From the NCBI RefSeq assembly GCF_000212735.1, contig NC_015510.1:5457001-5521000 (forward strand): DNA of 64,000 nucleotides, written 5' to 3'. Below the pieces are notes generated by a model, which did not search any database, had not been told where the DNA came from, and saw nothing but the letters and a program-made list of their open reading frames with translations. This DNA comes from Haliscomenobacter hydrossis DSM 1100. GTDB taxonomy: Bacteria; Bacteroidota; Bacteroidia; Chitinophagales; Saprospiraceae. Positions 1-64,000 of the stretch are shown here, in pieces. The position numbers and the translations under genes are program-made. The number at the start of each line of letters is the position of its first letter. Positions within the stretch are counted from its first letter, which is position 1.

Positions 1-825
1 GCTATCTCTACCGATGGTTTGGGGGTAGAAACAACCGATCTTTTGCCCCGAAAAAAATTATTCCGTGCTGCTATAGAGCAGCTACATGCAGAAAAATTTG
101 TAGCACTAATGGAGCGCTATTACCCTGTTGAGGCCAACCTAGCAAAAGTTGGAGAAGGAAATTTAAACCGAGGTAATTACCTTGTCTCAATCAGTTCTTT
201 TTATTTGGCCAAAACCGAAGTCACCTATTGGCAATGGGGACTCTATGTCGCAGCAAGTGATGTGGAAATGGACAAACCTGGCTGGGGAACTGAAGGGAAC
301 AACCCCGCAGTATATCTCAGTTGGTATGATGCTACCGATTATTGCAATTGGGTGAGTACCCAGATGGGGTATCCAAATGTTTATGCCCGACAAGGAGATG
401 AGGTGTCAATCAACTGGAACGCAAAAGGATTTCGCTTACCCACTGAAGCAGAATGGGAGTATGCCGCCCGTGGAGGGGCACAGCAGCAAAATTTTGAATA
501 CAGCGGGAGCAATGAGATAGAGGAGGTAGCTTGGTATGCTGAAAACTCAGGCAGCAGAACCCGTCCTGTGGGTATCAAAAAGGCCAACTCGCTTGGCTTA
601 TTTGATATGAGCGGCAACGTATGGGAATGGTGCTGGGATTGGTACGGTGACTACGACCCCGCCGCAAAAGCCGATCCCCGCGGCCCCAATAAAGGCTCCC
701 TCCGTGTTCGCCGTGGCGGATCGTGGTTCTACTACCCGTTCAGCGCGCGCGTGGCCGATCGCTACGACGTCACGCCGGATCGCCGCGACGATGGTATCGG
801 TTTTCGTCTAGCCAGGCAGCAGTAG
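1..825 (+). CDS. DGR target protein, FGE-sulfatase/C-type-lectin fold, 5' end cut by window
   Basis: The reading frame is open from base 1, so the true start lies upstream; a TTG at 19 is in frame but need not be the start. The visible 270 or so residues contain a formylglycine-generating-enzyme-like domain: SFYLAKTEVTYWQW, NNPAVYLSWYDATDYCNW, GFRLPTEAEWEYAARGG, and GLFDMSGNVWEWCWDWYG are its hallmark blocks. The chain ends RRGGSW...IGFRLARQQ, the usual C-terminal core of this fold. In DGR systems this fold carries the diversified, ligand-binding surface. The last ~43 residues are encoded by the variable repeat at 694-814, and the stop follows three codons later. The catalytic-type Cys pair of true FGE is not evident, so a binding role is more likely than enzymatic activity. 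The N-terminal domain, which would tell the cell location, is outside the window. The ligand is unknown. Confidence 0.93.
   Translation, partial: AISTDGLGVETTDLLPRKKLFRAAIEQLHAEKFVALMERYYPVEANLAKVGEGNLNRGNYLVSISSFYLAKTEVTYWQWGLYVAASDVEMDKPGWGTEGNNPAVYLSWYDATDYCNWVSTQMGYPNVYARQGDEVSINWNAKGFRLPTEAEWEYAARGGAQQQNFEYSGSNEIEEVAWYAENSGSRTRPVGIKKANSLGLFDMSGNVWEWCWDWYGDYDPAAKADPRGPNKGSLRVRRGGSWFYYPFSARVADRYDVTPDRRDDGIGFRLARQQ
694..814 (+). repeat. DGR variable repeat (VR)
   Basis: This segment matches the template repeat at 2861-2981 base for base with a constant offset of 2167. Between 694 and 806 I count 21 differences and every one falls on a TR adenine; none of the C, G or T positions differ. Fifteen codons are changed, 14 of them AAC/AAT in the template, now reading L, R, F, Y, Y, S, D, Y, D, V, R, D, D, G. 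The one non-adenine difference is 807 (T in VR, C in TR), inside the 3' tail that corresponds to the initiation-of-mutagenic-homing region, where VR and TR copies usually differ slightly. Homology stops near 814, just before the stop codon. Confidence 0.97.
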
Positions 826-865
826 CTTTTTGTCTTTTTTACCTTTTTACCAGGTATTTTTTTTT

Positions 866-899
866 AAAAGCCTGTGCGCCGTAGCGCACAGGCTTTTTT
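866..899 (+). terminator. Hairpin after VR, terminator and possible DGR homing cruciform
   Basis: Perfect 11-bp stem (869-879 with 884-894), loop CGTA, followed by a T run at 895-899. It is a good intrinsic terminator for the target gene. It lies 55 bp after the end of the VR; in the Bordetella phage DGR a short GC-rich hairpin with a 4-nt loop downstream of VR aids target recognition, so it may serve both purposes. The second role is inference. Confidence 0.75.
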
Positions 900-1011
900 A
901 CGTTATATAGAATCCCTGCAAAGGGGATATATGCGAAGCATCGATTTTTACATATATATGCGAAATAAAAAAACACAGCCAATCGTTCTCTGTAATATAT
1001 GATCTGCATAT

Positions 1012-1494
1012 ATGGACATGAGGATCTTCACACTGCCATTTGATGCGGTTTCAGAGGGGTTTCCGGATGAAATCGTGACGGAATTTTGCCTCAACAAGAA
1101 GGTACACAGTTTGCAGGCGCAATTCTTTTTGCACGAGGGTCGGCCATTCTGGTCGGTAGCGGTACAGTACGAGGTGCTGGTACACGGGGAAGAGAAGGTA
1201 CGGGATCTGGATGAGGCGCAGCAACAATTGTATACCCGCCTGCGGGAATGGCGCAAAAAGCAGGCCGAGAAAGAGGGTGTGCCGGTGTTTATTTTGGCCA
1301 CCAATCAGCACTTGACGAACATGGTTCGGTTGAAAGCACAGTCGCTGGAAACCTTGAAACAGATCAAGGGCTTTGGCCCCAAAAAAACGCAAAAATACGG
1401 CAAGCAGATCATTGCCATCATCAAGGCGTTTTATGAAGAAAAACCTGCTGAGGCTCCACCGGAGCCAACAGATAAAAAAGACACACCATTTTAA
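1012..1494 (+). CDS. DGR-associated HRDC-domain protein
   Basis: 160 residues. The N-terminal ~65 residues (IFTLPFDAVSEGFPDEIVTEF, then a strand-rich stretch) resemble the small domain that precedes HRDC in DGR accessory proteins. Residues ~66-150 fit an HRDC helical domain: a helix LYTRLREWRKKQAEK, then VPVFILATNQHLTNMVRLK, and the helix-hairpin-like LKQIKGFGPKKTQKYG. HRDC domains bind nucleic acid in RecQ helicases and RNase D. HRDC proteins have been reported as accessory genes in a subset of DGRs, where the role is unproven. The tail is proline and glutamate rich. ATG at 1012 is used, with a second ATG at 1018 possible. The stop is 12 bases before avd, so it is probably co-transcribed with avd and the RT. 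An AT-rich stretch with repeated ATATATGCGA lies upstream. Confidence 0.85.
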   Translation: MDMRIFTLPFDAVSEGFPDEIVTEFCLNKKVHSLQAQFFLHEGRPFWSVAVQYEVLVHGEEKVRDLDEAQQQLYTRLREWRKKQAEKEGVPVFILATNQHLTNMVRLKAQSLETLKQIKGFGPKKTQKYGKQIIAIIKAFYEEKPAEAPPEPTDKKDTPF

Positions 1495-1506
1495 ACCGGA
1501 AAAATC

Positions 1507-1854
1507 ATGGCCAGCCCAAACCAATACCCGCTTTACGAGCACTGGTACAAAACCATGAATTGGCTCCTGGATCGTTGCGATCGGATGCCCAAACACCTGC
1601 GCTTTACCGTCAGTGGCCGTATGGTCACGATGAGCACCGATATCGCTGAACTGTTGCTGGAGGCCATTTACTCCCGGGACAAGCTCCCCAAGCTGCAAGC
1701 AATCAACTTGCAATTGGAAAAACTGCGCCTGTATTGCCGCCTCTGCAAAGACCGCAACTATTTTACCCTGACCCAATACGAGTACATTTCCCGAGAAATC
1801 AATGAAGCTGGAAAAATGTGTGGTGGATGGATGAAAAACCATAGCGCGGAATGA
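1507..1854 (+). CDS. avd: DGR accessory variability determinant (four-helix bundle)
   Basis: 115 residues, almost wholly helical, with the pattern YEHWYKTMNWLLDRCDRMPK, FTVSGRMVTMSTDIAELLLEAI, LQAINLQLEKLRLYCRLCKD and a final helix. This is the size and layout of Avd, the basic bundle that forms a pentamer, binds the RT and the TR-containing RNA, and is needed for mutagenic cDNA synthesis. It sits directly upstream of the RT, and its stop codon overlaps the RT start by four bases (ATGA at 1851-1854), which indicates translational coupling and fixed stoichiometry. The close HRDC gene upstream suggests one operon of three genes. Family membership rests on size, helical pattern and position; confidence is high because of the RT next to it. 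Confidence 0.9.
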   Translation: MASPNQYPLYEHWYKTMNWLLDRCDRMPKHLRFTVSGRMVTMSTDIAELLLEAIYSRDKLPKLQAINLQLEKLRLYCRLCKDRNYFTLTQYEYISREINEAGKMCGGWMKNHSAE

Positions 1855-2840
1855 AAAGAACCGGGAATTTATTTGCAGCCTTTACCGCTTTCCCGAACCT
1901 GTTGAACGCTTACTACAAAGCGCGAAAGGGTACGCGACGCAATCAGGAAACGGGCTTCTTTTTTTTGAACCTGGAGGCAGAATTGTTTCAGCTTCAGGAA
2001 GAATTACTGCAATTGACCTACCAGCCACAGCCCTATCGGTATTTCCAAATCTACGACCCCAAAGAGCGCACCATTTCTGTAGCGGCCTTCCGGGATCGGG
2101 TAGTTCACCATGCCTTGGTCAATGTATTGGAACCCGTATATGAGCGAATCTTCATTTACGACAGCTACGCCACACGCAAAGGCAAGGGCAATCACCTGGC
2201 ATTATTGCGTGCACAACAGATGATCCGCATCCATCCCTTGTTTTTAAAAAGTGATGTAGACAAATATTTCGACAGCATCAGCCAGGAGCGTTTAATGGAA
2301 ATCATTGCCCACAAAATTAAAGATGCCCAGTTATTGGACATTACAGCCCGCATCATCCGGAACGGAGGGCATCGTGGATTGGGTTTGCCCATTGGCAACC
2401 TCACCAGTCAGTTTTTCGCCAATGTTTACCTCAATGAGCTGGATTATTTTGTAAAGCACCAGCTCAAGGGGAAATATTATATTCGCTACATGGATGATTT
2501 TGTGTTGTTTGAACCAGATCGAAGAACCCTGAAATCTCATTTAACGGCCATTCAATATTTTTTAGCTGACTCCCTACAATTGCAACTCAAACCTTCGGCA
2601 ACTTTCATCAACAGTTCTGCCAATGGGCTTACTTTTTTGGGCAAAAGGATCTTCCCTCAGGCCATTCGTATCGCTCGACCAAATTTGTTGCGCATGACCC
2701 GTAAAATGAAAAACCGTGAAGAGGAATACAAAGAAGGTACCATCAGTGAAGAAGATTTTCTGGCTTCAATGAACAGTTATTGGGCTTGTCTTGCCTTTGG
2801 AGATACCTATGGCTTGCGCAAAAAATTGGCTTCATCATAA
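1851..2840 (+). CDS. DGR reverse transcriptase
   Basis: 329 residues, the usual length of a DGR RT, with no maturase or endonuclease domain. Palm motifs are visible in order: RDRVVHHALVNVLEP, SYATRKGKGNHLAL, KSDVDKYFDSI (first catalytic Asp), GLPIGNLTSQFFANVYLNEL (the GxPxGNLTSQ block that separates DGR enzymes from group II intron RTs), YIRYMDDFVLF (catalytic DD), and NGLTFLGKRI. The enzyme copies the TR transcript into cDNA and misincorporates opposite template adenines, so the VR gains random bases at those sites. The start overlaps the avd stop. The TR begins 20 bases after the stop codon, so template and enzyme are likely made from one transcript. Confidence 0.97.
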   Translation: MKRTGNLFAAFTAFPNLLNAYYKARKGTRRNQETGFFFLNLEAELFQLQEELLQLTYQPQPYRYFQIYDPKERTISVAAFRDRVVHHALVNVLEPVYERIFIYDSYATRKGKGNHLALLRAQQMIRIHPLFLKSDVDKYFDSISQERLMEIIAHKIKDAQLLDITARIIRNGGHRGLGLPIGNLTSQFFANVYLNELDYFVKHQLKGKYYIRYMDDFVLFEPDRRTLKSHLTAIQYFLADSLQLQLKPSATFINSSANGLTFLGKRIFPQAIRIARPNLLRMTRKMKNREEEYKEGTISEEDFLASMNSYWACLAFGDTYGLRKKLASS

Positions 2841-2860
2841 AATAGGTAAAGTGGGCATGA

Positions 2861-2981
2861 GGCTCCAACCGTGTTAACCGTGGCGGATCGTGGAACAACA
2901 ACCCGATCAACGCGCGCGTGGCCAATCGCAACAACAACACGCCGGATAACCGCAACAATAATATCGGTTTTCGCCTAGCCA
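2861..2981 (+). repeat. DGR template repeat (TR)
   Basis: This is the non-varying copy of the VR. It is made mostly of AAC and AAT codons and, read in the VR frame, would encode [14 protein letters not shown]...IGFRLAN. I count 33 adenines from 2861 to 2973; 21 are replaced in the VR and 12 are kept. The adenines sit nearly all at codon positions 1 and 2 with a pyrimidine in position 3, so mutagenesis cannot create stop codons. The 3' end (2963-2981, ATCGGTTTTCGCCTAGCCA) is the homing-region copy and differs from the VR only at 2974. Confidence 0.97.
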
Positions 2982-3160
2982 ATACAGCCGACATATTTCC
3001 AGAATGCCAGTCTCCTTGTTTTGCGGGGATGCTGGTAGGGTGACTGCTGCTGTCCAGCCCACTTGACCTGCATCTGAGCAGAAACGCTCGGATCGAATAT
3101 CCAACCGTAGTTTCCGCTTAGTAGCGCTGTCGAAGAGCGGAAACTATAACTCCAGCGGTG
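2982..3160 (+). ncRNA. Possible 3' part of the DGR template RNA
   Basis: No convincing gene lies here. A stem of 11 bp pairs 3108-3118 with 3136-3146 (TAGTTTCCGCT with its complement, 17-nt loop). In the Bordetella DGR, cDNA synthesis needs a structured RNA segment beyond the TR that also primes the reaction; this region occupies the equivalent place. That it plays this role is inference. Confidence 0.4.
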
Positions 3161-3177
3161 TTTTAACCACATATCTT

Positions 3178-3299
3178 GAAGCTGCCCGGGAGCAAATATC
3201 TAAATCAATCTATTTTTTCAGATAGCTGCCCCCCGGGCAGCTTCCATTGATTAAACAGGGCATCGGGAATGCTACCTAGATAGCTGCCCGCCGGGCAGC
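3178..3299. repeat. Two GC-rich inverted repeats
   Basis: 13-bp arms GAAGCTGCCCGGG (3178-3190) and its complement (3232-3244) enclose 41 bases. A second, tight palindrome GCTGCCCG-C-CGGGCAGC covers 3283-3299. The motif GATAGCTGCCC occurs in both. Either may end the RT/TR transcript, but neither is followed by a clear T run. Confidence 0.7.
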
Positions 3300-3429
3300 C
3301 GAGGGTCGATCAGTGCTAAGAAAAGCCAAAAAAACAACACCTAATAACATCGTACAAACTTACATTTTTCCAAAACCAGTCGCGTAGCGACGAGTCATTT
3401 TGTAATAGCGGGTAGCACATTTTACCCAT

Positions 3430-3863
3430 CACTCCGTAAGCGCTCGTCAATCTTTCTTCGCCGCCTTCGGCAGCAAGCTCGACGATCGCGGGTACCCAAA
3501 CCCTACGTAAATGACCATTAGATTTGAGACAAGTTGATTATCAGGTAATTGATTCATTGTCAAATGATTTTGAGTTAAGAGTTAAGAATACATGACTTAC
3601 GAGTTTAGAAGTGGGCTACCGCAGCGACTCAGACATGCAACGCCGAATAAGTCGCTGCGGTAGCCCACTTCTAAACTCGTAAGTCATGTACTCGTCACTC
3701 GTCACTCAAAAAAACAAGAAAATTATCAATTGCTTGATCATCAACTTGCCTCAAGTCCATTATACTCCAACCTCAATGGCCACGCAGGATGCCAAACCCG
3801 CGATCGTCGAGCCCGCTCGCGACAGCGAGCAATTTGGGATCGACGAGCGCTCACGGAGTGACG
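3430..3863. repeat. Nested palindromic element with perfect 40-bp inner inverted repeat
   Basis: Outer arms near 3429-3497 and 3797-3865 share TCACTCCGT, AGCGCTCGTC and GCTCGACGATCGCGGGT in opposite orientation, with divergent bases between that still form small local hairpins. Inside them, 3589-3628 pairs perfectly with 3651-3690 (40 bp, 22-nt loop). No protein-coding content is convincing. It looks like a decayed or nested repeat insertion. Together with the elements before it, it fills the ~900-base gap between the DGR and the hydrolase. Confidence 0.85.
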
Positions 3864-3880
3864 CGTAAAATCTTCAACCT

Positions 3881-4891
3881 CTACTGATACCGTTCCATAA
3901 ATTCCCGCATCGCCCCAACAAATCGCGTCGGTTGCTCGTAATGCGGCGAATGCCCGCAGCGCTCAAACTCCACTTTTGTTTTTCGATCCGGCGCTGTGCC
4001 CAAGGTTTTGAACGCAAAATCGGCCAGTTCCACCGGGAGTGTAGGGTCATCCTTGCCCCAAAGCACCAAGGCTGGAATGGTGATGCGTCGCAGTTCGGGG
4101 CGAAAATCCAGTCCATCGGCAAAACGGGCATCGACCTTGTTGGTAAAATAGGCGAGGGAATAGGGCGAACGCAGCAACAGTTTGCCGTAATCGATCTGGT
4201 TGGTGTCGGCCAAACTTACCGCATCGAAAGCCGTATCCAAAGCTGCCGCAAAAATGTACGGCTCTTTGTCTGAGTATTTGGGAGCCGGGTGTTGTTGATA
4301 CCAATCGATGACGTATTGCCAGAATTTCAGGTCTTTACCTTCGGCGATCTTGGCGGGTACCCGCTCCAGGGTCCAGTTTTTTACCACCTGTACTTCCAGC
4401 GAATCAAACACCGAACCATCCACGTCAATCCAGCCTTTTACTTTTTGCTGGTTGTTGTTGCGGCCCAGCCAGGCGGCACTGAGGCCACCACCCCAACTGT
4501 GGCCAAGCATGAAGAGTTTGGGGTTGTTGAATTGCTGCTGGACAAAGTCTACAACCACGTCTACATCTTCCACAAATTGATCGATGCTGAGTGTCGATTT
4601 TTTGGGGTCACCTTGTGAAAGGCCGGAAAAACGCTGATCCCAATACACCACAGCGTAGTCTTTTTCCAGTTCGGAAAAACTTTTGGTCACTGCAAATTCG
4701 TGCCCGGAAGCGCCGGGGCCACCGTGAACCGTGATCAAAAACACCCCCGAAGCGAGGTTGCCTTTGACCCAAACGGGCATGGCCGCGCCTTTGTGGCGAA
4801 TGAAGTAGTAGTTGCCTTCGCTGAGGTATTCCGATTTTTCGCAGGCAAAAAGAAAGGAGGCGATAAGAGCGAGCCAAATGAGCTGTTTCAT
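3881..4891 (-). CDS. Alpha/beta hydrolase lipoprotein, proline-iminopeptidase-like
   Basis: 336 residues from the ATG at 4891, chosen because it begins a lipoprotein signal (MKQLIWLALIASFLFAC, with Cys as the modified residue). An upstream in-frame ATG at 4936 would put 15 charged residues before the signal. Alpha/beta hydrolase marks: HGGPGASG oxyanion segment, YWDQRFSGLSQG, nucleophile elbow GHSWGGG, acid in GKDDPTLP, and a C-terminal HSPHYEQP histidine. HGGPG with WDQR is typical of prolyl iminopeptidase-like (S33) enzymes. It probably acts at the periplasmic or outer face of the envelope on peptides or small esters; the substrate cannot be told. No partner gene is close: it is separated from the next minus-strand gene by a palindromic repeat. 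Confidence 0.82.
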   Translation of the reverse strand: MKQLIWLALIASFLFACEKSEYLSEGNYYFIRHKGAAMPVWVKGNLASGVFLITVHGGPGASGHEFAVTKSFSELEKDYAVVYWDQRFSGLSQGDPKKSTLSIDQFVEDVDVVVDFVQQQFNNPKLFMLGHSWGGGLSAAWLGRNNNQQKVKGWIDVDGSVFDSLEVQVVKNWTLERVPAKIAEGKDLKFWQYVIDWYQQHPAPKYSDKEPYIFAAALDTAFDAVSLADTNQIDYGKLLLRSPYSLAYFTNKVDARFADGLDFRPELRRITIPALVLWGKDDPTLPVELADFAFKTLGTAPDRKTKVEFERCGHSPHYEQPTRFVGAMREFMERYQ

Positions 4892-4950
4892 GATTATTTT
4901 TTTTGTCGCCGCAGATCGTACAGATTTTTTCAACAACCCAGATTACATCT

Positions 4951-5190
4951 TTTTTACCGCAGAGTAACGGAGTATACGCGGAGTTTCGCGGAGTTTTTTA
5001 GGGCACCTGCGGTGCGTAGAGGCCACGGAGGTCGCCTTTGCTGAAGCTTGGGTCCTTACCCTTTAGCAAGTCTCATCTTGGCTTGATCTTGTGCAAGATC
5101 TTCCTGGTGTCCGAACTCCAGCCGCCGCAGGTGGCAAACTCCTTAATACTAAAAAACTCCGCGCATACTCCGTTACTCTGCGGTAAAAAA
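4951..5190. repeat. Palindromic intergenic repeat, family A, copy 1
   Basis: Begins TTTTTACCGCAGAGTAACGG and ends with the complement ACTCTGCGGTAAAAAA. Subterminal CACCTGCGGTG and GCCGCAGGTGGC also face each other. It fills most of the gap upstream of the hydrolase. Related copies are at 6929-7264, 9551-9794 and 30829-31056. No ORF is shared by the copies. Confidence 0.88.
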
Positions 5191-5245
5191 TGTGTAATTT
5201 GAGTCAATCAAAAGAATATCTGCGTTGATCAGCAGGCAGGTTTTT

Positions 5246-5809
5246 TTAATTGATCCGGTGGATGAACCCCACTTGCAAAGCCAGGTGCGGCAATGCCAGG
5301 TTGTTGAACGGCAATTGCCAAAAGACCTTGGGACGGAAATAAATCAGGTTGGCATTGTCCGAATTTTTGCTCAGGTTGTAGCCCACGCCCAGCGTTACCG
5401 AAGGCATGATGTCCAAATTGGCGAAGGCAGAAGCCCGACGGATGTTGCCATTTTCGTCGCGCTGGAAAACACCATCGCCATTGTAAAAGCTGAGTAGGGT
5501 ACCCAAGCCCAGGTACTGCTCGGTAAAAATCCCCGAAGCGTGGTAGCGCCGCAGGCCGGTGTGTACATCCATAAATACCCCAGTGTGGTTGCGGGCATGT
5601 ACGTAAGCGCCGATGTCGCCGCGAAAAATGGTCGATACTTTTTTGGATTGGGGTTTTTCCAATTCAAGGTGAGCAACCAGGCCGGGGTGGGTCGCGGTTT
5701 CACCGAAATACCCCAGTCCGAGGTTTAGTGTTTTTTGTGCGGATAAGTTTGTCGCACTCAGCATGAGTAAGAGTCCGAAAGTGCACAACCATGATACATT
5801 TTTCATCAT
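5246..5809 (-). CDS. Small secreted protein, possible outer-membrane beta-barrel
   Basis: 187 residues. A signal peptide is clear (MMKNVSWLCTFGLLLMLSATNLSAQ). The mature part alternates hydrophobic and polar residues with many Gly and aromatic positions (LNLGLGYFGE, LVAHLELEKP, TLGVGYNLSK, LIYFRPKVFWQLP) and ends LHLALQVGFIHRIN-like (PHLALQVGFIHRIN), which suggests an 8-strand-type beta-barrel ending in a beta signal. I do not recognise a named family. Either of two adjacent ATGs (5809, 5806) may be the start. It precedes family A copy 1 and has no obvious operon partner. Confidence 0.7.
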   Translation of the reverse strand: MMKNVSWLCTFGLLLMLSATNLSAQKTLNLGLGYFGETATHPGLVAHLELEKPQSKKVSTIFRGDIGAYVHARNHTGVFMDVHTGLRRYHASGIFTEQYLGLGTLLSFYNGDGVFQRDENGNIRRASAFANLDIMPSVTLGVGYNLSKNSDNANLIYFRPKVFWQLPFNNLALPHLALQVGFIHRIN

Positions 5810-6034
5810 AACAATTTAAAAGGGTGATAAAAGTGGGTTGCATGTAAGCACCAATGGGATACAAAAAAACAGGGCTGGGCCTCGCAAAAAACCACAGAAT
5901 AAGCCGAAGTAGATGGCTTTTGGGCTGAAGTAGATGAAATACGGGCTGAAGTATAGCCGAAAATGGGTGCACAATCCCCGTAAAAGTTTATTTAATTTGT
6001 ACTCGAAAACACCACCACCGTGCACACACTCCTC

Positions 6035-6892
6035 ATGACCCGAACCTATCCCGATATTTGGATCAGAATCATTGGTTCCATCTTCCTGGCCCATTTCATC
6101 AAAATCCTGGGGCACTCCGAGCGTTTGTGGGAAATAGTCATGGAGCCAGCGTATTTTATTGAGGTGTTGATTGGCGGGGCGATCAATTTTTGCATCTGGA
6201 GTTTGATCCGCTTGATCAGCATCTGGCTGGATGCCCGTTATGATTGGTTGGAACAAAGTATGATGCGGGCTTTTTTACAATTGGTTTTAGGCTTTGTGGC
6301 TCCGGTATTGCTTTCCTTCTTTTCGATGTACCTCTTTTTTATCCACATCGCTGGCGACAGTATTTTTAATTCCAATTGGCTTTACATGGAGTACAGGGTG
6401 GTCCTCTTTTATCTCGCGATGATGAATGTCTTTTATCTGGGGTATTATTTTTATCAACGCTTTCGGCAGGCTGAACGGGAGTTGGAAGGCTTACGTACCA
6501 GAGCCCCAGAACCCGTACCCTTAAGTTCATCACTAACCACCGTTCCTTCCAACGTACAAGTCATTATTGCCAATAAAGGTGCGCGCCAGGTTCCTGTTGC
6601 GATCGATGAACTCGCCTACTGCTTTTTGCAGGACGATATTTATTACCTCAAAACTTTTGATGAACAACAATTGATGGCGGCCCAAACCTTGGATGAACTG
6701 GCGGCAATCCTTCCAGGTAGTCAGTTTTTTCGCATTAATCGCCAGATTTTGGCCAGTGCCAAAGCTTGTGCTTCTTTCCGCAGCATCGCCAATGGTAAGC
6801 TGGAAGTGAGTCTTTCTCCGGCTATGCCCGAAGCGGCCATCGTCAGCCAGAAGAAGGCGGCGGCGTTTAAAGTTTGGTTGGTCAACCGGTAG
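6035..6892 (+). CDS. Membrane-anchored LytTR-domain transcription regulator
   Basis: About 285 residues from the ATG at 6035; a GTG at 6020 would add five. The first ~150 residues hold four hydrophobic segments (for example IWIRIIGSIFLAHFIKIL, FLQLVLGFVAPVLLSFFSMY, VVLFYLAMMNVFYLGYYF). A short charged linker follows, then a LytTR DNA-binding domain (ANKGARQVPVAIDELAYCFLQDDIYYLKT..., PGSQFFRINRQILASAKA, then a final lysine-rich strand). The RINRQ block is diagnostic. In Bacteroidota such proteins are one-component regulators sensing a membrane signal without a phosphorylated receiver domain. Target genes are unknown. It is convergent with the next gene, with a palindromic repeat between them. 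Confidence 0.85.
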   Translation: MTRTYPDIWIRIIGSIFLAHFIKILGHSERLWEIVMEPAYFIEVLIGGAINFCIWSLIRLISIWLDARYDWLEQSMMRAFLQLVLGFVAPVLLSFFSMYLFFIHIAGDSIFNSNWLYMEYRVVLFYLAMMNVFYLGYYFYQRFRQAERELEGLRTRAPEPVPLSSSLTTVPSNVQVIIANKGARQVPVAIDELAYCFLQDDIYYLKTFDEQQLMAAQTLDELAAILPGSQFFRINRQILASAKACASFRSIANGKLEVSLSPAMPEAAIVSQKKAAAFKVWLVNR

Positions 6893-6928
6893 ACTGAAGG
6901 TTGAGGGGGTTGAGAGGGTTGATGAGGT

Positions 6929-7264
6929 TGAGGCTACCGCGAGCGACATACCAAAGCGACATACCAAAGCGATCCGTTTTACCGCGGAGTAACGGAGTAT
7001 ACGCAGAGTGGCGCGGAGTTTTAAGTTAAAAGAGAGTGCCACCTGTGGTGGCGGGAGTTCGTATAGTATGGATGTTTTGGGTAGCCGAAGAGCTTCTGAC
7101 TACATGAGACAAAGTTTAGTTGTATCGAACAACTCTCCACCAAATGCGACCTCTTGTGGCCTCTTTTCCACCGCAGGTGGCCTAAAACTCTGTGCAACTC
7201 CGCGTATCCTCCGTTACTCCGCGGTAAAACGGATCGCTTTGGTATGTCGCTCGCGGCAGCCTCA
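6929..7264. repeat. Palindromic intergenic repeat, family A, copy 2, with extended arms
   Basis: Core 6971-7234 starts GATCCGTTTTACCGCGGAGT and ends with its complement. The arms extend outward through CCGCGAGCGACATACCAAAG (left; in the left arm CCAAAGCGA occurs twice, 6951 and 6964) and further into a GTTGAGG-rich stretch matched on the right by CCTCAAC repeats to about 7310. Subterminal GCCACCTGTGGTGGC and ACCGCAGGTGGC occur. It lies between two convergent genes, where it could also end transcription from both sides. Confidence 0.88.
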
Positions 7265-7304
7265 ACTTCTCAACTTCTCAACCGCCTCAACCGCCTCAAC
7301 CCCC

Positions 7305-8174
7305 TCAATTTCTCAACTTTTTTCTGCTCAACAACAACACATTGCTCACCTTGCGCTCGCCATATTCGTCAAACACTTTATCGTCGCAAGGCATGTTGGC
7401 CACGCCCGTTTTGGTAACCCCATCAATCCAGAGCGTAGTTGAACCGCCGCCATCCAGGTTAATGGCTTCAACACATCCCAAAGCTGACATCAAACGGGAA
7501 AGTTCAAAAAGACTCATTCCCGCCGATTCTTTGGCACGGCCATCTACAGTTAGCCATAAAATTTCGCCTTTTTTGGTAATGCCCAGAGCGGTGCGAGGGT
7601 GGCGGGTGGTGTTGAACGAGCGTGAGGTAAGTGCAATGGCTTGAGTGTGATGAATGAGCAAAGGGCCGGTGACCATGATGTTGTCCTCATTCAAACGTTT
7701 TTCCCAGCCGACAATGCTGTCTCCTTTGACGATTTGCACCTGATTGTCGTGGATCACAATGGCGCTGCGCTGGTGTTCAGCCAGAAATTTACCCGCAGGG
7801 CGAGTGGTATCCAACGTGATGCCATCGATTCGAATGAAGTCTACCGAACCACCATTTTTGATGTCAAAAAAAGTGCCGTTTAGGGCAGCCAGGGCTTCAG
7901 CCTGTTTGCCCAGTGTACTGGTCGGCAGTAAGGTTTTGCCTCCCGAACCGAAGGAAAGATTCAATGGGCGGTGTCTTTTTTTGATCCGCAAAATGTTGAT
8001 GTTTTGATTGGCGTGAAACAACTCGCCGTTGGCAAAGTGGTGGCGCTCCCAACTGACTTTGGGTGCAATTTTGGTGTTTTGCCAGTTGGCTTTTCTGATG
8101 AGTTGAAACAGGCTATCCTGCTGCGCAGGGAGGAGGATTGGAATGAACAAAAGGGTGAAAATGAGCCGGTACAT
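7305..8174 (-). CDS. Phosphodiester glycosidase (NAGPA-like) family secreted protein
   Basis: 289 residues from the ATG at 8174, which begins the signal peptide MYRLIFTLLFIPILLPAQ; an in-frame ATG at 8204 is less likely. The body fits the NAGPA/phosphodiester-glycosidase fold: AALNGTFFDIKNGGSVDFIR, GPLLIHH, NTTRHPRTALGITKKGEILW, LTVDGR, and LGCVEAINLDGGGSTTLWIDG, where the NLDGGGS block is the family signature. Homologues act on N-acetylglucosamine-1-phosphodiesters or remain uncharacterised exopolysaccharide proteins (EpsL-like). It is probably periplasmic or surface exposed. Substrate unknown. The 3' end abuts family A copy 2. Confidence 0.85.
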   Translation of the reverse strand: MYRLIFTLLFIPILLPAQQDSLFQLIRKANWQNTKIAPKVSWERHHFANGELFHANQNINILRIKKRHRPLNLSFGSGGKTLLPTSTLGKQAEALAALNGTFFDIKNGGSVDFIRIDGITLDTTRPAGKFLAEHQRSAIVIHDNQVQIVKGDSIVGWEKRLNEDNIMVTGPLLIHHTQAIALTSRSFNTTRHPRTALGITKKGEILWLTVDGRAKESAGMSLFELSRLMSALGCVEAINLDGGGSTTLWIDGVTKTGVANMPCDDKVFDEYGERKVSNVLLLSRKKLRN

Positions 8175-8280
8175 CGCATAGGTTTTGCCACAAAGATAAG
8201 CCAAGAAAAGTAGTAATAGTTTAGTGCACCGCCTATATCCTTGAGCGTCGTGATTGCATAACTAAGGTGTCTAAGGTCTG

Positions 8281-8578
8281 TCGATTACCCACAAATCCAC
8301 AGATTAGATTTTTTGACGCAGCTTCGCTGCTTGATTTTAACACGACGACACGACGTACTCAGCGCTGCGCGCCGAGTGTCCCCAACGCTTGCCGTTGGGT
8401 GGTAGCGGTAGCTAATCGTCGTGTCGTCGTTACGTCGTGTCGTCGTGTTAAAAAGATTTGGCGAAGCCGAATCCATTTAATGTGTGCGGATTTGTGGGTA
8501 ATTGACAGGTCTAAGGTTTCTTAGGTGGTGAAAATATGCTACTGTGGGGCTTTTTTTTACCACCTAAGAAACCTTAGA
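8281..8578. repeat. Cluster of inverted repeats between NAGPA-like gene and purU
   Basis: Three stems: 8281-8298 with 8488-8505 (18 bp, one mismatch); nested inside it 8338-8357 with 8431-8450, perfect over 20 bp (TAACACGACGACACGACGTA); and next to it 8510-8529 with 8559-8578, also perfect over 20 bp (TCTAAGGTTTCTTAGGTGGT). The ~500-base gap has no gene I can support. Similar TAAGGTGTCTAAGG words flank it at 8264 and 8590. Confidence 0.88.
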
Positions 8579-8692
8579 CACCCCAGACACACCTTAGGAA
8601 TTATGTACCTACGGTGCTCGGCGGTAACGGCGGAAAAGAACGAAGATTTTACGAAAATAATTTTTGTTCTTTGTACCCACAACTGAAGCAAA

Positions 8693-9535
8693 ATGAGCCA
8701 ACCCGCCTACGTACTCCTCATCGATTGTACCGACCAAAAGGGTCTGGTACACAAAATCACCGGCGTATTGTACAGCCAAAATGTCAACATCATCGGCAAC
8801 CAGGAATTTGTGGAGCGGGAACAAGACCGCTTTTTTATGCGTACCGATTTTTCGGGCAAAATCAACGCTACGGCCATTTTGGAAGAACTCCAGAAGGTGT
8901 TGCCAGCGGATGCCAGCATCAGTCTGCGGCCCAAACGCGCCAAAAACATCGTGGTGCTGGTCACCAAGGAGCAGCATTGCCTGGGGGAATTGTTGGTGCG
9001 CCACCAGTTTAATGAACTCAATGCCAATATCCTGGCGGTGATCGGCAATCACGATACGCTTAAACCCTTTACCCACCAGTTTGGCGTCAATTTTCATTTG
9101 GTTTCTCATGAAGGAAAAAGCCGGGAAGAACACGAAAAAGAGGTATTGGAAGTGGCAAAACGTTACGATCCCGAGTATCTGGTTTTGGCCAAATACATGC
9201 GGATTTTATCGCCGGAGTTTGTGCGTAATTTCCCCAACCGCATCATCAACATCCATCACTCCTTTTTGCCTGCTTTTATTGGTGCCAACCCCTATCGGCA
9301 AGCGTACGAGCGCGGGGTGAAAATCATTGGCGCTACGGCGCATTTTGTCAACAACGATTTGGATGAAGGGCCCATTTTGATGCAAAACGTCATCCCGGTA
9401 GATCATACGTATTCGGTGCAGGACATGATGCAAAGTGGCCGTGATGTGGAGAAAATTGTGCTGGCCCACGCCTTGAAGTTGGTCTTCAATGATAAGGTGG
9501 CCGTGGTGGGGAACAAGACGATTGTATTTGATTAA
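8693..9535 (+). CDS. purU: Formyltetrahydrofolate deformylase
   Basis: 280 residues, full length for PurU. An N-terminal ACT domain (AYVLLIDCTDQKGLVHKITG, residues ~5-80) precedes a formyltransferase-type catalytic domain with IGNHDTLKPF, RIINIHHSFLPAFIGANPY (active-site Asn-His), and AHFVNNDLDEGPIL (catalytic Asp). The enzyme hydrolyses 10-formyl-tetrahydrofolate to formate and tetrahydrofolate, balancing one-carbon pools for purine and methionine synthesis; the ACT domain is the regulatory part. It stands alone, transcribed from an AT-rich upstream stretch, and is followed by family A copy 3. Confidence 0.95.
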   Translation: MSQPAYVLLIDCTDQKGLVHKITGVLYSQNVNIIGNQEFVEREQDRFFMRTDFSGKINATAILEELQKVLPADASISLRPKRAKNIVVLVTKEQHCLGELLVRHQFNELNANILAVIGNHDTLKPFTHQFGVNFHLVSHEGKSREEHEKEVLEVAKRYDPEYLVLAKYMRILSPEFVRNFPNRIINIHHSFLPAFIGANPYRQAYERGVKIIGATAHFVNNDLDEGPILMQNVIPVDHTYSVQDMMQSGRDVEKIVLAHALKLVFNDKVAVVGNKTIVFD

Positions 9536-9550
9536 CTCAAATTACACATT

Positions 9551-9794
9551 TTTTTACCGCAGAGTGAACGGAGTATACGCAGAGTTGCACAGAGTTTTAT
9601 TAGTTGTAAGGAGTTTGCCACCTGCGGTGGCTGGAGTTCGGACTCCTGAAATATCTTGCGAGCATGTAGCATCTTGATAAAGCGAACGAATAAACCTCCA
9701 CCAATGGGGCCTCTGAGTCCTCTCTGCACCGCAGGTGCCTCTAAAAAACTCCGTGCAACTCCGCGTGTACTCCGTTCACTCTGCGGTAAAAAAA
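9551..9794. repeat. Palindromic intergenic repeat, family A, copy 3
   Basis: Starts TTTTTTACCGCAGAGTGAAC and ends with ACTCCGTTCACTCTGCGGTA plus an A run. Here the usual AACGG is GAACGG in both arms, a compensated change, so the stem is preserved. Subterminal GCCACCTGCGGTGGC and CACCGCAGGTGCC are present. It lies between convergent purU and the giant gene. Confidence 0.9.
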
Positions 9795-9829
9795 ACTACG
9801 GTTGAATTGAATGTGAGTGATAAAAGTAA

Positions 9830-9861
9830 AAAAGCCAAGCGATTTTACCTCGCTTGGCTTT
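9830..9861. terminator. Bidirectional intrinsic terminator
   Basis: AAAAGCCAAGCG (9830-9841) pairs with CGCTTGGCTTTT (9850-9861), flanked by A and T runs, 23 bases after the end of the giant minus-strand gene. It suits termination of that gene and possibly of purU read-through. Confidence 0.85.
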
Positions 9862-9883
9862 TAATCCGTATTGACTGTTTTTC

Positions 9884-12800
9884 TTATCTAATCAAACCCA
9901 CATCTCCCCGGTAAAGCAACTTCACATCATCGAGGAATTCGACTTCGATCAGGTAGACGTACACGCCCTGGTTGGCCACTTTTGAGGCCAAAAGCCCGTC
10001 CCAGAGAATGGTTCCACCCAAACAATCGGGGATAATTCCATTGGCTTCCATGATGAGGTTGCCCCAACGGTCGAAGACCCGGGCATAATTGATGGCTTTG
10101 ACTCCTTTGCAACCATAAGCGCGGAATTCATCGTTGCGCCCATCTCCGTTGGGAGAGAAAGCATTGGGGATGAAAAAATTGCGGTTGCGGTCGAGTTCTA
10201 CAAAGAGTTTACCCTCGGCTTTACAACCACTGCTATCCGTTACGGTCAGGATGAACTCGGTATCGTCCAACAAATCGCGCTCAGTACGAGTACCGGTCAA
10301 CACAAACGGACTTTCAATTTTGTCGTCAGACAAGCCCCTCGCTGGCAACCACAGGTAATCCGTAATGGGTTTGGTGCTGGTGACAATCGGCGTCACTTGC
10401 AGGCTATCACCCAGTTCGACCACCACCTGATTGGGGTTAAAATCAACCGACAACTGGTCGGGCTGATTCACCACAATGGTATCGATGAACTGGCAACCCA
10501 GTTGGTCTTCGATGGCAATCACGTGTTGTCCGGCAAAAATATTGGCGGCCTGGTTGAGCGGGAAACTGATGCCGTTGTTGTCTACGGTGAAGGTATAATC
10601 CGCCAGCAGTGATCCATTACCGCCGTAGGCCGTATCCACCGTTACAGTAGTAGCATCGCCAAAGCAACGTGGTTCGGCTACCGGGTTGACGAGGCCAACC
10701 ACGGGCGGCGGAGACACCACGGTATAACTCACCGAGTCGGTACAATTTTTGGTATCGGTTACGGTCACTGAGTAAGTTCCCGGAGGCAGGTTTTCCGCAA
10801 AAGGGGAAGCAGGGCGCGATACATTGCCGGACCAGGTGAAGGGATTTTCCCCAAGTGGGTTAATGCCTTCGTCCGTATTGACCAACACGCCAAAGCGACC
10901 ATCCAGGGTATTGCTGCAACTTGCGGGCCGGGAGAAGTTTTGATCCACTTCCACCCGGAGTTCGACAGGTTCCAGAATTTCAATGTCCTGATTTTTCATA
11001 CAATTGCGGCTGTCGGTAACGACGACCTGATAAATTCCAGCCTGCAAGTTGCTCAAGCTATCCTGGGTTGAGCCCGTTCCTGTCCAATTGATTGTAAAGG
11101 GCGGGGTACCTCCACCCGGGGTGAGTTTGACTTTACCATTGTCTAGTCCGAAGCAGGTTACAGCATCGATCACGGCCAAAATTTGAATGGCCGGCGGACT
11201 GGTAATCAGCACGGAATCAGCAGCAGCACAAGAGTTGGAATCGACTACCACCACTACGTTCATCCCGGCGGGCAACATGGTAGCGGTAGATGTCGCTACT
11301 CCCGCAAAGATTTCCTGACTGCGTTGCCAGGTAAACTCAAACAGGCCAGTATTGCCATTGCTAAAGCTGGCTACTGCGGTGGCACGGCCATCGGTACTGC
11401 CTTCAAAACAAGCTACGCCGGTACTGTCGGTAAAATTGATCAAAATTCTTGGTGGATCTTGCAACACCGCCTGGCTTACCGTCGGAGGACAACTATTGGC
11501 ATCAAAAATGGTGACCTCGTAATTGCCCGCGGCTAAGGCTGGGCGCAATTGGAAGCTCGACGTATCGTTGCCTTGATCTTTCCACAAAAACTTGTATGGG
11601 GCCGTACCGCCAATCACATTGATGGTCAAAGAACCATTGGCGTCTCCCGGACAACGTGGCGCAACACTGATGATGCTGTCGACCTGAATGGGGCCAGGTG
11701 AAATCACCTGAGCAGTATCCACCGAGCTACAAAAATCACTACCTGTTACCGTTACGATGTAGCGGCCCGCAGGTAGATTGGTGATGTTGGCGCCAGTGGC
11801 TTGGTTGTCCCAGGTAAAGGAAGTGATGGTGGTATTGGGTGCGGGCGTGGCACTTACCGACAAACGCCCGTTTTGGTCCCCAAAACAACGCAGGGTGAAA
11901 TCGTTGAGCTGCGTGATTTGTGGGGGCGTAGGAGCGCCGACGTTTACCGTAAAATTGGTGTCGCAAAGGTTGCTGTCAAGCACAGTAACGATGTACATGC
12001 CCGAGCGCAGCGCCGAGGCTAGTGAGTCAGTTTGGGTGGTCAATAACGTCGTATCCAAGCGCCACTCGTAGGCGTAGGGTTTGATCCCACCACTGACCCG
12101 GATCGAGGCAAAGCCGTCTTGTCCAGGGTTACAGGTTTCGTTTTGCAGGCGGTTGAGTGCCACGGATAGTGCGGCGGGTTGGGTGACGATTACCGTGTCG
12201 GTAACGCGGCAACCAGCGGGGTCTTGATCCTGCATGGTTACGATATAGGTACCAACTGGTACATTCTGGAGTGTACTATTGGTAGGGGTATTTACTGGAG
12301 TAGTAGAAGTTCCTGTCCAAGTGAATGTAAATGGCAACTGGTTTTGTGCATTAATCGTATTTCCTGTAGCAATAATTTCCCCATTTGACAAACCAAAACA
12401 GGTCACATTGCTTATCGAGGTGTCAATGACCAGTTTTTTGAAGGGTTCAACCGGGAAAGTGAAAGTTTTAACACACTGCTTACTGTCAGTAATGGTCACG
12501 GTATAATTCCCTTCTGAAAGGTTCGTTATGTTTGAATTGGTCGCGGTGTCACTTCGACTTGGCCATTGAAAAAAGTATCTTCCCCCACTAAATGGCAAGC
12601 CTCCGGTTACATTCAATTGAATTGCCCCATTTGAAACACCTGAACAGGTGTTTTGTGTAATCGTAGGAACTGGCCTGATGACAGACGGGGCACTTAAGGC
12701 GGAAGTACCAACGACCACACAACCTTTAGCATTGGTTACCGTCACAGAATAATTGCCGGAGCGCAAAGAATCAACCTTCGACGAATTTTCACCCGGAATA

Positions 12801-14566
12801 TTCCATTGAAAGGTGTAAAACGAATCGGGATTCACAACGGGAATGGCGTCAATAATCACCACAGCCACCAATGATCCATCCTGGGAATCATTGCAGGATA
12901 AATCTTTAGCCCCTTCAATACGTATGATGTAATCTTCAGGTGCTATAAATTCAATGGTATCAACTTTGGTGTTGCGATTAGGAAGGCTGTTGTCTTGAAT
13001 TCTAACAACATATTTCCCAACCGACAAATCTTCCCATCTGAATTTCCCACCAGGAATAGCGATGAGTTCACTTTGAAAATTCTGAGTGGTTGGCGCTATT
13101 TTTTGTAGTTGCACACTATATGGTGCCGTTCCTTTATCGGCGATCACCTCGATCACGCCATTGGTTTCTCCGGAACACAACAAGCCTTCCTGCCGAATGC
13201 TTGTAAACAGCACGTCATCCGAAACATTGACCTGTCCATCACGGAAAATATACCCCAGCGAAGCGGGTTCGGTATTACCGACCGTTTCAGCCGGGTTACG
13301 CGAGCCCTCAAAACTCAGAGGGCTGGAGCTGCCCAGGGCTCCAATGACGCGGAAACACAGGGTGAAAATGGTAGCACTATCGGGTAGGTTTACTCCTTGC
13401 AAAGATGGATCCGACCAGGATATGGCGAGGCCCAGTTTGTCGGAAGTTTCCCCCAGGTTGCTTGATCCGAAGCCACCCAATAAGGGGTTGTAGTTTTGAG
13501 TGCGCAGCAACTCCAGCACTTTGGTGTCCCAGCGTACATTCATTTCAAAAACGCCCACCCGATTGAAATTGCTGGTGGTGAGGTTGACACATATTTCGTC
13601 GCCCGTTTTGGCATTGAGGAAAGGCAATTGAAAACCAACCGCCTGACACCCACCCATGTCCACAGCGAACGACTTATTGCAATTGCGTCCATCGGTGATG
13701 GTGACAATATAACGACCCGGTTCGGGTACAAAAAAGGAAACCGAATCGAGGTGCCCGGCGGTATTGTTGTTCGTACTGGCTGCTTTGGCCACCCCCAAAA
13801 CGTTGGGGTTATCTTCTTTTACAATGGTAATGGTAAACCGTTCATTGGGGTCGAACTCGGGAACTCCCCCTCCGACGATGAAAGAACCCGTACATCCCGC
13901 ATTGTTGACGCGGGTACGTACCCGCGCAGTATCGATGGGTTTGAGGAAGGCAATGCGGTAAGCGGCATCAGCATTGAGGTTTACACAGCCATTCGCTTCA
14001 TATCGGTCACCTGCAAAGTTATCGATGGTGATGGGCGCAAAGTAAAGCGCGACCGGAGCACCTTTACCAAATGCCTGGATGAATCGACCATCGTTCCGGT
14101 AGGTAATATTGCCATTCCGCTGCCCGGATACCGTCCAAAAAAGCCCTTTTGGAATGACCGTATTGCCGATGGTAACCGAGGCGTCGGGAAACAAACAGGG
14201 TTGTTTCAAAATATCGCTGGTATCCGGCCCGGTAAATTCAGTCGAAGGGGCACAAGTGGTCACCAAATAAACGATGCCTGAGTTGGTGATGGGATTAGGG
14301 TCATCGATGACGAAATCCCCATTGTGGGTGATTCTGATCGAGTCTCCAAAGCAAAGGTAAATGGTACCTCCCCCTGAAGTATTGCTTTGCCCCTGAATCG
14401 GCCCGATGGATACAGTACCCGCTTCGTTGTTGCAAGCACGGCGCAATTGGCCGCTTTTACCCCGTGGATCAAACTTGATGGTGTTAATGTTTTGGCCTTG
14501 TAGCGCGGCTACTGGCAGTAACAACAGGATTAGATAGCCGAAAAATCTGCTCATTTTGCTCATCAT
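9884..14566 (-). CDS. Giant T9SS-exported repeat protein with gliding-associated C-terminal (CHU_C) domain
   Basis: 1560 residues. Signal peptide MMSKMSRFFGYLILLLLPVAALQGQ. Residues ~320-450 look like a cohesin-type beta-sandwich (GDEICVNLTTSNFNRVGVFEMNVRWDTKVLELL). From ~450 to ~1400 there are about ten SprB-type repeats of ~80 residues with CFGxxNGxI, GGTAPYxFxW, LxAGxYxVTVTDSxxC. The end (NFFIPNAFSPNGDGRNDEFR, YARVFDRWGNLIMEA, WDGLLASKVANQGVYVYLIEV) is the CHU_C/type-B sorting domain that directs outer-membrane export by the type IX system. SprB-like proteins serve as gliding or surface adhesins. It is monocistronic, with its own terminator downstream. The exact ligand is unknown. Confidence 0.92.
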   Translation of the reverse strand: MMSKMSRFFGYLILLLLPVAALQGQNINTIKFDPRGKSGQLRRACNNEAGTVSIGPIQGQSNTSGGGTIYLCFGDSIRITHNGDFVIDDPNPITNSGIVYLVTTCAPSTEFTGPDTSDILKQPCLFPDASVTIGNTVIPKGLFWTVSGQRNGNITYRNDGRFIQAFGKGAPVALYFAPITIDNFAGDRYEANGCVNLNADAAYRIAFLKPIDTARVRTRVNNAGCTGSFIVGGGVPEFDPNERFTITIVKEDNPNVLGVAKAASTNNNTAGHLDSVSFFVPEPGRYIVTITDGRNCNKSFAVDMGGCQAVGFQLPFLNAKTGDEICVNLTTSNFNRVGVFEMNVRWDTKVLELLRTQNYNPLLGGFGSSNLGETSDKLGLAISWSDPSLQGVNLPDSATIFTLCFRVIGALGSSSPLSFEGSRNPAETVGNTEPASLGYIFRDGQVNVSDDVLFTSIRQEGLLCSGETNGVIEVIADKGTAPYSVQLQKIAPTTQNFQSELIAIPGGKFRWEDLSVGKYVVRIQDNSLPNRNTKVDTIEFIAPEDYIIRIEGAKDLSCNDSQDGSLVAVVIIDAIPVVNPDSFYTFQWNIPGENSSKVDSLRSGNYSVTVTNAKGCVVVGTSALSAPSVIRPVPTITQNTCSGVSNGAIQLNVTGGLPFSGGRYFFQWPSRSDTATNSNITNLSEGNYTVTITDSKQCVKTFTFPVEPFKKLVIDTSISNVTCFGLSNGEIIATGNTINAQNQLPFTFTWTGTSTTPVNTPTNSTLQNVPVGTYIVTMQDQDPAGCRVTDTVIVTQPAALSVALNRLQNETCNPGQDGFASIRVSGGIKPYAYEWRLDTTLLTTQTDSLASALRSGMYIVTVLDSNLCDTNFTVNVGAPTPPQITQLNDFTLRCFGDQNGRLSVSATPAPNTTITSFTWDNQATGANITNLPAGRYIVTVTGSDFCSSVDTAQVISPGPIQVDSIISVAPRCPGDANGSLTINVIGGTAPYKFLWKDQGNDTSSFQLRPALAAGNYEVTIFDANSCPPTVSQAVLQDPPRILINFTDSTGVACFEGSTDGRATAVASFSNGNTGLFEFTWQRSQEIFAGVATSTATMLPAGMNVVVVVDSNSCAAADSVLITSPPAIQILAVIDAVTCFGLDNGKVKLTPGGGTPPFTINWTGTGSTQDSLSNLQAGIYQVVVTDSRNCMKNQDIEILEPVELRVEVDQNFSRPASCSNTLDGRFGVLVNTDEGINPLGENPFTWSGNVSRPASPFAENLPPGTYSVTVTDTKNCTDSVSYTVVSPPPVVGLVNPVAEPRCFGDATTVTVDTAYGGNGSLLADYTFTVDNNGISFPLNQAANIFAGQHVIAIEDQLGCQFIDTIVVNQPDQLSVDFNPNQVVVELGDSLQVTPIVTSTKPITDYLWLPARGLSDDKIESPFVLTGTRTERDLLDDTEFILTVTDSSGCKAEGKLFVELDRNRNFFIPNAFSPNGDGRNDEFRAYGCKGVKAINYARVFDRWGNLIMEANGIIPDCLGGTILWDGLLASKVANQGVYVYLIEVEFLDDVKLLYRGDVGLIR

Positions 14567-14654
14567 TCTAATTATCGCTGAACGAACTTAGTACTCCGAC
14601 AAAAAAACGCAGCGGAGCGACAAATATTTCCCAGCGCAGGGAATGGCGGCGAAA

Positions 14655-14790
14655 ATACAAAATTAATGTGCTAATGTGTTAATGGGTTAATTTGATCATG
14701 TGCTGATGGGGTAATGTGCTGATTAGCTAACATTAGCGTACATCAGCACATCAACCCATCAGCAAATCAATACATTAGCCCATCAGCCCC
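14655..14790. repeat. AT-rich palindromic spacer
   Basis: Words TTAATGTGCTAATGTG, GTGCTGATGGGGTAATGTGCTGAT on the left face ACATCAGCACATCAACCCATCAGCA, ATACATTAGCCCATCAG on the right. The arms meet around TAGCTAACATTAGCGTA. It fills the gap between the giant gene and the thioredoxin gene. Confidence 0.75.
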
Positions 14791-14793
14791 CGA

Positions 14794-15618
14794 TCACATT
14801 AAAACAACCAAACTCTTGAGGCCTTCACGTTGTAAGGCGTTGAGGTAAGTTTGCATTTGAGCGGGCGTATCAAATGGGCCAGCAATCAGATGGTAGTACG
14901 TTTGCCCATTGTATAGTCTGGAACTTATGTTTACCGGTTTGTTGAATTTTTTTTCAAAAAACTGTACCTGTTGAATCACCTGCTCATAGCTGCTGAAAAC
15001 ACCCAGCTGTACCCCCAGCTTACGGATACCTGGGCTGCCCGGGGGGGGGGGCGTTGGCAAATTTAGGCGACGGCGCTGAGCATCCAGTTTGGCTGGGTCA
15101 TCATCTGCATCAGCAGATAAGTTAGGCGCAATGTTTTCCTGTACGGGACTGGAAATATGATTAACATTCATCACCAAAGGACGCTGGGCGACCCGGTTTT
15201 CGGGGGTATTGTAACGCTGTAGCAGCGTTAGCAACTGCCCAGCATCGAGGGTTTCCTCATACCGGACTACGACAATCCCCGACGCATTAAATACCAGCAT
15301 AGAGGGTAAAAATTTCACCCCACAAGCCTCTTTGTCGGCATAACCTTGGACCTCATCAACATCGATTTTGACGGCCAGGTAGTTAAGGCTCAGGTAATCC
15401 GATACATTTGGATCGAGGAAGGTGTTGTTGTCCATCCATTGGCAAGGCAAACACCAGTTGGCGTGAAAATTGACAAAAAGTGGACGTTGGAGTTGGGCGG
15501 CACGAACTTTGGCTTCGGCCAAAGACAAACGTACAAACTGCACAGCGTGTAGTGGCTGGCTTGCTGCGCAAAAGAAAAGCGCGAACAGCAAGCCCTGGGT
15601 AAAGGACAATTTTTTCAT
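14794..15618 (-). CDS. Secreted thioredoxin-fold protein with C-terminal SPOR domain
   Basis: 274 residues. Signal peptide MKKLSFTQGLLFALFFCAASQPLHA. Residues ~28-135 form a thioredoxin-like domain with redox motif FHANWCLPCQWMD (CxxC) and the cis-proline segment CGVKFLPSMLVF. A low-complexity linker follows (TPPPPGSPG), then a SPOR domain at ~200-274 (KLGVQLGVFSSYEQVIQQVQFFEKKF...YYHLIAGPFDT). SPOR domains bind denuded peptidoglycan glycan strands, so the protein likely reduces or isomerises disulphides near the cell wall. The linker is encoded by an 11-base C run (15041-15051 as G on the plus strand). A second SPOR protein lies at 17339-19258. Confidence 0.88.
   Translation of the reverse strand: MKKLSFTQGLLFALFFCAASQPLHAVQFVRLSLAEAKVRAAQLQRPLFVNFHANWCLPCQWMDNNTFLDPNVSDYLSLNYLAVKIDVDEVQGYADKEACGVKFLPSMLVFNASGIVVVRYEETLDAGQLLTLLQRYNTPENRVAQRPLVMNVNHISSPVQENIAPNLSADADDDPAKLDAQRRRLNLPTPPPPGSPGIRKLGVQLGVFSSYEQVIQQVQFFEKKFNKPVNISSRLYNGQTYYHLIAGPFDTPAQMQTYLNALQREGLKSLVVLM
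15041..15051. repeat. Homopolymer tract of 11 G (coding-strand C)
   Basis: Eleven G on the plus strand, inside the proline linker of the thioredoxin-SPOR gene. Slippage by one base would shift frame and remove the SPOR domain. Such tracts act as phase-variable switches in other bacteria; here that is inference, and miscounting in assembly is also possible. Confidence 0.9.
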
Positions 15619-15704
15619 GGGACTATGGGATTATAGAGCAATTGATAAAAACGTTGCAATATATCCACAATCCCAGCCCATTGCAACCTTTAACGTGTTA
15701 AAGG

Positions 15705-16226
15705 TCACTTCGTTGTAGAAGAATCTTTGCAGTTGAGGCTTTTGAGAAGGGAAAGGTGCTCATCCATGAGGGAACGGGCGGTGCGGTAAAGTTCTTCAAA
15801 ATTTACAATGATGAGGCGCAGCTCCTGGGGAATTTGGTTATCGGCCTGCTCCAGCTTGATGCGGCTGCAGGTCATCAAGCCTTCGATCATTTGCAGCATC
15901 CGTTGTGCGTTGCTGTGAATGACTTCCAATTGCTCAGGGTTTTTCAATTGATCCTGCAAATCGGAGACCAGATGTCCATTGACTCGCGAGGCCGCCTGGC
16001 CTTCGCTCAAATCACGTTGAGCCAAATCGCAAATAGACACACCGAACAGGCGGGAAATCCTTAACAGATTACACACCTTTGGTTCAGCTGAACCATTCTC
16101 ATAAGAGGCAATGTTGCCACGATTTAACCCGATTTTACAAGCCAGTTCTTCTTGGCTCAGGTTCATCCGCTTTCGCAAAAAACGGATATTCTTATCCAAG
16201 TAAGTGGATTCTACCATAGGTTCCAT
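15705..16226 (-). CDS. XRE-family helix-turn-helix regulator
   Basis: About 173 residues from the ATG at 16226; ATGs at 16277 and 16217 are also in frame and the choice is uncertain. An XRE/Cro helix-turn-helix domain sits near the start: NIRFLRKRMNLSQEELACKI, GLNRGNIASYENGSAEP, LLRISRLFGVSICDLAQRDL. The rest is helical and charged (LQDQLKNPEQLEVIHSNAQRMLQMIEGL), possibly a dimerisation or ligand domain I do not recognise. It lies 86 bases upstream of the thioredoxin-SPOR gene on the same strand, so the two may be linked. Upstream, 16318-16440 is AT-rich with a short GTCGCTACGCGAC hairpin. Confidence 0.85.
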   Translation of the reverse strand: MEPMVESTYLDKNIRFLRKRMNLSQEELACKIGLNRGNIASYENGSAEPKVCNLLRISRLFGVSICDLAQRDLSEGQAASRVNGHLVSDLQDQLKNPEQLEVIHSNAQRMLQMIEGLMTCSRIKLEQADNQIPQELRLIIVNFEELYRTARSLMDEHLSLLKSLNCKDSSTTK

Positions 16227-16480
16227 ACCATCCAAAAATTTATACCATCCAAAATAGGAACGAAAAACAAACTCCAAATTAAGCGTTAAAAGTAGTTTGC
16301 CGACGAATTTTTAGCATTCGTCAGCGTCGTGTAGTGATTCGAATCTTCTTTTTAGAATACAAATTTAATTCTCCATTGTTTTATCGGTGTTAATAATTTT
16401 AACATTTTTCTGCTTTTACGCCAAAAAATGTCGCTACGCGACGTTTTTTATTAAAAATCAATCTAAATAGGAAAAAATAA

Positions 16481-16511
16481 TTGCATAAACCCATAAGGTT
16501 TTATATTTTTG
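16481..16511 (+). promoter_or_regulatory. Bacteroidota-type promoter for the ECF sigma gene
   Basis: TTGC at 16481 and TATTTTTG at 16504-16511 match the -33 TTTG / -7 TAnnTTTG arrangement of the Bacteroidota primary sigma factor, with a 20-base gap, 46 bases before the start codon. Confidence 0.6.
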
Positions 16512-16556
16512 TAAAAATTTATTACATTCTCGTTACCCAAATAAATTCACCGGACT

Positions 16557-17081
16557 ATGCTTTACGCGATTCAAAATCCGATCTACGAGCAACTTGACAA
16601 GGTGAGCAATTCGTTGCGCGCCTTTTCACTCAAATTGACCGGTAACTATAACGATGCCGATGACCTGTACCAGGATACTGCGGTCAGAATCATCACCAAT
16701 GCTGACAAATATAACCAGGGAACCAACTTCAAAGCTTGGGCGGTCACCATCATGCGGAACATTTTTATCAACAATTACCGCAAGAAGGTCCGCCGAAACA
16801 TGATCGTTGATCAAACCCCCAATAATTTCTACATTAATTCTGGTGAAGAAAGAGTAGCAAATGATGGGGAGCACGATGTTGCTTTCGGTGAATTGATGCG
16901 CTTGGTAGATACACTCCCTAACGATTTTCGCGAGCCTTTTTTAATGGCTTACGACGGTTTTAAATACGAAGAAATAGCCGAAGAGCTGGGCTCTCCATTG
17001 GGAACCATCAAAAGTCGGATTTTCTTTGCCCGCAAGAAATTGCAAAAACTGTACGAAGAAAATTACCGCGAAAGGGCATAA
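16557..17081 (+). CDS. ECF-type RNA polymerase sigma factor
   Basis: 174 residues. Region 2 is visible as LRAFSLKLTGNYNDADDLYQDTAVRI and NFKAWAVTIMRNIFINNYRKK; region 4 as LPNDFREPFLMAYDGFKYEEIAEELGSPLGTIKSRIFFARKKLQ. These are the usual sigma-70 ECF blocks. No anti-sigma gene follows; the next gene is the subtilase-SPOR protein, 257 bases on, behind an inverted repeat. ECF factors without a linked anti-sigma are common in this phylum and often respond through other means. The regulon cannot be read from here. Confidence 0.93.
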   Translation: MLYAIQNPIYEQLDKVSNSLRAFSLKLTGNYNDADDLYQDTAVRIITNADKYNQGTNFKAWAVTIMRNIFINNYRKKVRRNMIVDQTPNNFYINSGEERVANDGEHDVAFGELMRLVDTLPNDFREPFLMAYDGFKYEEIAEELGSPLGTIKSRIFFARKKLQKLYEENYRERA

Positions 17082-17197
17082 GGGGCAATAAAAAAATGAA
17101 TGTTCATTTTGCCAAAGGATTAGACAAGTAAAGGGTTCATTTAAAGTGTCTTATCTAATCCTTTGGCTCAGGAAAAATGAACATTTATTTTTGCCCC
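17082..17197. terminator. Long imperfect hairpin after the sigma gene
   Basis: GGGGCAATAAAAAAATGAAT at 17082 onward faces ATGAACATTTATTTTTGCCCC ending near 17197 in part, and inner arms CCAAAGGATTAGA and TCTAATCCTTTGG pair exactly. It probably ends the sigma-factor transcript. A second hairpin (CACAAAGGCACTAAGAA with its complement, 17220-17273) follows. Confidence 0.75.
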
Positions 17198-17338
17198 ACT
17201 GCTAAACATTGTATTTTTTTAGTTTTGACCACAAAGGCACTAAGAACGTTGTTTTTCTTAGTGCCTTTGTGTTTTTTAGCATTTCTGAAATATTTTGTAC
17301 TTTTCACCTGCATAACAACTTTCAGAAAGTAAATAGGT

Positions 17339-19258
17339 ATGGATCAAATCAGCATTCACAGCGATCAAGGAGAAATCAAATTGCGCAAAAGCAAAGCACT
17401 GGTGGGCCTCAAAATGGCTCAAACCCGTAGCTTGCACGAGCCAGACTATATCAATAAAGAGGTACACCAAAGTTTGGGAGGGTTTAAAATAGTAGAACTT
17501 TCCATAGAGGATACCAATGTAAACGCCAAACTGGATGAGGTGCGTGCGCATGATGAGGTTGAAGTAGGTACCCATGTGTATTATCCCGAAAACAGTGACC
17601 GCCCCTTGATTGCCACGGGTGAAATTTTCATCACTTACCACGAAGGGGTAAGTGACGAAGAACAAATGGTGGCGCTCGATGCGTTCAACCTGGAGCTGGT
17701 AGAACGTCGGGGGCCGGATGTTCTGGTAGCCAGGGTCACGGCTGAATCTCCTAATCCCATCAAAACGGCTACCCTTTTGCAAAAAAGCTGCCTGGTTAAA
17801 TATGCCGAACCAGACATCGATACCGTGCTCGATCAGTATTTTTTGCCTACGGACACACTCATGGCCAGCATGTGGCATTTGCAAAACAATGGTTATGTAC
17901 CCGATGCCAACGTACAATTGCGCCGGGGCATCGATACCAAAGTGGTTGCCGCATGGCGAAAATTGGGGAGTTTGGGCTCGCCCAATATCAATATTGCCAT
18001 CGTAGACAATGGTTTTGATTTGACACACCCCGATCTCAAAAACAAAATCATCAAACCCTTTGATTTTTGGAACAATAGCCCCCAAATCTTGCAAGGAGAC
18101 GCCCGCTATACCCACGGCACACCTTGTGCCAGTGTAGCCCTGGCTGCTTCCAACGGAGTAGGTATGGTGGGATCGGCCCCCAATGCCCGCTTCATTCCGG
18201 TGAGTGGCACCTCTTTTAGTGTACGTGCTACAGAAGCCATTTTCAATTACTGCGTCAACAATGGTGCCGACATCATCAGTTGCAGTTGGGGATCAACCGA
18301 CCGGAATTACCAATTGAATTCCGAAAAGCAACAGATCATTGCCAATGCCGCCCGCCGGGGCCGCAACGGAAGAGGCTGTGTGATCTTATATGCTGCCGGG
18401 AATGACCAGTTGAGCTACATCAATTTTTATGCCCAGCATCCTGACGTGATCGCCGTGGCAGCCTGCACCAGCCAGGGTGTACACGCGCCATATTCCAATA
18501 TGGGCATGGAGGTTACGGTCTGCGCGCCCTCTAATGGCGACTGGCCCATCATCGCCGCCCGCGCCTGGTGGGACCAGGGTGACCCTCGCGAACAAGGAGA
18601 AAGAAGATATTGGATCGATGGCTTGAGCCGCGGCAACCAGTACAAACACTTTGGTGGAACCTCTTCGGCAACCCCCTTGGTGGCAGGCGTTTGTGCGCTG
18701 ATGCTCACGGCCAATCCGGACCTGACCGCCAGAGAAGTGAAACAAATTTTGACCCAAACCGCCGATAAAATTGGCAACCCCGCCGAATACATCAACGGAC
18801 ATTCGCGCAAATACGGCTATGGCATGGTCAATGCCGAACGGGCAGTGGCCGAGGCCATGCGCCGAAGAGGCATGAATACGCCAACACCAATGCCCAATCC
18901 AACGCCAACACAGCCCATTGCTCAACCCAACCCCACGCCTCAACCGAGACCAACACCACAACCCGTAAATACGGGCGGTTCCAGTGTATTTGAAGTCAAC
19001 GTCAATCAAATGCCCCGCTCGGGCTGGGGAGTACAAATTGGCGTATACAGCAATTACGACAACGTACTTTCACTGGTTGCAAAAATAAAACAGCAGTTTG
19101 GCCAAGCCGTATTTGTAGTGGTTTCCAACCAAAATGGCCGGCAATTGTACAAAGTGGTGGTCGGGGCTTATGCCAATGTCAACGAGGCAAGCATCATGCA
19201 AAGTCGATTGACCCAGTCGGGTTATCAGGGATTTGTAAAAAATTTAGCAGACGTTTAA
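17339..19258 (+). CDS. Subtilisin-like serine protease with C-terminal SPOR domain
   Basis: 639 residues. The S8 catalytic triad is present: Asp in INIAIVDNGFDLTHPDL, His in YTHGTPCASVALAAS, Ser in FGGTSSATPLVAGV, with the oxyanion Asn in LYAAGNDQ. Residues ~1-170 form an N-terminal part that contains an inhibitor-like prodomain (FITYHEGVSDEEQMVALDAF). A Pro/Thr/Gln linker (~515-550) leads to a SPOR domain (GWGVQIGVYSNYDNVLSLVAKI...YKVVVGAY). SPOR domains bind peptidoglycan. Oddly, no signal peptide is seen at the start MDQISIHSDQGEIKLRK, so either export uses another route or the protein stays inside. It follows the ECF sigma gene. Confidence 0.92.
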   Translation: MDQISIHSDQGEIKLRKSKALVGLKMAQTRSLHEPDYINKEVHQSLGGFKIVELSIEDTNVNAKLDEVRAHDEVEVGTHVYYPENSDRPLIATGEIFITYHEGVSDEEQMVALDAFNLELVERRGPDVLVARVTAESPNPIKTATLLQKSCLVKYAEPDIDTVLDQYFLPTDTLMASMWHLQNNGYVPDANVQLRRGIDTKVVAAWRKLGSLGSPNINIAIVDNGFDLTHPDLKNKIIKPFDFWNNSPQILQGDARYTHGTPCASVALAASNGVGMVGSAPNARFIPVSGTSFSVRATEAIFNYCVNNGADIISCSWGSTDRNYQLNSEKQQIIANAARRGRNGRGCVILYAAGNDQLSYINFYAQHPDVIAVAACTSQGVHAPYSNMGMEVTVCAPSNGDWPIIAARAWWDQGDPREQGERRYWIDGLSRGNQYKHFGGTSSATPLVAGVCALMLTANPDLTAREVKQILTQTADKIGNPAEYINGHSRKYGYGMVNAERAVAEAMRRRGMNTPTPMPNPTPTQPIAQPNPTPQPRPTPQPVNTGGSSVFEVNVNQMPRSGWGVQIGVYSNYDNVLSLVAKIKQQFGQAVFVVVSNQNGRQLYKVVVGAYANVNEASIMQSRLTQSGYQGFVKNLADV

Positions 19259-19278
19259 AAAAGTTGAAAAGTTGAAGG

Positions 19279-19341
19279 GTTGAAAAGTTTATAGAATGGT
19301 CACCGAGCGAAGTCGAGGTGCAGTTCTATAAACTTTTCAAC
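19279..19341. repeat. 18-bp inverted repeat before coaX
   Basis: GTTGAAAAGTTTATAGAA (19279-19296) pairs with its complement at 19324-19341; the loop contains CGAGCGAAGTCGAGG. It lies between the subtilase stop and coaX and may end the former's transcript. Confidence 0.8.
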
Positions 19342-19377
19342 TTCTTTTCAACTCTAAACACTTCAACTAAAGAAAGA

Positions 19378-20148
19378 ATGGTTCTCGCAATCGATATCGG
19401 AAACAGCAACGTTGTAGTGGCTTTGCACGATGGTACAGTCTGGATTCAAGTTTGGCGTTTGCCCACCATCATCGAAGCGGAGGGCCCCCTGTTTTACGAA
19501 AAACGACTGACCGACCTTCTGCTTGAGGCGGGTATTCTGCCTGGTCAGACCCCACAGGTCGTCGTCAGCAGCGTGGTGCCACAACTCACGCTTCCTTTTT
19601 TGCACATTACTGAACACTTGTTCGGTGAGCCCGCTCTCAAGGTTGCGCCGCCCATTTACCCTAAATTAAAATTAAAAATTGACCGTCCCAATGAAATTGG
19701 AACCGACCTGTTGGCCAATGCAGTTGCGGCGCATCATCTTTACCAGCAGGATTGTATTGTGGTTGACTTTGGTACAGCGCTGACTTTTACGACTGTTTCC
19801 GCTGAAGGACATATTTTAGGGGTAGCCATTGCTCCGGGTTTAAAAACGGCCATTGCATCCCTGTTCCAAAAAACCGCGCAATTGCCCGAAGTTCCCCTTA
19901 CCCTGCCCATTACCCCGATTGGAAAAAATACCGAACACGCCATTCAAAGTGGGATATTGATTGGTTACGTGGGTTTGGTTCGGCACATGCTGACGGAAAT
20001 TCGCCGCGAAGTGGGTCCGCAGTACATTGCCGTGGCTACGGGTGGTTTATCGGGGGTACTGACGCCTTTACAAGCAGATTTTCACCACATTGATCCCATG
20101 TTGACTTTGGAGGGCTTGCGGATTATAGCGGAGACGCAGCAGTTTTAG
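19378..20148 (+). CDS. coaX: Type III pantothenate kinase
   Basis: 256 residues from the ATG at 19378, chosen because it begins the ATP-binding phosphate-1 motif (MVLAIDIGNSNVVVALHDG). Other marks are PNEIGTDLLANAVAAHH, IVVDFGTALTFTTVSAEGHI (phosphate-2) and LGVAIAPGLK, and the ending SGVLTPLQADFHHIDPMLTLEG is typical. It phosphorylates pantothenate in the first step of coenzyme A synthesis; type III enzymes use a monovalent cation and escape CoA feedback. The length is normal. hypF begins at the next base after its stop, so the two are probably translated from one mRNA, though they are unrelated in function. Confidence 0.95.
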   Translation: MVLAIDIGNSNVVVALHDGTVWIQVWRLPTIIEAEGPLFYEKRLTDLLLEAGILPGQTPQVVVSSVVPQLTLPFLHITEHLFGEPALKVAPPIYPKLKLKIDRPNEIGTDLLANAVAAHHLYQQDCIVVDFGTALTFTTVSAEGHILGVAIAPGLKTAIASLFQKTAQLPEVPLTLPITPIGKNTEHAIQSGILIGYVGLVRHMLTEIRREVGPQYIAVATGGLSGVLTPLQADFHHIDPMLTLEGLRIIAETQQF

Positions 20149-22440
20149 ATGCAGCCTATGGCAACTACAACACTGCACCTGCACATCCAGGGACAAGTAC
20201 AAGGTGTAGGGTTCCGTCCCTTTGTTTACCGCTTGGCGTTGGAAATGGGGCTCAAGGGCTGGGTCAACAATGGCGTGGATGGGGTGCACATTGAGGTGTG
20301 TGGAGCGGACGACACCATTCAACACTTTGCCCGTGGGGTTGTAGCCGGAGCACCAGCCTTAGCCCGAATCACTGCCATTCATCAGCAGGTTTTGCCCTTG
20401 CAAACCTTTCCCGATTTTCGGATCATCGCCAGCGAAAGCCTCAGTATCCCTCAATTGTTGCTGACTCCTGACTTTGGCTTGTGTACTGATTGTAAAAGTG
20501 AGCTGCACCAAGCCCAAAACTTTCGCTACGGGTATGCCTTCATCACTTGTACAAATTGTGGGCCGCGTTATTCCATCATCACCGGATTGCCTTACGATCG
20601 ACCGCTGACGACCATGCGGGATTTTCGGATGTGTCCCACTTGCCAAACAGAATACGACGATCCATTGAATCGACGCTATTATGCGCAAACCAACTCTTGC
20701 CCTGCCTGTGGCATCCAGCTACAATATGTTGAGGGCAAAAACGATACATCAGAAAACAATGAAGCGGCCTTACAAACTGCTATCGCAGCATTAAACGCCG
20801 GGAAAATAGTCGCGGTAAAAGGTATCGGTGGTTTTTTGCTTTTAGCGGATGCCACCAATGCCAACACCATCAATTTACTGCGACAGCGCAAACAACGCCC
20901 GAGCAAACCTTTTGCCTTGTTGTACCCTAATTTGGAAATCCTGGCATCCGATGTGATCTTATCTTCAGAAGCCACAGCGGCCCTGCAAAGCTCGGTGGCC
21001 CCGATAGTCCTTTTACCCCTGCAGCCGCAGCCCAAAAGTGGGGTTCAAGTTGCCGCCCTTGCACCCGGCTTGCGTCGCCTGGGGGTAATGCTGCCCTATG
21101 CACCTTTGTTGGAGTTGATTGGTACCGCTTTGGGCCGACCCTTGGTGGCCACCAGCGGGAACCTCAGCCATACCCCCATTGAGTACACCAATGAACAGGC
21201 TTTGGAAAGATTAAGCGGTATAGCCGATGGAATCCTTTTGCACAACCGGGAGATTGTGGTGCCGCAGGATGATAGTGTTTTGGTTTTTACACCCTTGCAG
21301 CAGCAGAAAATAGTGATCCGCCGCTCGCGTGGTTTGGCACCGACCCTGCTTTTGCCCCATTTTCACCCACAAAATGGCCTCTTAGCCATGGGGGCACTGC
21401 TCAAAAGCACCTTTGCTTTTACCCATCAAAACAACTTGTACCTTTCGCAATACCTGGGGGATTTGGAGGATTTTGATACGCAGCAAAATTACCAACTCAC
21501 CTTGCAACACTTGCTGGGTACCCTGCAAGTGGAACCGACTTGTATTTTGGTGGACTTACATCCGGCTTATGCCTCCAGTCAATTGGGGCGAGAAATGGCC
21601 GAAACTAGGGGCCTGCCCGTGGTACCCATCCAGCACCATTTGGCGCATTTTGGTGCCGTATTGGCGGAGCACAATTTATTGAATCAAACGGAACGGGTGC
21701 TCGGGGTCATTTGGGATGGGGTAGGGCTGGGTGAGGATGGCCAGATTTGGGGTGGCGAGTTTTTTGTGTACCATCAAAAGCAGTTTGAACGCAAAAGTCA
21801 TTTTCAGTACTTCCCGTATTTTATGGGGGACAAAATGGCCCGGGAGCCCCGGCTGGCGGCTTTAGCTATTTTGGGACCGGATCCGATTTTGGAGCCCAAA
21901 TTCAGCGCTACGGAATGGGCGAATTATCAAGTGTTGTGGCAGAAAAAACACGTGGTGCAGACTTCCAGCATGGGGCGCATTTTTGACGCGGTGGCGGCTT
22001 TATTGGGCGTTTTGGATGTCCAAACTTATGAAGGGGAAGCGGCATTACGACTGGAAGAACTAGCCTGGACGTATTGGCAAGACGGGAACCCCATGCCAAA
22101 TAGCTATATTTTTGATGCACAAATCTCCACTCAACACTTGCTTTTACAAATCAAATCTGATGTTGAAGCAGAACTGCCTCGAAATCTCATTGCCTTCAAA
22201 TTCCATTTTTCGCTGATTGAGTTGATTAAAACAATTGCGACTGCGGAGCAGGTGCAACGCATTGCCTTTTCGGGAGGGGTATGGCAGAATGGCTTGTTGG
22301 TGGATTTGGCGCTGAGTCAATTGAATGGTTTTCAGCTTTATTTTCATCAGGAGGTTTCGCCGAATGATGAGGGGGTGGCATTGGGGCAGGTGGCTGTTTT
22401 TGAGATACAGGTCAGACCAGCAAAGCAAGCCGTCCTTTGA
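20149..22440 (+). CDS. hypF: NiFe-hydrogenase maturation carbamoyltransferase
   Basis: 763 residues. Domains in order: acylphosphatase-like (HIQGQVQGVGFRPFVYRLA, ~5-95), two C4 zinc fingers (CTDCKSELHQ...CTNCGPRYS and CPTCQTEYDDP...CPACGIQ, ~105-190), YrdC-like (IVAVKGIGGFLLLADATN, QRPSKPFALLYPN, ATSGNLSHTPI, ~205-385), and Kae1-like carbamoyltransferase (QHHLAHFGAVLAEH, VIWDGVGLGEDGQIWGGEFF, ~400-750). HypF uses carbamoyl phosphate and ATP to load a carbamoyl group onto the HypE C-terminal Cys, the source of cyanide ligands in NiFe hydrogenase. hypD and hypE follow 1 kb downstream. ATGs at 20149 and 20158 are both possible starts. Confidence 0.96.
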   Translation: MQPMATTTLHLHIQGQVQGVGFRPFVYRLALEMGLKGWVNNGVDGVHIEVCGADDTIQHFARGVVAGAPALARITAIHQQVLPLQTFPDFRIIASESLSIPQLLLTPDFGLCTDCKSELHQAQNFRYGYAFITCTNCGPRYSIITGLPYDRPLTTMRDFRMCPTCQTEYDDPLNRRYYAQTNSCPACGIQLQYVEGKNDTSENNEAALQTAIAALNAGKIVAVKGIGGFLLLADATNANTINLLRQRKQRPSKPFALLYPNLEILASDVILSSEATAALQSSVAPIVLLPLQPQPKSGVQVAALAPGLRRLGVMLPYAPLLELIGTALGRPLVATSGNLSHTPIEYTNEQALERLSGIADGILLHNREIVVPQDDSVLVFTPLQQQKIVIRRSRGLAPTLLLPHFHPQNGLLAMGALLKSTFAFTHQNNLYLSQYLGDLEDFDTQQNYQLTLQHLLGTLQVEPTCILVDLHPAYASSQLGREMAETRGLPVVPIQHHLAHFGAVLAEHNLLNQTERVLGVIWDGVGLGEDGQIWGGEFFVYHQKQFERKSHFQYFPYFMGDKMAREPRLAALAILGPDPILEPKFSATEWANYQVLWQKKHVVQTSSMGRIFDAVAALLGVLDVQTYEGEAALRLEELAWTYWQDGNPMPNSYIFDAQISTQHLLLQIKSDVEAELPRNLIAFKFHFSLIELIKTIATAEQVQRIAFSGGVWQNGLLVDLALSQLNGFQLYFHQEVSPNDEGVALGQVAVFEIQVRPAKQAVL

Positions 22441-22550
22441 TGAATGCTAACGCTGGTGGAATTCCAATCATACTACTGAACATTAATCTGCGCTAAAGCA
22501 CGTAGCAATTCCTGCCCTTCAAGAAAAACGCCCAATTGTGTGATCCCTAA

Positions 22551-22612
22551 TCCGCATCTAACATCTTGTAACCCGCCGATAAAGTGGCGGGTTACAAGAT
22601 GTTAGATGCGGA
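22551..22612. terminator. Perfect 27-bp hairpin downstream of hypF
   Basis: 22551-22577 pairs without mismatch with 22586-22612 (TCCGCATCTAACATCTTGTA... with 8-nt loop). No T run follows, so it may stabilise the 3' end of the mRNA or be a repeat rather than a simple terminator. The rest of the 370-base gap shows no gene. Confidence 0.85.
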
Positions 22613-22809
22613 AGTGTGCTGTCTTTCCTCATTTGCAAAAATCTTAAAAAGAGCTTTTTTGGAAAAAATAGTCACTATAAACCGCTCCCCATTCCAAATT
22701 GCAATAACCCACCTTTATCCCCCACAATCGATTGTTTTCCAACCTTTGTTTAGCTACTTCGGAACTTGCGTTGTAGTTTCAGTACTTAAATATTCAAAAC
22801 ACCACGACG

Positions 22810-23262
22810 ATGAAATCACTCCCAATCCTGGCAATCTGCCTGGTGCTCTACAGTGGCTTAACCGCTCAAACCCAAGCCGAAAACAGCAAGTCTGAATTCG
22901 AACAAATCACCGCCACCCTCATGGACTACATCGAAGGCACCGCCAATGGTGATCCCGAACGCCTGCGCAAAGCCTTCCACCCCAACTTCAATTTGTACAC
23001 CATAACTGCTGACACCCTCATGACGCGTTCCGGAGAAGCTTACATCAAGGGAGTTAAACCTGGAGAAAAAGCCAACCGCATTGGGCGCATCATTTCGATC
23101 GATTATGAAAAAGATGCTGCTACCGCCAAAGCGGAAATCGTCGTGCCAAACTGGCGGATTTTCACCGATTATTTTTTGCTGATGAAATACCAGGGCTCCT
23201 GGAAAATTGTACAAAAAAGTTACACCTGGCGGCCGTACCCCAAACCGGATGAGAAAAAATAG
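22810..23262 (+). CDS. Secreted NTF2-like (putative lumazine-binding) protein
   Basis: 150 residues. Signal peptide MKSLPILAICLVLYSGLTAQTQA. The rest fits the SnoaL/NTF2-like fold of the Lumazine_bd_2 type: ITATLMDYIEGTANGDPERLRKAFHPNFNLYTI, SGEAYIKGVKPGEKANRIGRIISIDYEKDAATAKAEI, FTDYFLLMKYQGSWKIVQKSYTW. These are common secreted proteins of unknown ligand in Bacteroidota. It sits between hypF and hypD on the same strand, which is an odd place; no link to hydrogenase maturation is known. The gap to hypD is 193 bases. Confidence 0.82.
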   Translation: MKSLPILAICLVLYSGLTAQTQAENSKSEFEQITATLMDYIEGTANGDPERLRKAFHPNFNLYTITADTLMTRSGEAYIKGVKPGEKANRIGRIISIDYEKDAATAKAEIVVPNWRIFTDYFLLMKYQGSWKIVQKSYTWRPYPKPDEKK

Positions 23263-23455
23263 CCCATGGAGTTCCGATACATTGTTGCTGATCCTGAAAT
23301 TTTGAGGGAGAAACGGTTTGGCAATCACCGGTTTCAACAACTAAAATCACCGTGGATAGGAGCTAAACACTGATTTTTATCATGGTTAGGCAGGATTAGA
23401 TCGAATAGTATTGTAGGAATATTCAGATCGCTTGTCCACAAATTTTGCCTTCCCT

Positions 23456-24559
23456 ATGAAATACATCAGCGAATACCGTGATGCGGATTTAGTAGCCCAA
23501 TACCTCGAAGAGATTCGGCATACGGTCACTCGCCCTTGGACCATCATGGAGGTTTGTGGGGGTCAAACCCATAGTCTGGTCAAAAATGGGATCCTCAACC
23601 TGTTGCCGCCGGAAGTGCAGATGGTGCACGGCCCCGGTTGCCCGGTCTGTGTGACCCCGCTCAATTTGATTGACAAGGCAGTGTATCTCGCCGAAGAAAA
23701 GGGGGTAATCCTTTGTTCTTACGGCGATATGATCCGGGTGCCCGGCTCCAAGCGTAGTTTGCTGGAATCCAAAGCCCGTGGCGCGGATGTTCGGATTTTG
23801 TATTCACCCCTGGAAGCGGTCAAAATTGCCCAGGAAAACCCGGATCGTGAGGTGGTTTTTTTTGCCGTAGGTTTTGAAACCACTGCTCCCGCCAATGCCC
23901 TTTCGGTCATCCATGCCCAGCGGGCTGGGGTGCCCAATTATTCGATTCTGGCTTCTCACGTGCTGGTTCCACCTGCCATCGAAGCGGTGATGAACGACCC
24001 CGATTCCAATATTCAAGGCTTTTTAGCGGCGGGGCACGTCTGTGCCATCATGGGCATCGATGAATATTATCCCCTGGTAGATCGATATAAAATTCCGATC
24101 GTCGTAACTGGATTTGAACCCGTGGATTTGGTGCAAGGCATCCTGATGACCGTCCGTCAATTGGAAAAAGGAGAACACTACCTGGAAAATCAGTACAGCC
24201 GGGTAGTCAAACCCGAAGGAAATCCCGAAGCCCAAAAAGTCATCCAGCGCATTTTCACCATTGCAGACCGGGAGTGGCGCGGCATCGGCGTGATTCCCAT
24301 GAGTGGCTACGAAGTACGGCCGGAATATGTTGCTTATGATGCCAACATCAAGTTCAATGTCAATATCGAAAAGGCAGCGGAAAGTGCCGAATGTATTGCG
24401 GGCCTGGTGTTGAAAGGCATCAAAAAACCGCAGGAATGTCCTCAATTTGGTCGCGGCTGCACCCCTCAGATGCCTTTGGGCGCACCAATGGTATCTAGCG
24501 AAGGAGCCTGCGCCGCGTATCACCATTTTTCACAGGCTATGGAAGAAGTATCTGCATAA
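23456..24559 (+). CDS. hypD: NiFe-hydrogenase maturation protein HypD
   Basis: 367 residues from the ATG at 23456 (MKYISEYRD), the normal HypD start; an in-frame TTG at 23432 is not needed. Signature segments: MEVCGGQTHSLVKNG (CGGQTH), VHGPGCPVCVTP, GFETTAPANA, GHVCAIMG, PIVVTGFEP, and the C-terminal cysteine set CPQFGRGCTPQMPLGAPMVSSEGACAAY for its 4Fe-4S cluster. HypD with HypC forms the scaffold where Fe(CN)2CO is assembled. The stop is directly followed by the hypE start. hypC, usually just upstream, is not seen in the window. Confidence 0.97.
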   Translation: MKYISEYRDADLVAQYLEEIRHTVTRPWTIMEVCGGQTHSLVKNGILNLLPPEVQMVHGPGCPVCVTPLNLIDKAVYLAEEKGVILCSYGDMIRVPGSKRSLLESKARGADVRILYSPLEAVKIAQENPDREVVFFAVGFETTAPANALSVIHAQRAGVPNYSILASHVLVPPAIEAVMNDPDSNIQGFLAAGHVCAIMGIDEYYPLVDRYKIPIVVTGFEPVDLVQGILMTVRQLEKGEHYLENQYSRVVKPEGNPEAQKVIQRIFTIADREWRGIGVIPMSGYEVRPEYVAYDANIKFNVNIEKAAESAECIAGLVLKGIKKPQECPQFGRGCTPQMPLGAPMVSSEGACAAYHHFSQAMEEVSA

Positions 24560-25612
24560 ATGGAAACACTAAAAATGGAATTGCAATGCCCCATGCCTCA
24601 GCTCGATTTTGAGGTGATTACCCTGGGGCATGGCAGCGGAGGGCTGCTCACCAACAAACTGCTGGAGACAGGGGTATTTGACCTGTTGAAAAATGAATAC
24701 CTGGATCAGCACCACGATGGCGCCACCTTTACTTTGCAAGGGCCGCTCGCCTTTTCAACAGACAGTTACGTAGTGTCGCCGATCTTTTTTCCCGGAGGCA
24801 ACATTGGTGAATTGGCCGTCAATGGCACGGTCAACGATTTGGCGATGTGCGGGGCCATTCCACGTTATTTATCGCTGGCTTTTATCCTCGAAGAAGGACT
24901 GATGATGCAGGATTTTTGGAAAATTCTGCTCAGTATCAAATTTGCCGCCGAGCGTGCTGGTGTACAAATCGTCACCGGAGATACCAAAGTGGTCGAACGG
25001 GGCAAAGGGGATAAAATCTTTATCAATACCTCTGGCATCGGCACCCTGCACCCGCAGGCTCAAATCAGCAAATCCAGGGTACAGGTAGGTGACCGCATCC
25101 TCATCAGTGGCAACATTGCTGCGCATGGCATCGCGATCCTGAGTTTGCGGCAAGGCCTACAATTCGACAGCGAAATCCAAAGTGATACGGTCAACCTCAA
25201 CCATACCGTAGCCCGTTTGCTGGATCAGTTTGGTGAAAAAATCCACTTGTTGCACGATCCCACTCGTGGCGGGGTGGCCACAGTGCTCAATGAAATGGCC
25301 CGCGACACCCGCCTGGGCGTAGAAATTTGGCAAAAACAACTGCCCGTCGCCGAAGACGTCTACGGTGCCTGTGAATTATTGGGCCTCGATCCCTTGTACG
25401 TGGCCAATGAAGGCATTTTTATGGCCTTTGTGGCTCCAGAAGTAGCGGATGCTGCCTTGGAAATGCTGCGAGCAGATGAAAATGGAGCCGAGGCTACCAT
25501 CATCGGTGAGGTAGTCGCCGCGCATCCGAAACAAGTCATCCTACACAGTTCAATTGGGGGAAAAAGGGTCGTAAACATGCCTTTGGGTGAGCAATTGCCC
25601 CGAATTTGTTGA
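24560..25612 (+). CDS. hypE: NiFe-hydrogenase maturation protein HypE
   Basis: 350 residues. PurM-like ATP-binding protein: GHGSGGLLTNKLL, DGATFTLQGPLAFSTDSYVVSPIFFPGG, GTVNDLAMCGA, IVTGDTKVVERGKGDKIFINTSG, LLHDPTRGGVATVLNEMA, VANEGIFMAFV. The chain ends PRIC; the terminal Cys receives the carbamoyl group from HypF and is dehydrated to thiocyanate, then gives cyanide to HypD-HypC. All the expected residues are there, so the protein should be functional. It follows hypD with no gap and is overlapped by the transporter frame. Confidence 0.97.
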   Translation: METLKMELQCPMPQLDFEVITLGHGSGGLLTNKLLETGVFDLLKNEYLDQHHDGATFTLQGPLAFSTDSYVVSPIFFPGGNIGELAVNGTVNDLAMCGAIPRYLSLAFILEEGLMMQDFWKILLSIKFAAERAGVQIVTGDTKVVERGKGDKIFINTSGIGTLHPQAQISKSRVQVGDRILISGNIAAHGIAILSLRQGLQFDSEIQSDTVNLNHTVARLLDQFGEKIHLLHDPTRGGVATVLNEMARDTRLGVEIWQKQLPVAEDVYGACELLGLDPLYVANEGIFMAFVAPEVADAALEMLRADENGAEATIIGEVVAAHPKQVILHSSIGGKRVVNMPLGEQLPRIC

Positions 25613-26291
25613 AACTATCCAAACCTATCATTCCCTCACACCAGACCTAAAATCGACTTTTATGGTTACGCTTCCTTTGTTTTTTGCAGCAGTAGTTGGT
25701 TTTGGCCATGCCTTTGAAGTGGATCATTTGTTGGCGGTGAGCAATATTGTAACCCGGCGCAAAACGCTTTGGGAAGCCCTCAAAGACGGGGTTTATTGGG
25801 GACTTGGGCATACGTCAACCATCCTGATCATTGGCGTTTTGATGATTTTGGCCAAACTGAGCATCTCCGAACAAACCTTTCATTTTTTTGAAGCAGGTGT
25901 GGGCCTGATGCTGATGATTCTAGGGGTACATCGCATCTGGAAGACCTGGCAACACGAGAAGTGGCACGCCGACCAACATCACCACCTGCAAGCGCATGAC
26001 CACCGTTTGGCTTACGGAGTGGGCCTGGTGCATGGCCTGGCGGGAAGTGGGGCCTTGATTTTATTGGTCATGACCGAAATCAAAGAAGCATTGCCTGCGG
26101 TACTCTATCTGCTGGTGTTTGGGTTTGGTTCCATTGCCGGGATGCTGCTGGCTTCGGGGGTGTTTAGCCTGCCTTTTTCTCAAAAGCTTGCGGGTGCTGG
26201 GGCCTGGCGTTGGCGTTTTACGCTGCTGTCTTCCTTATTGTGCATGATTGTAGGAGGGAAAGTTATTTGGGAAAATTTGATGGGGAGTTAG
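25587..26291 (+). CDS. Nickel/cobalt transporter-like membrane protein (NicO/UreH-type)
   Basis: 234 residues from a GTG at 25587 that would overlap hypE by 26 bases; an ATG at 25662 gives a shorter form of 209 residues that begins at the first membrane helix, and I cannot decide. About six hydrophobic helices. The motif FGHAFEVDHLLAVSNIV (HxxxxDH) is the metal-binding signature of this transporter group, and a cytoplasmic His-rich loop (HEKWHADQHHHLQAHDHR) separates the halves; the second half has GLVHGLAGSGALILLV. In context with hypD/hypE it likely handles nickel for the hydrogenase centre. Confidence 0.85.
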   Translation: MSNCPEFVETIQTYHSLTPDLKSTFMVTLPLFFAAVVGFGHAFEVDHLLAVSNIVTRRKTLWEALKDGVYWGLGHTSTILIIGVLMILAKLSISEQTFHFFEAGVGLMLMILGVHRIWKTWQHEKWHADQHHHLQAHDHRLAYGVGLVHGLAGSGALILLVMTEIKEALPAVLYLLVFGFGSIAGMLLASGVFSLPFSQKLAGAGAWRWRFTLLSSLLCMIVGGKVIWENLMGS

Positions 26292-26397
26292 GCTAGGTGT
26301 TTTCTATGGCAGTTTTGCTAACCTGAAAATTTCGCCTTTATGAGCAGGGAAAAAAGACCATTTTTGAGCCAAGCAGTCTCTCGTCGCAACAAGTCCA

Positions 26398-27147
26398 TTA
26401 CATGATCTCCAGATCCAAATTCCGATAAGGGGCCAAACGCTGGTGCTCGGGATCCAATTCCGTGATCAACACGTCCAGGTCATCCAGGCCACATACCCGA
26501 ATTTTTTGGCTGGAATCCAGTTTTTCCGCAATCGACAAAGCCACTACTTTTTTGGAAGATTCCATCATGGCTTTTTTGATGGTGACCACTTCCCAATCCG
26601 ATTCAGTCATGCCATCGATGGCGTCGATGCCGTTGACCCCCATCAGGCAGAGGTCGGGGCGAATGTCTTTGAGGGTGCGCACCACTTCGCCACCCACGGC
26701 AATCCCGGCCGCTTTGGACAAATGCCCACCGATAAAAATGGTTTCGGAACCCTGGTGTTCCAACAACTGCATAGCCGTGGACAAACTCATGGTAACAAAA
26801 GTGACCTTTAAGTCTTGGGGCAAAATGCGGGCAATCTCCAAGTTGGTAGAGCCCCCACTGATCAAGACCAGCATGCCTTCACGCAACAAACTAATGGCTT
26901 TGCGGGCAATGATGGTTTTTTCCTGATAAGCGTATATCTCGTTTTCCTTGTAGGAATAAACATGGTAGGACTTGGACAGTGCTCCCCCGCGGACTTTGAT
27001 GATTTTTCCAGCATCGGCCAATTCCTGCAAATCCCGGCGTACCGTATCTTCCGATACATCGAGCTTGATGCTAAGATCGGTGAGTACCACTTTATTGTGG
27101 ATGTTTACCTCGCGCAAAATCAGCGCCTGACGTTCTTTTTTCAGCAT
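26398..27147 (-). CDS. DeoR-family transcription regulator
   Basis: 249 residues. DeoR helix-turn-helix at the start (ERQALILREVNIHNKVVLTDLSIKLDVSEDTVRRDLQEL), followed by GKIIKVRGGAL and the sugar-phosphate-sensing domain (LVLISGGSTNLEIARIL, VTMSLSTAMQLL, TIFIGGHLS, LCLMGVNGID, SKKVVALSIAEKL). DeoR proteins respond to phosphorylated sugars. It lies downstream of the murQ-kinase pair on the same strand, so a role in amino-sugar control is plausible. A terminator sits between the kinase and this gene, suggesting a promoter of its own or attenuation. Confidence 0.93.
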   Translation of the reverse strand: MLKKERQALILREVNIHNKVVLTDLSIKLDVSEDTVRRDLQELADAGKIIKVRGGALSKSYHVYSYKENEIYAYQEKTIIARKAISLLREGMLVLISGGSTNLEIARILPQDLKVTFVTMSLSTAMQLLEHQGSETIFIGGHLSKAAGIAVGGEVVRTLKDIRPDLCLMGVNGIDAIDGMTESDWEVVTIKKAMMESSKKVVALSIAEKLDSSQKIRVCGLDDLDVLITELDPEHQRLAPYRNLDLEIM

Positions 27148-27199
27148 AACTTCGGTTCCTTATTGGCCTCAAGATAAGCACATTCAGCATAAGGCGAAT

Positions 27200-27231
27200 A
27201 AAAAAGCCTGCCGAATGATTTTCGGCAGGCT
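27200..27231 (-). terminator. Intrinsic terminator after the kinase gene
   Basis: Stem 27205-27215 with 27221-27231 (AGCCTGCCGAA and complement, 5-nt loop). On the minus strand it is followed by a run of T (A at 27200-27205). It ends the murQ-kinase transcript 53 bases before the DeoR start. Confidence 0.85.
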
Positions 27232-27420
27232 GGTAATAGCTAGCAAATAGTGTGTTTATCTTTTGGCAGTTTGCGATTACCACAAACCGTTCTTTTCGTA
27301 TTTCTTGCACAAAAGTGCAGGTTTTTTCTCAAAAACCCAAATTTTTGCCCATTTTTTATTTCAAAACCAGCATGTTTTGCCAATTATAGGGTTGTTTCTT
27401 GCAAAAAAGAGCAAGATTGT

Positions 27421-28254
27421 TTATTCATGGTATTGGATCAGCCCCAACATCGGATCCTGTTGGATATTGGCCACGTGTAATCCCAAGGTTTCGGCGTTCC
27501 GCACAATCTCTTCCTGAAAATATTGAGCAATTGAACCGACAAAATGAACGGGTAAATGTTGACTGTCTGCCAGCAGTAGCACGCAGCGTTTGAGAAACAA
27601 ATTGAACTGCCGGTCGAGCAGTTCTTTGATGATGGGGTCGTGGCGATGTTGGTGCGCAAATGGAGCAAAAGTGGCCAAAAACCGATTGGGGTAGGGTAGT
27701 TGATACACCGATTGCAGGATGTTATCCCGAGTGAGGTGGTATTGTTCGTTGAGTTCTGCGCGGAGATTTTCGGGCATTTCCAGGTTCAAAAAAGAACGGA
27801 TGAGGTCTTTGCCAATGGCAGCGCCACTGCCTTCATCTCCCAGAATGAATCCAAGGCCACCAGCAGTTTCTACAATTTGGCTGCCGTCATACCGGCAAGC
27901 GTTGGAACCCGTCCCCAAAATGCAGATGATCCCTGGTTGGTGTTGGGCCATCGAACGGGCTGCGGCCAGGAGGTCGGTCTCCACATGTACTGTAGTGGCT
28001 TCCTGAAACATGAGCCGCAGCAATTGATTCATGCGTCGCCGCTGCTCTTCAGCTTTGCAACCCGTACTGTAAAAATGCAATTCCTGGACAGGCTCGGGGA
28101 TGCTGCGCTTGACTTCACGCAAAACATCCACAATCCCTTCATCGCTGAGGAAATACGGACTGATGCCTTGGGTTTGCAGTTGATGCAGAATACGTCCTTC
28201 GTGAACGGCGGCCCAATTGGCTTTGGTTGCTCCACTGTCGACCAGGATTTTCAT
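27421..28254 (-). CDS. BadF/BcrA-type amino-sugar kinase (MurNAc or GlcNAc kinase)
   Basis: 277 residues. ASKHA-fold kinase: phosphate-1 MKILVDSGATKANWAAVHEG, phosphate-2 GIICILGTGSNACRYDG, adenosine-type GGLGFILGDEGSGAAIGKDLI, VHFVGSIAQYFQEEI. This is the BadF/BcrA GlcNAc-kinase group. Its start overlaps the murQ stop by four bases (28251-28254), so the two are coupled. In Tannerella a member of this family (MurK) phosphorylates N-acetylmuramic acid to feed MurQ; that role fits the coupling well. GlcNAc is the alternative substrate. Confidence 0.88.
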   Translation of the reverse strand: MKILVDSGATKANWAAVHEGRILHQLQTQGISPYFLSDEGIVDVLREVKRSIPEPVQELHFYSTGCKAEEQRRRMNQLLRLMFQEATTVHVETDLLAAARSMAQHQPGIICILGTGSNACRYDGSQIVETAGGLGFILGDEGSGAAIGKDLIRSFLNLEMPENLRAELNEQYHLTRDNILQSVYQLPYPNRFLATFAPFAHQHRHDPIIKELLDRQFNLFLKRCVLLLADSQHLPVHFVGSIAQYFQEEIVRNAETLGLHVANIQQDPMLGLIQYHE

Positions 28255-29081
28255 AGGCCAGTGCTGTGGTTGTGCGCTAAGGAAAAAGCATCCATGGCTT
28301 TGCGCACGCTACCGTGTTTGAGCAATAAAGAATGTGCTTCTTCGTAAGGGAGATCCAGGTTTTGCACCAGCATCTTTGCTCCACGATCCACCAATTTGAC
28401 ATTGGAGAGTTTCATGTCCACCATCTTGTTGTCCAACACCCTTCCCAAGCGGATCATTACACTGGTGCTGAGCATATTGAGCACTAATTTTTGGGCCGTA
28501 CCGGCTTTGAGTCGGGTGCTGCCCGTCACAAATTCAGGTCCCGGCACCGCTTCTACCGGGAAGTCTGCATTCGCAGCCAGCGGCGAACCAGGGTTACAGG
28601 TTACACAACCCGTAACGATACCGTGCTTGCGGCAATCTTGTAAACCTCCAATTACGTAGGGGGTGGTTCCGGAGGCGGCAATGCCCACCACGGCATCCCC
28701 TTCATCAATGTCGTAGGCCTGCATATCTTCCCAGGCCTGCGTCCAACTGTCTTCAGCCGCTTCGATGGCATGCCGGATCGCCCGGTCTCCGCCGGCAATG
28801 AGCCCAATGACCAAATCTTCGGGAACACCGAAAGTAGGAGGACATTCGGAGGCGTCCAATACACCCAGGCGACCGCTGGTGCCGGCACCGATGTAAAACA
28901 GCCGCCCGCCGTGTTGCATTTTATCAACCACGGCATTGACCAAGGCCTCAATTTGTGGAATGGCTGCTGCCACCGCGATGGGCACAGCTTGATCCTCGCG
29001 GTTCATGTTTTCCAATAACTCCCGAACGGTCATCTTTTCGAGATGTCGGTATTGCGATGGTGCTTCGGTAATTCTTTCCAT
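28251..29081 (-). CDS. murQ: N-acetylmuramic acid 6-phosphate etherase
   Basis: 276 residues from the ATG at 29081 (MERITEAPSQYRHLEKMTV), chosen because family members begin TExxN/S-like here; an ATG at 29135 would add a poor extension. SIS-domain signature: RLFYIGAGTSGRLGVLDASECPPTFG, VIGLIAGGDRAIRHAIEAAED, VVGIAASGTTPYVIGGL, LVLNMLSTSVMIRLG, and the catalytic Glu in ASECPPTFG. The enzyme cleaves the lactyl ether of MurNAc-6-P to give GlcNAc-6-P and lactate in peptidoglycan recycling. The downstream kinase could supply its substrate. Confidence 0.96.
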   Translation of the reverse strand: MERITEAPSQYRHLEKMTVRELLENMNREDQAVPIAVAAAIPQIEALVNAVVDKMQHGGRLFYIGAGTSGRLGVLDASECPPTFGVPEDLVIGLIAGGDRAIRHAIEAAEDSWTQAWEDMQAYDIDEGDAVVGIAASGTTPYVIGGLQDCRKHGIVTGCVTCNPGSPLAANADFPVEAVPGPEFVTGSTRLKAGTAQKLVLNMLSTSVMIRLGRVLDNKMVDMKLSNVKLVDRGAKMLVQNLDLPYEEAHSLLLKHGSVRKAMDAFSLAHNHSTGL

Positions 29082-29239
29082 AATCCGCTGCGATAAAAGC
29101 TTAAAAAACGATAATGAATGCGAAATTATCCACAAGTTGCGTTATTTTATGCAATAAGTTGCAGTTTTTGAGGATTTTTTTTGCAATAAAGCTCGTTTTT
29201 TTCGAATGCTGCGGTCAAAGAATATTTTTGCAAAAAATA

Positions 29240-29272
29240 TTTGGAGAAATCCAAATCCCACCTGTATATTTG
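29240..29272 (+). promoter_or_regulatory. Promoter of tRNA-Ala
   Basis: TTTG at 29240-29243 and TATATTTG at 29265-29272 fit -33/-7 (TAnnTTTG) with a 21-base gap, and the tRNA starts 15 bases later. Confidence 0.72.
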
Positions 29273-29286
29273 CAGCCACTTAAATT

Positions 29287-29359
<73 letters not shown>

Positions 29360-29368
29360 CAAAAAAAA

Positions 29369-29399
29369 GGGTGGTTCCGGAAGGAGCCGCCCTTTTTTT
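29369..29399 (+). terminator. Intrinsic terminator of tRNA-Ala
   Basis: GGGTGGTTCC, loop GGAA, GGAGCCGCCC, then a T run; one G-T style mismatch in the stem. It begins 10 bases after the tRNA. Confidence 0.9.
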
Positions 29400-29512
29400 G
29401 TTTAATCTCCTTTCTGGATTGAAGGGGTGAATAAAAAACTTCCACTTTACTGATTACAAAACGCTACTTCTGCGCTTATCCCTATAACCAATACCCTCAA
29501 AACCATCAACCT

Positions 29513-30760
29513 ATGCGCAGATTTACCACGCTCCTGCTATTGTCCTACAGCATTTCCCTTTTTGCACAGAAAAATTGTGCGGTCAAACCCTCCGATCTGG
29601 TCCCTTTGCCCGACTTGCAAGGCAAAACCTATCGTGGGTTCACAGGTGGACTGTACAGCAACGGCAGCAACCAACGTCCTGCTGCCCATTTGGCCGAAAT
29701 CAACGAACAAGTGGCCAAAATAAAACCCTTGAACACCCAAGGCCAGAGCGACCCCAAAGGTAAAGTAGTGATGATTGGGGTAGGCGCTTCCAATCCACGT
29801 ACCGAATTTGAAAACTTCAAACTCCGCTGCGCTGCTTCCAGCAACCTCAACCCCCAACTGGTGCTGGTCAATACTTGTGTGGGTGGACAGGGGGTGCAAA
29901 AAATGAACACCCCCGAAGACAACTACTGGCAAAACGCTGCCTCGGCTTTAAAAAGTAACGGCCTGAGCGATCAACAGGTGCAATTGGCCTGGGTGGAAAC
30001 CGACAACACCCAAACGGGCGATACCCTATTTCCACGTGCACCGCAACAACTGATGGAAGATTACCGACTCTTGTTGGAAGTTTTACACGACAAGTACCCC
30101 AACCTCAAAGTCGTCTATTTTTCGGCGCGGGCTTATGCCGGGTACGCTACGCCAGTGCCCGGTGGGGTAGGGAAGGGGCTGCTTTTTCCCCGCGATTATC
30201 TGTCGGGTTGGGCCATCAAGTGGCTGATCGAAAATGCGGCTGCGCAAAAGCCTGGCTTTGTCACCAAAGGCGCTCAGGCGAACATTCCCTACGTGACCTG
30301 GGGCTCGTACCACTGGAGCGATGCCAGCCAGCCACGCAGCGATGGCTTTGTCCTCAATTGCTCAACCGACGTAGGCGAAGATGGCCTGCACCTCACGCGC
30401 CTGGGGGAAGAAAAAATTGGACAACTGATGTTTGATTATTTTCAAAAAGACCCGACGTCAAGAACCTGGCTGCTCCAATCAACCACGACCGCAAAGTACA
30501 ATGATGCGGTAATTTTGCCCTCAATTCAGGCTTATCCCAATCCTTTTATAGAAAATATAATGCTGCGAACCAGTGCACCCCTCCGCGAAGTCTGCCTGAC
30601 CTTGCGCAATTTGCAGGGAGTCGCGCTTTGGCTGGAAACCCGGGATTTGCAGGGGGAAACGGTGTTGAGCAGCCTGCCTGATTTGCCCGCAGGCTTGTAT
30701 TTATTGGAATGCCGTGAGGGGAATAAGCTACAGGTAATTAAAGTATTAAAATCAAGGTAA
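29513..30760 (+). CDS. T9SS-exported SGNH-hydrolase-like protein
   Basis: 415 residues. Signal peptide MRRFTTLLLLSYSISLFAQ. The middle has blocks that suit an SGNH-type fold: GKVVMIGVGASNPRTEF (in place of GDS), LVLVNTCVGGQG, VVYFSARAYAGY, and DVGEDGLHLTRLGEEKIGQLMF, whose DGLH matches the catalytic Asp-His block V. The first block lacks an obvious GDS, so activity is uncertain. Residues ~335-415 (QAYPNPFIENIMLRTS...GLYLLECREGNKLQVIKVLK) are a type-A T9SS sorting domain, removed on export. It is likely secreted or surface bound. It may be a sugar esterase, which is inference. It is followed by family A copy 4. Confidence 0.8.
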   Translation: MRRFTTLLLLSYSISLFAQKNCAVKPSDLVPLPDLQGKTYRGFTGGLYSNGSNQRPAAHLAEINEQVAKIKPLNTQGQSDPKGKVVMIGVGASNPRTEFENFKLRCAASSNLNPQLVLVNTCVGGQGVQKMNTPEDNYWQNAASALKSNGLSDQQVQLAWVETDNTQTGDTLFPRAPQQLMEDYRLLLEVLHDKYPNLKVVYFSARAYAGYATPVPGGVGKGLLFPRDYLSGWAIKWLIENAAAQKPGFVTKGAQANIPYVTWGSYHWSDASQPRSDGFVLNCSTDVGEDGLHLTRLGEEKIGQLMFDYFQKDPTSRTWLLQSTTTAKYNDAVILPSIQAYPNPFIENIMLRTSAPLREVCLTLRNLQGVALWLETRDLQGETVLSSLPDLPAGLYLLECREGNKLQVIKVLKSR

Positions 30761-30828
30761 GTGCTGAGCTAATGAGGAAATGACGAGCGATTTGGGTACT
30801 ACCGAGTGGTTCAAAAGCGACAAATTTT

Positions 30829-31056
30829 CACCGCGGAGTAAAAGGAGTACACGCAGAGTTTCGCCGAGTTTTAGGCCACCTGCGGTGGAAAAGAGTAAAC
30901 GGAGGTCGTTTTGGTGAAGGTTTGAGTGGTGCTGCTGGACATATGTTTAAAACCTCCTTAGAGTACAAACTCCAGCCACCGCAGGTGGTAAACACCTTAA
31001 GACTCAAAAAAAACTCCGCGAAACTCCGCGTATACTCCTTTTACTCCGCGGTAAAA
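30829..31056. repeat. Palindromic intergenic repeat, family A, copy 4
   Basis: TTTCACCGCGGAGTAAAAGG at the left faces CCTTTTACTCCGCGGTAAA at the right; the variant AAAAGG replaces AACGG in both arms, a compensated change. Subterminal GCCACCTGCGGTGG and CCACCGCAGGTGG are present. AAAAGCGACA lies just outside the left end (30813). It sits between convergent genes. Confidence 0.9.
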
Positions 31057-31081
31057 AAACACTGCGGTTGAGCGATCCCTA

Positions 31082-31408
31082 TCACCCCGGAAATCGAAAA
31101 ACCCGATCCAAAGGCCGCACCACCGGAGAATGATCCGGATTCACCTCCATGATATCCGCCATGTAATCCCACCATTCCCGCATGATCGGCAGGCCGGGCA
31201 GTAGATCGACGCGGTGATCATTATGGCGTTTTTGGTACGCAAATAAGTGACCACTACGGGGTTCCAAAAAGATTTGGTAATCGAGAATACCCGCTTCAAT
31301 CAGGGCAGCGGAAAGGGCAGGCCAGATTTCGTCGTGGCGGCGTTGGTATTCTGCTTCGTTGCCTGGTTTGAGGTACATCACGAAGGCGATTTCTTCGGTA
31401 TTGTGCAT
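31082..31408 (-). CDS. rhaM: L-rhamnose mutarotase
   Basis: 108 residues from the ATG at 31408; an ATG at 31441 would add a poor extension. Matches the RhaM/YiiL dimeric alpha-beta barrel: AFVMYLKPGNEAEYQRRHDEIWPALSAALIEAGILDYQIFLEP, LFAYQKR, and EWWDYMADIMEVNPDHSPVVRPLDRVFRF. The tail with WWxxMAxIMxVNPDxSP is the family signature. It interconverts alpha and beta L-rhamnopyranose. The GH106 rhamnosidase directly upstream on the same strand releases rhamnose, so the pair probably works together; a palindrome of 150 bases separates them. Confidence 0.94.
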   Translation of the reverse strand: MHNTEEIAFVMYLKPGNEAEYQRRHDEIWPALSAALIEAGILDYQIFLEPRSGHLFAYQKRHNDHRVDLLPGLPIMREWWDYMADIMEVNPDHSPVVRPLDRVFRFPG

Positions 31409-31427
31409 AGCAGTGAATGAACTTATA

Positions 31428-31571
31428 CACCACAGATTCACACAGATTTTTTCAATTTATTTGCTAAAAGCTTGGCACCCGCCTGCGGCGGAAATTGATA
31501 GAAATGATTTCACCACAGGCGGTTGCTAAACTTTTAATTTATCTGTGCTAATCTGCGTTAATCTGTGGTGA
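31428..31571. repeat. Inverted repeat between rhaM and the GH106 gene
   Basis: CACCACAGATTCACACAGAT (31428) faces ATCTGCGTTAATCTGTGGTG (to 31570), with inner CCGCCTGCGGCGG and CACAGGCGG words. It is the same style of palindrome as elsewhere in the window but a different sequence. Confidence 0.8.
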
Positions 31572-31574
31572 AAA

Positions 31575-34301
31575 TTATTTTTTAAACCGCAAATTCACCG
31601 GTCCCAACAAACCCGAAGGCACTGGCTCCCATTTTGACGCATCAAAAGGCTGGTACCGAATGTCCACGATGTTGATGTCGTAAAACTTGCGCCAGGGCGT
31701 ACCTTGTCGATCCAGGTAGCGCACCCGATTTGCCGAGAGGTTGGTGACTTCAATGCTTATGGTATTTTCTTTTTGCAACACCCCGGCGGGCACATCCACT
31801 ACAAAGGGTAGTGCCCAAACCGCGCCCAAATCCTGAGCGTTCAACTTCACTGTGGCCATTTCGCGCAAATCCCCCAAATCCAGCCTGGCCACCTGGCCTA
31901 CTTGATCATTGGGCAAAGAGAACCGCAAGGTGTACCGCGCCGTGCCGCTGAAATATTGGGCGAGTGTATCAGGTGCCAAAGTCCAGGACTCCAGCGCCTC
32001 GGTAGTATAAGCTTTGGGAACAAACGGTTTTCCATCCAGGAATTCAATTTGCCACTCCCCCAGCAAGTTCCTGGACGAAGTGGCGATGAAGGTTTGCGGC
32101 CATGCTGCCGAAGTTTCAACTTTGTTCAAGGCTTCGATGAACACACTTTCACCAGGCGCCAATTGCAAGTTGAACTCGATCAAATTTGGCCCGATGGTTT
32201 TGAAGGGCTGGATTCCTTCACGATTGTGCAGCGGGTCGTACAACTTCAGGGTTTGGGCATTGCACGCCAAACGAACCGTACCCTGCTTAAACTGTCCCGC
32301 GAGGTTACTGATGAAATACAAGGTACCTTTATCCGTTTTTTTGCGGATAAAACTCAGCCTTTTTTCCGCCAGGAACTCCCGGCGTACCCCACTGTTGGAC
32401 AAAGCCATGTTCCAATAGTTGGGAAGGGTGGGTTTGAAATTGGCCAAAAGTGCCTGCATGGCTTTTTGCCGTTCCGCAAAACCCGACCACCCGTTGACCG
32501 TCCGCGGAAGTTTGGTGTCAAAAAAGATCCGAGCACCGGCTGCTTTTAAGCGCTGCAAAGCTTGTACAGTCGCCAAGGGTAGGTACTCACAAACGGGAAA
32601 TACCAGCGATTTGTAACGCGCACCGCCACTGGTGACAATGTTGCCACTTTCCACTTTCAGGGCTTGAATTTGTCGATCCGAGATAAAATCGAGGGTGTAT
32701 CCTTGTGCACTCAACAGTGTGGCCATCCGGCCAAATGGGCTGTCCTTGACCTCGTGTACCATGGAGTGTACTTCCATGGGATGGGTTTTGCCCTTGCGGC
32801 CAGTGCTGTGCCAAACGTCGTAAATCGGGAAATAAAGCAGTACATCGTTGTCGGGTTTCGCGGCCTGCAAACGTTTTTGACTGCGTTCGATGTAGGCGTT
32901 CAATTGGGGTAAAAACGGCCAAAAATGACTTTGTTGGTTAAAATTTGTAGAGGCGTAAAACAACCAACCTGGGAACTCCGCTCCTGGTGGAGAGTAAGGT
33001 ACCCCGTGGTAAAAAATATGGTTGACGCCCGATACCAGGCATTCATCCACGATGGGTTTGACTTGCGAGAGGGCGACTTTGAAGTGATTGCCCAGCCAGG
33101 TGGCCGTTTCACAAGACACCATTTTGCGCCCGGCCACATGTGCCGCCGAAGAGGCCCATTTTACCACAAAAGCATCGGGTTCGCCAAAACGTTTTACCTC
33201 ATAATCGGGATCAACCCGGTAGCCGGGAATGCCGTAGGGTTTGCTGCCAAAAAACTCGGTTTCTGGTGCATCGCTGGCGGCGTACAGGTCGAGTAAATTG
33301 GCTGGGGCACCGTGGGATTCATTGCGGACAATTTTGCCGTATTGATGGGCGAAATTGTTGAGGGGTTTGGTGAAATCTTCCAATAAGATGTCCGAAAGTG
33401 TTTCGTGGTAATCGGACCAGATGCGCTTTTCACGGTCATTGCTGGCCGTGTCGCGAGCCAAGACGTCGAGGTGATTGAGCAGGTCGTAGCCGCGCAATTG
33501 TTGAAAACGTTGGAGGAAAGAGGTGGTCCAATTGGCGCCGTACACTTCGTAAGAGTCGTTGTAAAAGGCCCTGACGCCGTAGTTCTTTTTGGTAAAAACG
33601 CTGGCAAAAGTTTGGAAATAACTTTTTACTGCACTGGCATTGAAATGATCCAATACCCAACCTTCGGCACCTGGTGCGGCGCGTTTTACTTTTTGCCCGG
33701 TAGGCAATTGGTACAAGGCATAAAGTGTACAATCTGCCCCGTCTTGCCAGGAAATCGGTTTGCTGATGTCCAGTTTTTTGATAAAACCCGTGCCATCATA
33801 AGCCGATACGGCCACCAGTCGTGCGCCTTTCCACTTGTCGGGTACGGGAGGTAACTGCGTGATGGTTTCATTTGCTTTTACAACAATGGTTTGGATTTGA
33901 AAGGCTTGAGCGGCGTCTACCGCTTTGACTTGTGACCCTCCGTAGGGCCAGCCCGTCCCCAGGGTCATGTCGATGCCCAGACCCAGTTTTTTTGCTTCGA
34001 TGCAGGTGTAGTCCAACATTTCCAGCCATTTTGGACTCAGGTAGGGGATAAAATTCGCCTCTTCTCCCTTTACACCGTAAATGGGGATGATGTGCATGCC
34101 CCCAAAACCCGCGGCAGAAAAATCTTCCAGGTTTTTGCGGATGTCGGCTTTGTTGACCGCGCTACCCATCCACCACCAGTAAGCCCAGGGCTTGGCGGTA
34201 TTGACTTGGGCGAAGAGGAAAACGGGGAAGAGAATGAGCAAAAATAATGGAGCTTTCAGGGCCTTACTAAAAAGCCACTGCGTTATGGATGACTTGAACA
34301 T
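31575..34301 (-). CDS. Secreted GH106 alpha-L-rhamnosidase
   Basis: 908 residues from the ATG at 34301; ATGs at 34319 and 34343 are possible. A signal peptide lies at ~17-33 (APLFLLILFPVFLFAQ). The N-terminal barrel has the GH106 marks PWAYWWWMGSAVNKADIRKNL, AAGFGGMHIIPIYGVKG, MTLGTGWPYGGSQV, and the catalytic region RNESHGAPANLLDLYAASDAPETEFFG. The C-terminal part carries galactose-binding-like beta domains (FSGTARYTLRFSLPN, RLDLGDLREMATVKLNAQDLGAVW). It hydrolyses terminal L-rhamnose from plant or algal polysaccharide, probably in the periplasm. Neighbour rhaM takes the product. A lipoprotein gene lies directly upstream on the same strand. Confidence 0.93.
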   Translation of the reverse strand: MFKSSITQWLFSKALKAPLFLLILFPVFLFAQVNTAKPWAYWWWMGSAVNKADIRKNLEDFSAAGFGGMHIIPIYGVKGEEANFIPYLSPKWLEMLDYTCIEAKKLGLGIDMTLGTGWPYGGSQVKAVDAAQAFQIQTIVVKANETITQLPPVPDKWKGARLVAVSAYDGTGFIKKLDISKPISWQDGADCTLYALYQLPTGQKVKRAAPGAEGWVLDHFNASAVKSYFQTFASVFTKKNYGVRAFYNDSYEVYGANWTTSFLQRFQQLRGYDLLNHLDVLARDTASNDREKRIWSDYHETLSDILLEDFTKPLNNFAHQYGKIVRNESHGAPANLLDLYAASDAPETEFFGSKPYGIPGYRVDPDYEVKRFGEPDAFVVKWASSAAHVAGRKMVSCETATWLGNHFKVALSQVKPIVDECLVSGVNHIFYHGVPYSPPGAEFPGWLFYASTNFNQQSHFWPFLPQLNAYIERSQKRLQAAKPDNDVLLYFPIYDVWHSTGRKGKTHPMEVHSMVHEVKDSPFGRMATLLSAQGYTLDFISDRQIQALKVESGNIVTSGGARYKSLVFPVCEYLPLATVQALQRLKAAGARIFFDTKLPRTVNGWSGFAERQKAMQALLANFKPTLPNYWNMALSNSGVRREFLAEKRLSFIRKKTDKGTLYFISNLAGQFKQGTVRLACNAQTLKLYDPLHNREGIQPFKTIGPNLIEFNLQLAPGESVFIEALNKVETSAAWPQTFIATSSRNLLGEWQIEFLDGKPFVPKAYTTEALESWTLAPDTLAQYFSGTARYTLRFSLPNDQVGQVARLDLGDLREMATVKLNAQDLGAVWALPFVVDVPAGVLQKENTISIEVTNLSANRVRYLDRQGTPWRKFYDINIVDIRYQPFDASKWEPVPSGLLGPVNLRFKK

Positions 34302-34348
34302 GTGATGTAGGAATTTCATGTAACAAATTAGGATGAAGCGCACTTTGG

Positions 34349-34370
34349 ACTTTCCTGTGCTGTCCTGTGA
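34349..34370. repeat. Short dispersed repeat TTTCCTGTGCTGTCCTGTG, copy 1
   Basis: The 19-base word recurs on the minus strand at 45941-45960 and in slightly shorter form at 60986-61002. It lies in a gap between genes each time. Its function is unknown. Confidence 0.8.
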
Positions 34371-34386
34371 CCTACTATAAATGCGC

Positions 34387-35586
34387 TTATAATTTCGGCA
34401 CCTGACTCAACTTGACACCCAGCACCTGCCGACTAATGGCATTCAGTTCTTCCGCCGTTCCTTCAACGTGAAAGGTCTGCTGCACATGCCGATAAGATTG
34501 CTTTTTTTTGAGCACCAAAGCCGGGGAAGAGGTTTCCAGCTCGTAAAAAGCGCCCATTTGTTCACCTTTGTCATTGGGGCCATCGTTGTAGGTATTGACC
34601 ACATCGCCACGGTAGGGGTAGCGTTGGTTTTCCCACATGGAATTTACGTAGGCGGTATCGCCCTGATAATTGAAGCGAATGATGGTCAATGTGCCATTTG
34701 CGGCATCGTAACTGCCCGCAACGGGTTTGACGATGCCGGGGGGAATGCCAATTTTACCCCGGGATTTGGCGTCACCTTTGAAGAAGAGTACGCTGTCTGT
34801 TTTGAGCAAACGTGCAGCATCAATTTTGCCAAAATAGGCGTCATTGACCAGGTCTGCTCCCCCGCCCTTAAAGGGCAAAACCACTACTTGTGAAGGACTT
34901 GCTTTGAGCATACCCAGTAACCAAATGGACACTACCCCCTTGGATTTGTCCCAATCCTCGCGGCCTTCATTGCTGAGTTGGTTGTCGCTTTCATAGGCCA
35001 CCCATTTTACTTTGTCCAGAGGCACTTGCAACAGATCGGCTGCCTCTTTTTCTTTCAGCAAGCGAATCCGGCGGTCAATCTTGAGGTCGAAGCGCGTGCC
35101 TGCATAGTTCTCCAAACTGAAACTTTTGACAAAACGCGCCTGTCGTTTGTCTTTTTCCACCGCAGGATAATTCATCGTGTCAATGGCACCGGGTGTTTGC
35201 CAGTGCGGAAGGTCAAAAGGGTCACCTTTTTTGAAGTACAGGCCGTACTGCCCCCCTTCTGGCCCCAACCAAAAACGCTCTTCACCGCCAAAGGCATTCA
35301 TGTGGGGCTGGTATTCGCCTTTTTTGATCAAATCGTGGTTGATCCAGCCGTAGCTGTTGCCGTTCATGCCGGAGGCGGTGCTGGTCATTACGCGGCCTTG
35401 AAAAGCTGCCGCGAGGAGGACTTTGCGCTCACCGTCTTCGAGGAGGATGACGGGGGTATGGGCTTTGAGTTGCTTGTAATCGTCGGCGAATGAACTGGTG
35501 TCACTCGCAGATTCGGTCGTGGTTGCACGATTTTGGCAGGCCTGGAACAAGCAAATAATCAGGAGGAAAAGAAGTAATTTTTGCAT
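34387..35586 (-). CDS. Lipoprotein of unknown function (galactose-mutarotase-like fold possible)
   Basis: 399 residues. Lipoprotein signal MQKLLLFLLIICLFQACQN with Cys17. The body is strand rich: RVMTSTASGMNGNSYGWINHDLI, GGEERFWLGPEGGQYGLYFKKGDPFDLPHWQTP, VVLPFKGGG, GKIGIPPGIVKPVAGSYDAANGTLTIIRFNY. The 'GGEERFWLGPEGG' stretch recalls the mutarotase-like DUF6786 family of Bacteroidota; I do not know an assigned function. It lies upstream of the GH106 rhamnosidase on the same strand (gap 85 bases) and may share its transcript, which suggests a carbohydrate role. Confidence 0.8.
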   Translation of the reverse strand: MQKLLLFLLIICLFQACQNRATTTESASDTSSFADDYKQLKAHTPVILLEDGERKVLLAAAFQGRVMTSTASGMNGNSYGWINHDLIKKGEYQPHMNAFGGEERFWLGPEGGQYGLYFKKGDPFDLPHWQTPGAIDTMNYPAVEKDKRQARFVKSFSLENYAGTRFDLKIDRRIRLLKEKEAADLLQVPLDKVKWVAYESDNQLSNEGREDWDKSKGVVSIWLLGMLKASPSQVVVLPFKGGGADLVNDAYFGKIDAARLLKTDSVLFFKGDAKSRGKIGIPPGIVKPVAGSYDAANGTLTIIRFNYQGDTAYVNSMWENQRYPYRGDVVNTYNDGPNDKGEQMGAFYELETSSPALVLKKKQSYRHVQQTFHVEGTAEELNAISRQVLGVKLSQVPKL

Positions 35587-35673
35587 CGGTGTTTTGCTGG
35601 TGGACTGAATGTCCTAAAAGTACCGAAAATGATCAATTTAAAAAGAGTTGGGTCATCCCGAATTTTGAAAAAA

Positions 35674-35809
35674 ACCAAAGCGACATTTTTTTAACACAAA
35701 GGCCACAAAGAAAAGCACAAAGGACACAAAGTTAGACGTTGGCGACGCTTTGCTTAGTGTTCTTTGTGCTGCCTTCGTGTTCTTTGTGTTAAAAAATGTC
35801 GCTTTGGTG
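35674..35809. repeat. Palindromic repeat with CCAAAGCGACA ends
   Basis: CCAAAGCGACATTTTTTTAA at the left faces TTAAAAAATGTCGCTTTGG at the right; inner ACACAAAGGCCACAAAGAA faces TTCTTTGTGTT. It also extends outward through AATTTTGAAA/TTTGAAAATT. No coding content. Confidence 0.88.
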
Positions 35810-35852
35810 TTAGTTTGAAAATTCGGAATGATGACTCATGTATATCATCTTT

Positions 35853-37295
35853 TTATTTTTCCCCCACAAAAACATATGGACTATTGCCTGGAGAACCCGT
35901 ACAGAGTGCATCGGCATCCCATCGGCCAGCCGTTTTTTCCCACTTACAAGTACTGGTGTTGCACTTGAAGCTGAGGTTGTCCCACCAAACCCGATTGCAT
36001 TTTGGGAAAACGTATTTGTTGTGGGCACCGGCAGGGATGTTGATGGTCTGGCCACTGCTGCCACCCGGTAGCCTGAACTCTACCCAGGTATGGTCGCTTA
36101 CACTGCGAAAGGTTTGGGCGGCACAAGCGCAAGTTGGATTGTTGATGGAACCCGCTGATTTTTTTGACCATAAAATATTGTAAATAGGCGACTTGGTACT
36201 CGCGCCAATGGCACTGTACATCACTTTTGAGGTGTACAAATCGATTTGGAGGGCTACATTGCGACCAGGATCCTGAAGGTAGACCGACCAATCGTCGCGC
36301 CCAACTTCGTTGAAGGTAAAACGGGTGGTACCCACTAAATCGCGTTCCAGCCATTTGCCCGAAGCGTCTTTGGCTAAAGTGCCCCGGCCTTCGGCGCCGT
36401 TGTGGAATTCGATCATTTCTACATTGCGGCCATTGGCACTTTGGCTGGCCTGACCACTCGTGAGCCTGAGGTAACGCAGGGGGGCTGGGCGATCGCCTCT
36501 AAAGGCCAAACAACTCACCGAATAAGTAGAATCCAGTAGCATTTTTTTCTCTTCTTTGGCCAGAGGATACTCATACAAGGTGCGGAATTTATCGGTTTGT
36601 TGCATCAACAAACTGGGGAGTGTACCCATGTCGATATTCAACTTAGCCAGGCAATTTTTAGTATCCAAGGAGTGCATGAGGCCAAAGGCATGCCCCAGTT
36701 CATGAGACCAACCTGCCAGCTCGGTACTCAACATATGGGGGCGATTGATGAAAATGTCATAGCAATTGTTCCAAAAACTCCCCGTCATTTTTAATACCCC
36801 ACCCCAGCCGCCAGCGTCACCCGTCGTACCTTCCAGAACGGAAATCACTATGTTACGGTTGCTGAGGAATTCTTGTCCGAAATTGGCTTTAATGAAGTCG
36901 TAGTTTTTGTTCCAGTCAACGGCATCTGCCACACTGTAGTTTGAACGCAACACACTGACTTCCGGATCAAATTCGAAAGTGACGCCCAGCATCTTCAAAT
37001 AGTGGCTTTGCATGATGGCCAAAATTGCCGCGATGGCTTCTTTGGCTCTGGGCTTTTCCACTTGTCCAGCTGGGACAATGTACAGGCCTTTCACCCGCAG
37101 ACGGGTGGCAACGGGAGCAAGGAGTAGCTGATTCGCTGAGTGCGTTTCATCCATTGCGTAGCTGTACTCCGTGTTTTTTACCACCAGACTGCTGAGCGAC
37201 TCCTGTACTTCAAAGGGTTGAAGCGACCCTGAGTTTTGAGCGTTTAAGCCTGCAAAACTCAAAATGGCCAGAACGATTAATTGAAAATTTTTCAT
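35853..37295 (-). CDS. Secreted zincin metalloprotease
   Basis: 480 residues. Signal peptide MKNFQLIVLAILSFAGLNAQ. The catalytic motif is GWSHELGHAFGLMHSLD (HExxHxxGxxH, a metzincin-type zinc site). Before it lies a matrixin-like stretch (FEFDPEVSVLRSNYSVADAVDW, NRNIVISVLEGTTGDAGGWGG). Residues ~285-400 look like a beta-rich accessory domain, and the last 90 are Cys-rich (NNPTCACAAQTF, FPKCNRVWWDNLSFKCNTSTCKWE, DALCTGSPG). No T9SS tail is visible. The extracellular protein next to it (37375-38937) is on the same strand, and a terminator separates them. Substrate unknown. Confidence 0.9.
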   Translation of the reverse strand: MKNFQLIVLAILSFAGLNAQNSGSLQPFEVQESLSSLVVKNTEYSYAMDETHSANQLLLAPVATRLRVKGLYIVPAGQVEKPRAKEAIAAILAIMQSHYLKMLGVTFEFDPEVSVLRSNYSVADAVDWNKNYDFIKANFGQEFLSNRNIVISVLEGTTGDAGGWGGVLKMTGSFWNNCYDIFINRPHMLSTELAGWSHELGHAFGLMHSLDTKNCLAKLNIDMGTLPSLLMQQTDKFRTLYEYPLAKEEKKMLLDSTYSVSCLAFRGDRPAPLRYLRLTSGQASQSANGRNVEMIEFHNGAEGRGTLAKDASGKWLERDLVGTTRFTFNEVGRDDWSVYLQDPGRNVALQIDLYTSKVMYSAIGASTKSPIYNILWSKKSAGSINNPTCACAAQTFRSVSDHTWVEFRLPGGSSGQTINIPAGAHNKYVFPKCNRVWWDNLSFKCNTSTCKWEKTAGRWDADALCTGSPGNSPYVFVGEK

Positions 37296-37330
37296 ATTGG
37301 ATTTTAATTGTTTTTACGGTAAAAACAAAA

Positions 37331-37375
37331 AAAATCAGGAGCGGCTCCTTGAAAATCAAAGCCGCTCCTGATTTT
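37331..37375 (-). terminator. Intrinsic terminator
   Basis: 15-bp perfect stem (37331-37345 with 37361-37375: AAAATCAGGAGCGGC and complement), followed on the minus strand by a T run. It abuts the stop of the 520-residue gene. Confidence 0.9.
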
Positions 37376-38937
37376 CAGAAACAACCTAAACTCCCCCATT
37401 CAGTGGAAAAAATAGTCCCCCATACTTTATAGCATTGTTTCAAATCCGCTGCACTGGCAAACTTGACCTCCATACCGAGTGGATCGATGCAGGATACTCC
37501 TTCTACTTTCAAGACGATGTTTTTTGCTGAACTTGGAATGTCGTATTGTTTGTAACTACCCAGCGCGATTTGGTCGTTTTTGAGCACATTCCCAGCTGCA
37601 TCGGTATAGGTTAGCGCAATCGTGGCCACATAACCCGCTTCATTAAAAACCATCAAATATCCATTCTTAGGCGCAGCAGGAGTCAGCACAATGGCTTCTT
37701 TTTCAATCCAGCCAAATGCTATCGGAATCAGTTTTAAATTATTATCGATGGCATAACCCGCATTATCCGCATAAGCGACGGCGCTTAAAAAATAACCATT
37801 GGCCACGGATACCCATGCTTTACCGCCATTTACAGTCGATTTCAGGTTCCCTTGTTCATCGATGCCAAGGCCCTGGTCAAAACTTTTGGCGCTGATGCTT
37901 TTCATTTTTCCAGGAACCTGGCTCCAATTCTTACCCGCATCATTGGTACGCCAGATGTCACCCACATTAAGGGCCCAGGCGGTGTTTCCATTCACTGCCG
38001 AGATACTTTGCGCCACGCCACTCACTTTTGACCAGGTAAAGCCAGCGTCCAGGGTTCGATAAATTTCCAGTTTGTCATTGACGCCCCAGGCAATCTTGTC
38101 GTCCACTCCGGATATTTGTTTCAGCAGACCGGAGGTTGTCCTCCAGGTCGTACCTCCATCCAGGGTCTGTTCAATTTTTCCCTCAAAGTTGATGCCCCAG
38201 GCAGTCGTATTGTTTATTGCGGAAACGTAGGCCAATTTTTTGTTCAGATCATTCCAGGTTTTGCCAGCATCCATGGATTTGGAAAGATTCCCCGCAATGT
38301 TGATGCGCCAGATGATTTGTTTCAGCGGAGCGGAGATTTGATCCGGGAAAGTACCACTGCCCATTGCCCCCATGGTTTCGGCGGCTGTTGTGCTCGGCGA
38401 GCTGGTCGTAGAGATGGAAGAAGACCGATAGATCTGCCATTGGGCACTCAGCCAGCCGGGCTGAACCGCGCCCATTTCCAAGGCTCCAGTCTCCGTATGC
38501 AAATAAAGGCTCCGCCATTTGTTCTTGATGCGCACCAGATTGGTACCGGCTACCGGCTCCATGATCCACATGGCGCTTAGCCAGCCTGGGCCTGCTGCGC
38601 CTACCGCTGGAAATTTGGCGTCAGTCTCCGCGTGCAGATAGGCTCCACTGGCCACATGCTTGAGTCGCACATCGGTGCTGTTGGCAATTTTTTCTACGGT
38701 CCAAACTGCTTTTTCACCTTGTGAACCCAATCCTGTTTTTCCGGCATCCGCCTGGATGTAGCTTTTTCGCCAGAAGTTCTGGATTTCGGCGGTTTCTTGT
38801 GCCGTTAGCTGCTGTGCAGCAATCAGGAGGCCACAAATGAGCAACAACTTGGGGTACACGGCGATAAAACCACGCCAGGTTTGTTTTATTGATTCGATCG
38901 CCGGGTCTGCTCTGCGTTTTTTGGTTAGCTGTTTCAC
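37375..38937 (-). CDS. Secreted propeller/tectonin-type protein with cytolysin-C-like tail
   Basis: 520 residues. A long basic n-region precedes a signal at ~28-47 (PKLLLICGLLIAAQQLTAQ). Residues ~50-175 look like a beta-trefoil (NFWRKSYIQADAGKTGLGSQ, RWRSLYLHTETGALEMG; repeated QPGWLSAQW). Residues ~205-385 contain six tectonin/BNR-like repeats (SAINNTTAWGINFEGKIEQT, RTLDAGFTWSKVSG, AVNGNTAWALNVGDIWRT). The last ~110 residues (KNGYLMVFNEAGYVATIALT, SSAKNIVLKVEG, KVWGTIFSTEWGSLGC) resemble the Thiol_cytolys_C domain that binds membranes in cholesterol-dependent cytolysins; the pore-forming domains are missing. So binding is more likely than lysis. It faces a divergent response regulator. Confidence 0.78.
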   Translation of the reverse strand: MKQLTKKRRADPAIESIKQTWRGFIAVYPKLLLICGLLIAAQQLTAQETAEIQNFWRKSYIQADAGKTGLGSQGEKAVWTVEKIANSTDVRLKHVASGAYLHAETDAKFPAVGAAGPGWLSAMWIMEPVAGTNLVRIKNKWRSLYLHTETGALEMGAVQPGWLSAQWQIYRSSSISTTSSPSTTAAETMGAMGSGTFPDQISAPLKQIIWRINIAGNLSKSMDAGKTWNDLNKKLAYVSAINNTTAWGINFEGKIEQTLDGGTTWRTTSGLLKQISGVDDKIAWGVNDKLEIYRTLDAGFTWSKVSGVAQSISAVNGNTAWALNVGDIWRTNDAGKNWSQVPGKMKSISAKSFDQGLGIDEQGNLKSTVNGGKAWVSVANGYFLSAVAYADNAGYAIDNNLKLIPIAFGWIEKEAIVLTPAAPKNGYLMVFNEAGYVATIALTYTDAAGNVLKNDQIALGSYKQYDIPSSAKNIVLKVEGVSCIDPLGMEVKFASAADLKQCYKVWGTIFSTEWGSLGCF

Positions 38938-39051
38938 GTATATTGGTTTTGGTGGATGAATGAATTAGATGGTAGTGATGGGACAAAATTGATCAAAATA
39001 GGCAGGCCGTACAATCACCCTAAGCGGTGAAAAAACTGGGTCTTTTGCAGC

Positions 39052-39079
39052 AAAAACTCACCCGGCCGGGTGAGTTTTT
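39052..39079. promoter_or_regulatory. 28-bp perfect palindrome between divergent genes
   Basis: AAAAACTCACCCGG directly followed by its complement, with a T run after. It lies in a divergent intergenic region, 41 bases before the response-regulator start. It may be an operator or a leader hairpin that attenuates the two-component operon. Confidence 0.7.
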
Positions 39080-39120
39080 TATTCATCAAAAGCACTTAAC
39101 TTTACAGGAATTTAGACCAC

Positions 39121-39762
39121 ATGAAAAAGACCAAAATCAGCATCATTGAGGACAATAAGGTTGTGCGTGAAAATGTATCCAAGTTCGTGGGGTTCCATGA
39201 AGAATTTGAACTGTGCCAGGTACATGGATCCGTAGAATCTTTTTTGCACGCGTTGAACATCAATCCTTCCATCCAATCAGATATCTTGATTCTTGACATC
39301 GGGCTTCCCGGTTTGTCTGGGCTGGAAGCCATTCCCCTGATTTTGGAAAAATTGCCCCATCAGGACATCATCATGCTCACCACTTATGAAGAGGAAGACG
39401 TGATCCTCAAAGCCTTGTGCTCGGGAGCCTGTTCTTATATTTCCAAAAAAGCCAGCCTGGACGAAATTGTGGAGGCCTTGCGCATTGTGGCCAATGGAGG
39501 CTCGTACATGTCGCCCTCCGTCGCCCGCGAAATTGTCAATCACCTGATGGGCGGCAGGGTCAGCAAAGCGAGTATTTTGTCGGATCGACAAAAAGAGATT
39601 TTGGAAAAACTGGTGGACGGCAAGAGTTACGCCACAATTTCCACGGAGTTGTTCATCTCCGTAGAAACGGTGCGTTCACACGTCAAGAAGTTGTATAAAG
39701 TACTACAAGTAAACAATAAAACCGAGGCGATTACGCAGTACATGAAAGGATACATCAAATAA
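39121..39762 (+). CDS. NarL/LuxR-family response regulator
   Basis: 213 residues. Receiver domain with acidic pocket ISIIEDNKVVREN, phosphoacceptor Asp in DILILDIGLPGLSG, Thr in IIMLTTYEEED and Lys in SYISKKASLDEI. After residue ~145 comes a LuxR-type helix-turn-helix (ILSDRQKEILEKLVDGKSYATISTEL, FISVETVRSHVKKLYKVLQVNNKTEAI). It is expected to be phosphorylated by the kinase encoded 68 bases downstream and to bind a promoter, perhaps its own. A perfect palindrome precedes it. Confidence 0.96.
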   Translation: MKKTKISIIEDNKVVRENVSKFVGFHEEFELCQVHGSVESFLHALNINPSIQSDILILDIGLPGLSGLEAIPLILEKLPHQDIIMLTTYEEEDVILKALCSGACSYISKKASLDEIVEALRIVANGGSYMSPSVAREIVNHLMGGRVSKASILSDRQKEILEKLVDGKSYATISTELFISVETVRSHVKKLYKVLQVNNKTEAITQYMKGYIK

Positions 39763-39830
39763 GATAAACCAATTTGAATATTCGGTATCTTGAGCACGTG
39801 AATCCCAAACACCCGCTTAAAACCTGCTCT

Positions 39831-42800
39831 ATGATTTCCCGAAATCGATGCCATCACCACCTGTTCAGGTGTGTAGGGTTGTTGTGTATTTATTTTTGCT
39901 TGTGCTCGATGTTTGGTTGTAATCAGACTCACCCCAACGAAAATTTACCCCACTTTGTCCCCGTGTTTGTTCCTGCCAATGGGCATCTTGTCCCTCAGGA
40001 CAGCATGATTCCGCCGCAAACCACAGCGCTGGGTTCTGTGTTTATTGGGCCCAATTGTACGCCGCTGGAAGTACCTGCCCATACCAACGTTCAAGCACTC
40101 GGTCGGCCTGAAAATAGACCAGCAAATTTACCAACCATAGCCATCCCTGGACAAAACGGCTTCACCCTGCCCAGCGTAAGCCTTGCAATCGATCAGCCAA
40201 TGGCCATGGGTATCCCCGAAACAAGTCTGGCCAAAGATGCCCACATCAGCGACCACAATCCTGACAATTTTAGTTCTTTCAGCGTATTGCAGGGTTTAAA
40301 ACACATCCAAACTACTTGTTTGCTGCTGGACCAGTTGGGCTGCTTGTGGATCGGCACCGATGGCGGCGGACTGAGCCGTTACGATGGCAAACAGTTCATC
40401 ACCTATACCGATCAAACGGGCTTGGGCGGCAATAGCATCAGCAGCATTTTTCAGGATAAAACGGGCAACATCTGGATCGGTTTTTGGAGTGGGGGCATCT
40501 CCAAATTCGATGGAAATTATTTCACCAATTACCATCTCGCAGAAGGATTTACCGATGCTCCAGTCATCAAAATCATCCAGGATCGTGCGGAGAATTTATG
40601 GTTTTGCACTTCGGATGGACTAATCAAATACCATGGCAAAAACTTTGTGCACTACACCGAAAAACAGGGCTTGCTCAACAATGATGTCCTTTGCGCCCTG
40701 GAAGATAAAAAGGGGAATCTTTGGTTTGGTTCAGCGGGTGGATTGAGCAAATTTGATGGCCAAACTTTCCACCATTATACCAACAAAAACGGACTCAAAG
40801 CCAATTACATCTATGCCATCCGGGAAGACAAAAACGGATTGCTTTGGCTCGGTTCCACCGGAGGGCTGGCGTCTACTTTTGACGGCACCACCTTTGCACA
40901 TTATCAGCTCAACGCCGATTTTATCATTACCAACATCATTCAGGACAAAAATGAACACATCTGGTTTGCCTCGGATGGAGTGGGCTTACTTCGCTTAAAT
41001 ACGCACCAGAATACCCTGACCCGATTCACCGAAAAACAAGGTTTGAGCAATAATTTCATTTCGGATCTGCTCGAAGACCGCACGGGTGCGATCTGGTGCA
41101 GTTCTCTGGGAGGAGGAGTGATCAAATATGCGGGCAATTCATTCTCGCATTTTACCGTGGAAGAAGGCCTCAGCAGCGACATTGTGTTCGATGTGCTGAA
41201 AGACCGCAATGGCCATATGTGGTTTGGCACCCGTGGTGGTGGTTTGGTACAACTGGATCGCAGCAAAAATATTTTTCGTCATTACTCAACCGAAGATGGC
41301 CTGGGGCACAAGTTGGACAACAACAGCGTGTTCAGCCTTTTAGAAGACCGACAAGGGAATATTTGGTGTGGAACCTGGGGTGGGGGCGTTTCGAAATTCA
41401 ATGGCAGAAATTTTGTCACCTATACGCAGGAATCGGGCTTGTGTGGCAATGATATTCGTTGCATCTATCAAGATCGAAGTGGCGCCATTTGGTTTGGATC
41501 CTGGAATAGTGGAGTTTCCCGACTTGACCCTACTGGTCAGTTTTTTACCAATTATTCCACCGTAGAAGGGCTGAGCCACAATGACATCAAAAGCATCATC
41601 GAAGATCAGCGCGGTAATATCTGGATTGGCACCAGAGGTGGAGGCCTCAACCAGCTTGACCAACAGCGCAAAAAAATCACCCATTTTACTACGCAGGAAG
41701 GATTCTTCAGCGATGATGTGTCTGGCCTTGTAGAAGATAAATTGGGTCAAATTTGGATCAGCAGTGTCGGCAATGGGCTGATTCGATTGGATCAGGCCCA
41801 GCGGCAGTTCACCCGCTTTGGCGTAGCGGAAGGACTGATCAACAACAATATTTTGAGCTTGACCCTGGATGAACAGGACAACCTTTGGCTAGGTACCCGC
41901 GGTGGCTTGAGTAAATTGTCTCAGGTGGCGTTGAAGCAATTGGAAAAAGCGCAGTCTGCACCACCTGAAGTCTTGAAACAATCGCCGGTACTCTTCAAAA
42001 ACTATGCCTACGAGGATGGCTTTTTAGGGGTGTCTTGCTATTTGGGTGCCATTGGACAGGATACCGCAGGCAACATTTGGGTGGGTGCCAGTGACCGGCT
42101 TACCGTGTACCACCCGGGCGGCGATAACCTTGAAGCTCAGACCCCCAAGGTAGAGCTGAGCAACATCAGCTTGTTCAACGAATCAATCCCTTGGGCACTA
42201 TTGGCGGGCAAAAAGGATACTTCTTTCAATTTGAGCAATGGCGTAAAAGTTGGCCAATTCCGGTTTGACCGTTTAATGCCCTGGAAAGGGGTTCCCGAAC
42301 AATTGAGTCTGGCCCACCACAACAATTTCCTCAGCTTTCATTTCATTGGCATTGCCACCAAATCGCCGCAAAAAATGCGCTATCAGTACAAATTGGAAGG
42401 CATTGACGCCAATTGGAGCGGGCTAAGTGCGCTTACCGAAGTGCCTTACGGCAACCTGCCACCGAGAACATATACGTTTAAGGTTCGAGCCATGAACGCA
42501 GACGGTTATTGGAGCAAAACCCTTACTTATCCTTTTACCATCCGCCCGCCCTGGTGGAAAACCTGGTGGGCTTATTTGCTTTATGCGGGGCTTTTTGCAG
42601 CAGTTGTTTATGTTTTTATCCAATACCGCACCGCCCAGGCCATCCAAAAAGTAAAAGCCCTTGAAGCCATCCGTACCAAAATTTCCAGTGACTTGCATGA
42701 TGATGTCGGTTCCATTTTATCGGGCCTGGCCATGCAATCCCAGGTGATGGCCTACACCGCGCCAGCTGAAATCAAAACGGCCCTCAACGAACTGAGTGAC

Positions 42801-43256
42801 ATGAGCCGCGATGCCATGGAACGCATGCGCGATGTCGTTTGGGTCATCGATTCCCGCAAGGACAAATACGAAAACCTGATTGACCGGATGCGCGTTTTTG
42901 CTGAAAAAACCCTGGGGGTCAAAAACATTGCTTACCAATTTGAAGTGCGCAGTATTGATGGAAAAAAATTCATCGACCCGGAAAAACGCCAAAACATTTA
43001 CCTGATTTTTAAGGAGGCCATTGCCAATATTGTAAAACATTCGGATGCTAATCAGGTCAACATCATTTTTGAACAAGAGAAGGGACGTTTGCGCTTGGTG
43101 GTACAAGACAACGGAACACGTGAAGAACAAATGGTTTCCGATGGATTAGGCCTGAGCAATATGACTATGCGGGCGAAAAACATGGGAGGTAGTTTGGATG
43201 CCGTATTTGAAAATGGCTTCAGGGTAGAATTAAATCTGAATCAAAATAAAACATGA
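39831..43256 (+). CDS. Reg_prop/Y_Y_Y sensor histidine kinase
   Basis: 1141 residues from the ATG at 39831 (MISRNRCHHHLFRCVGLLCI), chosen because it begins a signal sequence that ends LCSMFGCN, a possible lipobox; a TTG at 39774 is the other option. Residues ~130-720 form about 14 Reg_prop blades (DRAGNIWIG, GGGLSRYDGKQFITYT). The Y_Y_Y domain (YQYKLEGIDANWSGLSALTEVPYGNLPPRTYTF) comes next, then a membrane helix (AYLLYAGLFAAVVYVF, ~911-930), a HisKA_3 dimerisation helix (ISSDLHDDVGSILSG, phospho-His) and HATPase (EAIANIVKHSD, DGLGLSNMTMRAK). The propeller probably senses an extracellular sugar or envelope signal. It pairs with the response regulator upstream. Confidence 0.94.
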   Translation: MISRNRCHHHLFRCVGLLCIYFCLCSMFGCNQTHPNENLPHFVPVFVPANGHLVPQDSMIPPQTTALGSVFIGPNCTPLEVPAHTNVQALGRPENRPANLPTIAIPGQNGFTLPSVSLAIDQPMAMGIPETSLAKDAHISDHNPDNFSSFSVLQGLKHIQTTCLLLDQLGCLWIGTDGGGLSRYDGKQFITYTDQTGLGGNSISSIFQDKTGNIWIGFWSGGISKFDGNYFTNYHLAEGFTDAPVIKIIQDRAENLWFCTSDGLIKYHGKNFVHYTEKQGLLNNDVLCALEDKKGNLWFGSAGGLSKFDGQTFHHYTNKNGLKANYIYAIREDKNGLLWLGSTGGLASTFDGTTFAHYQLNADFIITNIIQDKNEHIWFASDGVGLLRLNTHQNTLTRFTEKQGLSNNFISDLLEDRTGAIWCSSLGGGVIKYAGNSFSHFTVEEGLSSDIVFDVLKDRNGHMWFGTRGGGLVQLDRSKNIFRHYSTEDGLGHKLDNNSVFSLLEDRQGNIWCGTWGGGVSKFNGRNFVTYTQESGLCGNDIRCIYQDRSGAIWFGSWNSGVSRLDPTGQFFTNYSTVEGLSHNDIKSIIEDQRGNIWIGTRGGGLNQLDQQRKKITHFTTQEGFFSDDVSGLVEDKLGQIWISSVGNGLIRLDQAQRQFTRFGVAEGLINNNILSLTLDEQDNLWLGTRGGLSKLSQVALKQLEKAQSAPPEVLKQSPVLFKNYAYEDGFLGVSCYLGAIGQDTAGNIWVGASDRLTVYHPGGDNLEAQTPKVELSNISLFNESIPWALLAGKKDTSFNLSNGVKVGQFRFDRLMPWKGVPEQLSLAHHNNFLSFHFIGIATKSPQKMRYQYKLEGIDANWSGLSALTEVPYGNLPPRTYTFKVRAMNADGYWSKTLTYPFTIRPPWWKTWWAYLLYAGLFAAVVYVFIQYRTAQAIQKVKALEAIRTKISSDLHDDVGSILSGLAMQSQVMAYTAPAEIKTALNELSDMSRDAMERMRDVVWVIDSRKDKYENLIDRMRVFAEKTLGVKNIAYQFEVRSIDGKKFIDPEKRQNIYLIFKEAIANIVKHSDANQVNIIFEQEKGRLRLVVQDNGTREEQMVSDGLGLSNMTMRAKNMGGSLDAVFENGFRVELNLNQNKT

Positions 43257-43284
43257 ATTGTACCAAATTTTCTAATAAGCAGCG

Positions 43285-44781
43285 CTAGGACTCCTGCATC
43301 TTTTGCTGTAAGGTAATCACGATGAATTCTGCAGGGCGAGTCACGGCAATCTTTACAGTGATGCGCATAATACCATCCAGAACATCAACGGGAGTCATCG
43401 TTGTGCCCAAACCTACATCCACACTGAATGCCTGATCAGGCATAGCGCCCGCCAGTGCCCCAGATTGCCATACATTGGTCAAAAAATTACTGATCATCAC
43501 TTTGACATTGGTCCAGGTGGCGGCAGTATTGGGCGCGAACACATAAGGTTCGACTGCATACTTAATGGATTGCTCGATAAAAATAACCGTCCGACGTACA
43601 CTCACATAACGCCAATCCTGGCTGTTTCCATCCAGGGTACGCGCACCCCAGATCAATACCCCTTTGCCAGGGAAGGTGCGGATGGCATTGATTGCCTTGC
43701 CATTCAGCGGGGTATTCAGATCCTCTTGAACGTCATCGGTGATGTTGACGCAGGGTTTGATTACCGATCCGATGCTTACATTGGCCGGGGATTGAAATAC
43801 CCCAACATTGTTGTCGATCATCGAATAGATACCCGCAAGGCCACCGCTCGGAGGCAACAGATTGATTTTTGCCATGATGGTTTCCATGATGGTTTTGTAG
43901 AGCGGGCTTACGACCAGCAGGGTTTGATGCAAATTGGTATCCGCGGCTAGAGTGCCTAATTTTTGAATTTCGGCTTTGATTTTTTCAGCACGCTTGTCGT
44001 CAATGTGTCCAGCTGTACGATTATCGTCAACTTCTTTTTCCAATAGTTTTATTAATGGATCAATGGCCTTGGGGGCAAGATTGGTAAAACTTACACTTTC
44101 CGAGCCATCGATTGTCGTTTCCAGCCAGGGATAATACGCGGCACCCCACTGTAAGTTATGGTCTCCGATGTTGTTGCGGAAAGCTTCTGCAATTTTCTGG
44201 GTGTCTGGTTCCGCTTCCGCATTTTCATCCATGTACACATCCAAGATGGCAAAGCGGCTGGTCATTTTGCTGCAATGCGCCAACATGGCCTGATGCAGCT
44301 CGCCATAAGCATCTTGCCCCAGCAGCATCGAGTCGGGAATAACCAGCATGGTAGGTTCCGACTCTTTTTTCAGGGTGTCTATCCCGATGTTTTCCTTACC
44401 CAAAAAATCTTCTTTTTTTACTGGCTGAGCATAATTGCCAATTGAAACGATGTAACAATCCGATCCACCATTGGCGAAAAAAAACTTCATACTGAGGTAG
44501 AGCAGATAGCGGCCATCTTTCTGGCTCAGCCGATATTTTTTTATAGCTTCATCCAGAATGGTTAAATCATACGTCGTTTTTGGCCCTTGACCGAAGTACA
44601 ATTGAAATTCCGCAAGAGATGAAATGCGCGTAGGGACATTGCTCAGGTCTTTTGTATCCCGTAGCGCTTTTTCCGTGTAGCCAACAAAAGCCGGAACCGC
44701 CGTGGCGACCGGGACGGCGGAATTGGGGAAAGCACTTTTTTCCTCAATGTAAACTCCGGGAGTAGCAAGAACTTTAGCCAT
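43285..44781 (-). CDS. Contractile phage-tail-sheath family protein
   Basis: 498 residues. Opens LATPGVYIEEKSAFPNSAVPVATAVPAFVGYTEKA, the start typical of tail-sheath proteins of extracellular contractile injection systems. Later blocks: FFFANGGSDCYIVSIGNY, WGAAYYPWLETT, VWRSPANVS-type QSPANVSIGS, ARTLDGNSQDWRYVSVRRTVIFIEQSIK, FVFEPNT-like YVFAPNTAATWTNVKVMISNFLTNVWQSGALAG, and the C-terminal strand RITVKIAVTRPAEFIVITLQQ that interlocks neighbours in the sheath. No tube, baseplate, spike or ClpV/AAA gene lies within the window, so it is isolated. It may belong to a split cluster or be a leftover copy. Confidence 0.92.
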   Translation of the reverse strand: MAKVLATPGVYIEEKSAFPNSAVPVATAVPAFVGYTEKALRDTKDLSNVPTRISSLAEFQLYFGQGPKTTYDLTILDEAIKKYRLSQKDGRYLLYLSMKFFFANGGSDCYIVSIGNYAQPVKKEDFLGKENIGIDTLKKESEPTMLVIPDSMLLGQDAYGELHQAMLAHCSKMTSRFAILDVYMDENAEAEPDTQKIAEAFRNNIGDHNLQWGAAYYPWLETTIDGSESVSFTNLAPKAIDPLIKLLEKEVDDNRTAGHIDDKRAEKIKAEIQKLGTLAADTNLHQTLLVVSPLYKTIMETIMAKINLLPPSGGLAGIYSMIDNNVGVFQSPANVSIGSVIKPCVNITDDVQEDLNTPLNGKAINAIRTFPGKGVLIWGARTLDGNSQDWRYVSVRRTVIFIEQSIKYAVEPYVFAPNTAATWTNVKVMISNFLTNVWQSGALAGAMPDQAFSVDVGLGTTMTPVDVLDGIMRITVKIAVTRPAEFIVITLQQKMQES

Positions 44782-44866
44782 ACGAACCAGAATTAAATGT
44801 TCATAATAATCACTAAATTTACAAATTAGAATCGTTTTTTCAGCTTCTACGGAAATTCATTTGATT

Positions 44867-45925
44867 ATGAAAATCAAGGTCATCCTGGTATTTGTTTGTT
44901 GTTTTTTGACCTGCGGATGGTTATTTTCTCAATCCATCTACATCCCCCCCAAATTCAAAGGCCCCATTTTTTTTGACCTCAGCGGCAGACCGTTAATCAG
45001 TCAGGAGGAAGCCAGGGTATACCGCATCTTTCGGGTAGCCGGAAACGAGGGAAAACAAACCAAGCTCAGTCGGATCGACGTGGATGAAGAGGGCAACATC
45101 ACCAATTTTAAAAACCCGGAGCAAGGACTATACTTTTATTTTGAAGACCATTTCATCAGTGGCGAAATCAAAACCCAGGGCCACTTCTGGGTTACTCAAG
45201 AGCATCAGGATAAAAAAGTGGGCCTGGCCTCCTGGAAAGTACACTTGAAAGGAGAGTGCCGCTGGTACCACATCAATGGACAATTGTCGCAGCACGGGGT
45301 ATACGATGGAGCGGAATGGTACGGCATGCAAAAAGAATATGATCAAGCTGGAAAACTGATCAAATCCGTTCCCGGTAAGTTGTTGTCCCAGTACGATTAT
45401 TCATTTGAAAAAAACGTGCTGCAAAGGAAAACCTTCAGCTATGGCGATGATGAACAAAAAAGTATCCTTCCTCTCCCCCAAACCCGTCCGGTTGCCACGG
45501 ATGAATTGCTGGATGTAAAACCCATCGATATTGCGGCTAAAATGTCCAGCATGCCGCGTTTTACGATCAAAAACTACCGCCCTTATTTGGGCATGTACCA
45601 GGGAAAAACCATCAATTCAAGCTTAAAAAAATCCGCAAATACCACCTTGGAAATCCTGGAATTCATTGAAAAAGAAGGAAAAATCATCCTGGAATTGTAT
45701 GCGTTCGGTGGATTTGAAGCACAAGCCAAATTCACGGGCAGCGTCAACGACAACGTGATTTTTGCCCGAGGGGACTGGATCATTGGCGGAGAAAAAGTTG
45801 GCATCATCACCATTGCCACATTTTTACAAAAAGAAGAAGGCCAGATGGAGGGTTTTTTTAGCCTCAGGCCATTTGAGGGCGAGGGGCAGATACAATCCTG
45901 CTCTTTTATATTAAGTAGGGAATAA
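44867..45925 (+). CDS. Secreted protein of unknown function
   Basis: 352 residues from the ATG at 44867; the frame opens at a TTG at 44861. Signal peptide MKIKVILVFVCCFLTCGWLFSQ. The middle (WKVHLKGECRWYHINGQLSQHGVYDGAEWYGMQKEYDQAGKLIK) resembles the MORN/YwqK-type repeats of antitoxin-like secreted proteins. The C-terminal half (ILEFIEKEGKIILELYAFGGFEAQAKFTGSVND) looks like a beta barrel or lipocalin-like fold. I do not recognise a family. It is divergent from the tail-sheath gene across an 85-base gap. Confidence 0.75.
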   Translation: MKIKVILVFVCCFLTCGWLFSQSIYIPPKFKGPIFFDLSGRPLISQEEARVYRIFRVAGNEGKQTKLSRIDVDEEGNITNFKNPEQGLYFYFEDHFISGEIKTQGHFWVTQEHQDKKVGLASWKVHLKGECRWYHINGQLSQHGVYDGAEWYGMQKEYDQAGKLIKSVPGKLLSQYDYSFEKNVLQRKTFSYGDDEQKSILPLPQTRPVATDELLDVKPIDIAAKMSSMPRFTIKNYRPYLGMYQGKTINSSLKKSANTTLEILEFIEKEGKIILELYAFGGFEAQAKFTGSVNDNVIFARGDWIIGGEKVGIITIATFLQKEEGQMEGFFSLRPFEGEGQIQSCSFILSRE

Positions 45926-45940
45926 ATATCCACAGGACAG

Positions 45941-46054
45941 CACAGGAAAGTATCCACACTATAAATTCGCTATCTTGGAAAGCGAATTTAATTTGCTTTT
46001 CGTACCTATTTAGCACCCGCCTACGGCGGATGCTAAATAGGTACTGCTTTCAAC
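45941..46054. repeat. Short dispersed repeat copy 2 and hairpins
   Basis: The complement of TTTCCTGTGCTGTCCTGTG at 45941-45960, then AAATTCGCT/AGCGAATTT (45973-45981 with 45991-45999), then GTACCTATTTAGCA (46012-46025) pairing exactly with 46041-46054. It sits between two plus-strand genes and may hold a terminator. Confidence 0.8.
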
Positions 46055-46063
46055 CTCTATCAC

Positions 46064-48178
46064 ATGTCCAAGCACCTTGCACTTTTGATCAGTGCGATCC
46101 TATTCTGCACCTTGTTTTTAACGGCACAAACGGGTAAAATTGACCGCAAAAAACTGGTCTTGCGCCATACCATTCGCCATGCTGAAACCACCCCTTTCAG
46201 CCCCCTTTCCGTCGGCAATGGCCGTTTTGCCTTTACTGCTGACATTACCGGCTTACAAAGTTTCCCCGAGCATTACGAGCCGGGCATTCCCCTCGGCACC
46301 CAATCCGATTGGGGCTGGCACTACCCCTTGAATCCACGGGGATTCAAAGTGAGTGACAGTTATAAACCCTACCAGGTAGGCGATCGCCAGGTCAATTACG
46401 CTTACCGATATACCGCCAACATGGATACGTTTAAGGCCAAGGCTTCGGACTGGCTGCGGGAAAGTCCGCACCGCATCCACCTGGGTATGATTGGCCTGGA
46501 AATGGTGAAAAAAGATGGAAGTACCGTCTCGATTACTGATTTACAAAATCCGCAGCAGGAATTGAACCTCTGGACCGGGCAAATGAGCAGTACCTTTGCC
46601 ATAGAAGGCCAATCGGTAAAAGTAGAAACCCTGGGCAATCCAGATCTGGATGGCGTTTCGGTGCGCATTTCCTCTTCTTTGCTCCGTGAAGGCCGGCTCA
46701 AGATCAAAATCCGCTTGCCGCTTGGCGTTCCCCAGCGCCTGAGTTATAGTTTTGCCCAAAACCAAAGCCATCAAAGCGCATTGCTCACCCAAAAAAACCA
46801 TCGGGCTTTGCTCAGTCATCAGCAAGACAACGACCGTTATTACCTGGGCATTCGGCACAGCGAGGGGCAAATTCAGGCGGGAGACGCACATACCTGGTTG
46901 ATCATACCCGGTTCCAACAAGGAGCGCTTTGAGTTGAGTGTGGTTTTTAACCAAAAGGAATTCCCGCTCAATCGCATTCCCAATTACGACAGCATCCAAA
47001 CCGCCAATGCCAAATCTTGGTCCCGTTTTTGGAAAAGCGGTGGCGCGGTCGATTTTTCGCAATGCACCGATCCCCGCGCCAAAGAACTGGAGCGCCGCGT
47101 GGTGCTTTCCCAATACCTTACCCGCATCAACTGTGCTGGCACTTTGCCCCCTCAGGAAACCGGCCTGACCTACAACAGCTGGAATGGCAAATTCCATATG
47201 GAAATGCATTGGTGGCATGGGGTACACTTCCCGATGTGGCAACGCGCCGAATACCTGCGCGCACAGATGCCCTATTATGCCAACATTGTAGAAAAAGCCA
47301 AAGCCACGGCACAAATGCAGGGCTACGCGGGCGTGCGATGGCCCAAGATGACGGGACCTAAAGGGGATGAAAGTCCCAGCTCCATTGGTCCATTTCTGAT
47401 CTGGCAACAACCGCATTACATCTACCTGGTTGAGTTGTTGTACCGCGATAAACCGAACAAAAACACCCTCAAAAAGTACCAGGATTTGGTGTTCGCTACC
47501 GCCGAATTTATGGCTTCTTATGCACGTTGGGATGAAAAAAGGCAGCAGTACATCCTGGGACCTGCCTTGATTCCCGCGCAAGAAAATTTCCGTCCCGAAA
47601 CCACCATCAATCCGCCTTTTGAACTCACCTACTGGCGCTGGGCACTGCGCACGGCACAGGAATGGCGCAAACGGGCAGGTTTAAACCCGGAGCCAAAATG
47701 GCAAAAAGTGATCGACAATTTGGCTCCGCTGGCTACCCGCGATGGCTTGTACCTGTTTTCGGAAAACGCTGTGGACTCCTACGTAGACAGCTCGTTTTTG
47801 CACGACCACCCGATGATTGCTGGCACCCTCGGCATGTTGCCACCTTCCCCGGAAGTTGATCCGGCGGTATTGGAAAAATCCCTCAATGCCCTCTGGGACA
47901 TCTGGGATTGGCAAAGCACCTGGGGTTGGGATTACCCGATGTTGGCGATGAGCGCCGCTTACCTCAAAAAGCCAGATTGGGCGGTGAGCTATTTGTCGAT
48001 GAAAACCGTAAAAAACACCTACCTCACCAACGGCCACAATTACCAACGTTTTGACCTGAGCATTTACCTGCCCGGCAATGGTGGACTGCTGGCCGCGGTA
48101 GCCCTACTTTGCACCAAGGACGGCTGGCCGAAGGATGGGCAATGGGCGGTGAGGTGGGAGAAGTTGAAGAGTTTGTAG
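46064..48178 (+). CDS. Secreted six-hairpin glycoside hydrolase-like protein
   Basis: 704 residues. Signal peptide MSKHLALLISAILFCTLFLTAQ. An N-terminal beta-sandwich (~30-280) is followed by an (alpha/alpha)6 toroid: RRVVLSQYLTRINCAGTLPPQETGLTYNSWNGKFHMEMHWWHGVHF, ATAQMQGYAGVRWPKM, SSIGPFLIWQQPHYIYLVELLYRD, ALIPAQENF, SFLHDHPMIAGTLGMLPP, and WDWQSTWGWDYPMLAMSAA. This is the GH65/GH95-like superfamily, with acidic residues in the HMEMHWWHG block in catalytic position. Closest to uncharacterised Bacteroidota homologues. The substrate is unknown; a fucoside or trehalose-like disaccharide is possible. Confidence 0.83.
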   Translation: MSKHLALLISAILFCTLFLTAQTGKIDRKKLVLRHTIRHAETTPFSPLSVGNGRFAFTADITGLQSFPEHYEPGIPLGTQSDWGWHYPLNPRGFKVSDSYKPYQVGDRQVNYAYRYTANMDTFKAKASDWLRESPHRIHLGMIGLEMVKKDGSTVSITDLQNPQQELNLWTGQMSSTFAIEGQSVKVETLGNPDLDGVSVRISSSLLREGRLKIKIRLPLGVPQRLSYSFAQNQSHQSALLTQKNHRALLSHQQDNDRYYLGIRHSEGQIQAGDAHTWLIIPGSNKERFELSVVFNQKEFPLNRIPNYDSIQTANAKSWSRFWKSGGAVDFSQCTDPRAKELERRVVLSQYLTRINCAGTLPPQETGLTYNSWNGKFHMEMHWWHGVHFPMWQRAEYLRAQMPYYANIVEKAKATAQMQGYAGVRWPKMTGPKGDESPSSIGPFLIWQQPHYIYLVELLYRDKPNKNTLKKYQDLVFATAEFMASYARWDEKRQQYILGPALIPAQENFRPETTINPPFELTYWRWALRTAQEWRKRAGLNPEPKWQKVIDNLAPLATRDGLYLFSENAVDSYVDSSFLHDHPMIAGTLGMLPPSPEVDPAVLEKSLNALWDIWDWQSTWGWDYPMLAMSAAYLKKPDWAVSYLSMKTVKNTYLTNGHNYQRFDLSIYLPGNGGLLAAVALLCTKDGWPKDGQWAVRWEKLKSL

Positions 48179-48336
48179 GGGGGCGGGGGTTCGTAGTTCG
48201 AAGGTTCGGGGGTTCGAGGGTTCGGGGGATCGAGGGTTCGAGAGTTATGTCCTCCGAGCAAAATGTCCAGGAGTGTGAAAAAATCCCTTATTTTTGATCC
48301 CCAGCGTTCCCCTTACAATAAGTCAAACAACCCATC

Positions 48337-49632
48337 ATGCTCGCATTGCTTGGTTTTTCTACCATTGCCGTTTTTTTGATCCTGATCATGAGCAAACGGC
48401 TTTCGGTCATGACCGCGCTGGTTTTGGTTCCCCTGTTGTTTGGGATGTTGGCCGGATTCAACCCAACTGAACTGGGCGGAATGATGCTGGATGGCATCAA
48501 ACAAGTGGCTCCAACGGGTATCTTACTGATGTTTGCGGTGTTGTATTTTGCCACCATGCTGGATGCGGGGCTATTTGACCCCGTGATCGCTGGCATCGTG
48601 CGCACCGTAAAAGGTGACCCGCTGAAAGTGGTGTTGGGTACTGCAATTTTGACCATGATTGTGCATCTGGATGGCGACGGTACGGCTACTTTTATGATTG
48701 TGCTTTCGGCGTTTTTGCCCATTTACAAACAACTGGGTATCAATCCGCTGGTCTTGTCTGGCATTGTGGCTTTGAGTGTAGGCCCCCTCCACCTGGTACC
48801 CTGGTCGGGCACTTCGGCCAGAGCCATTTCCACCCTCAATACGGATGCGGTACACCTATTTAATCCCAATATTCCGGCCATCATTGGGGGGATTTTCTGG
48901 GTGTTGTTTGTGGCTTATGTTTTGGGCAAAAAAGAAAAAAAGCGCCTGGGCGTTTTGGATTTGCAGTACCAGCCCAGCGAAAATTTGACGGAAGAACAAC
49001 GCTTACTGCGGCGCCCCAGGTTGATTTGGTTCAATGCCCTCTTCACCGTTTCCCTGATTGTTACCTTGATGAAAGGCTGGATACCTGCTCCCGTGTTGTT
49101 TTTGGTAGCGAGTATGATTGCCCTACTGGTCAATTACCCGCGTCTGGCTGATCAGCAGAAAATTTTGCGCAATCACGGCACCAATATTTTTATGGTGTCG
49201 AGTATGATCTTTGCAGCGGGCGTTTTTTCAGGTATTTTGGGCGGTACCAAAATGATCGATGCCATGGCTAATGGCCTGGTTGCCTTGATCCCTCAACAAT
49301 ACGCCAATTGGTTGCCCGTACTAACTGCCATCACCAGTATGCCCGCCAGTTTGTTTTTTACGCCGGATGCCTATTACTTCGGGGTGGTTCCTATTTTAAG
49401 TCAAAGTGCCACCCAGTTTGGCCTTGATCCGCTCGAAATTGGTCGGGCGGCGCTGCTGGGTCAAATGACGGTGGGGTTTCCCCTCAGCCCTTTGACTGCT
49501 TCGACGTTTTTACTCATTGGTTTGACGGGCGTAGACCTGGGCGAGCACCAGCGTTTTACATTCAAATGGGCCTTTGGTACCACGATTGTGATGACGATTG
49601 TGGCTTTGCTGACAGGGTCGATCCACATTTGA
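48337..49632 (+). CDS. CitMHS-family citrate-type transporter
   Basis: 431 residues, about 11-12 hydrophobic helices. Family features: MLALLGFSTIAVFLILIMSKRLS, GGMMLDGIKQVAPTGILLMFAVLYFATMLDAGLFDP, VHLDGDGTATFMIVLSAFLPIYKQLGINPLVLSGI, GPLHLVPWSGTSARA, and the late AVLTAITSMPASLFFTPDAYYFGVVPIL. CitMHS members take up divalent-metal-citrate complexes with protons. It stands next to the AtuA pair, possibly for use of organic acids. Upstream, 48180-48250 has GGTTCGAGG-like direct repeats. Confidence 0.92.
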   Translation: MLALLGFSTIAVFLILIMSKRLSVMTALVLVPLLFGMLAGFNPTELGGMMLDGIKQVAPTGILLMFAVLYFATMLDAGLFDPVIAGIVRTVKGDPLKVVLGTAILTMIVHLDGDGTATFMIVLSAFLPIYKQLGINPLVLSGIVALSVGPLHLVPWSGTSARAISTLNTDAVHLFNPNIPAIIGGIFWVLFVAYVLGKKEKKRLGVLDLQYQPSENLTEEQRLLRRPRLIWFNALFTVSLIVTLMKGWIPAPVLFLVASMIALLVNYPRLADQQKILRNHGTNIFMVSSMIFAAGVFSGILGGTKMIDAMANGLVALIPQQYANWLPVLTAITSMPASLFFTPDAYYFGVVPILSQSATQFGLDPLEIGRAALLGQMTVGFPLSPLTASTFLLIGLTGVDLGEHQRFTFKWAFGTTIVMTIVALLTGSIHI

Positions 49633-49651
49633 TGAGTTGCTGATTTGAATA

Positions 49652-49756
49652 GACTAAAGCGACATTAATGGGAACACGGATGACGCGGATTAAGCGGATT
49701 TACACGGGTTTAATCCGCGTAAATCCGCTTAATCCGCGTCATCCGCGTTCCCATCA
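49652..49756. repeat. Palindromic repeat with TAAAGCGACA end
   Basis: GGGAACACGGATGACGCGGATTAAGCGG at the left faces CCGCTTAATCCGCGTCATCCGCGTTCCC at the right (49672-49752), after ACTAAAGCGACATTAAT. It is related to the element beside the ROCO gene (54272 and 58982). Confidence 0.88.
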
Positions 49757-49800
49757 ATACTCCTGCGGCCGTATCATTGGGCGATAATAAAAATAACGTA

Positions 49801-51123
49801 ATGGGAAAAACAAAGATCAGAATCGGTTGCGGCGCAGGTTTTTCCGGGGATCGATTAGAACCTGCCGTAGTGCTGGCCGAAAAAGGCAACATCGATTACC
49901 TCGTACTCGAATGCCTGGCGGAAAGAACCATTGCCTTGGCGCAAAAACGCAAGTTGCAAGATCCCAGCAAAGGGTATGACCCACTATTGGAACGCCGCAT
50001 TGGTTCCTTACTTCCCCTTTTGGCCAAAAACAACATCTGCCTGATCACCAATATGGGGGCAGCCAATCCCATCGCCGGAGCGCAAAAAATTATTGAAATT
50101 GCCCAACAACAGGGCCTGAAAATCAAGGTCGCGGCCATTACCGGCGACGATGTTTTTGAAAAAATAAACCGGGAAGCCCTCGCGCTCGAAACCGGAAAAC
50201 CGCTGAACGCAGCGGGCGAATTGATTTCCGCCAATGCCTATTTGGGTGTTGAACCCATCCTGTTGGCTTTGCAAAACCAGGCCCAGGTCATCATCACGGG
50301 CAGGGTAGCCGATCCTTCCCTGTTTTTGGCACCCATGATCCATGAATTTGGCTGGAGCCAGGAGGATTATGAACTGATGGGCAAAGGGACGGTCATTGGT
50401 CATTTGCTCGAATGTGCCGGGCACATTACTGGCGGTTATTTTGCAGATCCGCTTAAAAAACCGGTAGAAGGACTGGATGTACTGGGGCATCCTTTTGCCG
50501 ATGTATACCCAGATGGCTCAGCCATCATCAGCAAGGTGGAAGGCACGGGTGGAGTGGTCAATTTACAAACGGCCAAGGAGCAATTGTTGTATGAAGTCAT
50601 CAACCCACATGAATACTATACCCCGGATGTTGTTGCGGATTTTATGTCGGTACACTTGCAGGAAATTGGTCCCAACTGTGTGCAAGTCCAGGGTGGCAGC
50701 GGAAAAATTAAGCCCCAGACCTACAAAGTGAGTGTAGGGTACAAAGCTTTTTACCTGGGTGAGGGCGAAATCTCCTACGCCGGAGCAGCGGCATTGGAAA
50801 GGGCTCAACTGGCTGGTGAGATTTTGGGGAAAAGATTAAAACCCCAATTCGAAAACCTGCGCATCGATTACATCGGCAGCCATTCGGTACACCGTACCCA
50901 TTTTAACCACGCGGCAATTCCCTATGAAATACGTTTGCGGGTAGCGGCTAGCGCGGCTGAACAAAGCAGCGCCGCCCTGATCGGAGAAGAGGTAGAAGCC
51001 TTGTACACCAATGGCCCGGCGGGTGGCGGCGGCGTCCGGAAATTGGTCAATGAAGTGATTGGAATTGTGTCCATTTTGCTGGATCGGGATGAGGTGCAGC
51101 CGGCTGTTCATTATTTTGAATAA
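49801..51123 (+). CDS. Acyclic terpene utilization AtuA family protein
   Basis: 440 residues from the ATG at 49801; an upstream TTG at 49777 is in frame. Family marks: RIGCGAGFSGDRLEPAVVLAEKGNIDYLVLECLAERTIALAQ, ITNMGAANPIAGAQKI, GDDVFEKI, NAYLGVEPILLALQNQAQVIITGRVADPSLFLAP, GHLLECAGHITGGYFADP. This is AtuA/DUF1446, tied to citronellol/geraniol catabolism in Pseudomonas but found widely with uncertain function. The partner at 51355 corresponds to the small C-terminal domain that in some species is fused to it. The function here is inferred from the family only. Confidence 0.9.
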   Translation: MGKTKIRIGCGAGFSGDRLEPAVVLAEKGNIDYLVLECLAERTIALAQKRKLQDPSKGYDPLLERRIGSLLPLLAKNNICLITNMGAANPIAGAQKIIEIAQQQGLKIKVAAITGDDVFEKINREALALETGKPLNAAGELISANAYLGVEPILLALQNQAQVIITGRVADPSLFLAPMIHEFGWSQEDYELMGKGTVIGHLLECAGHITGGYFADPLKKPVEGLDVLGHPFADVYPDGSAIISKVEGTGGVVNLQTAKEQLLYEVINPHEYYTPDVVADFMSVHLQEIGPNCVQVQGGSGKIKPQTYKVSVGYKAFYLGEGEISYAGAAALERAQLAGEILGKRLKPQFENLRIDYIGSHSVHRTHFNHAAIPYEIRLRVAASAAEQSSAALIGEEVEALYTNGPAGGGGVRKLVNEVIGIVSILLDRDEVQPAVHYFE

Positions 51124-51137
51124 ACGTAGAGGCTAAG

Positions 51138-51253
51138 AACCCTTTTCGAAAGTTTCAAGACTTTCGAAAAGTTGAGCTAGGAAGACAATTACACAAGGTG
51201 TAACATCCTGCAAACCTTAACTTTCCAAAAGTCTTAAAACTTTTGGAAAGGGT
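51138..51253. repeat. Inverted repeat between the two AtuA-type genes
   Basis: AACCCTTTTCGAAAGTTTCA and AAGACTTTCGAAAAGTT at the left face AACTTTCCAAAAGTCTTAAA and CTTTTGGAAAGGGTT at the right. The arms hold smaller hairpins (TTTTCGAAAGTTTCAAGACTTTCGAAAA). Confidence 0.8.
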
Positions 51254-51354
51254 TTTGGAATTGGTTGTCAATCTTTTGAGTAATCAAAAGCACTTTAGAA
51301 TCCGAATGGATGCCATAATTTTAATTGTGAGACTGCCCGTAAAAAATCTAAAAT

Positions 51355-51654
51355 TTGAAACTCTACGAAATCGCCCATAGCCGTGCCGGAGACAAAGGCA
51401 ATACCTTGACCCTCTCCTTGATTCCGTACCAGGAGGCGGACTATACTTTGCTTTGTGCAAAAGCCACGGTTGAAAAAGTACAAACTCATTTGCGGGACAT
51501 CGTGGCGGGCGAGATTGTGCGTTATGAATTGCCCAATATCCATGCGCTGCTGTTTGTTTGTCAAAATGCCTTGCTGGGCGGGGTGACCACTTCGCTGGCG
51601 ATGGATGCACACGGAAAAAGTTTGAGTTACGCCTTGTTGGAGATGGAGGTGTAA
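51355..51654 (+). CDS. AtuA-associated small domain protein
   Basis: 99 residues from a TTG start at 51355, the only suitable start before EIAHSRAGDKGNTL. The whole length matches the small AtuA-like C-terminal domain: KLYEIAHSRAGDKGNTLTLSLIPY, EIVRYELPNIHALLFVCQNALLGGVTTSLAMDAHGKSLSYALLEMEV. In many species this unit is the C-terminal end of AtuA or a separate subunit; here it is split from AtuA by 231 bases with a palindrome. The two probably work as a complex; the reaction is uncertain. Confidence 0.87.
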   Translation: MKLYEIAHSRAGDKGNTLTLSLIPYQEADYTLLCAKATVEKVQTHLRDIVAGEIVRYELPNIHALLFVCQNALLGGVTTSLAMDAHGKSLSYALLEMEV

Positions 51655-51732
51655 AAATCTTCCTCTCCACGAATTCTCCTTGTAAAACAACAAATTCAGC
51701 GTATTTTCACCCGGCATCCAAATACACCAAAC

Positions 51733-52749
51733 ATGAGATTGTTGCCCTTTACCCTCCTCTGCTGCATCGGCCTAACGGCGCAAAGCATCAACTTTACATC
51801 GGAATTCATCTACGAGCAAGCGCCCTTCCCATCTTGCCATGCTTCCACCCTGGCCGAAACGCCACAAGGTTTGATTGCAGCCTGGTTTGGTGGCACGCAT
51901 GAACGCCACAAGGATGTGGGCATTTGGTCGAGTCGCTTGGTCAATGGAAAATGGACCAGCCCAGTGGAATTGGCCAATGGCGTACAAAACGCAAGCCTAC
52001 GCCATCCTTGCTGGAATCCGGTGTTGTTCCAAATGCCGGGGGCCGAGTTGTTGTTGTTTTACAAAGTTGGCCCCAGTCCAGCTGATTGGTGGGGCATGCT
52101 GATGCGCTCTACGGACGGAGGATTAAGTTGGTCAACCCCGGAAAAACTACCCGAAGGTATTCTGGGCCCCATCAAAAACAAACCTGTACTATTGAAAGAC
52201 GGCACCCTCCTTTGCCCCAGCAGTTCTGAACACGATGGTTGGCGGGTGCATTTTGAAAGTACCAAAGACGCAGGCCGTACCTGGCAAAAAACGGCGGCCA
52301 TCAACGACGGCAAGGAGTTTTCGGCCATTCAACCCAGTGTGTTGTTTCATGCCGATGGTCGGTTGCAGATTTTGTGCCGCAGCAAAAACGGCTTTGTGCT
52401 GGAGGCTTTTTCCAAAGACAATGGCCAAACCTGGTCGCCGCTGAAAAAAACCAGCATCCCCAACCCCAATTCGGGAACCGATGCCGTGACTTTGCGCGAT
52501 GGTCGCCAGTTGTTGGTGTACAACCATGTCACCAAGCGCAGCCGACAATGGGGCGGCGATCGTTCTCCACTGAATGTTTCCCTCTCTACCGACGGCAAAC
52601 ATTGGAAATCCATGACGGTACTGGAACAGGAACCCAAACAGGAATTCTCCTACCCGGCGGTGATTCAAACCCAGGATGGCCGCGTACACATCACCTATAC
52701 CTGGAAACGCCAGCGCATCAAGTACGTCTCGATGGGATTACCGGAATAA
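51733..52749 (+). CDS. Secreted sialidase-like (BNR) glycosidase
   Basis: 338 residues. Signal peptide MRLLPFTLLCCIGLTAQ. Six-bladed BNR propeller with Asp boxes STDGGLSWS, TKDAGRTWQ, SKDNGQTWS and STDGKHWKS. N-terminal CHASTLAETPQGLIAAWFGG and C-terminal EFSYPAVIQTQDGRVHITYTWKRQRIKYV are marks of the BNR_2 sialidase-like family. Predicted to release sialic acid or a similar sugar acid from glycans. The sodium-solute symporter 22 bases downstream could import the product. True sialidase activity is not proved; family members with other substrates exist. Confidence 0.88.
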   Translation: MRLLPFTLLCCIGLTAQSINFTSEFIYEQAPFPSCHASTLAETPQGLIAAWFGGTHERHKDVGIWSSRLVNGKWTSPVELANGVQNASLRHPCWNPVLFQMPGAELLLFYKVGPSPADWWGMLMRSTDGGLSWSTPEKLPEGILGPIKNKPVLLKDGTLLCPSSSEHDGWRVHFESTKDAGRTWQKTAAINDGKEFSAIQPSVLFHADGRLQILCRSKNGFVLEAFSKDNGQTWSPLKKTSIPNPNSGTDAVTLRDGRQLLVYNHVTKRSRQWGGDRSPLNVSLSTDGKHWKSMTVLEQEPKQEFSYPAVIQTQDGRVHITYTWKRQRIKYVSMGLPE

Positions 52750-52771
52750 TGGGGATCAACAAACATAACTT

Positions 52772-54289
52772 ATGACGACTAGTTTTCCCATTCTCGACGG
52801 CATCATCATCGTGGTTTACTTCCTGCTGATGCTGGGCATTGGACTGTTTTTTTCCAAAAGAAACAACAACTCCACCCAGTTTACCACCGCTTCCGGGCGC
52901 ATTCCTGGCTGGGCGCTGGGGCTATCGTTTTATGCTACTTTCCTGAGCGCGATTACCTTTTTGGGTGACCCCGGCAAAGCTTTTGGCAGCAACTGGAACC
53001 CCTTTGTATTCAGTCTTTCCATGCCTTTTGCGGCGTATGTATCGGCGCGTTTTTTTGTGCCTTTTTACCGGCAAAGCGAGCGCATCAGTGCTTATACCCA
53101 TTTGGAGCAACGTTTTGGTGCCTGGGCCCGCAATTACGCCATGCTCTGTTTCATCATGACCCAGCTGGCGCGGATGGGGACGATTTTTTATGGTGTAGCC
53201 TTGATGCTCAATACCCTTTCGGGCATCAGCATGTACTGGATCATTGTGGTGCTGGGCTGTTGCATTATTTTGTATACGGTGCTGGGTGGGATGGAGGCCG
53301 TGATCTGGACGGAAGTGATTCAGGCCATCATCAAAACCTTGGGGGCTTTGTTAATCCTGGGGATTGTACTTTCGCAGGTGGGTTTTTCGACCATCGTTAC
53401 GTCGGGTTTGCAAGAACATAAATTCAGTTTGGGCAGTTTCCGCCCCGATTTTTTCAGCAGTACGTTTTGGGTGGTTTTTTTGTACGGTTTTTTCATCAAC
53501 CTGACCAATTTCGGGATCGACCAAAATTACATCCAACGTTACCATACCGCCCGCAACACCCAGGATGCGGCGCGCAGCATTTGGCTGTGTGTGGTGTATT
53601 ATTTGCCAGTTTCGATGCTGTTCTTTTTCATAGGTACGGCCTTGTACGTGTATTACCAGCAACATCCCGAGCTGATTTTTGCCCTCAAAGAACAGGTGGC
53701 CATAGACAAGGGTATTGCCTTGCCCAACCTGACGCCTGCCGATTATGGCGACAAGGTTTTACCCTTTTTCATCAAAACCCAAATCCCCACGGGTTTTCTG
53801 GGCTTGCTGATTGCGGCCCTCTTGTCGGCAGCGATGAGCACCATGAGCAGTGGGATGAACAGTTCGGCTACGGTTTTTTTGCAAGACATTTATCAGCCCT
53901 ATCTGGAACCCAATGCGGATGCCAAAAAGCAGTTGCGGGTCTTGCGCATGGCCACCATCGCAATGGGGTGTATGGGAATGGCTTTTGGCATCGGCATGAT
54001 CGGGGTTAAAAGTTTATTGGACGCCTGGTGGAAGTTGGCGGGTTTGTTTGCCAGCGGAATGCTGGGCCTGTTTTTGCTGGGCTTTTTGACCAAAAGGGTA
54101 GGCAATCTGGCGGCAAAAATTGCGGCGATGGTGGGGGTTTTGGTGATTAGCTGGCTCTCCTTTAGGGACAGTTTCCCGGAGGCCTGGCGCAGCCCGTTTG
54201 AGCCGAAGATGACGGTGGTGATTGGGACGCTGACGATTTTAGGGGTGGGGGTAGTGGTGGCGCGCCTGATGCCAAAGCGACAACAATAG
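52772..54289 (+). CDS. Sodium:solute symporter (SSS family)
   Basis: 505 residues with about 13 helices. Family marks: IIIVVYFLLMLGIGLFFSKRNNNSTQFTTASGRIPGWALGLSFYAT, GNWNPFVFS-type start, NLTNFGIDQNYIQRYHTARNTQDAARS (the consensus SSS block), and GLLIAALLSAAMSTMSSGMNSSATVFLQDIY. SSS members bring in sugars, sialic acid or organic anions with sodium. It lies 22 bases after the sialidase-like gene, so a sialic-acid role is likely but inferred. The last codons (CCAAAGCGACAACAATAG, 54272-54289) coincide with the end of the repeat beyond; the element may have supplied the stop codon. Confidence 0.92.
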   Translation: MTTSFPILDGIIIVVYFLLMLGIGLFFSKRNNNSTQFTTASGRIPGWALGLSFYATFLSAITFLGDPGKAFGSNWNPFVFSLSMPFAAYVSARFFVPFYRQSERISAYTHLEQRFGAWARNYAMLCFIMTQLARMGTIFYGVALMLNTLSGISMYWIIVVLGCCIILYTVLGGMEAVIWTEVIQAIIKTLGALLILGIVLSQVGFSTIVTSGLQEHKFSLGSFRPDFFSSTFWVVFLYGFFINLTNFGIDQNYIQRYHTARNTQDAARSIWLCVVYYLPVSMLFFFIGTALYVYYQQHPELIFALKEQVAIDKGIALPNLTPADYGDKVLPFFIKTQIPTGFLGLLIAALLSAAMSTMSSGMNSSATVFLQDIYQPYLEPNADAKKQLRVLRMATIAMGCMGMAFGIGMIGVKSLLDAWWKLAGLFASGMLGLFLLGFLTKRVGNLAAKIAAMVGVLVISWLSFRDSFPEAWRSPFEPKMTVVIGTLTILGVGVVVARLMPKRQQ

Positions 54290-54480
54290 GAACGCGGATG
54301 ACGCGGATTAGGCGGATTAACGCGGATTTTCTTTCGCCTGCGGCAAAAGTTTTTTGGCCACAAATTGCCCAAATTTCCACAAATTAGACACTCATTTCGT
54401 TCGTTTCCAAGCTCGATGGCGCAAACGAAGTTTGTGCTGAATTTGTGCAAATTTGTGCAATTTGTGGCTCCTTCAATCAC
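54272..54480. repeat. Direct repeat DR1 flanking the ROCO gene
   Basis: CCAAAGCGACAACAATAGGAAC... to CCTTCAATCAC. It matches 58982-59189 with about 15 differences or gaps over ~209 bases by hand alignment; the first 37 bases are identical. It overlaps the end of the symporter gene and the stop codon of the ROCO gene (54477-54479). Confidence 0.95.
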
Positions 54481-57400
54481 AGATTTAGCAAGGCTTTTAC
54501 TTTATCGACATCCAGTTCTTCTACGCTGATTTTATGAATCATCGAGATTAGCGCTTCGGCTATTTTTTGTTGATTCAATAAAAATTCATCATAACTGAGT
54601 GTCCCTTTTAAACGATCTCCTTCAACAGTATTGTAACGCATTTCTTGTAGCAGAATGTCATTTTTCAGTACCTGATCCGCCACAACGGCCTTAAATGCAG
54701 TAACTCCATCTCCAAAATCTTTAACCAAATTCTTGATCAATTTGGTTTTTAGTTGTTCCAAACTGTCTTCATGTAGCAATACTTCAACCTTTTTCTCGGT
54801 CTTCAGAGGTGGCGGCACAATATCCTTTAAAGTCTTCTTCGCCAATTCCTCCGATTCAGGATTCAGAATCTCCTTGAAATAGTCCTGCCGCATGGCCTTG
54901 ATTTGCTGTAGTTTGGCTTCGGGGTGGTAGTAAGCCTCGGGGGCTTCTTCCCCTACGGAAATGAAAATGCCAACTGCTTTTGGATCGTAAAAAATCTCCT
55001 TGAACTCCTTGTGGATCAAAAAAAGCAGTAGCGCTGCATGTTGGCCTCTGACTCGAACTTCCAGTTGATGCTCCTGCGGTATTGCCCGAATCAAAGCATG
55101 GCTTTGTTTTTGATAGGTGATCCAAATGCCATTGCGCCAAATGCGATCGAGGCTTTTGGCCATCCGGCCAGCACGGCAAATGAAACGGATCATAAACGCG
55201 TGGTGGAAAAAATCGTGTTGGTACAACATCCGGTACTCATTGGCTTCGGTTTTTGACCAAACGTAGTCGATGATTTCTGGCTCTTCCGCTTGCAGGCATT
55301 CCGGGATCAGGTATTTCGGATTTTGTTTGTCCTCGCTGATTTGAAAACAGATTTCACAACTTTCCATCATGGACAGGAACAGCTGGCGTATTTCTTTAGA
55401 GAATTGCTCCCAGGGTGCTTCTAATGCCAGCAAATCGGTAAGCCCCCGGGCATTGTACAATTGGGACAAAAAAGGAGATTTGCGTTTGAAAATCGCATAA
55501 ATTCCTTCCAGTACCCATTCCTGATCCAGAATGATGACCTCATTGTGTAAGTCAGGATGATAAAATAAATTCCCGGTATTGTGCAAAAAACGCAGCAGGG
55601 TGTTGGCCGAGCCTTCGGATAACCCTTCTGCGGTACAAAGTTCGGCGTAGGCTTCCTGGCTGATGGTTTTTTGGGCCTTTTGTTCCAGCAATTTTGCTTT
55701 GACCCGCATCCATTGGGCTGGCACTTTCATGCCAATTTCGGGCATTTCGACCACAATTTCTCGAATTGCTTCCTTCAAGACGCCAATGCGTGTACCTTTT
55801 TCGGCGCTGACGTGGTAGTTTTCTTTGGTTTTGAAGCGTTCCTGTAAAGCCGGATTGTTGCTCAATACCTTTACTTCATCACGATCTACCTTATTCTGTA
55901 CCAATAAAATGGGTGCGTGTGGGCTCAATGAACGGGCATTTTCCAGCCAATAGTGAATGGGGTGGTTGCGGAATGTGAAGCCAGAATCTTCATCAAATTT
56001 TTCGGGCTCTTCGTATTCGGCTTTGTAATCCCAAACCGCTAAATATACCGCCCTTGACTGCATGAACAAACGGTGGGTAGCATGGTAAAGCTCTTGACCG
56101 CCAAAGTCCCAGGAGTTCAATTTTACTTTGTAGGGCTCATCTACCCAGTCAAATTCCTGGGAATACAAAGCGATTCCATGGGTAGAGCCTTCTCCAGCTT
56201 GATAGGTATTGTAAAAGAGCCGTTTGAGCACACAGGTTTTGCCTACCCGGCCATTGCCAATGAGGATGAGTTTGGCTTCGTGGCTGAGTTCATGTTCGCG
56301 GTTTAGGTCGCTGAACCAATTGCGGGCGTCTTCGAGGCAGTTTTCTTGGTTGATGATTTCGGAGGCGATGTTGACGACGGGGTTATTAGCGAATCTTAAT
56401 CCCAATAAATATTTGTGATCTAAGAGGTGCTCATCGAGATAATCAAGTTGATTTTCTCCAATATCCAACGATAACAGGTATGTTGAAAGTGAAAAGGTTA
56501 TTAAGTCTTTAATTTGATTTCTGGATAAATCAATATGTTGTAAAAATGAATTGGCTGCAATTTTTTTTATTTCACTGATTTGGTTGTCCCCTAGACTGAG
56601 AAATTGGAGTTGAGTGAAATTTTCGAGGTTGTTGATTTCACTAATTTGATTACTGTCAAAATCAAGTGATTGTAATTGAGTGAGCTTATCAAGATTATTG
56701 ATTTCGCTGATTTGATTATTTCCTAGGTAAAGTGATTGGAGTTGAGTGAGCTTATCAAGATTATTGATTTCGCTGATTTGATTGTTTCCTAGATAAAGTG
56801 ATTGTAGTTGAGTGAGCTTATCAAGATTGTTGATTTCGCTGATTTGATTATTTCCTAGATAAAGTGACTGTAGTTGAGTGAGCTTATCAAGATTGTTGAT
56901 TTCGCTGATTTGGTTGTTTTCTATATAAAGTGATTGGAGTTGAGTAAGCTTATCAAGGTTGTTGATTTCGCTGATTTGATTGTTTCCTAAATAAAGCAAT
57001 CGTAGTTGAGTGAGCTTATCGAGGTTGTTGATTTTATTGATTTGATTGCTATCTAAAGAAAGCGACTGTAGTTGAGTGAGCTTATCAAGGTTTTTAATTT
57101 CGCTGATTTGATTGTCCATTATAAAAAGCGATTGTAGTTGAGTGAGTTTATCAAGGTTCTTGATTTCGCTGATTTGATTTCGTCTAATATCAAGCGATTG
57201 GAGTTGAGTGAGCTTATCAAGGTTGCTGATTTCACGGATTTGGTTACTATCAAAATCAAGTGATTGTAATTGAGCGAGCTTATCAAGATTTTTGATTTCG
57301 CTAATTTGGTTGCCCCAAAGAGAAAGTGACCGAAGTTGAATAAGTGTGATGAGGTTGTTGATTTCACTAATTTGGTTGTTTCGTAGATCAAGCGATTGGA

Positions 57401-58823
57401 GTTGAGTGAGCTTATTAAGGTTTTTGATTTCGCTGATTTGGTTGATCCCTAGATCAAGCGATTGGAGTTGAGTGAGCTTATCAAGGTTTTTGATTTCGCT
57501 GATTTGGTTGCTCCCTAGATCAAGCGATTGGAGTTGAGTGAGCTTATCAAGGTTTTTGATTTCGCTGATTTGATTGATCCCTAGATCAAGCGATTGGAGT
57601 TGAGTGAGCTTATCAAAGTTCTTGATTTCGCTGATTTGGTTGTTCCCTAGATCAAGCGATTGGAGTTGAGTGAGCTTATCAAGGTTTTTGATTTCGCTGA
57701 TTTGGTTGTTACTTAAATCCAAGTGAGCGAGTTGTTTAAAGGTAACTAGAGAGGGAATTTCTTTTAAATCCAAGCAATCAAGGTATAGTCTTTTCAGATT
57801 CTTGAGGTTGTCTAATCCATCTAAATCGGAAAATACGTTTTGAGGATGTTTATAATTAAATCCGAAACTACGTTGAAAAATGTAATCTGAGAGATGCTTT
57901 AGATTCCCTAGCGTTAATATTTTTAAGCTTTTGACATGAGTGACCCCTCCTAGGTGTTTCAATTTGTTCTGACCTAGAAATAGGACTTCCAATGCTACAT
58001 AATGCTCTAAACTAGGTATTTCTAAGATGAAATTCCCTTGAAGATCGATCGTTTTTAGCTTGATTAAATTATTCCAATTTGGCCAATTGAAAAGAAAGTT
58101 GGAATTACTTCTTGTCCGATTTTCATCAAAAACTTTTATTTCCAAACCCAGAAATCCTAAGCTAATTTTTTCCAGGGCTATCAACTCATTTAAGCCATCT
58201 ACTTCTTCTAAAAAATTTCCACCTAAATATAGTTCCTTTAACTTCTTTAGCAGTGGAAAGTCCTGAGTATGTTGCAGAAAATTAATACTGGCATTGAGGA
58301 TTTGCAAGTTGGAGAATATTTCTAGGCTAGCTAAAGCCCGCAAATTATTATGACTAATGTCTAAATGTTGCAAAGAAAGGTAAGGTTCATCTGGTAAAAA
58401 ACTCAAATCATTCAAGCGATTACCACTTAGCCGCAATACTTGCAGGTGTTTTAAGTCAAAAATGCTGTGGTGGTTTTTGATTTGAGCATAGCTGAGGTCT
58501 AAAACCTTTAAATTGGGAAGAATACTCGCCAATTGACATGCTGTGATGGGGTTTTCCGCTAAAGTTAACGCTTCCAGATTCTCCAACTCAGCCAAGCGGG
58601 TATCCAAATGGCTTATATAATTTGCATTACCTTTATTTTTGGACTTCTCCCATTCCCCCTCCACATAATAATGCGTCCCCAAGTTCAAGCACTTCAAATG
58701 TTTCAATCCATACACCTCTTCAGGAATCTCGGTCAGCCCCAAGTTTCCAAGGTCCAAAAAATCACTCTGTTCATCCTGACATTGTTGAATAAGGGCGAGG
58801 GCCTGGGTGTTGGTGGAAGGCAT
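54477..58823 (-). CDS. ROCO protein: LRR, Roc GTPase, COR-like, C-terminal effector-like domain
   Basis: 1448 residues, no signal peptide, so cytoplasmic. Residues ~20-830 are leucine-rich repeats: an irregular first part, then ~17 units of 22 residues built on NQISEIKNLDKLTQLQSLDL. From ~850 there is a Roc GTPase: P-loop LILIGNGRVGKTCVLKR, switch region STHGIALYSQ, DFGGQE, and LVQNKVDRDE. A COR-like region follows (IRQLFLSMMESCEICFQISE, YQHDFFHHAFMIRFICRAG). The tail (GDGVTAFKAVVADQVLKND, RYNTVEGDRLKGTLSYDEFLLNQQKIAEAL) resembles effector-associated domains of bacterial NTPase conflict systems, an inference. It is AT-richer than its neighbours and lies between direct repeats. Confidence 0.93.
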   Translation of the reverse strand: MPSTNTQALALIQQCQDEQSDFLDLGNLGLTEIPEEVYGLKHLKCLNLGTHYYVEGEWEKSKNKGNANYISHLDTRLAELENLEALTLAENPITACQLASILPNLKVLDLSYAQIKNHHSIFDLKHLQVLRLSGNRLNDLSFLPDEPYLSLQHLDISHNNLRALASLEIFSNLQILNASINFLQHTQDFPLLKKLKELYLGGNFLEEVDGLNELIALEKISLGFLGLEIKVFDENRTRSNSNFLFNWPNWNNLIKLKTIDLQGNFILEIPSLEHYVALEVLFLGQNKLKHLGGVTHVKSLKILTLGNLKHLSDYIFQRSFGFNYKHPQNVFSDLDGLDNLKNLKRLYLDCLDLKEIPSLVTFKQLAHLDLSNNQISEIKNLDKLTQLQSLDLGNNQISEIKNFDKLTQLQSLDLGINQISEIKNLDKLTQLQSLDLGSNQISEIKNLDKLTQLQSLDLGINQISEIKNLNKLTQLQSLDLRNNQISEINNLITLIQLRSLSLWGNQISEIKNLDKLAQLQSLDFDSNQIREISNLDKLTQLQSLDIRRNQISEIKNLDKLTQLQSLFIMDNQISEIKNLDKLTQLQSLSLDSNQINKINNLDKLTQLRLLYLGNNQISEINNLDKLTQLQSLYIENNQISEINNLDKLTQLQSLYLGNNQISEINNLDKLTQLQSLYLGNNQISEINNLDKLTQLQSLYLGNNQISEINNLDKLTQLQSLDFDSNQISEINNLENFTQLQFLSLGDNQISEIKKIAANSFLQHIDLSRNQIKDLITFSLSTYLLSLDIGENQLDYLDEHLLDHKYLLGLRFANNPVVNIASEIINQENCLEDARNWFSDLNREHELSHEAKLILIGNGRVGKTCVLKRLFYNTYQAGEGSTHGIALYSQEFDWVDEPYKVKLNSWDFGGQELYHATHRLFMQSRAVYLAVWDYKAEYEEPEKFDEDSGFTFRNHPIHYWLENARSLSPHAPILLVQNKVDRDEVKVLSNNPALQERFKTKENYHVSAEKGTRIGVLKEAIREIVVEMPEIGMKVPAQWMRVKAKLLEQKAQKTISQEAYAELCTAEGLSEGSANTLLRFLHNTGNLFYHPDLHNEVIILDQEWVLEGIYAIFKRKSPFLSQLYNARGLTDLLALEAPWEQFSKEIRQLFLSMMESCEICFQISEDKQNPKYLIPECLQAEEPEIIDYVWSKTEANEYRMLYQHDFFHHAFMIRFICRAGRMAKSLDRIWRNGIWITYQKQSHALIRAIPQEHQLEVRVRGQHAALLLFLIHKEFKEIFYDPKAVGIFISVGEEAPEAYYHPEAKLQQIKAMRQDYFKEILNPESEELAKKTLKDIVPPPLKTEKKVEVLLHEDSLEQLKTKLIKNLVKDFGDGVTAFKAVVADQVLKNDILLQEMRYNTVEGDRLKGTLSYDEFLLNQQKIAEALISMIHKISVEELDVDKVKALLNL
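56580..57725 (-). repeat. Tandem array of ~17 LRR-coding 66-bp units
   Basis: Units begin GATTTCGCTGATTTG(G/A)TTG on the plus strand and repeat every 66 bases with few changes (for example at 57431, 57497, 57563, 57629). High identity at DNA level, including third positions, points to recent expansion or conversion, so copy number may differ between strains. Confidence 0.93.
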
Positions 58824-58981
58824 ACCAAGTGGTTTTACTTTGCTGGCAAAAATTGACTTGGCTAAAATATAAAAAATTGGGAAATATGGAGTGGTAGATG
58901 GAAATAAAAGTGAATATGGTAAAAATCGAAGCGGTTTTTGAAATCAGGAGCTACAATTCGTTACAGTACGCTATACTGTTA

Positions 58982-59248
58982 CCAAAGCGACAACAATAGG
59001 AACGCGGATGACGCGGATCAAGCGGATTAATGCGAATTTTCTTTCGCCTGCGGCAAAAGTTTTTGGCCACAAATGCCACAAATTTTCACAAATTGAACAC
59101 TCACTCGTTCGTTTCCAAGCTCGATGGCGCAAACGAAGTTTGTGCTTGAATTTGTGAAAATTTGTGCAATTTGTGGCTCCTTCAATCACGCCGCAGGCGG
59201 GATAAAAATCCGCGTAAATCCGCCCAATCCGCGTCATCCGCGTTCCCA
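58982..59248. repeat. Direct repeat DR2 with complete palindromic element
   Basis: 58982-59189 is the second copy of DR1. Here the element continues to 59248 with ATCCGCGTAAATCCGCCCAA and CGCGTCATCCGCGTTCCC, which pair with the left end (AACGCGGATGACGCGGAT). So DR2 is the full palindrome and DR1 is its left part. The gap 58824-58981 between the ROCO start and DR2 is AT-rich and shows no other gene. Confidence 0.93.
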
Positions 59249-59289
59249 TTAATGCCGCTTATGGAACACAGTAAGCATTGGAAAAATAC

Positions 59290-60702
59290 TTAAGACATTT
59301 TCCCCCGCAGCGCCAAGGGTTTCAAATCCGTCAGCTCCGTAATCAACACCTTCCGATTCAGTTCGATGCTCTTCCGAGCCGCGATCCCGATCAGGCAAGA
59401 CATCGCGCCATCCCTTGTACCCGCTTTCAAGCCAAAGGGATCGGCCATATTCGGGTCGCGGAAAATCATATCGTGCATGCGTTTGTCGCCGCCGCCGTGG
59501 CCACCTTTGAACTTGGGCACTTTGATCGACTCAGGTTGCTTCGCAAAGTTATCCATGACGATGATTTCCTCGTATTCGGTCGGCACTTCGTTTTTGTTTT
59601 GGGTCATTTCCTGCGCGTGGCGATTGGCCTGGTCTACACTTTCAAATACCCCGCGCTGGTACGGAATATCTTGCCAGGAATCCAAACGACCGTTCACGCC
59701 GTTGAAAGCGATGCGCCAGCCTTCGTAAGGTGAATAGGTGGTCAGCGAATAATTGACCACTACCCCGTTGGCATACTGGATTTGCGCAGACATTTTGTCG
59801 TAAATGTCGATTTCGGAGCGCCACACACAGCCATCGCGGAAATAGCCATCGTGGCCTTCGTTGTCGGTGTACAGGGCCGTGTAGTACTTGTCTTTGGTGA
59901 CATCGTAATAAAACTTGCACTTGTCCTTGTGCTCGCAAGTGCGGCATTTGATGCCCCGGAAAGAATTGTTTGAGCCGTAGTGATCCAGGCTACCCATGGC
60001 CGTAACTGCCACCGGTTCGGAGTTGATCCACCAATTCAACAGATCGAAATGGTGGGTGGCTTTGTGTACCCATAGGGAGCCACTTTTGGCTTTGATGCCA
60101 TGCCAGCGGCGAAAATAATCCGAGCCGTGGTATACATTGAGGTACCAGTTGAAATCCACCGAAACCAATTTGCCCACCCGATCTTTCATCAACAATTCCT
60201 TGATCTTGGTCATGTGTGGGCCGTAGCGGTAGTTGAATCCAATGGTCACTTTGCGGCCCGTGCGGCGCTCGGCTTCCAGAATGGCCTGGCATTTTACCTC
60301 ATCGGTGGTCATGGGCTTTTCGGAAATGACGTCCGCACCCATTTCCAAACCTTTGATGATGAATTCGTGGTGGGTGGAGTCCATGGTGGTGACGATCAAT
60401 ACCTCTGGTTTTTGTGCCTTCATCATTTTTTCAAAGTCGGTGAAGGTTGGACAAGTTGCACCCATGTGTTTTTTGGCTGCTTCAACCCGCCCGGGGTTGA
60501 TGTCGCAGAGGCCAACGAACTCAATCAGGTCGCCGTAGTTATCCAATACGGTTTTGCCCCAGAAACCCGTGCCCCGGCCACCAGTGCCCACCATGGCAAG
60601 GCGTTTTTTGGCGAGAACGGGTGCCATGCCGCTCAAACTTGGTGCGGCCAAAACACCCCCAGCGGCAAGCGAAGTGGTTTTAAGGAAATTTCTTCTTTGC
60701 AT
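59290..60702 (-). CDS. Gfo/Idh/MocA-family oxidoreductase with Tat signal
   Basis: 470 residues from the ATG at 60702, chosen because it begins a twin-arginine-type signal (MQRRNFLKTTSLAAGGVLAA). Rossmann domain: KKRLAMVGTGGRGTGFWGKTVLD, EFVGLCDINPGRVEAAKK, VLIVTTMDSTHHEFIIKGLEMGADVISEKPMTTDEVKC (EKP motif). The substrate domain carries GFNYRYGPHMTKIKELL, SLWVHKATHHFDLLNWWI and four Cys in CRTCEHKDKCKF. Such periplasmic members act on sugars, some as glycosidases by NAD(H) chemistry. It lies downstream of the LacI gene on the same strand, 367 bases away; that spacer holds short inverted repeats only. Confidence 0.9.
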   Translation of the reverse strand: MQRRNFLKTTSLAAGGVLAAPSLSGMAPVLAKKRLAMVGTGGRGTGFWGKTVLDNYGDLIEFVGLCDINPGRVEAAKKHMGATCPTFTDFEKMMKAQKPEVLIVTTMDSTHHEFIIKGLEMGADVISEKPMTTDEVKCQAILEAERRTGRKVTIGFNYRYGPHMTKIKELLMKDRVGKLVSVDFNWYLNVYHGSDYFRRWHGIKAKSGSLWVHKATHHFDLLNWWINSEPVAVTAMGSLDHYGSNNSFRGIKCRTCEHKDKCKFYYDVTKDKYYTALYTDNEGHDGYFRDGCVWRSEIDIYDKMSAQIQYANGVVVNYSLTTYSPYEGWRIAFNGVNGRLDSWQDIPYQRGVFESVDQANRHAQEMTQNKNEVPTEYEEIIVMDNFAKQPESIKVPKFKGGHGGGDKRMHDMIFRDPNMADPFGLKAGTRDGAMSCLIGIAARKSIELNRKVLITELTDLKPLALRGKMS

Positions 60703-60985
60703 GAAACCAGCTTTTTTGAGTGAAAAACTAAAAGTGAAAAGTGAAAAGCTAATATATTGTTTTCCCAATAATCGGCACCCATCGTGAATTGGCACTCGAC
60801 AAATCATTGGGTATACCTCCCGCTTTAGGCCAGAAAGTAGGTCGTAGTGTGGCAATAAACGTTGAGCGTTTACCAACGGCATTTAGGTAATTAAGTAGTA
60901 GTAGAAAAGTGTGTAGTAGTAAGGATAAGGCAAGTAGTAGAAATAAAATCGGATGACAAGAATAGGGTTTTTTCAAGGGGAAACT

Positions 60986-61093
60986 CTCCTGTGCTGTCCT
61001 GTATTTGGTGGCTCAGGCGTTCCAGGGTTCGTGGGTTGGGTTCCAGGCGTGGCAGAATTGTGTGCGAACTCACGAACCCCCGAACCCTGGGAC
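60986..61093. repeat. Dispersed short repeat copy 3 and inverted repeat
   Basis: CTCCTGTGCTGTCCTGTA near 60986-61002 is a shorter copy of the word at 34349. TTCCAGGGTTCGTGGGTT (61020) faces AACCCCCGAACCCTGGGA (61076-61093), partly inside the end of the LacI gene. Confidence 0.7.
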
Positions 61094-62143
61094 CTTTGAC
61101 CCCGACGACGCTCTCACCACCAACTCCGTCGGCAACTTGATCATAAAAGTGCTGGACATACGTTTCTTTTTTTCAATTAAATCGATCAACAACTCCACGG
61201 CGGTTTGCCCGATTTCAAAAGCAGGTTGGGTTACGGTGGTCAGGGCAGGGGAGAGCAGGTGGGCTACTTTGAGGTTGGTGAAACCGATCAACGCCAAGTC
61301 TTCCGGGCAACGGATGCCTCTGGTTAACAATATTTCGAAACAAGCCAGTGCCAGACGGTCACTGGCCGTAAAGATCGCGTCGGGCATGGGATCTACGGAA
61401 AGAATACTTTCGATGATGCCTTCCATTTCTTTGTACCCGAAATTGACGCAATAATGCACCAAATTGGCATCAAAAGGAATCTCGTGTTTTTCTAAAGCCG
61501 CTTTATACCCGGACAAACGCTCTTTGGTAATGTACAAACCCGCCGAACTGGTAATGTGTGCAATGCGTTTTTTTCCCGTACTCAACAAATGATCCGTAGC
61601 CTTGAATGCCCCGGAAAAGTTGTCGGCAACCACTTTGTAGGTGTCAATGTCATCGGATACCCGGTCGAAAAACACCAGTGGAAACCCACGTTCATGCAAA
61701 TCGCTGAGGTGGGAAACATCTTTGGTTTGATTGGAAATGGAAATAAGTAGGCCATCTACCCGCCGAGCCACCACGTTGCGGACGTTGGACACCTCTTTTT
61801 CATACGACTCATGGCTCTGAAAAATCACCACGTCGTAACCCATGGCATTGGCCACATCTTCAATGCCAGTGATCGCTTCGGAAAAAAAGTTATTGGCAAT
61901 TTCGGGTACAATCACCGCTATGGCTCGGCTGCGGTTTTCCTTCAAACCCTGGGCGATGGGATTGGGTCGATAATCCATCTTGGTTGCATACTCCAACACC
62001 AAACGTTTGGTCTCAACATTGATTTCATAGCTGTCCCGTAAGGCTCGGGAGACCGTAGAAGTAGACAGGTTGAGTGCCTTGGCAATATCTTTAATCGTTA
62101 TTGCTTCCAATGTAGTAGTATTTCGATGCTTACCAAGTTCCAA
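61070..62143 (-). CDS. LacI-family transcription regulator
   Basis: 357 residues. Helix-turn-helix ITIKDIAKALNLSTSTVSRALRDSYEINVETKRLVLEYATKMDYRPNPIAQGLKENRSRAIAVIVPEIANNFF, then the periplasmic-binding-protein-like domain (VVARRVDGLLISISNQT, PLVFFDRV, KRIAHITSS, FTASDRLALACFEIL, LALIGFTNLKVAHLLSPALTTVTQP). LacI members of this type control local polysaccharide-use loci. It is divergent from the SusC gene; an AACGTT-centred palindrome lies between them (62206-62219). It probably represses that gene and perhaps the oxidoreductase. Confidence 0.95.
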   Translation of the reverse strand: MELGKHRNTTTLEAITIKDIAKALNLSTSTVSRALRDSYEINVETKRLVLEYATKMDYRPNPIAQGLKENRSRAIAVIVPEIANNFFSEAITGIEDVANAMGYDVVIFQSHESYEKEVSNVRNVVARRVDGLLISISNQTKDVSHLSDLHERGFPLVFFDRVSDDIDTYKVVADNFSGAFKATDHLLSTGKKRIAHITSSAGLYITKERLSGYKAALEKHEIPFDANLVHYCVNFGYKEMEGIIESILSVDPMPDAIFTASDRLALACFEILLTRGIRCPEDLALIGFTNLKVAHLLSPALTTVTQPAFEIGQTAVELLIDLIEKKKRMSSTFMIKLPTELVVRASSGSKVPGFGGS

Positions 62144-62205
62144 GATAGTGGATAAAGACGCAACCGCTCAAGGTTTACCCTGAACATTTTTTAAAAAAAC
62201 ACTTT

Positions 62206-62219
62206 CGGAAACGTTCCCG
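62206..62219. promoter_or_regulatory. Candidate LacI-family operator
   Basis: CGGAAACGTTCCCG is a near-perfect palindrome centred on CG, with the shape of LacI-family sites. It is 62 bases upstream of the lacI-type gene start and 213 bases before susC, in the divergent region (62144-62431). A second half-like GATAACGATTGC follows. Confidence 0.65.
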
Positions 62220-62431
62220 ATAACGATTGCGTAGAAAAATAGCAGACTCTTATTACATCTAAGGGCACAATGACCTAATATTGTACTGAAAAATTGCCTA
62301 TCACTACTCTTTTTTTTTGCCAACGCCCATTTGACAATTCGTTTATTTTAAAACTGAATCAATTTTTTTGGCCAGTCATGTTGGTTGAAATTTCACAAAT
62401 CTTCATTTGTATAGATTTAAATTCTACAAAA

Positions 62432-64000
62432 ATGCCTACAAAGCAAGGACTTTTTTTTCTTTCTTTCCTGCTATTTTGCAGCTTCCTGAATGCGCAAATA
62501 GTGGTAAAGGGGAAAGTAACGGACGCTTCTGGTTCAGGGTTACCGGGCACCAGCGTCATCCAACAAGGAACATCCAACGGTACCGCAACCAATGTCGACG
62601 GTACCTACACTGTAACTGTTCCGGCTAATGCCATTTTAGAATTCTCTTTCACTGGGTTTAAAACCCAGCAAGTTTCAGTTGAGGGGAAGACGAGCGTCGA
62701 TGTAGTAATGCTGGAAGATGCAGCGCTCCTGGATGAAGTGGTCATCGTCAACTACGGTTATGGAGCGATTAAAAAGAGTGACATGACGGGCTCGGTAGCC
62801 TCATTGGGTGCTAAAGAGTTGTCCAGAATACCCGTTCCTGATGTTGCCCAAGCCATGACGGGTCGCCTTCCCGGGGTGAACGTCACCACTACCGATGGTT
62901 CGCCCGATGCGGATGTCGTGATTCGGGTACGCGGCGGCGGCTCGATTACGCAGGATAACTCGCCTTTGTATGTAGTGGATGGTTTTATCGTCAGCTCGAT
63001 TCGGGGTATTCCACCATCAGATATTGAGAGCATCAACGTACTGAAGGATGCCGCCGCTACGGCGATCTATGGTGCACAATCAGCCAATGGTGTAGTGGTC
63101 ATTACGACCAAAACACCCAAAGCGGGTAAAGTATCGGTCAGCTACAACGGTTTTTATCAACTCAAAACCTTGCCTTATGATCGCAAATACGAAGTGCTTG
63201 ACCCCTACGAGTTTGTGCTGGCCAATTATGAGTTTGCTAAACTTTCCTCTACGGCGGCACTGACCTCCTTTGAGCGCTTTTTTGGCGTTTACGATGATTT
63301 GGAACTGTACAAACAAAAAAGACCTACCGATTGGCAGGACGAACTTTTTGGCGCACCCAGACCTTCCCAATCGCACAACCTCAGCATCAGTGGAGGTACC
63401 AAAACCACCAAACTTGCGCTGAGTTTTTCCAATAACCGGGATGCGGGTTTGTTGACCAACAATGACTACAACCGCAATGTGATCAATTTCAAAATCGATC
63501 AAGAGCTGGGAAACAAATTGACTTTTACCGCTACTGCTCGTCTCACCAATACCATTGTAAACGGTGCGGGTACTTCGGGTAACGCCCAATTGAACATTAA
63601 AGACGCGGTGCAAACCCGCCCGGTAAATGGTTTAGCCGATGAACTGGATTTAAATTTGACGGAAATCGATCCGAACGACGATTTCGCTACCTTCATCAGC
63701 AGCCTGGTCAGTCCAACCAAATTGGCTGCACAGGATTGGCGCAGAAGAACCAACAATGAATACGTCCTCAACGGGGCGCTCAAATACGACATTACACCCA
63801 ATTTGAACATCAAAACGACCCTCACTACGTCAAAAGGGTTCAATGAAAACTTGCGCTTCTATGGGCCACTCACGGGTGAGTCCTTCAACAACGGCGGCAA
63901 TTTACCGCTTGGTGAAAAAGGCAGTTCCATTGCCGATTCTTACCGCTGGTTGAATACGCTGAACTACAAGTTTAACGTGTCTAAACACAATGTAGACATT
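62432..64000 (+). CDS. SusC/RagA-family TonB-linked outer-membrane receptor, 3' end cut by window
   Basis: 523 codons visible from the ATG at 62432 to the window edge, all open. Signal peptide MPTKQGLFFLSFLLFCSFLNAQ. A carboxypeptidase-D-like regulatory domain follows (VKGKVTDASGSGLPGTSVIQQG... VNVVMLEDAALLDEVV-like), then TonB plug: IKKSDMTGSVASLGAKELSRIP, GRLPGVNVTTTDGSPDADVVIRVRGGGSI, DNSPLYVVDGFIVSSIRGIPPSDIESINVLKDAAATAIYG, SANGVVVITTK. The barrel is cut off. It imports a glycan or peptide ligand with a SusD partner that should lie downstream of the window. The LacI gene is divergent. Confidence 0.96.
   Translation, partial: MPTKQGLFFLSFLLFCSFLNAQIVVKGKVTDASGSGLPGTSVIQQGTSNGTATNVDGTYTVTVPANAILEFSFTGFKTQQVSVEGKTSVDVVMLEDAALLDEVVIVNYGYGAIKKSDMTGSVASLGAKELSRIPVPDVAQAMTGRLPGVNVTTTDGSPDADVVIRVRGGGSITQDNSPLYVVDGFIVSSIRGIPPSDIESINVLKDAAATAIYGAQSANGVVVITTKTPKAGKVSVSYNGFYQLKTLPYDRKYEVLDPYEFVLANYEFAKLSSTAALTSFERFFGVYDDLELYKQKRPTDWQDELFGAPRPSQSHNLSISGGTKTTKLALSFSNNRDAGLLTNNDYNRNVINFKIDQELGNKLTFTATARLTNTIVNGAGTSGNAQLNIKDAVQTRPVNGLADELDLNLTEIDPNDDFATFISSLVSPTKLAAQDWRRRTNNEYVLNGALKYDITPNLNIKTTLTTSKGFNENLRFYGPLTGESFNNGGNLPLGEKGSSIADSYRWLNTLNYKFNVSKHNVDI

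Follow-up and report, generated by a model that had tools for sequence, protein, structure and literature searches.

Sensors of the STAND type that are varied by diversity-generating retroelements (DGRs) were noted in 2024 (PMC10907252). As described in passages of that source, DGR 6 of the multicellular bacterium Thiohalocapsa sp. PB-PSB1 varies an nSTAND1 protein at its FGE end, has an effector gene nearby and is interpreted as an antigen sensor. EAD8 is common to its target and the trypsin-like effector, and the genome holds lost and remote DGR parts elsewhere. The main text of that paper contains no occurrence of HRDC, SIR2, Haliscomenobacter or Saprospir. An HRDC accessory gene adjoins the reverse transcriptase (RT) gene in the Treponema denticola DGR (PMC4891356; TvpA, PDB 2y3c), whose passages describe an FGE-like variable protein, lipoprotein targets and an accessory gene located between the template repeat (TR) and the RT, with no mention of Avd. 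The accessory gene of DGRs is worded elsewhere as 'avd or HRDC' (in the part consulted of PMC3240598), and HRDC and MSL have been named among other known accessory proteins (in a passage of PMC10053308). In the BPP-1 phage DGR, the RNA 3' of the TR is reported to fold and to recruit bRT-Avd (PMC12875486, in part). Finally, passages of the DiGReF study of 2012 (PMC3521204) name a Haliscomenobacter DGR only as a member of structural group 2 with a divergent RT; this is possibly the element analyzed here, and the main text contains no occurrence of HRDC.

We analyzed a window of 64,000 nucleotides (the whole stretch of DNA examined) from the chromosome (replicon C1) of Haliscomenobacter hydrossis DSM 1100. 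It holds a complete DGR consisting of target, HRDC, Avd, RT and TR. Such cassettes are known; distinctive here are the presence of 2 helper proteins, against one in most DGRs, and a folded RNA next to the template that is common to relatives. The features are as follows (window positions, except for the chromosome coordinate prefixed C1).

1-825, + strand: 3' end of the target gene (start at C1:5454949), which encodes an nSTAND1-FGE protein of 958 aa; this part covers its C-terminal FGE/C-type-lectin domain
694-814, + strand: variable repeat (VR), with adenine-only differences from the TR in 694-804
796-814, + strand: 3' end of the VR, IMH-like, identical to the TR except for T807 (C in the TR)
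826-897, + strand: pyrimidine tract (CTTTTTTACCTTTTTAC) and, after it, a hairpin of 14 bp (866-897, from its fold)
1012-1494, + strand: HRDC accessory protein, 160 aa (PF00570, 4.8e-20)
1507-1854, + strand: Avd accessory protein, 115 aa (bAvd PF22296, 4.4e-17; NF033474 DivGenRetAVD, 1.1e-32)
1851-2840, + strand: DGR reverse transcriptase, 329 aa (PF00078, 5.1e-18)
2861-2981, + strand: TR, with 35 adenines
2979-3150, + strand: structured RNA 3' of the TR, from a covariance model
2984-2988/3049-3053, approximately 3005-3037, and 3072-3076/3089-3093, + strand: RNA helices P1, P2 and P3
3107-3119/3135-3147, + strand: RNA helix P4, with internal loop AGUA/GAA

The initial annotation had recognized a complete DGR with HRDC and Avd accessories and an FGE-type target, and profile matches to both accessories and to the target (FGE-sulfatase, 1.3e-44) agree with this. 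Its span of 1-2981 is too narrow: the target gene begins 2,052 bases ahead of the window, and the RNA beyond the TR reaches 3150. In gene content, the locus resembles DGR 6 in that an FGE end of an nSTAND1 protein is varied with an effector gene nearby, and it shares with T. denticola an HRDC accessory and an FGE-like variable protein, whereas here the TR follows the RT.

Realigning the VR with the TR without gaps (offset 2167) recovered the 121-base alignment reported initially, with 99/121 positions identical. In the core (694-804; 111 positions, 33 of them TR adenines), all 21 mismatches fall on adenines and 12 adenines are kept (hypergeometric P approximately 1.5e-14); this recount is identical to the original one, including the absence of any core change at C, G or T. 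The sole non-adenine mismatch over the 121 positions, TR C2974 versus VR T807, lies beyond the core in the 3' part of the VR, to which we attribute a putative IMH role by analogy with BPP-1. This difference indicates either that time has elapsed since TR and VR were equal there, or that copying stops short of 807. In the TR, adenine change can alter the residue at 18 codons, 14 of which are AAC or AAT; no stop codon is reachable in this way, and approximately 7e18 proteins can be reached. When every adenine was left free and up to 3 mismatches were allowed, the TR pattern matched only the present VR and TR across the 8.77-Mb genome, which rules out remote VRs of this TR elsewhere.

The HRDC, Avd and RT frames are intact, and the RT translation contains the YMDD and GLPIGNLTSQ motifs listed in the initial annotation. 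The closest solved relative of the RT is the reverse transcriptase 8ub7 (2.4e-47), and the protein groups with RTs whose loci mostly have TR/VR pairs. Thus, a DGR-type RT lies near an adenine-only TR/VR pair together with both kinds of accessory protein, and the VR falls in a C-type-lectin fold as judged by sequence. The RT of BPP-1 (locus L281) is 36% identical to the present one; in contrast to this locus, no HRDC gene is annotated there between target and RT. Twelve further RT matches in the genome, considered as a possible second DGR, share no more than 23% to 32% identity with the DGR RT and are probably for the most part group II intron RTs. An AlphaFold model of the HRDC accessory protein (two-row alignment) has a mean pLDDT of 66.3, too weak for a fold search, and places a strand-helix-strand-strand arrangement before the HRDC helices. 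A promoter scan returned 0 sites, and Rfam matches of a palindrome at 3591-3688 to microRNA families were below the family cut-offs and were dismissed as chance.

HRDC and Avd occur together in 2/160 loci drawn from 2 collections by RT likeness, in line with the earlier remark that the combination is uncommon, and in 7/21 loci of Saprospiraceae, our own locus counted. Among the publications covered, the passages on HRDC contain no description of both in one DGR, and two of these publications treat HRDC outside DGRs. In the RT tree, the loci with HRDC and Avd form one clade of 9, so that the combination is a trait of the clade and not peculiar to the present locus. This clade is sister to an HRDC-only clade, and both lie inside the Avd-type DGRs, which fits a stepwise replacement of Avd by HRDC.

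The four-helix RNA 3' of the TR covaries strongly and lies at the same place as the RNA reported to fold in BPP-1. A covariance model built from 4 loci finds the 6 other clade members, L101 among them (E 6e-22 to 3e-8). In the 16-row alignment, 92.9% of the pair cells pair and 31/32 pairs change on both sides, values that 0/500 shuffles reach; the RNA of the present locus scores 105.5 bits, although it is itself a row of the model. Among 180 loci whose RTs are DGR-like, the model R2 matched 46 times, at sites 3' of the TR in DGRs of each of the 3 accessory types, and gave no match at E ≤ 0.1 in 134/180, including 6/12 HRDC-only loci. The BPP-1 spacer did not match the covariance model either (best partial score, 1.2 bits over 24 nt). 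In 10 other loci, 9 with Avd and one in which only the RT was found (L219), the R2 stretches coincide with or overlap the Rfam family RT-14 (RF02921), a name under which we found no publication. RF02921 itself (curated cut-off, 48.1 bits) matched none of the clade members examined: the window gave nothing up to E 1, L183 nothing up to E 0.1, and L009, L181, L182 and L101-L103 nothing above the cut-off. The present RNA therefore appears related to RT-14 through model R2 only, by way of the places shared in those 10 loci. The covariance model provides a mark of DGR template RNAs that is independent of the TR letters; it finds remains of DGRs without an RT and guides the placement of mutations.

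One reading of these observations, to which we assign an even chance, is that DGRs with HRDC and Avd are a living intermediate: a single gain of HRDC by an Avd-type DGR would have been followed by the loss of Avd in one daughter lineage, with a single four-helix 3' RNA kept throughout, of which RT-14 would be a part. If this is true, RT-14 is the RNA that flanks the template in DGRs, and the helices still present once Avd is lost are those read by the RT and not by Avd. The role of HRDC, and its replacement of Avd, would then become testable in this clade.

The target matches nSTAND1 at residues 18-412 (Pfam, 3.5e-34) and FGE-sulfatase at 747-956, thus joining a STAND NTPase to a sensor domain as in STAND/EAD conflict systems. 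Its gene adjoins one encoding a SIR2_2-EAD11 protein (SIR2-EAD11). A domain search found EAD11 in the SIR2 protein only and not in the target, and the same holds for L186, a locus from another genus of the family with the same order of SIR2_2-EAD11, nSTAND1-FGE, HRDC, Avd, RT and TR. The usual EAD-to-EAD recruitment is thus not seen, in contrast to DGR 6 with its shared EAD8. In L183, one TR matches the VRs of 2 targets, a caspase-FGE and a DUF4062-nSTAND1-FGE protein, and caspase-FGE targets occur also in L184 and L185, indicating that relatives diversify proteins of the cell-suicide type. From its domains, the target is most likely a diversified immune sensor of the nSTAND1 type beside SIR2-EAD11.

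We therefore favor, with a probability of roughly 75%, a reading in which the DGR rewrites the nSTAND1-FGE end and the product acts as an immune sensor with SIR2-EAD11. The template RNA would comprise the TR and the folded 3' RNA (2861-3150), and would be copied by the RT with Avd, perhaps aided by HRDC, with random bases placed opposite adenines. The cDNA would replace the VR up to a 3' boundary short of position 807, so that this chromosomal DGR would rewrite the last approximately 40 codons of the protein, altering residues at the C-terminal end of the FGE/C-type-lectin domain. The nSTAND1 NTPase may sense a ligand via this variable end and then assemble, and the assembled target, together with the neighboring SIR2-EAD11 protein (predicted to consume NAD+), would stop or kill the cell. 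Random rewriting perhaps lets the sensor recognize new invaders.

The housekeeping or signaling role that would compete with this, for instance in cell-cell recognition within filaments, draws on cellular pathogens, where the DGR targets that have been studied are outer-membrane lipoproteins (PMC10907252, in part), and on TvpA (2y3c, 1.2e-37) as the closest solved relative of the target by sequence. We consider it improbable given the nSTAND1 and SIR2_2-EAD11 domains, the recurrence of their pairing in L186, the caspase and nSTAND1 targets of relatives, and the published interpretation of DGR 6, a similar element, as a conflict system (PMC10907252, in part). Equally doubtful is that the element is a recent fossil whose intact parts no longer act, with the VR fixed at its last change. 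The genome does contain former DGR targets whose DGRs are lost and one deleted DGR on replicon C3, much as in Thiohalocapsa sp. PB-PSB1; none of 4 congeners has an RT of the HRDC and Avd clade (2 carry RTs of other types, and in G018 and G247 no RT reaches E ≤ 1e-50); and one non-adenine difference exists at 807. However, a frozen VR should also gather C, G and T changes, and the 111 core positions contain none, while the frames are intact and the RNA helices kept.

Those former targets bear also on whether the adenine-only differences arose by chance or by ordinary divergence of FGE paralogs, with a conserved scaffold mimicking the TR. The genome has many FGE domains (56 Pfam matches, one of them the TR itself), and scaffold residues alone yield some apparent adenine bias. 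The nearest relatives of the VR in the genome keep 77, 76 and 73 of the 86 non-adenine positions; the first 2 share differences of their own, and these relatives are hence read as old targets of related templates, not current ones. In the former targets, changes at first and second codon positions leave the third positions intact, and the reverse is found in upstream parts of the same genes, where 0/196, 0/180, 0/157 and 0/199 windows are as low as the VR window. This codon-position test, with the upstream windows as control, rules out scaffold conservation as the source of the paralog pattern. For VR 694-814, the P value above and the RT, Avd, HRDC and RNA alongside refute chance or paralog divergence. 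A plasmid-record search with 2 small-replicon stretches gave no match in a collection from which their own records may be missing. If the immune reading is right, the genome is that of a filamentous bacterium repeatedly gaining and losing machinery to diversify suicide-type sensors.

Downstream of the VR, the stretch 826-897 may serve as a retrohoming hairpin and/or a terminator. The hairpin begins 51 nt past the VR end, and its CGTA loop differs from the GRNA loop described in phage-related DGRs (PMC3240598, in part); since the GRNA rule concerns phage-related DGRs, the loop is compatible with a bacterial DGR. Tracts like CTTTTTTACCTTTTTAC are seen by eye in most of 7 aligned loci, although not clearly in L182, and the tract recurs exactly in L183.

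Haliscomenobacter hydrossis DSM 1100 is a filamentous bacterium that has three plasmids; its genome comprises 8,771,651 bases in 4 contigs, of which the main one (C1) accounts for 8,371,686 bases and the others (C2-C4) are referred to as small replicons. The window corresponds to C1:5457001-5521000. In the window, the template repeat (TR, 2861-2981) and the variable repeat (VR, 694-814) of a diversity-generating retroelement (DGR) align without gaps at an offset of 2167. The initial annotation had claimed that change in the core is restricted to adenines, and this held: all 21 differences in 694-804 lie at TR adenines, with 12 adenines unchanged (P about 1.5e-14 for the adenine bias of the core differences). 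The 121 aligned positions contain a single extra non-adenine difference, C2974 in the TR versus T807 in the VR. Because three orphan relatives and some related TRs (those of L182, L183, and L185, loci of the same family) have a T at the site matching 807, the TR itself may have changed at C2974; if it did, the end of the copied stretch would lie before 807. Adenines whose change alters the residue occur in 18 TR codons, none of which can turn into a stop, and about 7.5e18 protein variants can be reached from the TR adenines.

The HRDC, Avd, and reverse transcriptase (RT) identities proposed in the initial annotation were confirmed with Pfam and NCBIfam, and the three genes stand in a tight row. 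The start of the target gene was reached by including upstream sequence (L009, the own locus with this sequence).

1012-1494, HRDC gene (Pfam/NCBIfam set)
1507-1854, Avd gene (Pfam/NCBIfam set)
1851-2840, RT gene (Pfam/NCBIfam set)
L009:7949-10825, target gene, 958 amino acids

The target consists of an nSTAND1 domain (18-412), a long middle part matchless in Pfam, and an FGE domain (747-956), the closest solved structure of which is TvpA from Treponema denticola. For the RT the closest solved structure is 8ub7, and a search for solved relatives of Avd returned none. Twelve further RT matches lie elsewhere in the genome, at 23-32% identity. Upstream of the target there is a 381-amino acid SIR2_2-EAD11 gene, with a 76% DNA match at a contig end of the congener genome G125. 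Among published reports, DiGReF 2012 lists a Haliscomenobacter DGR (PMC3521204), nSTAND1-FGE sensors of Thiohalocapsa are varied by a DGR (PMC10907252), DGR-linked NTPase conflict systems are described (PMC7159879), and 11 paralogous conflict proteins are assigned to H. hydrossis (PMC8195603). Altogether, the locus is a real and complete DGR that is probably active, and its target is likely a defence sensor. Three stretches (C3:1796-3280 on a small replicon, C1:2213675-2215417, and C1:7040222-7041715), located in open frames of 573-634 amino acids, share 39-41% identity with the nSTAND1 half of the target, the match stopping before the FGE end.

RT matches at E ≤ 1e-50 were found in 28 of 298 family genomes (own counted), 40 matches altogether, and we examined 20 of the 39 non-own regions, namely the 19 best and one from the congener genome G199. 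TR/VR pairs were present in the own locus and in 19 of these 20 regions, the scan finding no pair in L194. All 7 loci with at least 53% RT identity (own included) have the order HRDC, Avd, RT, TR. Among the remaining 14 family loci, 12 have HRDC with no Avd match, and the other two have no HRDC match and an Avd-like frame antisense to the RT:

L193:8085-8438, minus strand, Avd-like frame
L200:1188-2315, minus strand, Avd-like frame

Extending the search to 396 sampled genomes from the order and 395 from the phylum brought no new clade members at E ≤ 1e-85. We also took 160 loci by RT likeness from genome and viral contigs (80 of 231 and 80 of 109). Avd on either strand accompanies the RT in 95 of them and the RT is alone in 63, part of which are clipped at contig ends; distant HRDC or Avd forms were possibly overlooked because both profiles were made from family loci. 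HRDC and Avd occur together in 2/160 (L102, a Syntrophus MAG, and L103) and in 7/21 family loci including our own, in agreement with the earlier statement that this pairing is uncommon. The arrangement SIR2_2-EAD11, nSTAND1-FGE, HRDC, Avd, RT, TR is identical in L186. In L183 one TR is matched by two targets, caspase-FGE and DUF4062-nSTAND1-FGE, the targets of L184 and L185 are caspase-FGE proteins, and in a domain scan of nine relatives' proteins that of L182 showed FGE only.

Two points, the exchange of accessory genes and the template RNA, merit a specialist's look. In a tree of 70 RTs of our choice, built by a quick method with SH-aLRT support only, a provisional root, and no Treponema RT among its rows, the 9 double-accessory loci (HRDC and Avd) and L101, a cut and unlabelled locus, form one clade (96). 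The sister group of this clade comprises the 12 HRDC-only loci (100), both jointly have a support of 95, and the whole group is nested within Avd-type DGRs; several rows, including BPP-1, have long branches. Two changes, the minimum for three states, are enough for the accessory states on the labelled rows, a count that omits 8 unlabelled rows (among them L111 and L112, with opposite-strand Avd-like frames) and in which L193 and L200 carry an Avd label given by hand. When the unlabelled rows form a group of their own, the state with both accessories costs 2 changes because of L101. The simplest reading of the tree is that HRDC would have been gained first and Avd lost later in one branch. In the literature passages covered, we did not find the double-accessory clade described as an Avd-to-HRDC step; Wu 2018 or Handa 2025 might do so.

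On the 3' side of the TR, some 150-170 nt (2979-3150 in the window) show a similar fold in 10 loci, in stretches that we picked by anchors. A covariance model of 4 rows with a structure set by hand (R1; L009, L181, L183, and L184) was run over 48 selected loci and matched its own rows and 6 other clade members, including L101 (E 6.5e-22 to 2.8e-8), as well as 6 loci outside the clade (E 2.9e-6 to 0.48). The resulting alignment has 16 rows and is itself fitted to the model; in it, pairing holds for 92.9% of 482 cells versus 37-50% in slid controls, both-sided changes occur in 31 of 32 pairs, and none of 500 shuffles reached any of the measures. A second model, R2, gave 46 matches at E ≤ 0.1, one per locus, among 180 loci (L280 was outside the search), near-identical loci such as L216, L217, and L220 each being counted singly. 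In 39 of the 41 loci with a called TR, the match lies on the TR strand and begins between 20 nt before and 60 nt after the TR end, as it does in 25 of 27 among rows outside the model; E exceeds 0.01 for both exceptions (L158 and L117) and for 8 of these 25. Five matches lack a called TR, one of them (L128) antisense to the RT. R2 matches 6 of the 12 HRDC-only loci (L187, L188, L196, and L198 and, with E no lower than 0.08, L190 and L195) and at E ≤ 0.1 none of the other 6; many Avd-type loci match and more do not. In the own genome, where scoring covered 150 of the 910 first-look candidates, the own locus, itself a model row, reaches 105.5 bits and a site on C3 reaches 42.8 bits (E 2.1e-6); two further matches are at chance level (E about 6). 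All 10 clade members, by reading of the sequences, have the P4 internal loop [AG]GUA/GAA, which we take to resemble the sarcin-ricin (loop E) motif. Between the RNA and large repeats, at 3220-3299, the 22-nt sequence AGATAGCTGCCC[C/G]CCGGGCAGC occurs twice, and both copies contain a small palindrome.

The Rfam family RF02921 (RT-14) covers the same or overlapping stretches as R2 in 10 of 20 loci scanned (L203, L216, L204, L206, L109, L210, L211, L215, L219, and L221), and the Rfam scan gave no RT-14 match in the other ten (L183, L196, L200, L009, L181, L182, L101, L102, L103, and L107) or in the window. In the passages covered we found no report tying RT-14 to a covarying template RNA of HRDC-type DGRs, which Wu 2018 or Handa 2025 might contain. 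The BPP-1 RNA has no R2 match; with the filters off, the best partial one is weak (24 nt, 1.2 bits, on the DGR strand, 7 nt past the TR). The spacer of BPP-1 is reported to fold, to recruit bRT-Avd, and to carry the cDNA-priming adenine (PMC12875486), and by analogy we infer that the RNA 3' of our TR may have a similar role.

The own genome contains 56 FGE matches, the TR itself counted. From 33 motif-found C-terminal ends, TR and VR included, we picked by eye four paralog groups, and the 18 genes tested, including the window's target, are thus a non-random sample, the remaining ends being outside the test. In the last 38 codons, among codon pairs with differing residues, positions 1 and 2 change in 0.69-0.74 and the third position in 0.12-0.30, i.e., it is mostly kept; upstream windows as low as this were 0/196, 0/180, 0/157, and 0/199. 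We read these paralogs as putative old DGR targets. By eye, the ends of group 2 resemble the TRs of L188, L191, and L192, and those of group 4 the TRs of L190, L195, and L199. Nine FGE proteins were scanned: 5 contain a caspase domain (two from L057 and one each from L071, L016, and L021), 1 a trypsin domain (L031), and 3 neither; the 18 codon-tested genes do not include those of L016 and L021 or the second one of L057. Clusters of short FGE genes with VR-like ends, and with 3' flanks alike inside each cluster, lie at L052 (C1:1534500-1539500, four Pfam matches) and L056 (C1:6257500-6262000, two), and genome-wide searches gave no TR-pattern or RT match near them. The small replicon C2 has a 2048-amino acid frame with four FGE domains adjoining AAA_5 ATPase and CHAT genes; at L302:768-13973 (minus strand), CHAT, the MoxR-like AAA_5 ATPase, this protein, and a WD40 protein stand in a row with the look of a conflict system.

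Remains of a second DGR were found on the small replicon C3:

L057:2655-8899, minus strand, second-DGR remains

Along the minus strand, a pair of caspase-FGE genes, of which the second has an end resembling a VR, is followed by an HRDC-start remnant and a TR fragment (both identified by eye), the RNA at 4809-4650, and one more caspase-FGE gene, with no Avd or RT frame between the remains. The second half of the TR fragment aligns poorly with the end of the second target because their lengths differ. Judged by its gene content, this stretch is a deleted second DGR from which Avd and RT are missing. The Thiohalocapsa study describes trans and degenerate DGR loci, and also transposon-like repeats in place of DGR parts (PMC10907252). 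The window contains nested inverted repeats at 3411-3879 (arms 3411-3452/3838-3879, 3568-3629/3650-3711, and others), possibly a mobile element eroding or moving DGR targets. The genome search listed 7 further sites with copies of their outer parts, 5 of them less than 2 kb from an FGE gene, and one copy begins about 50 nt past the VR-like end of an old target (L008).
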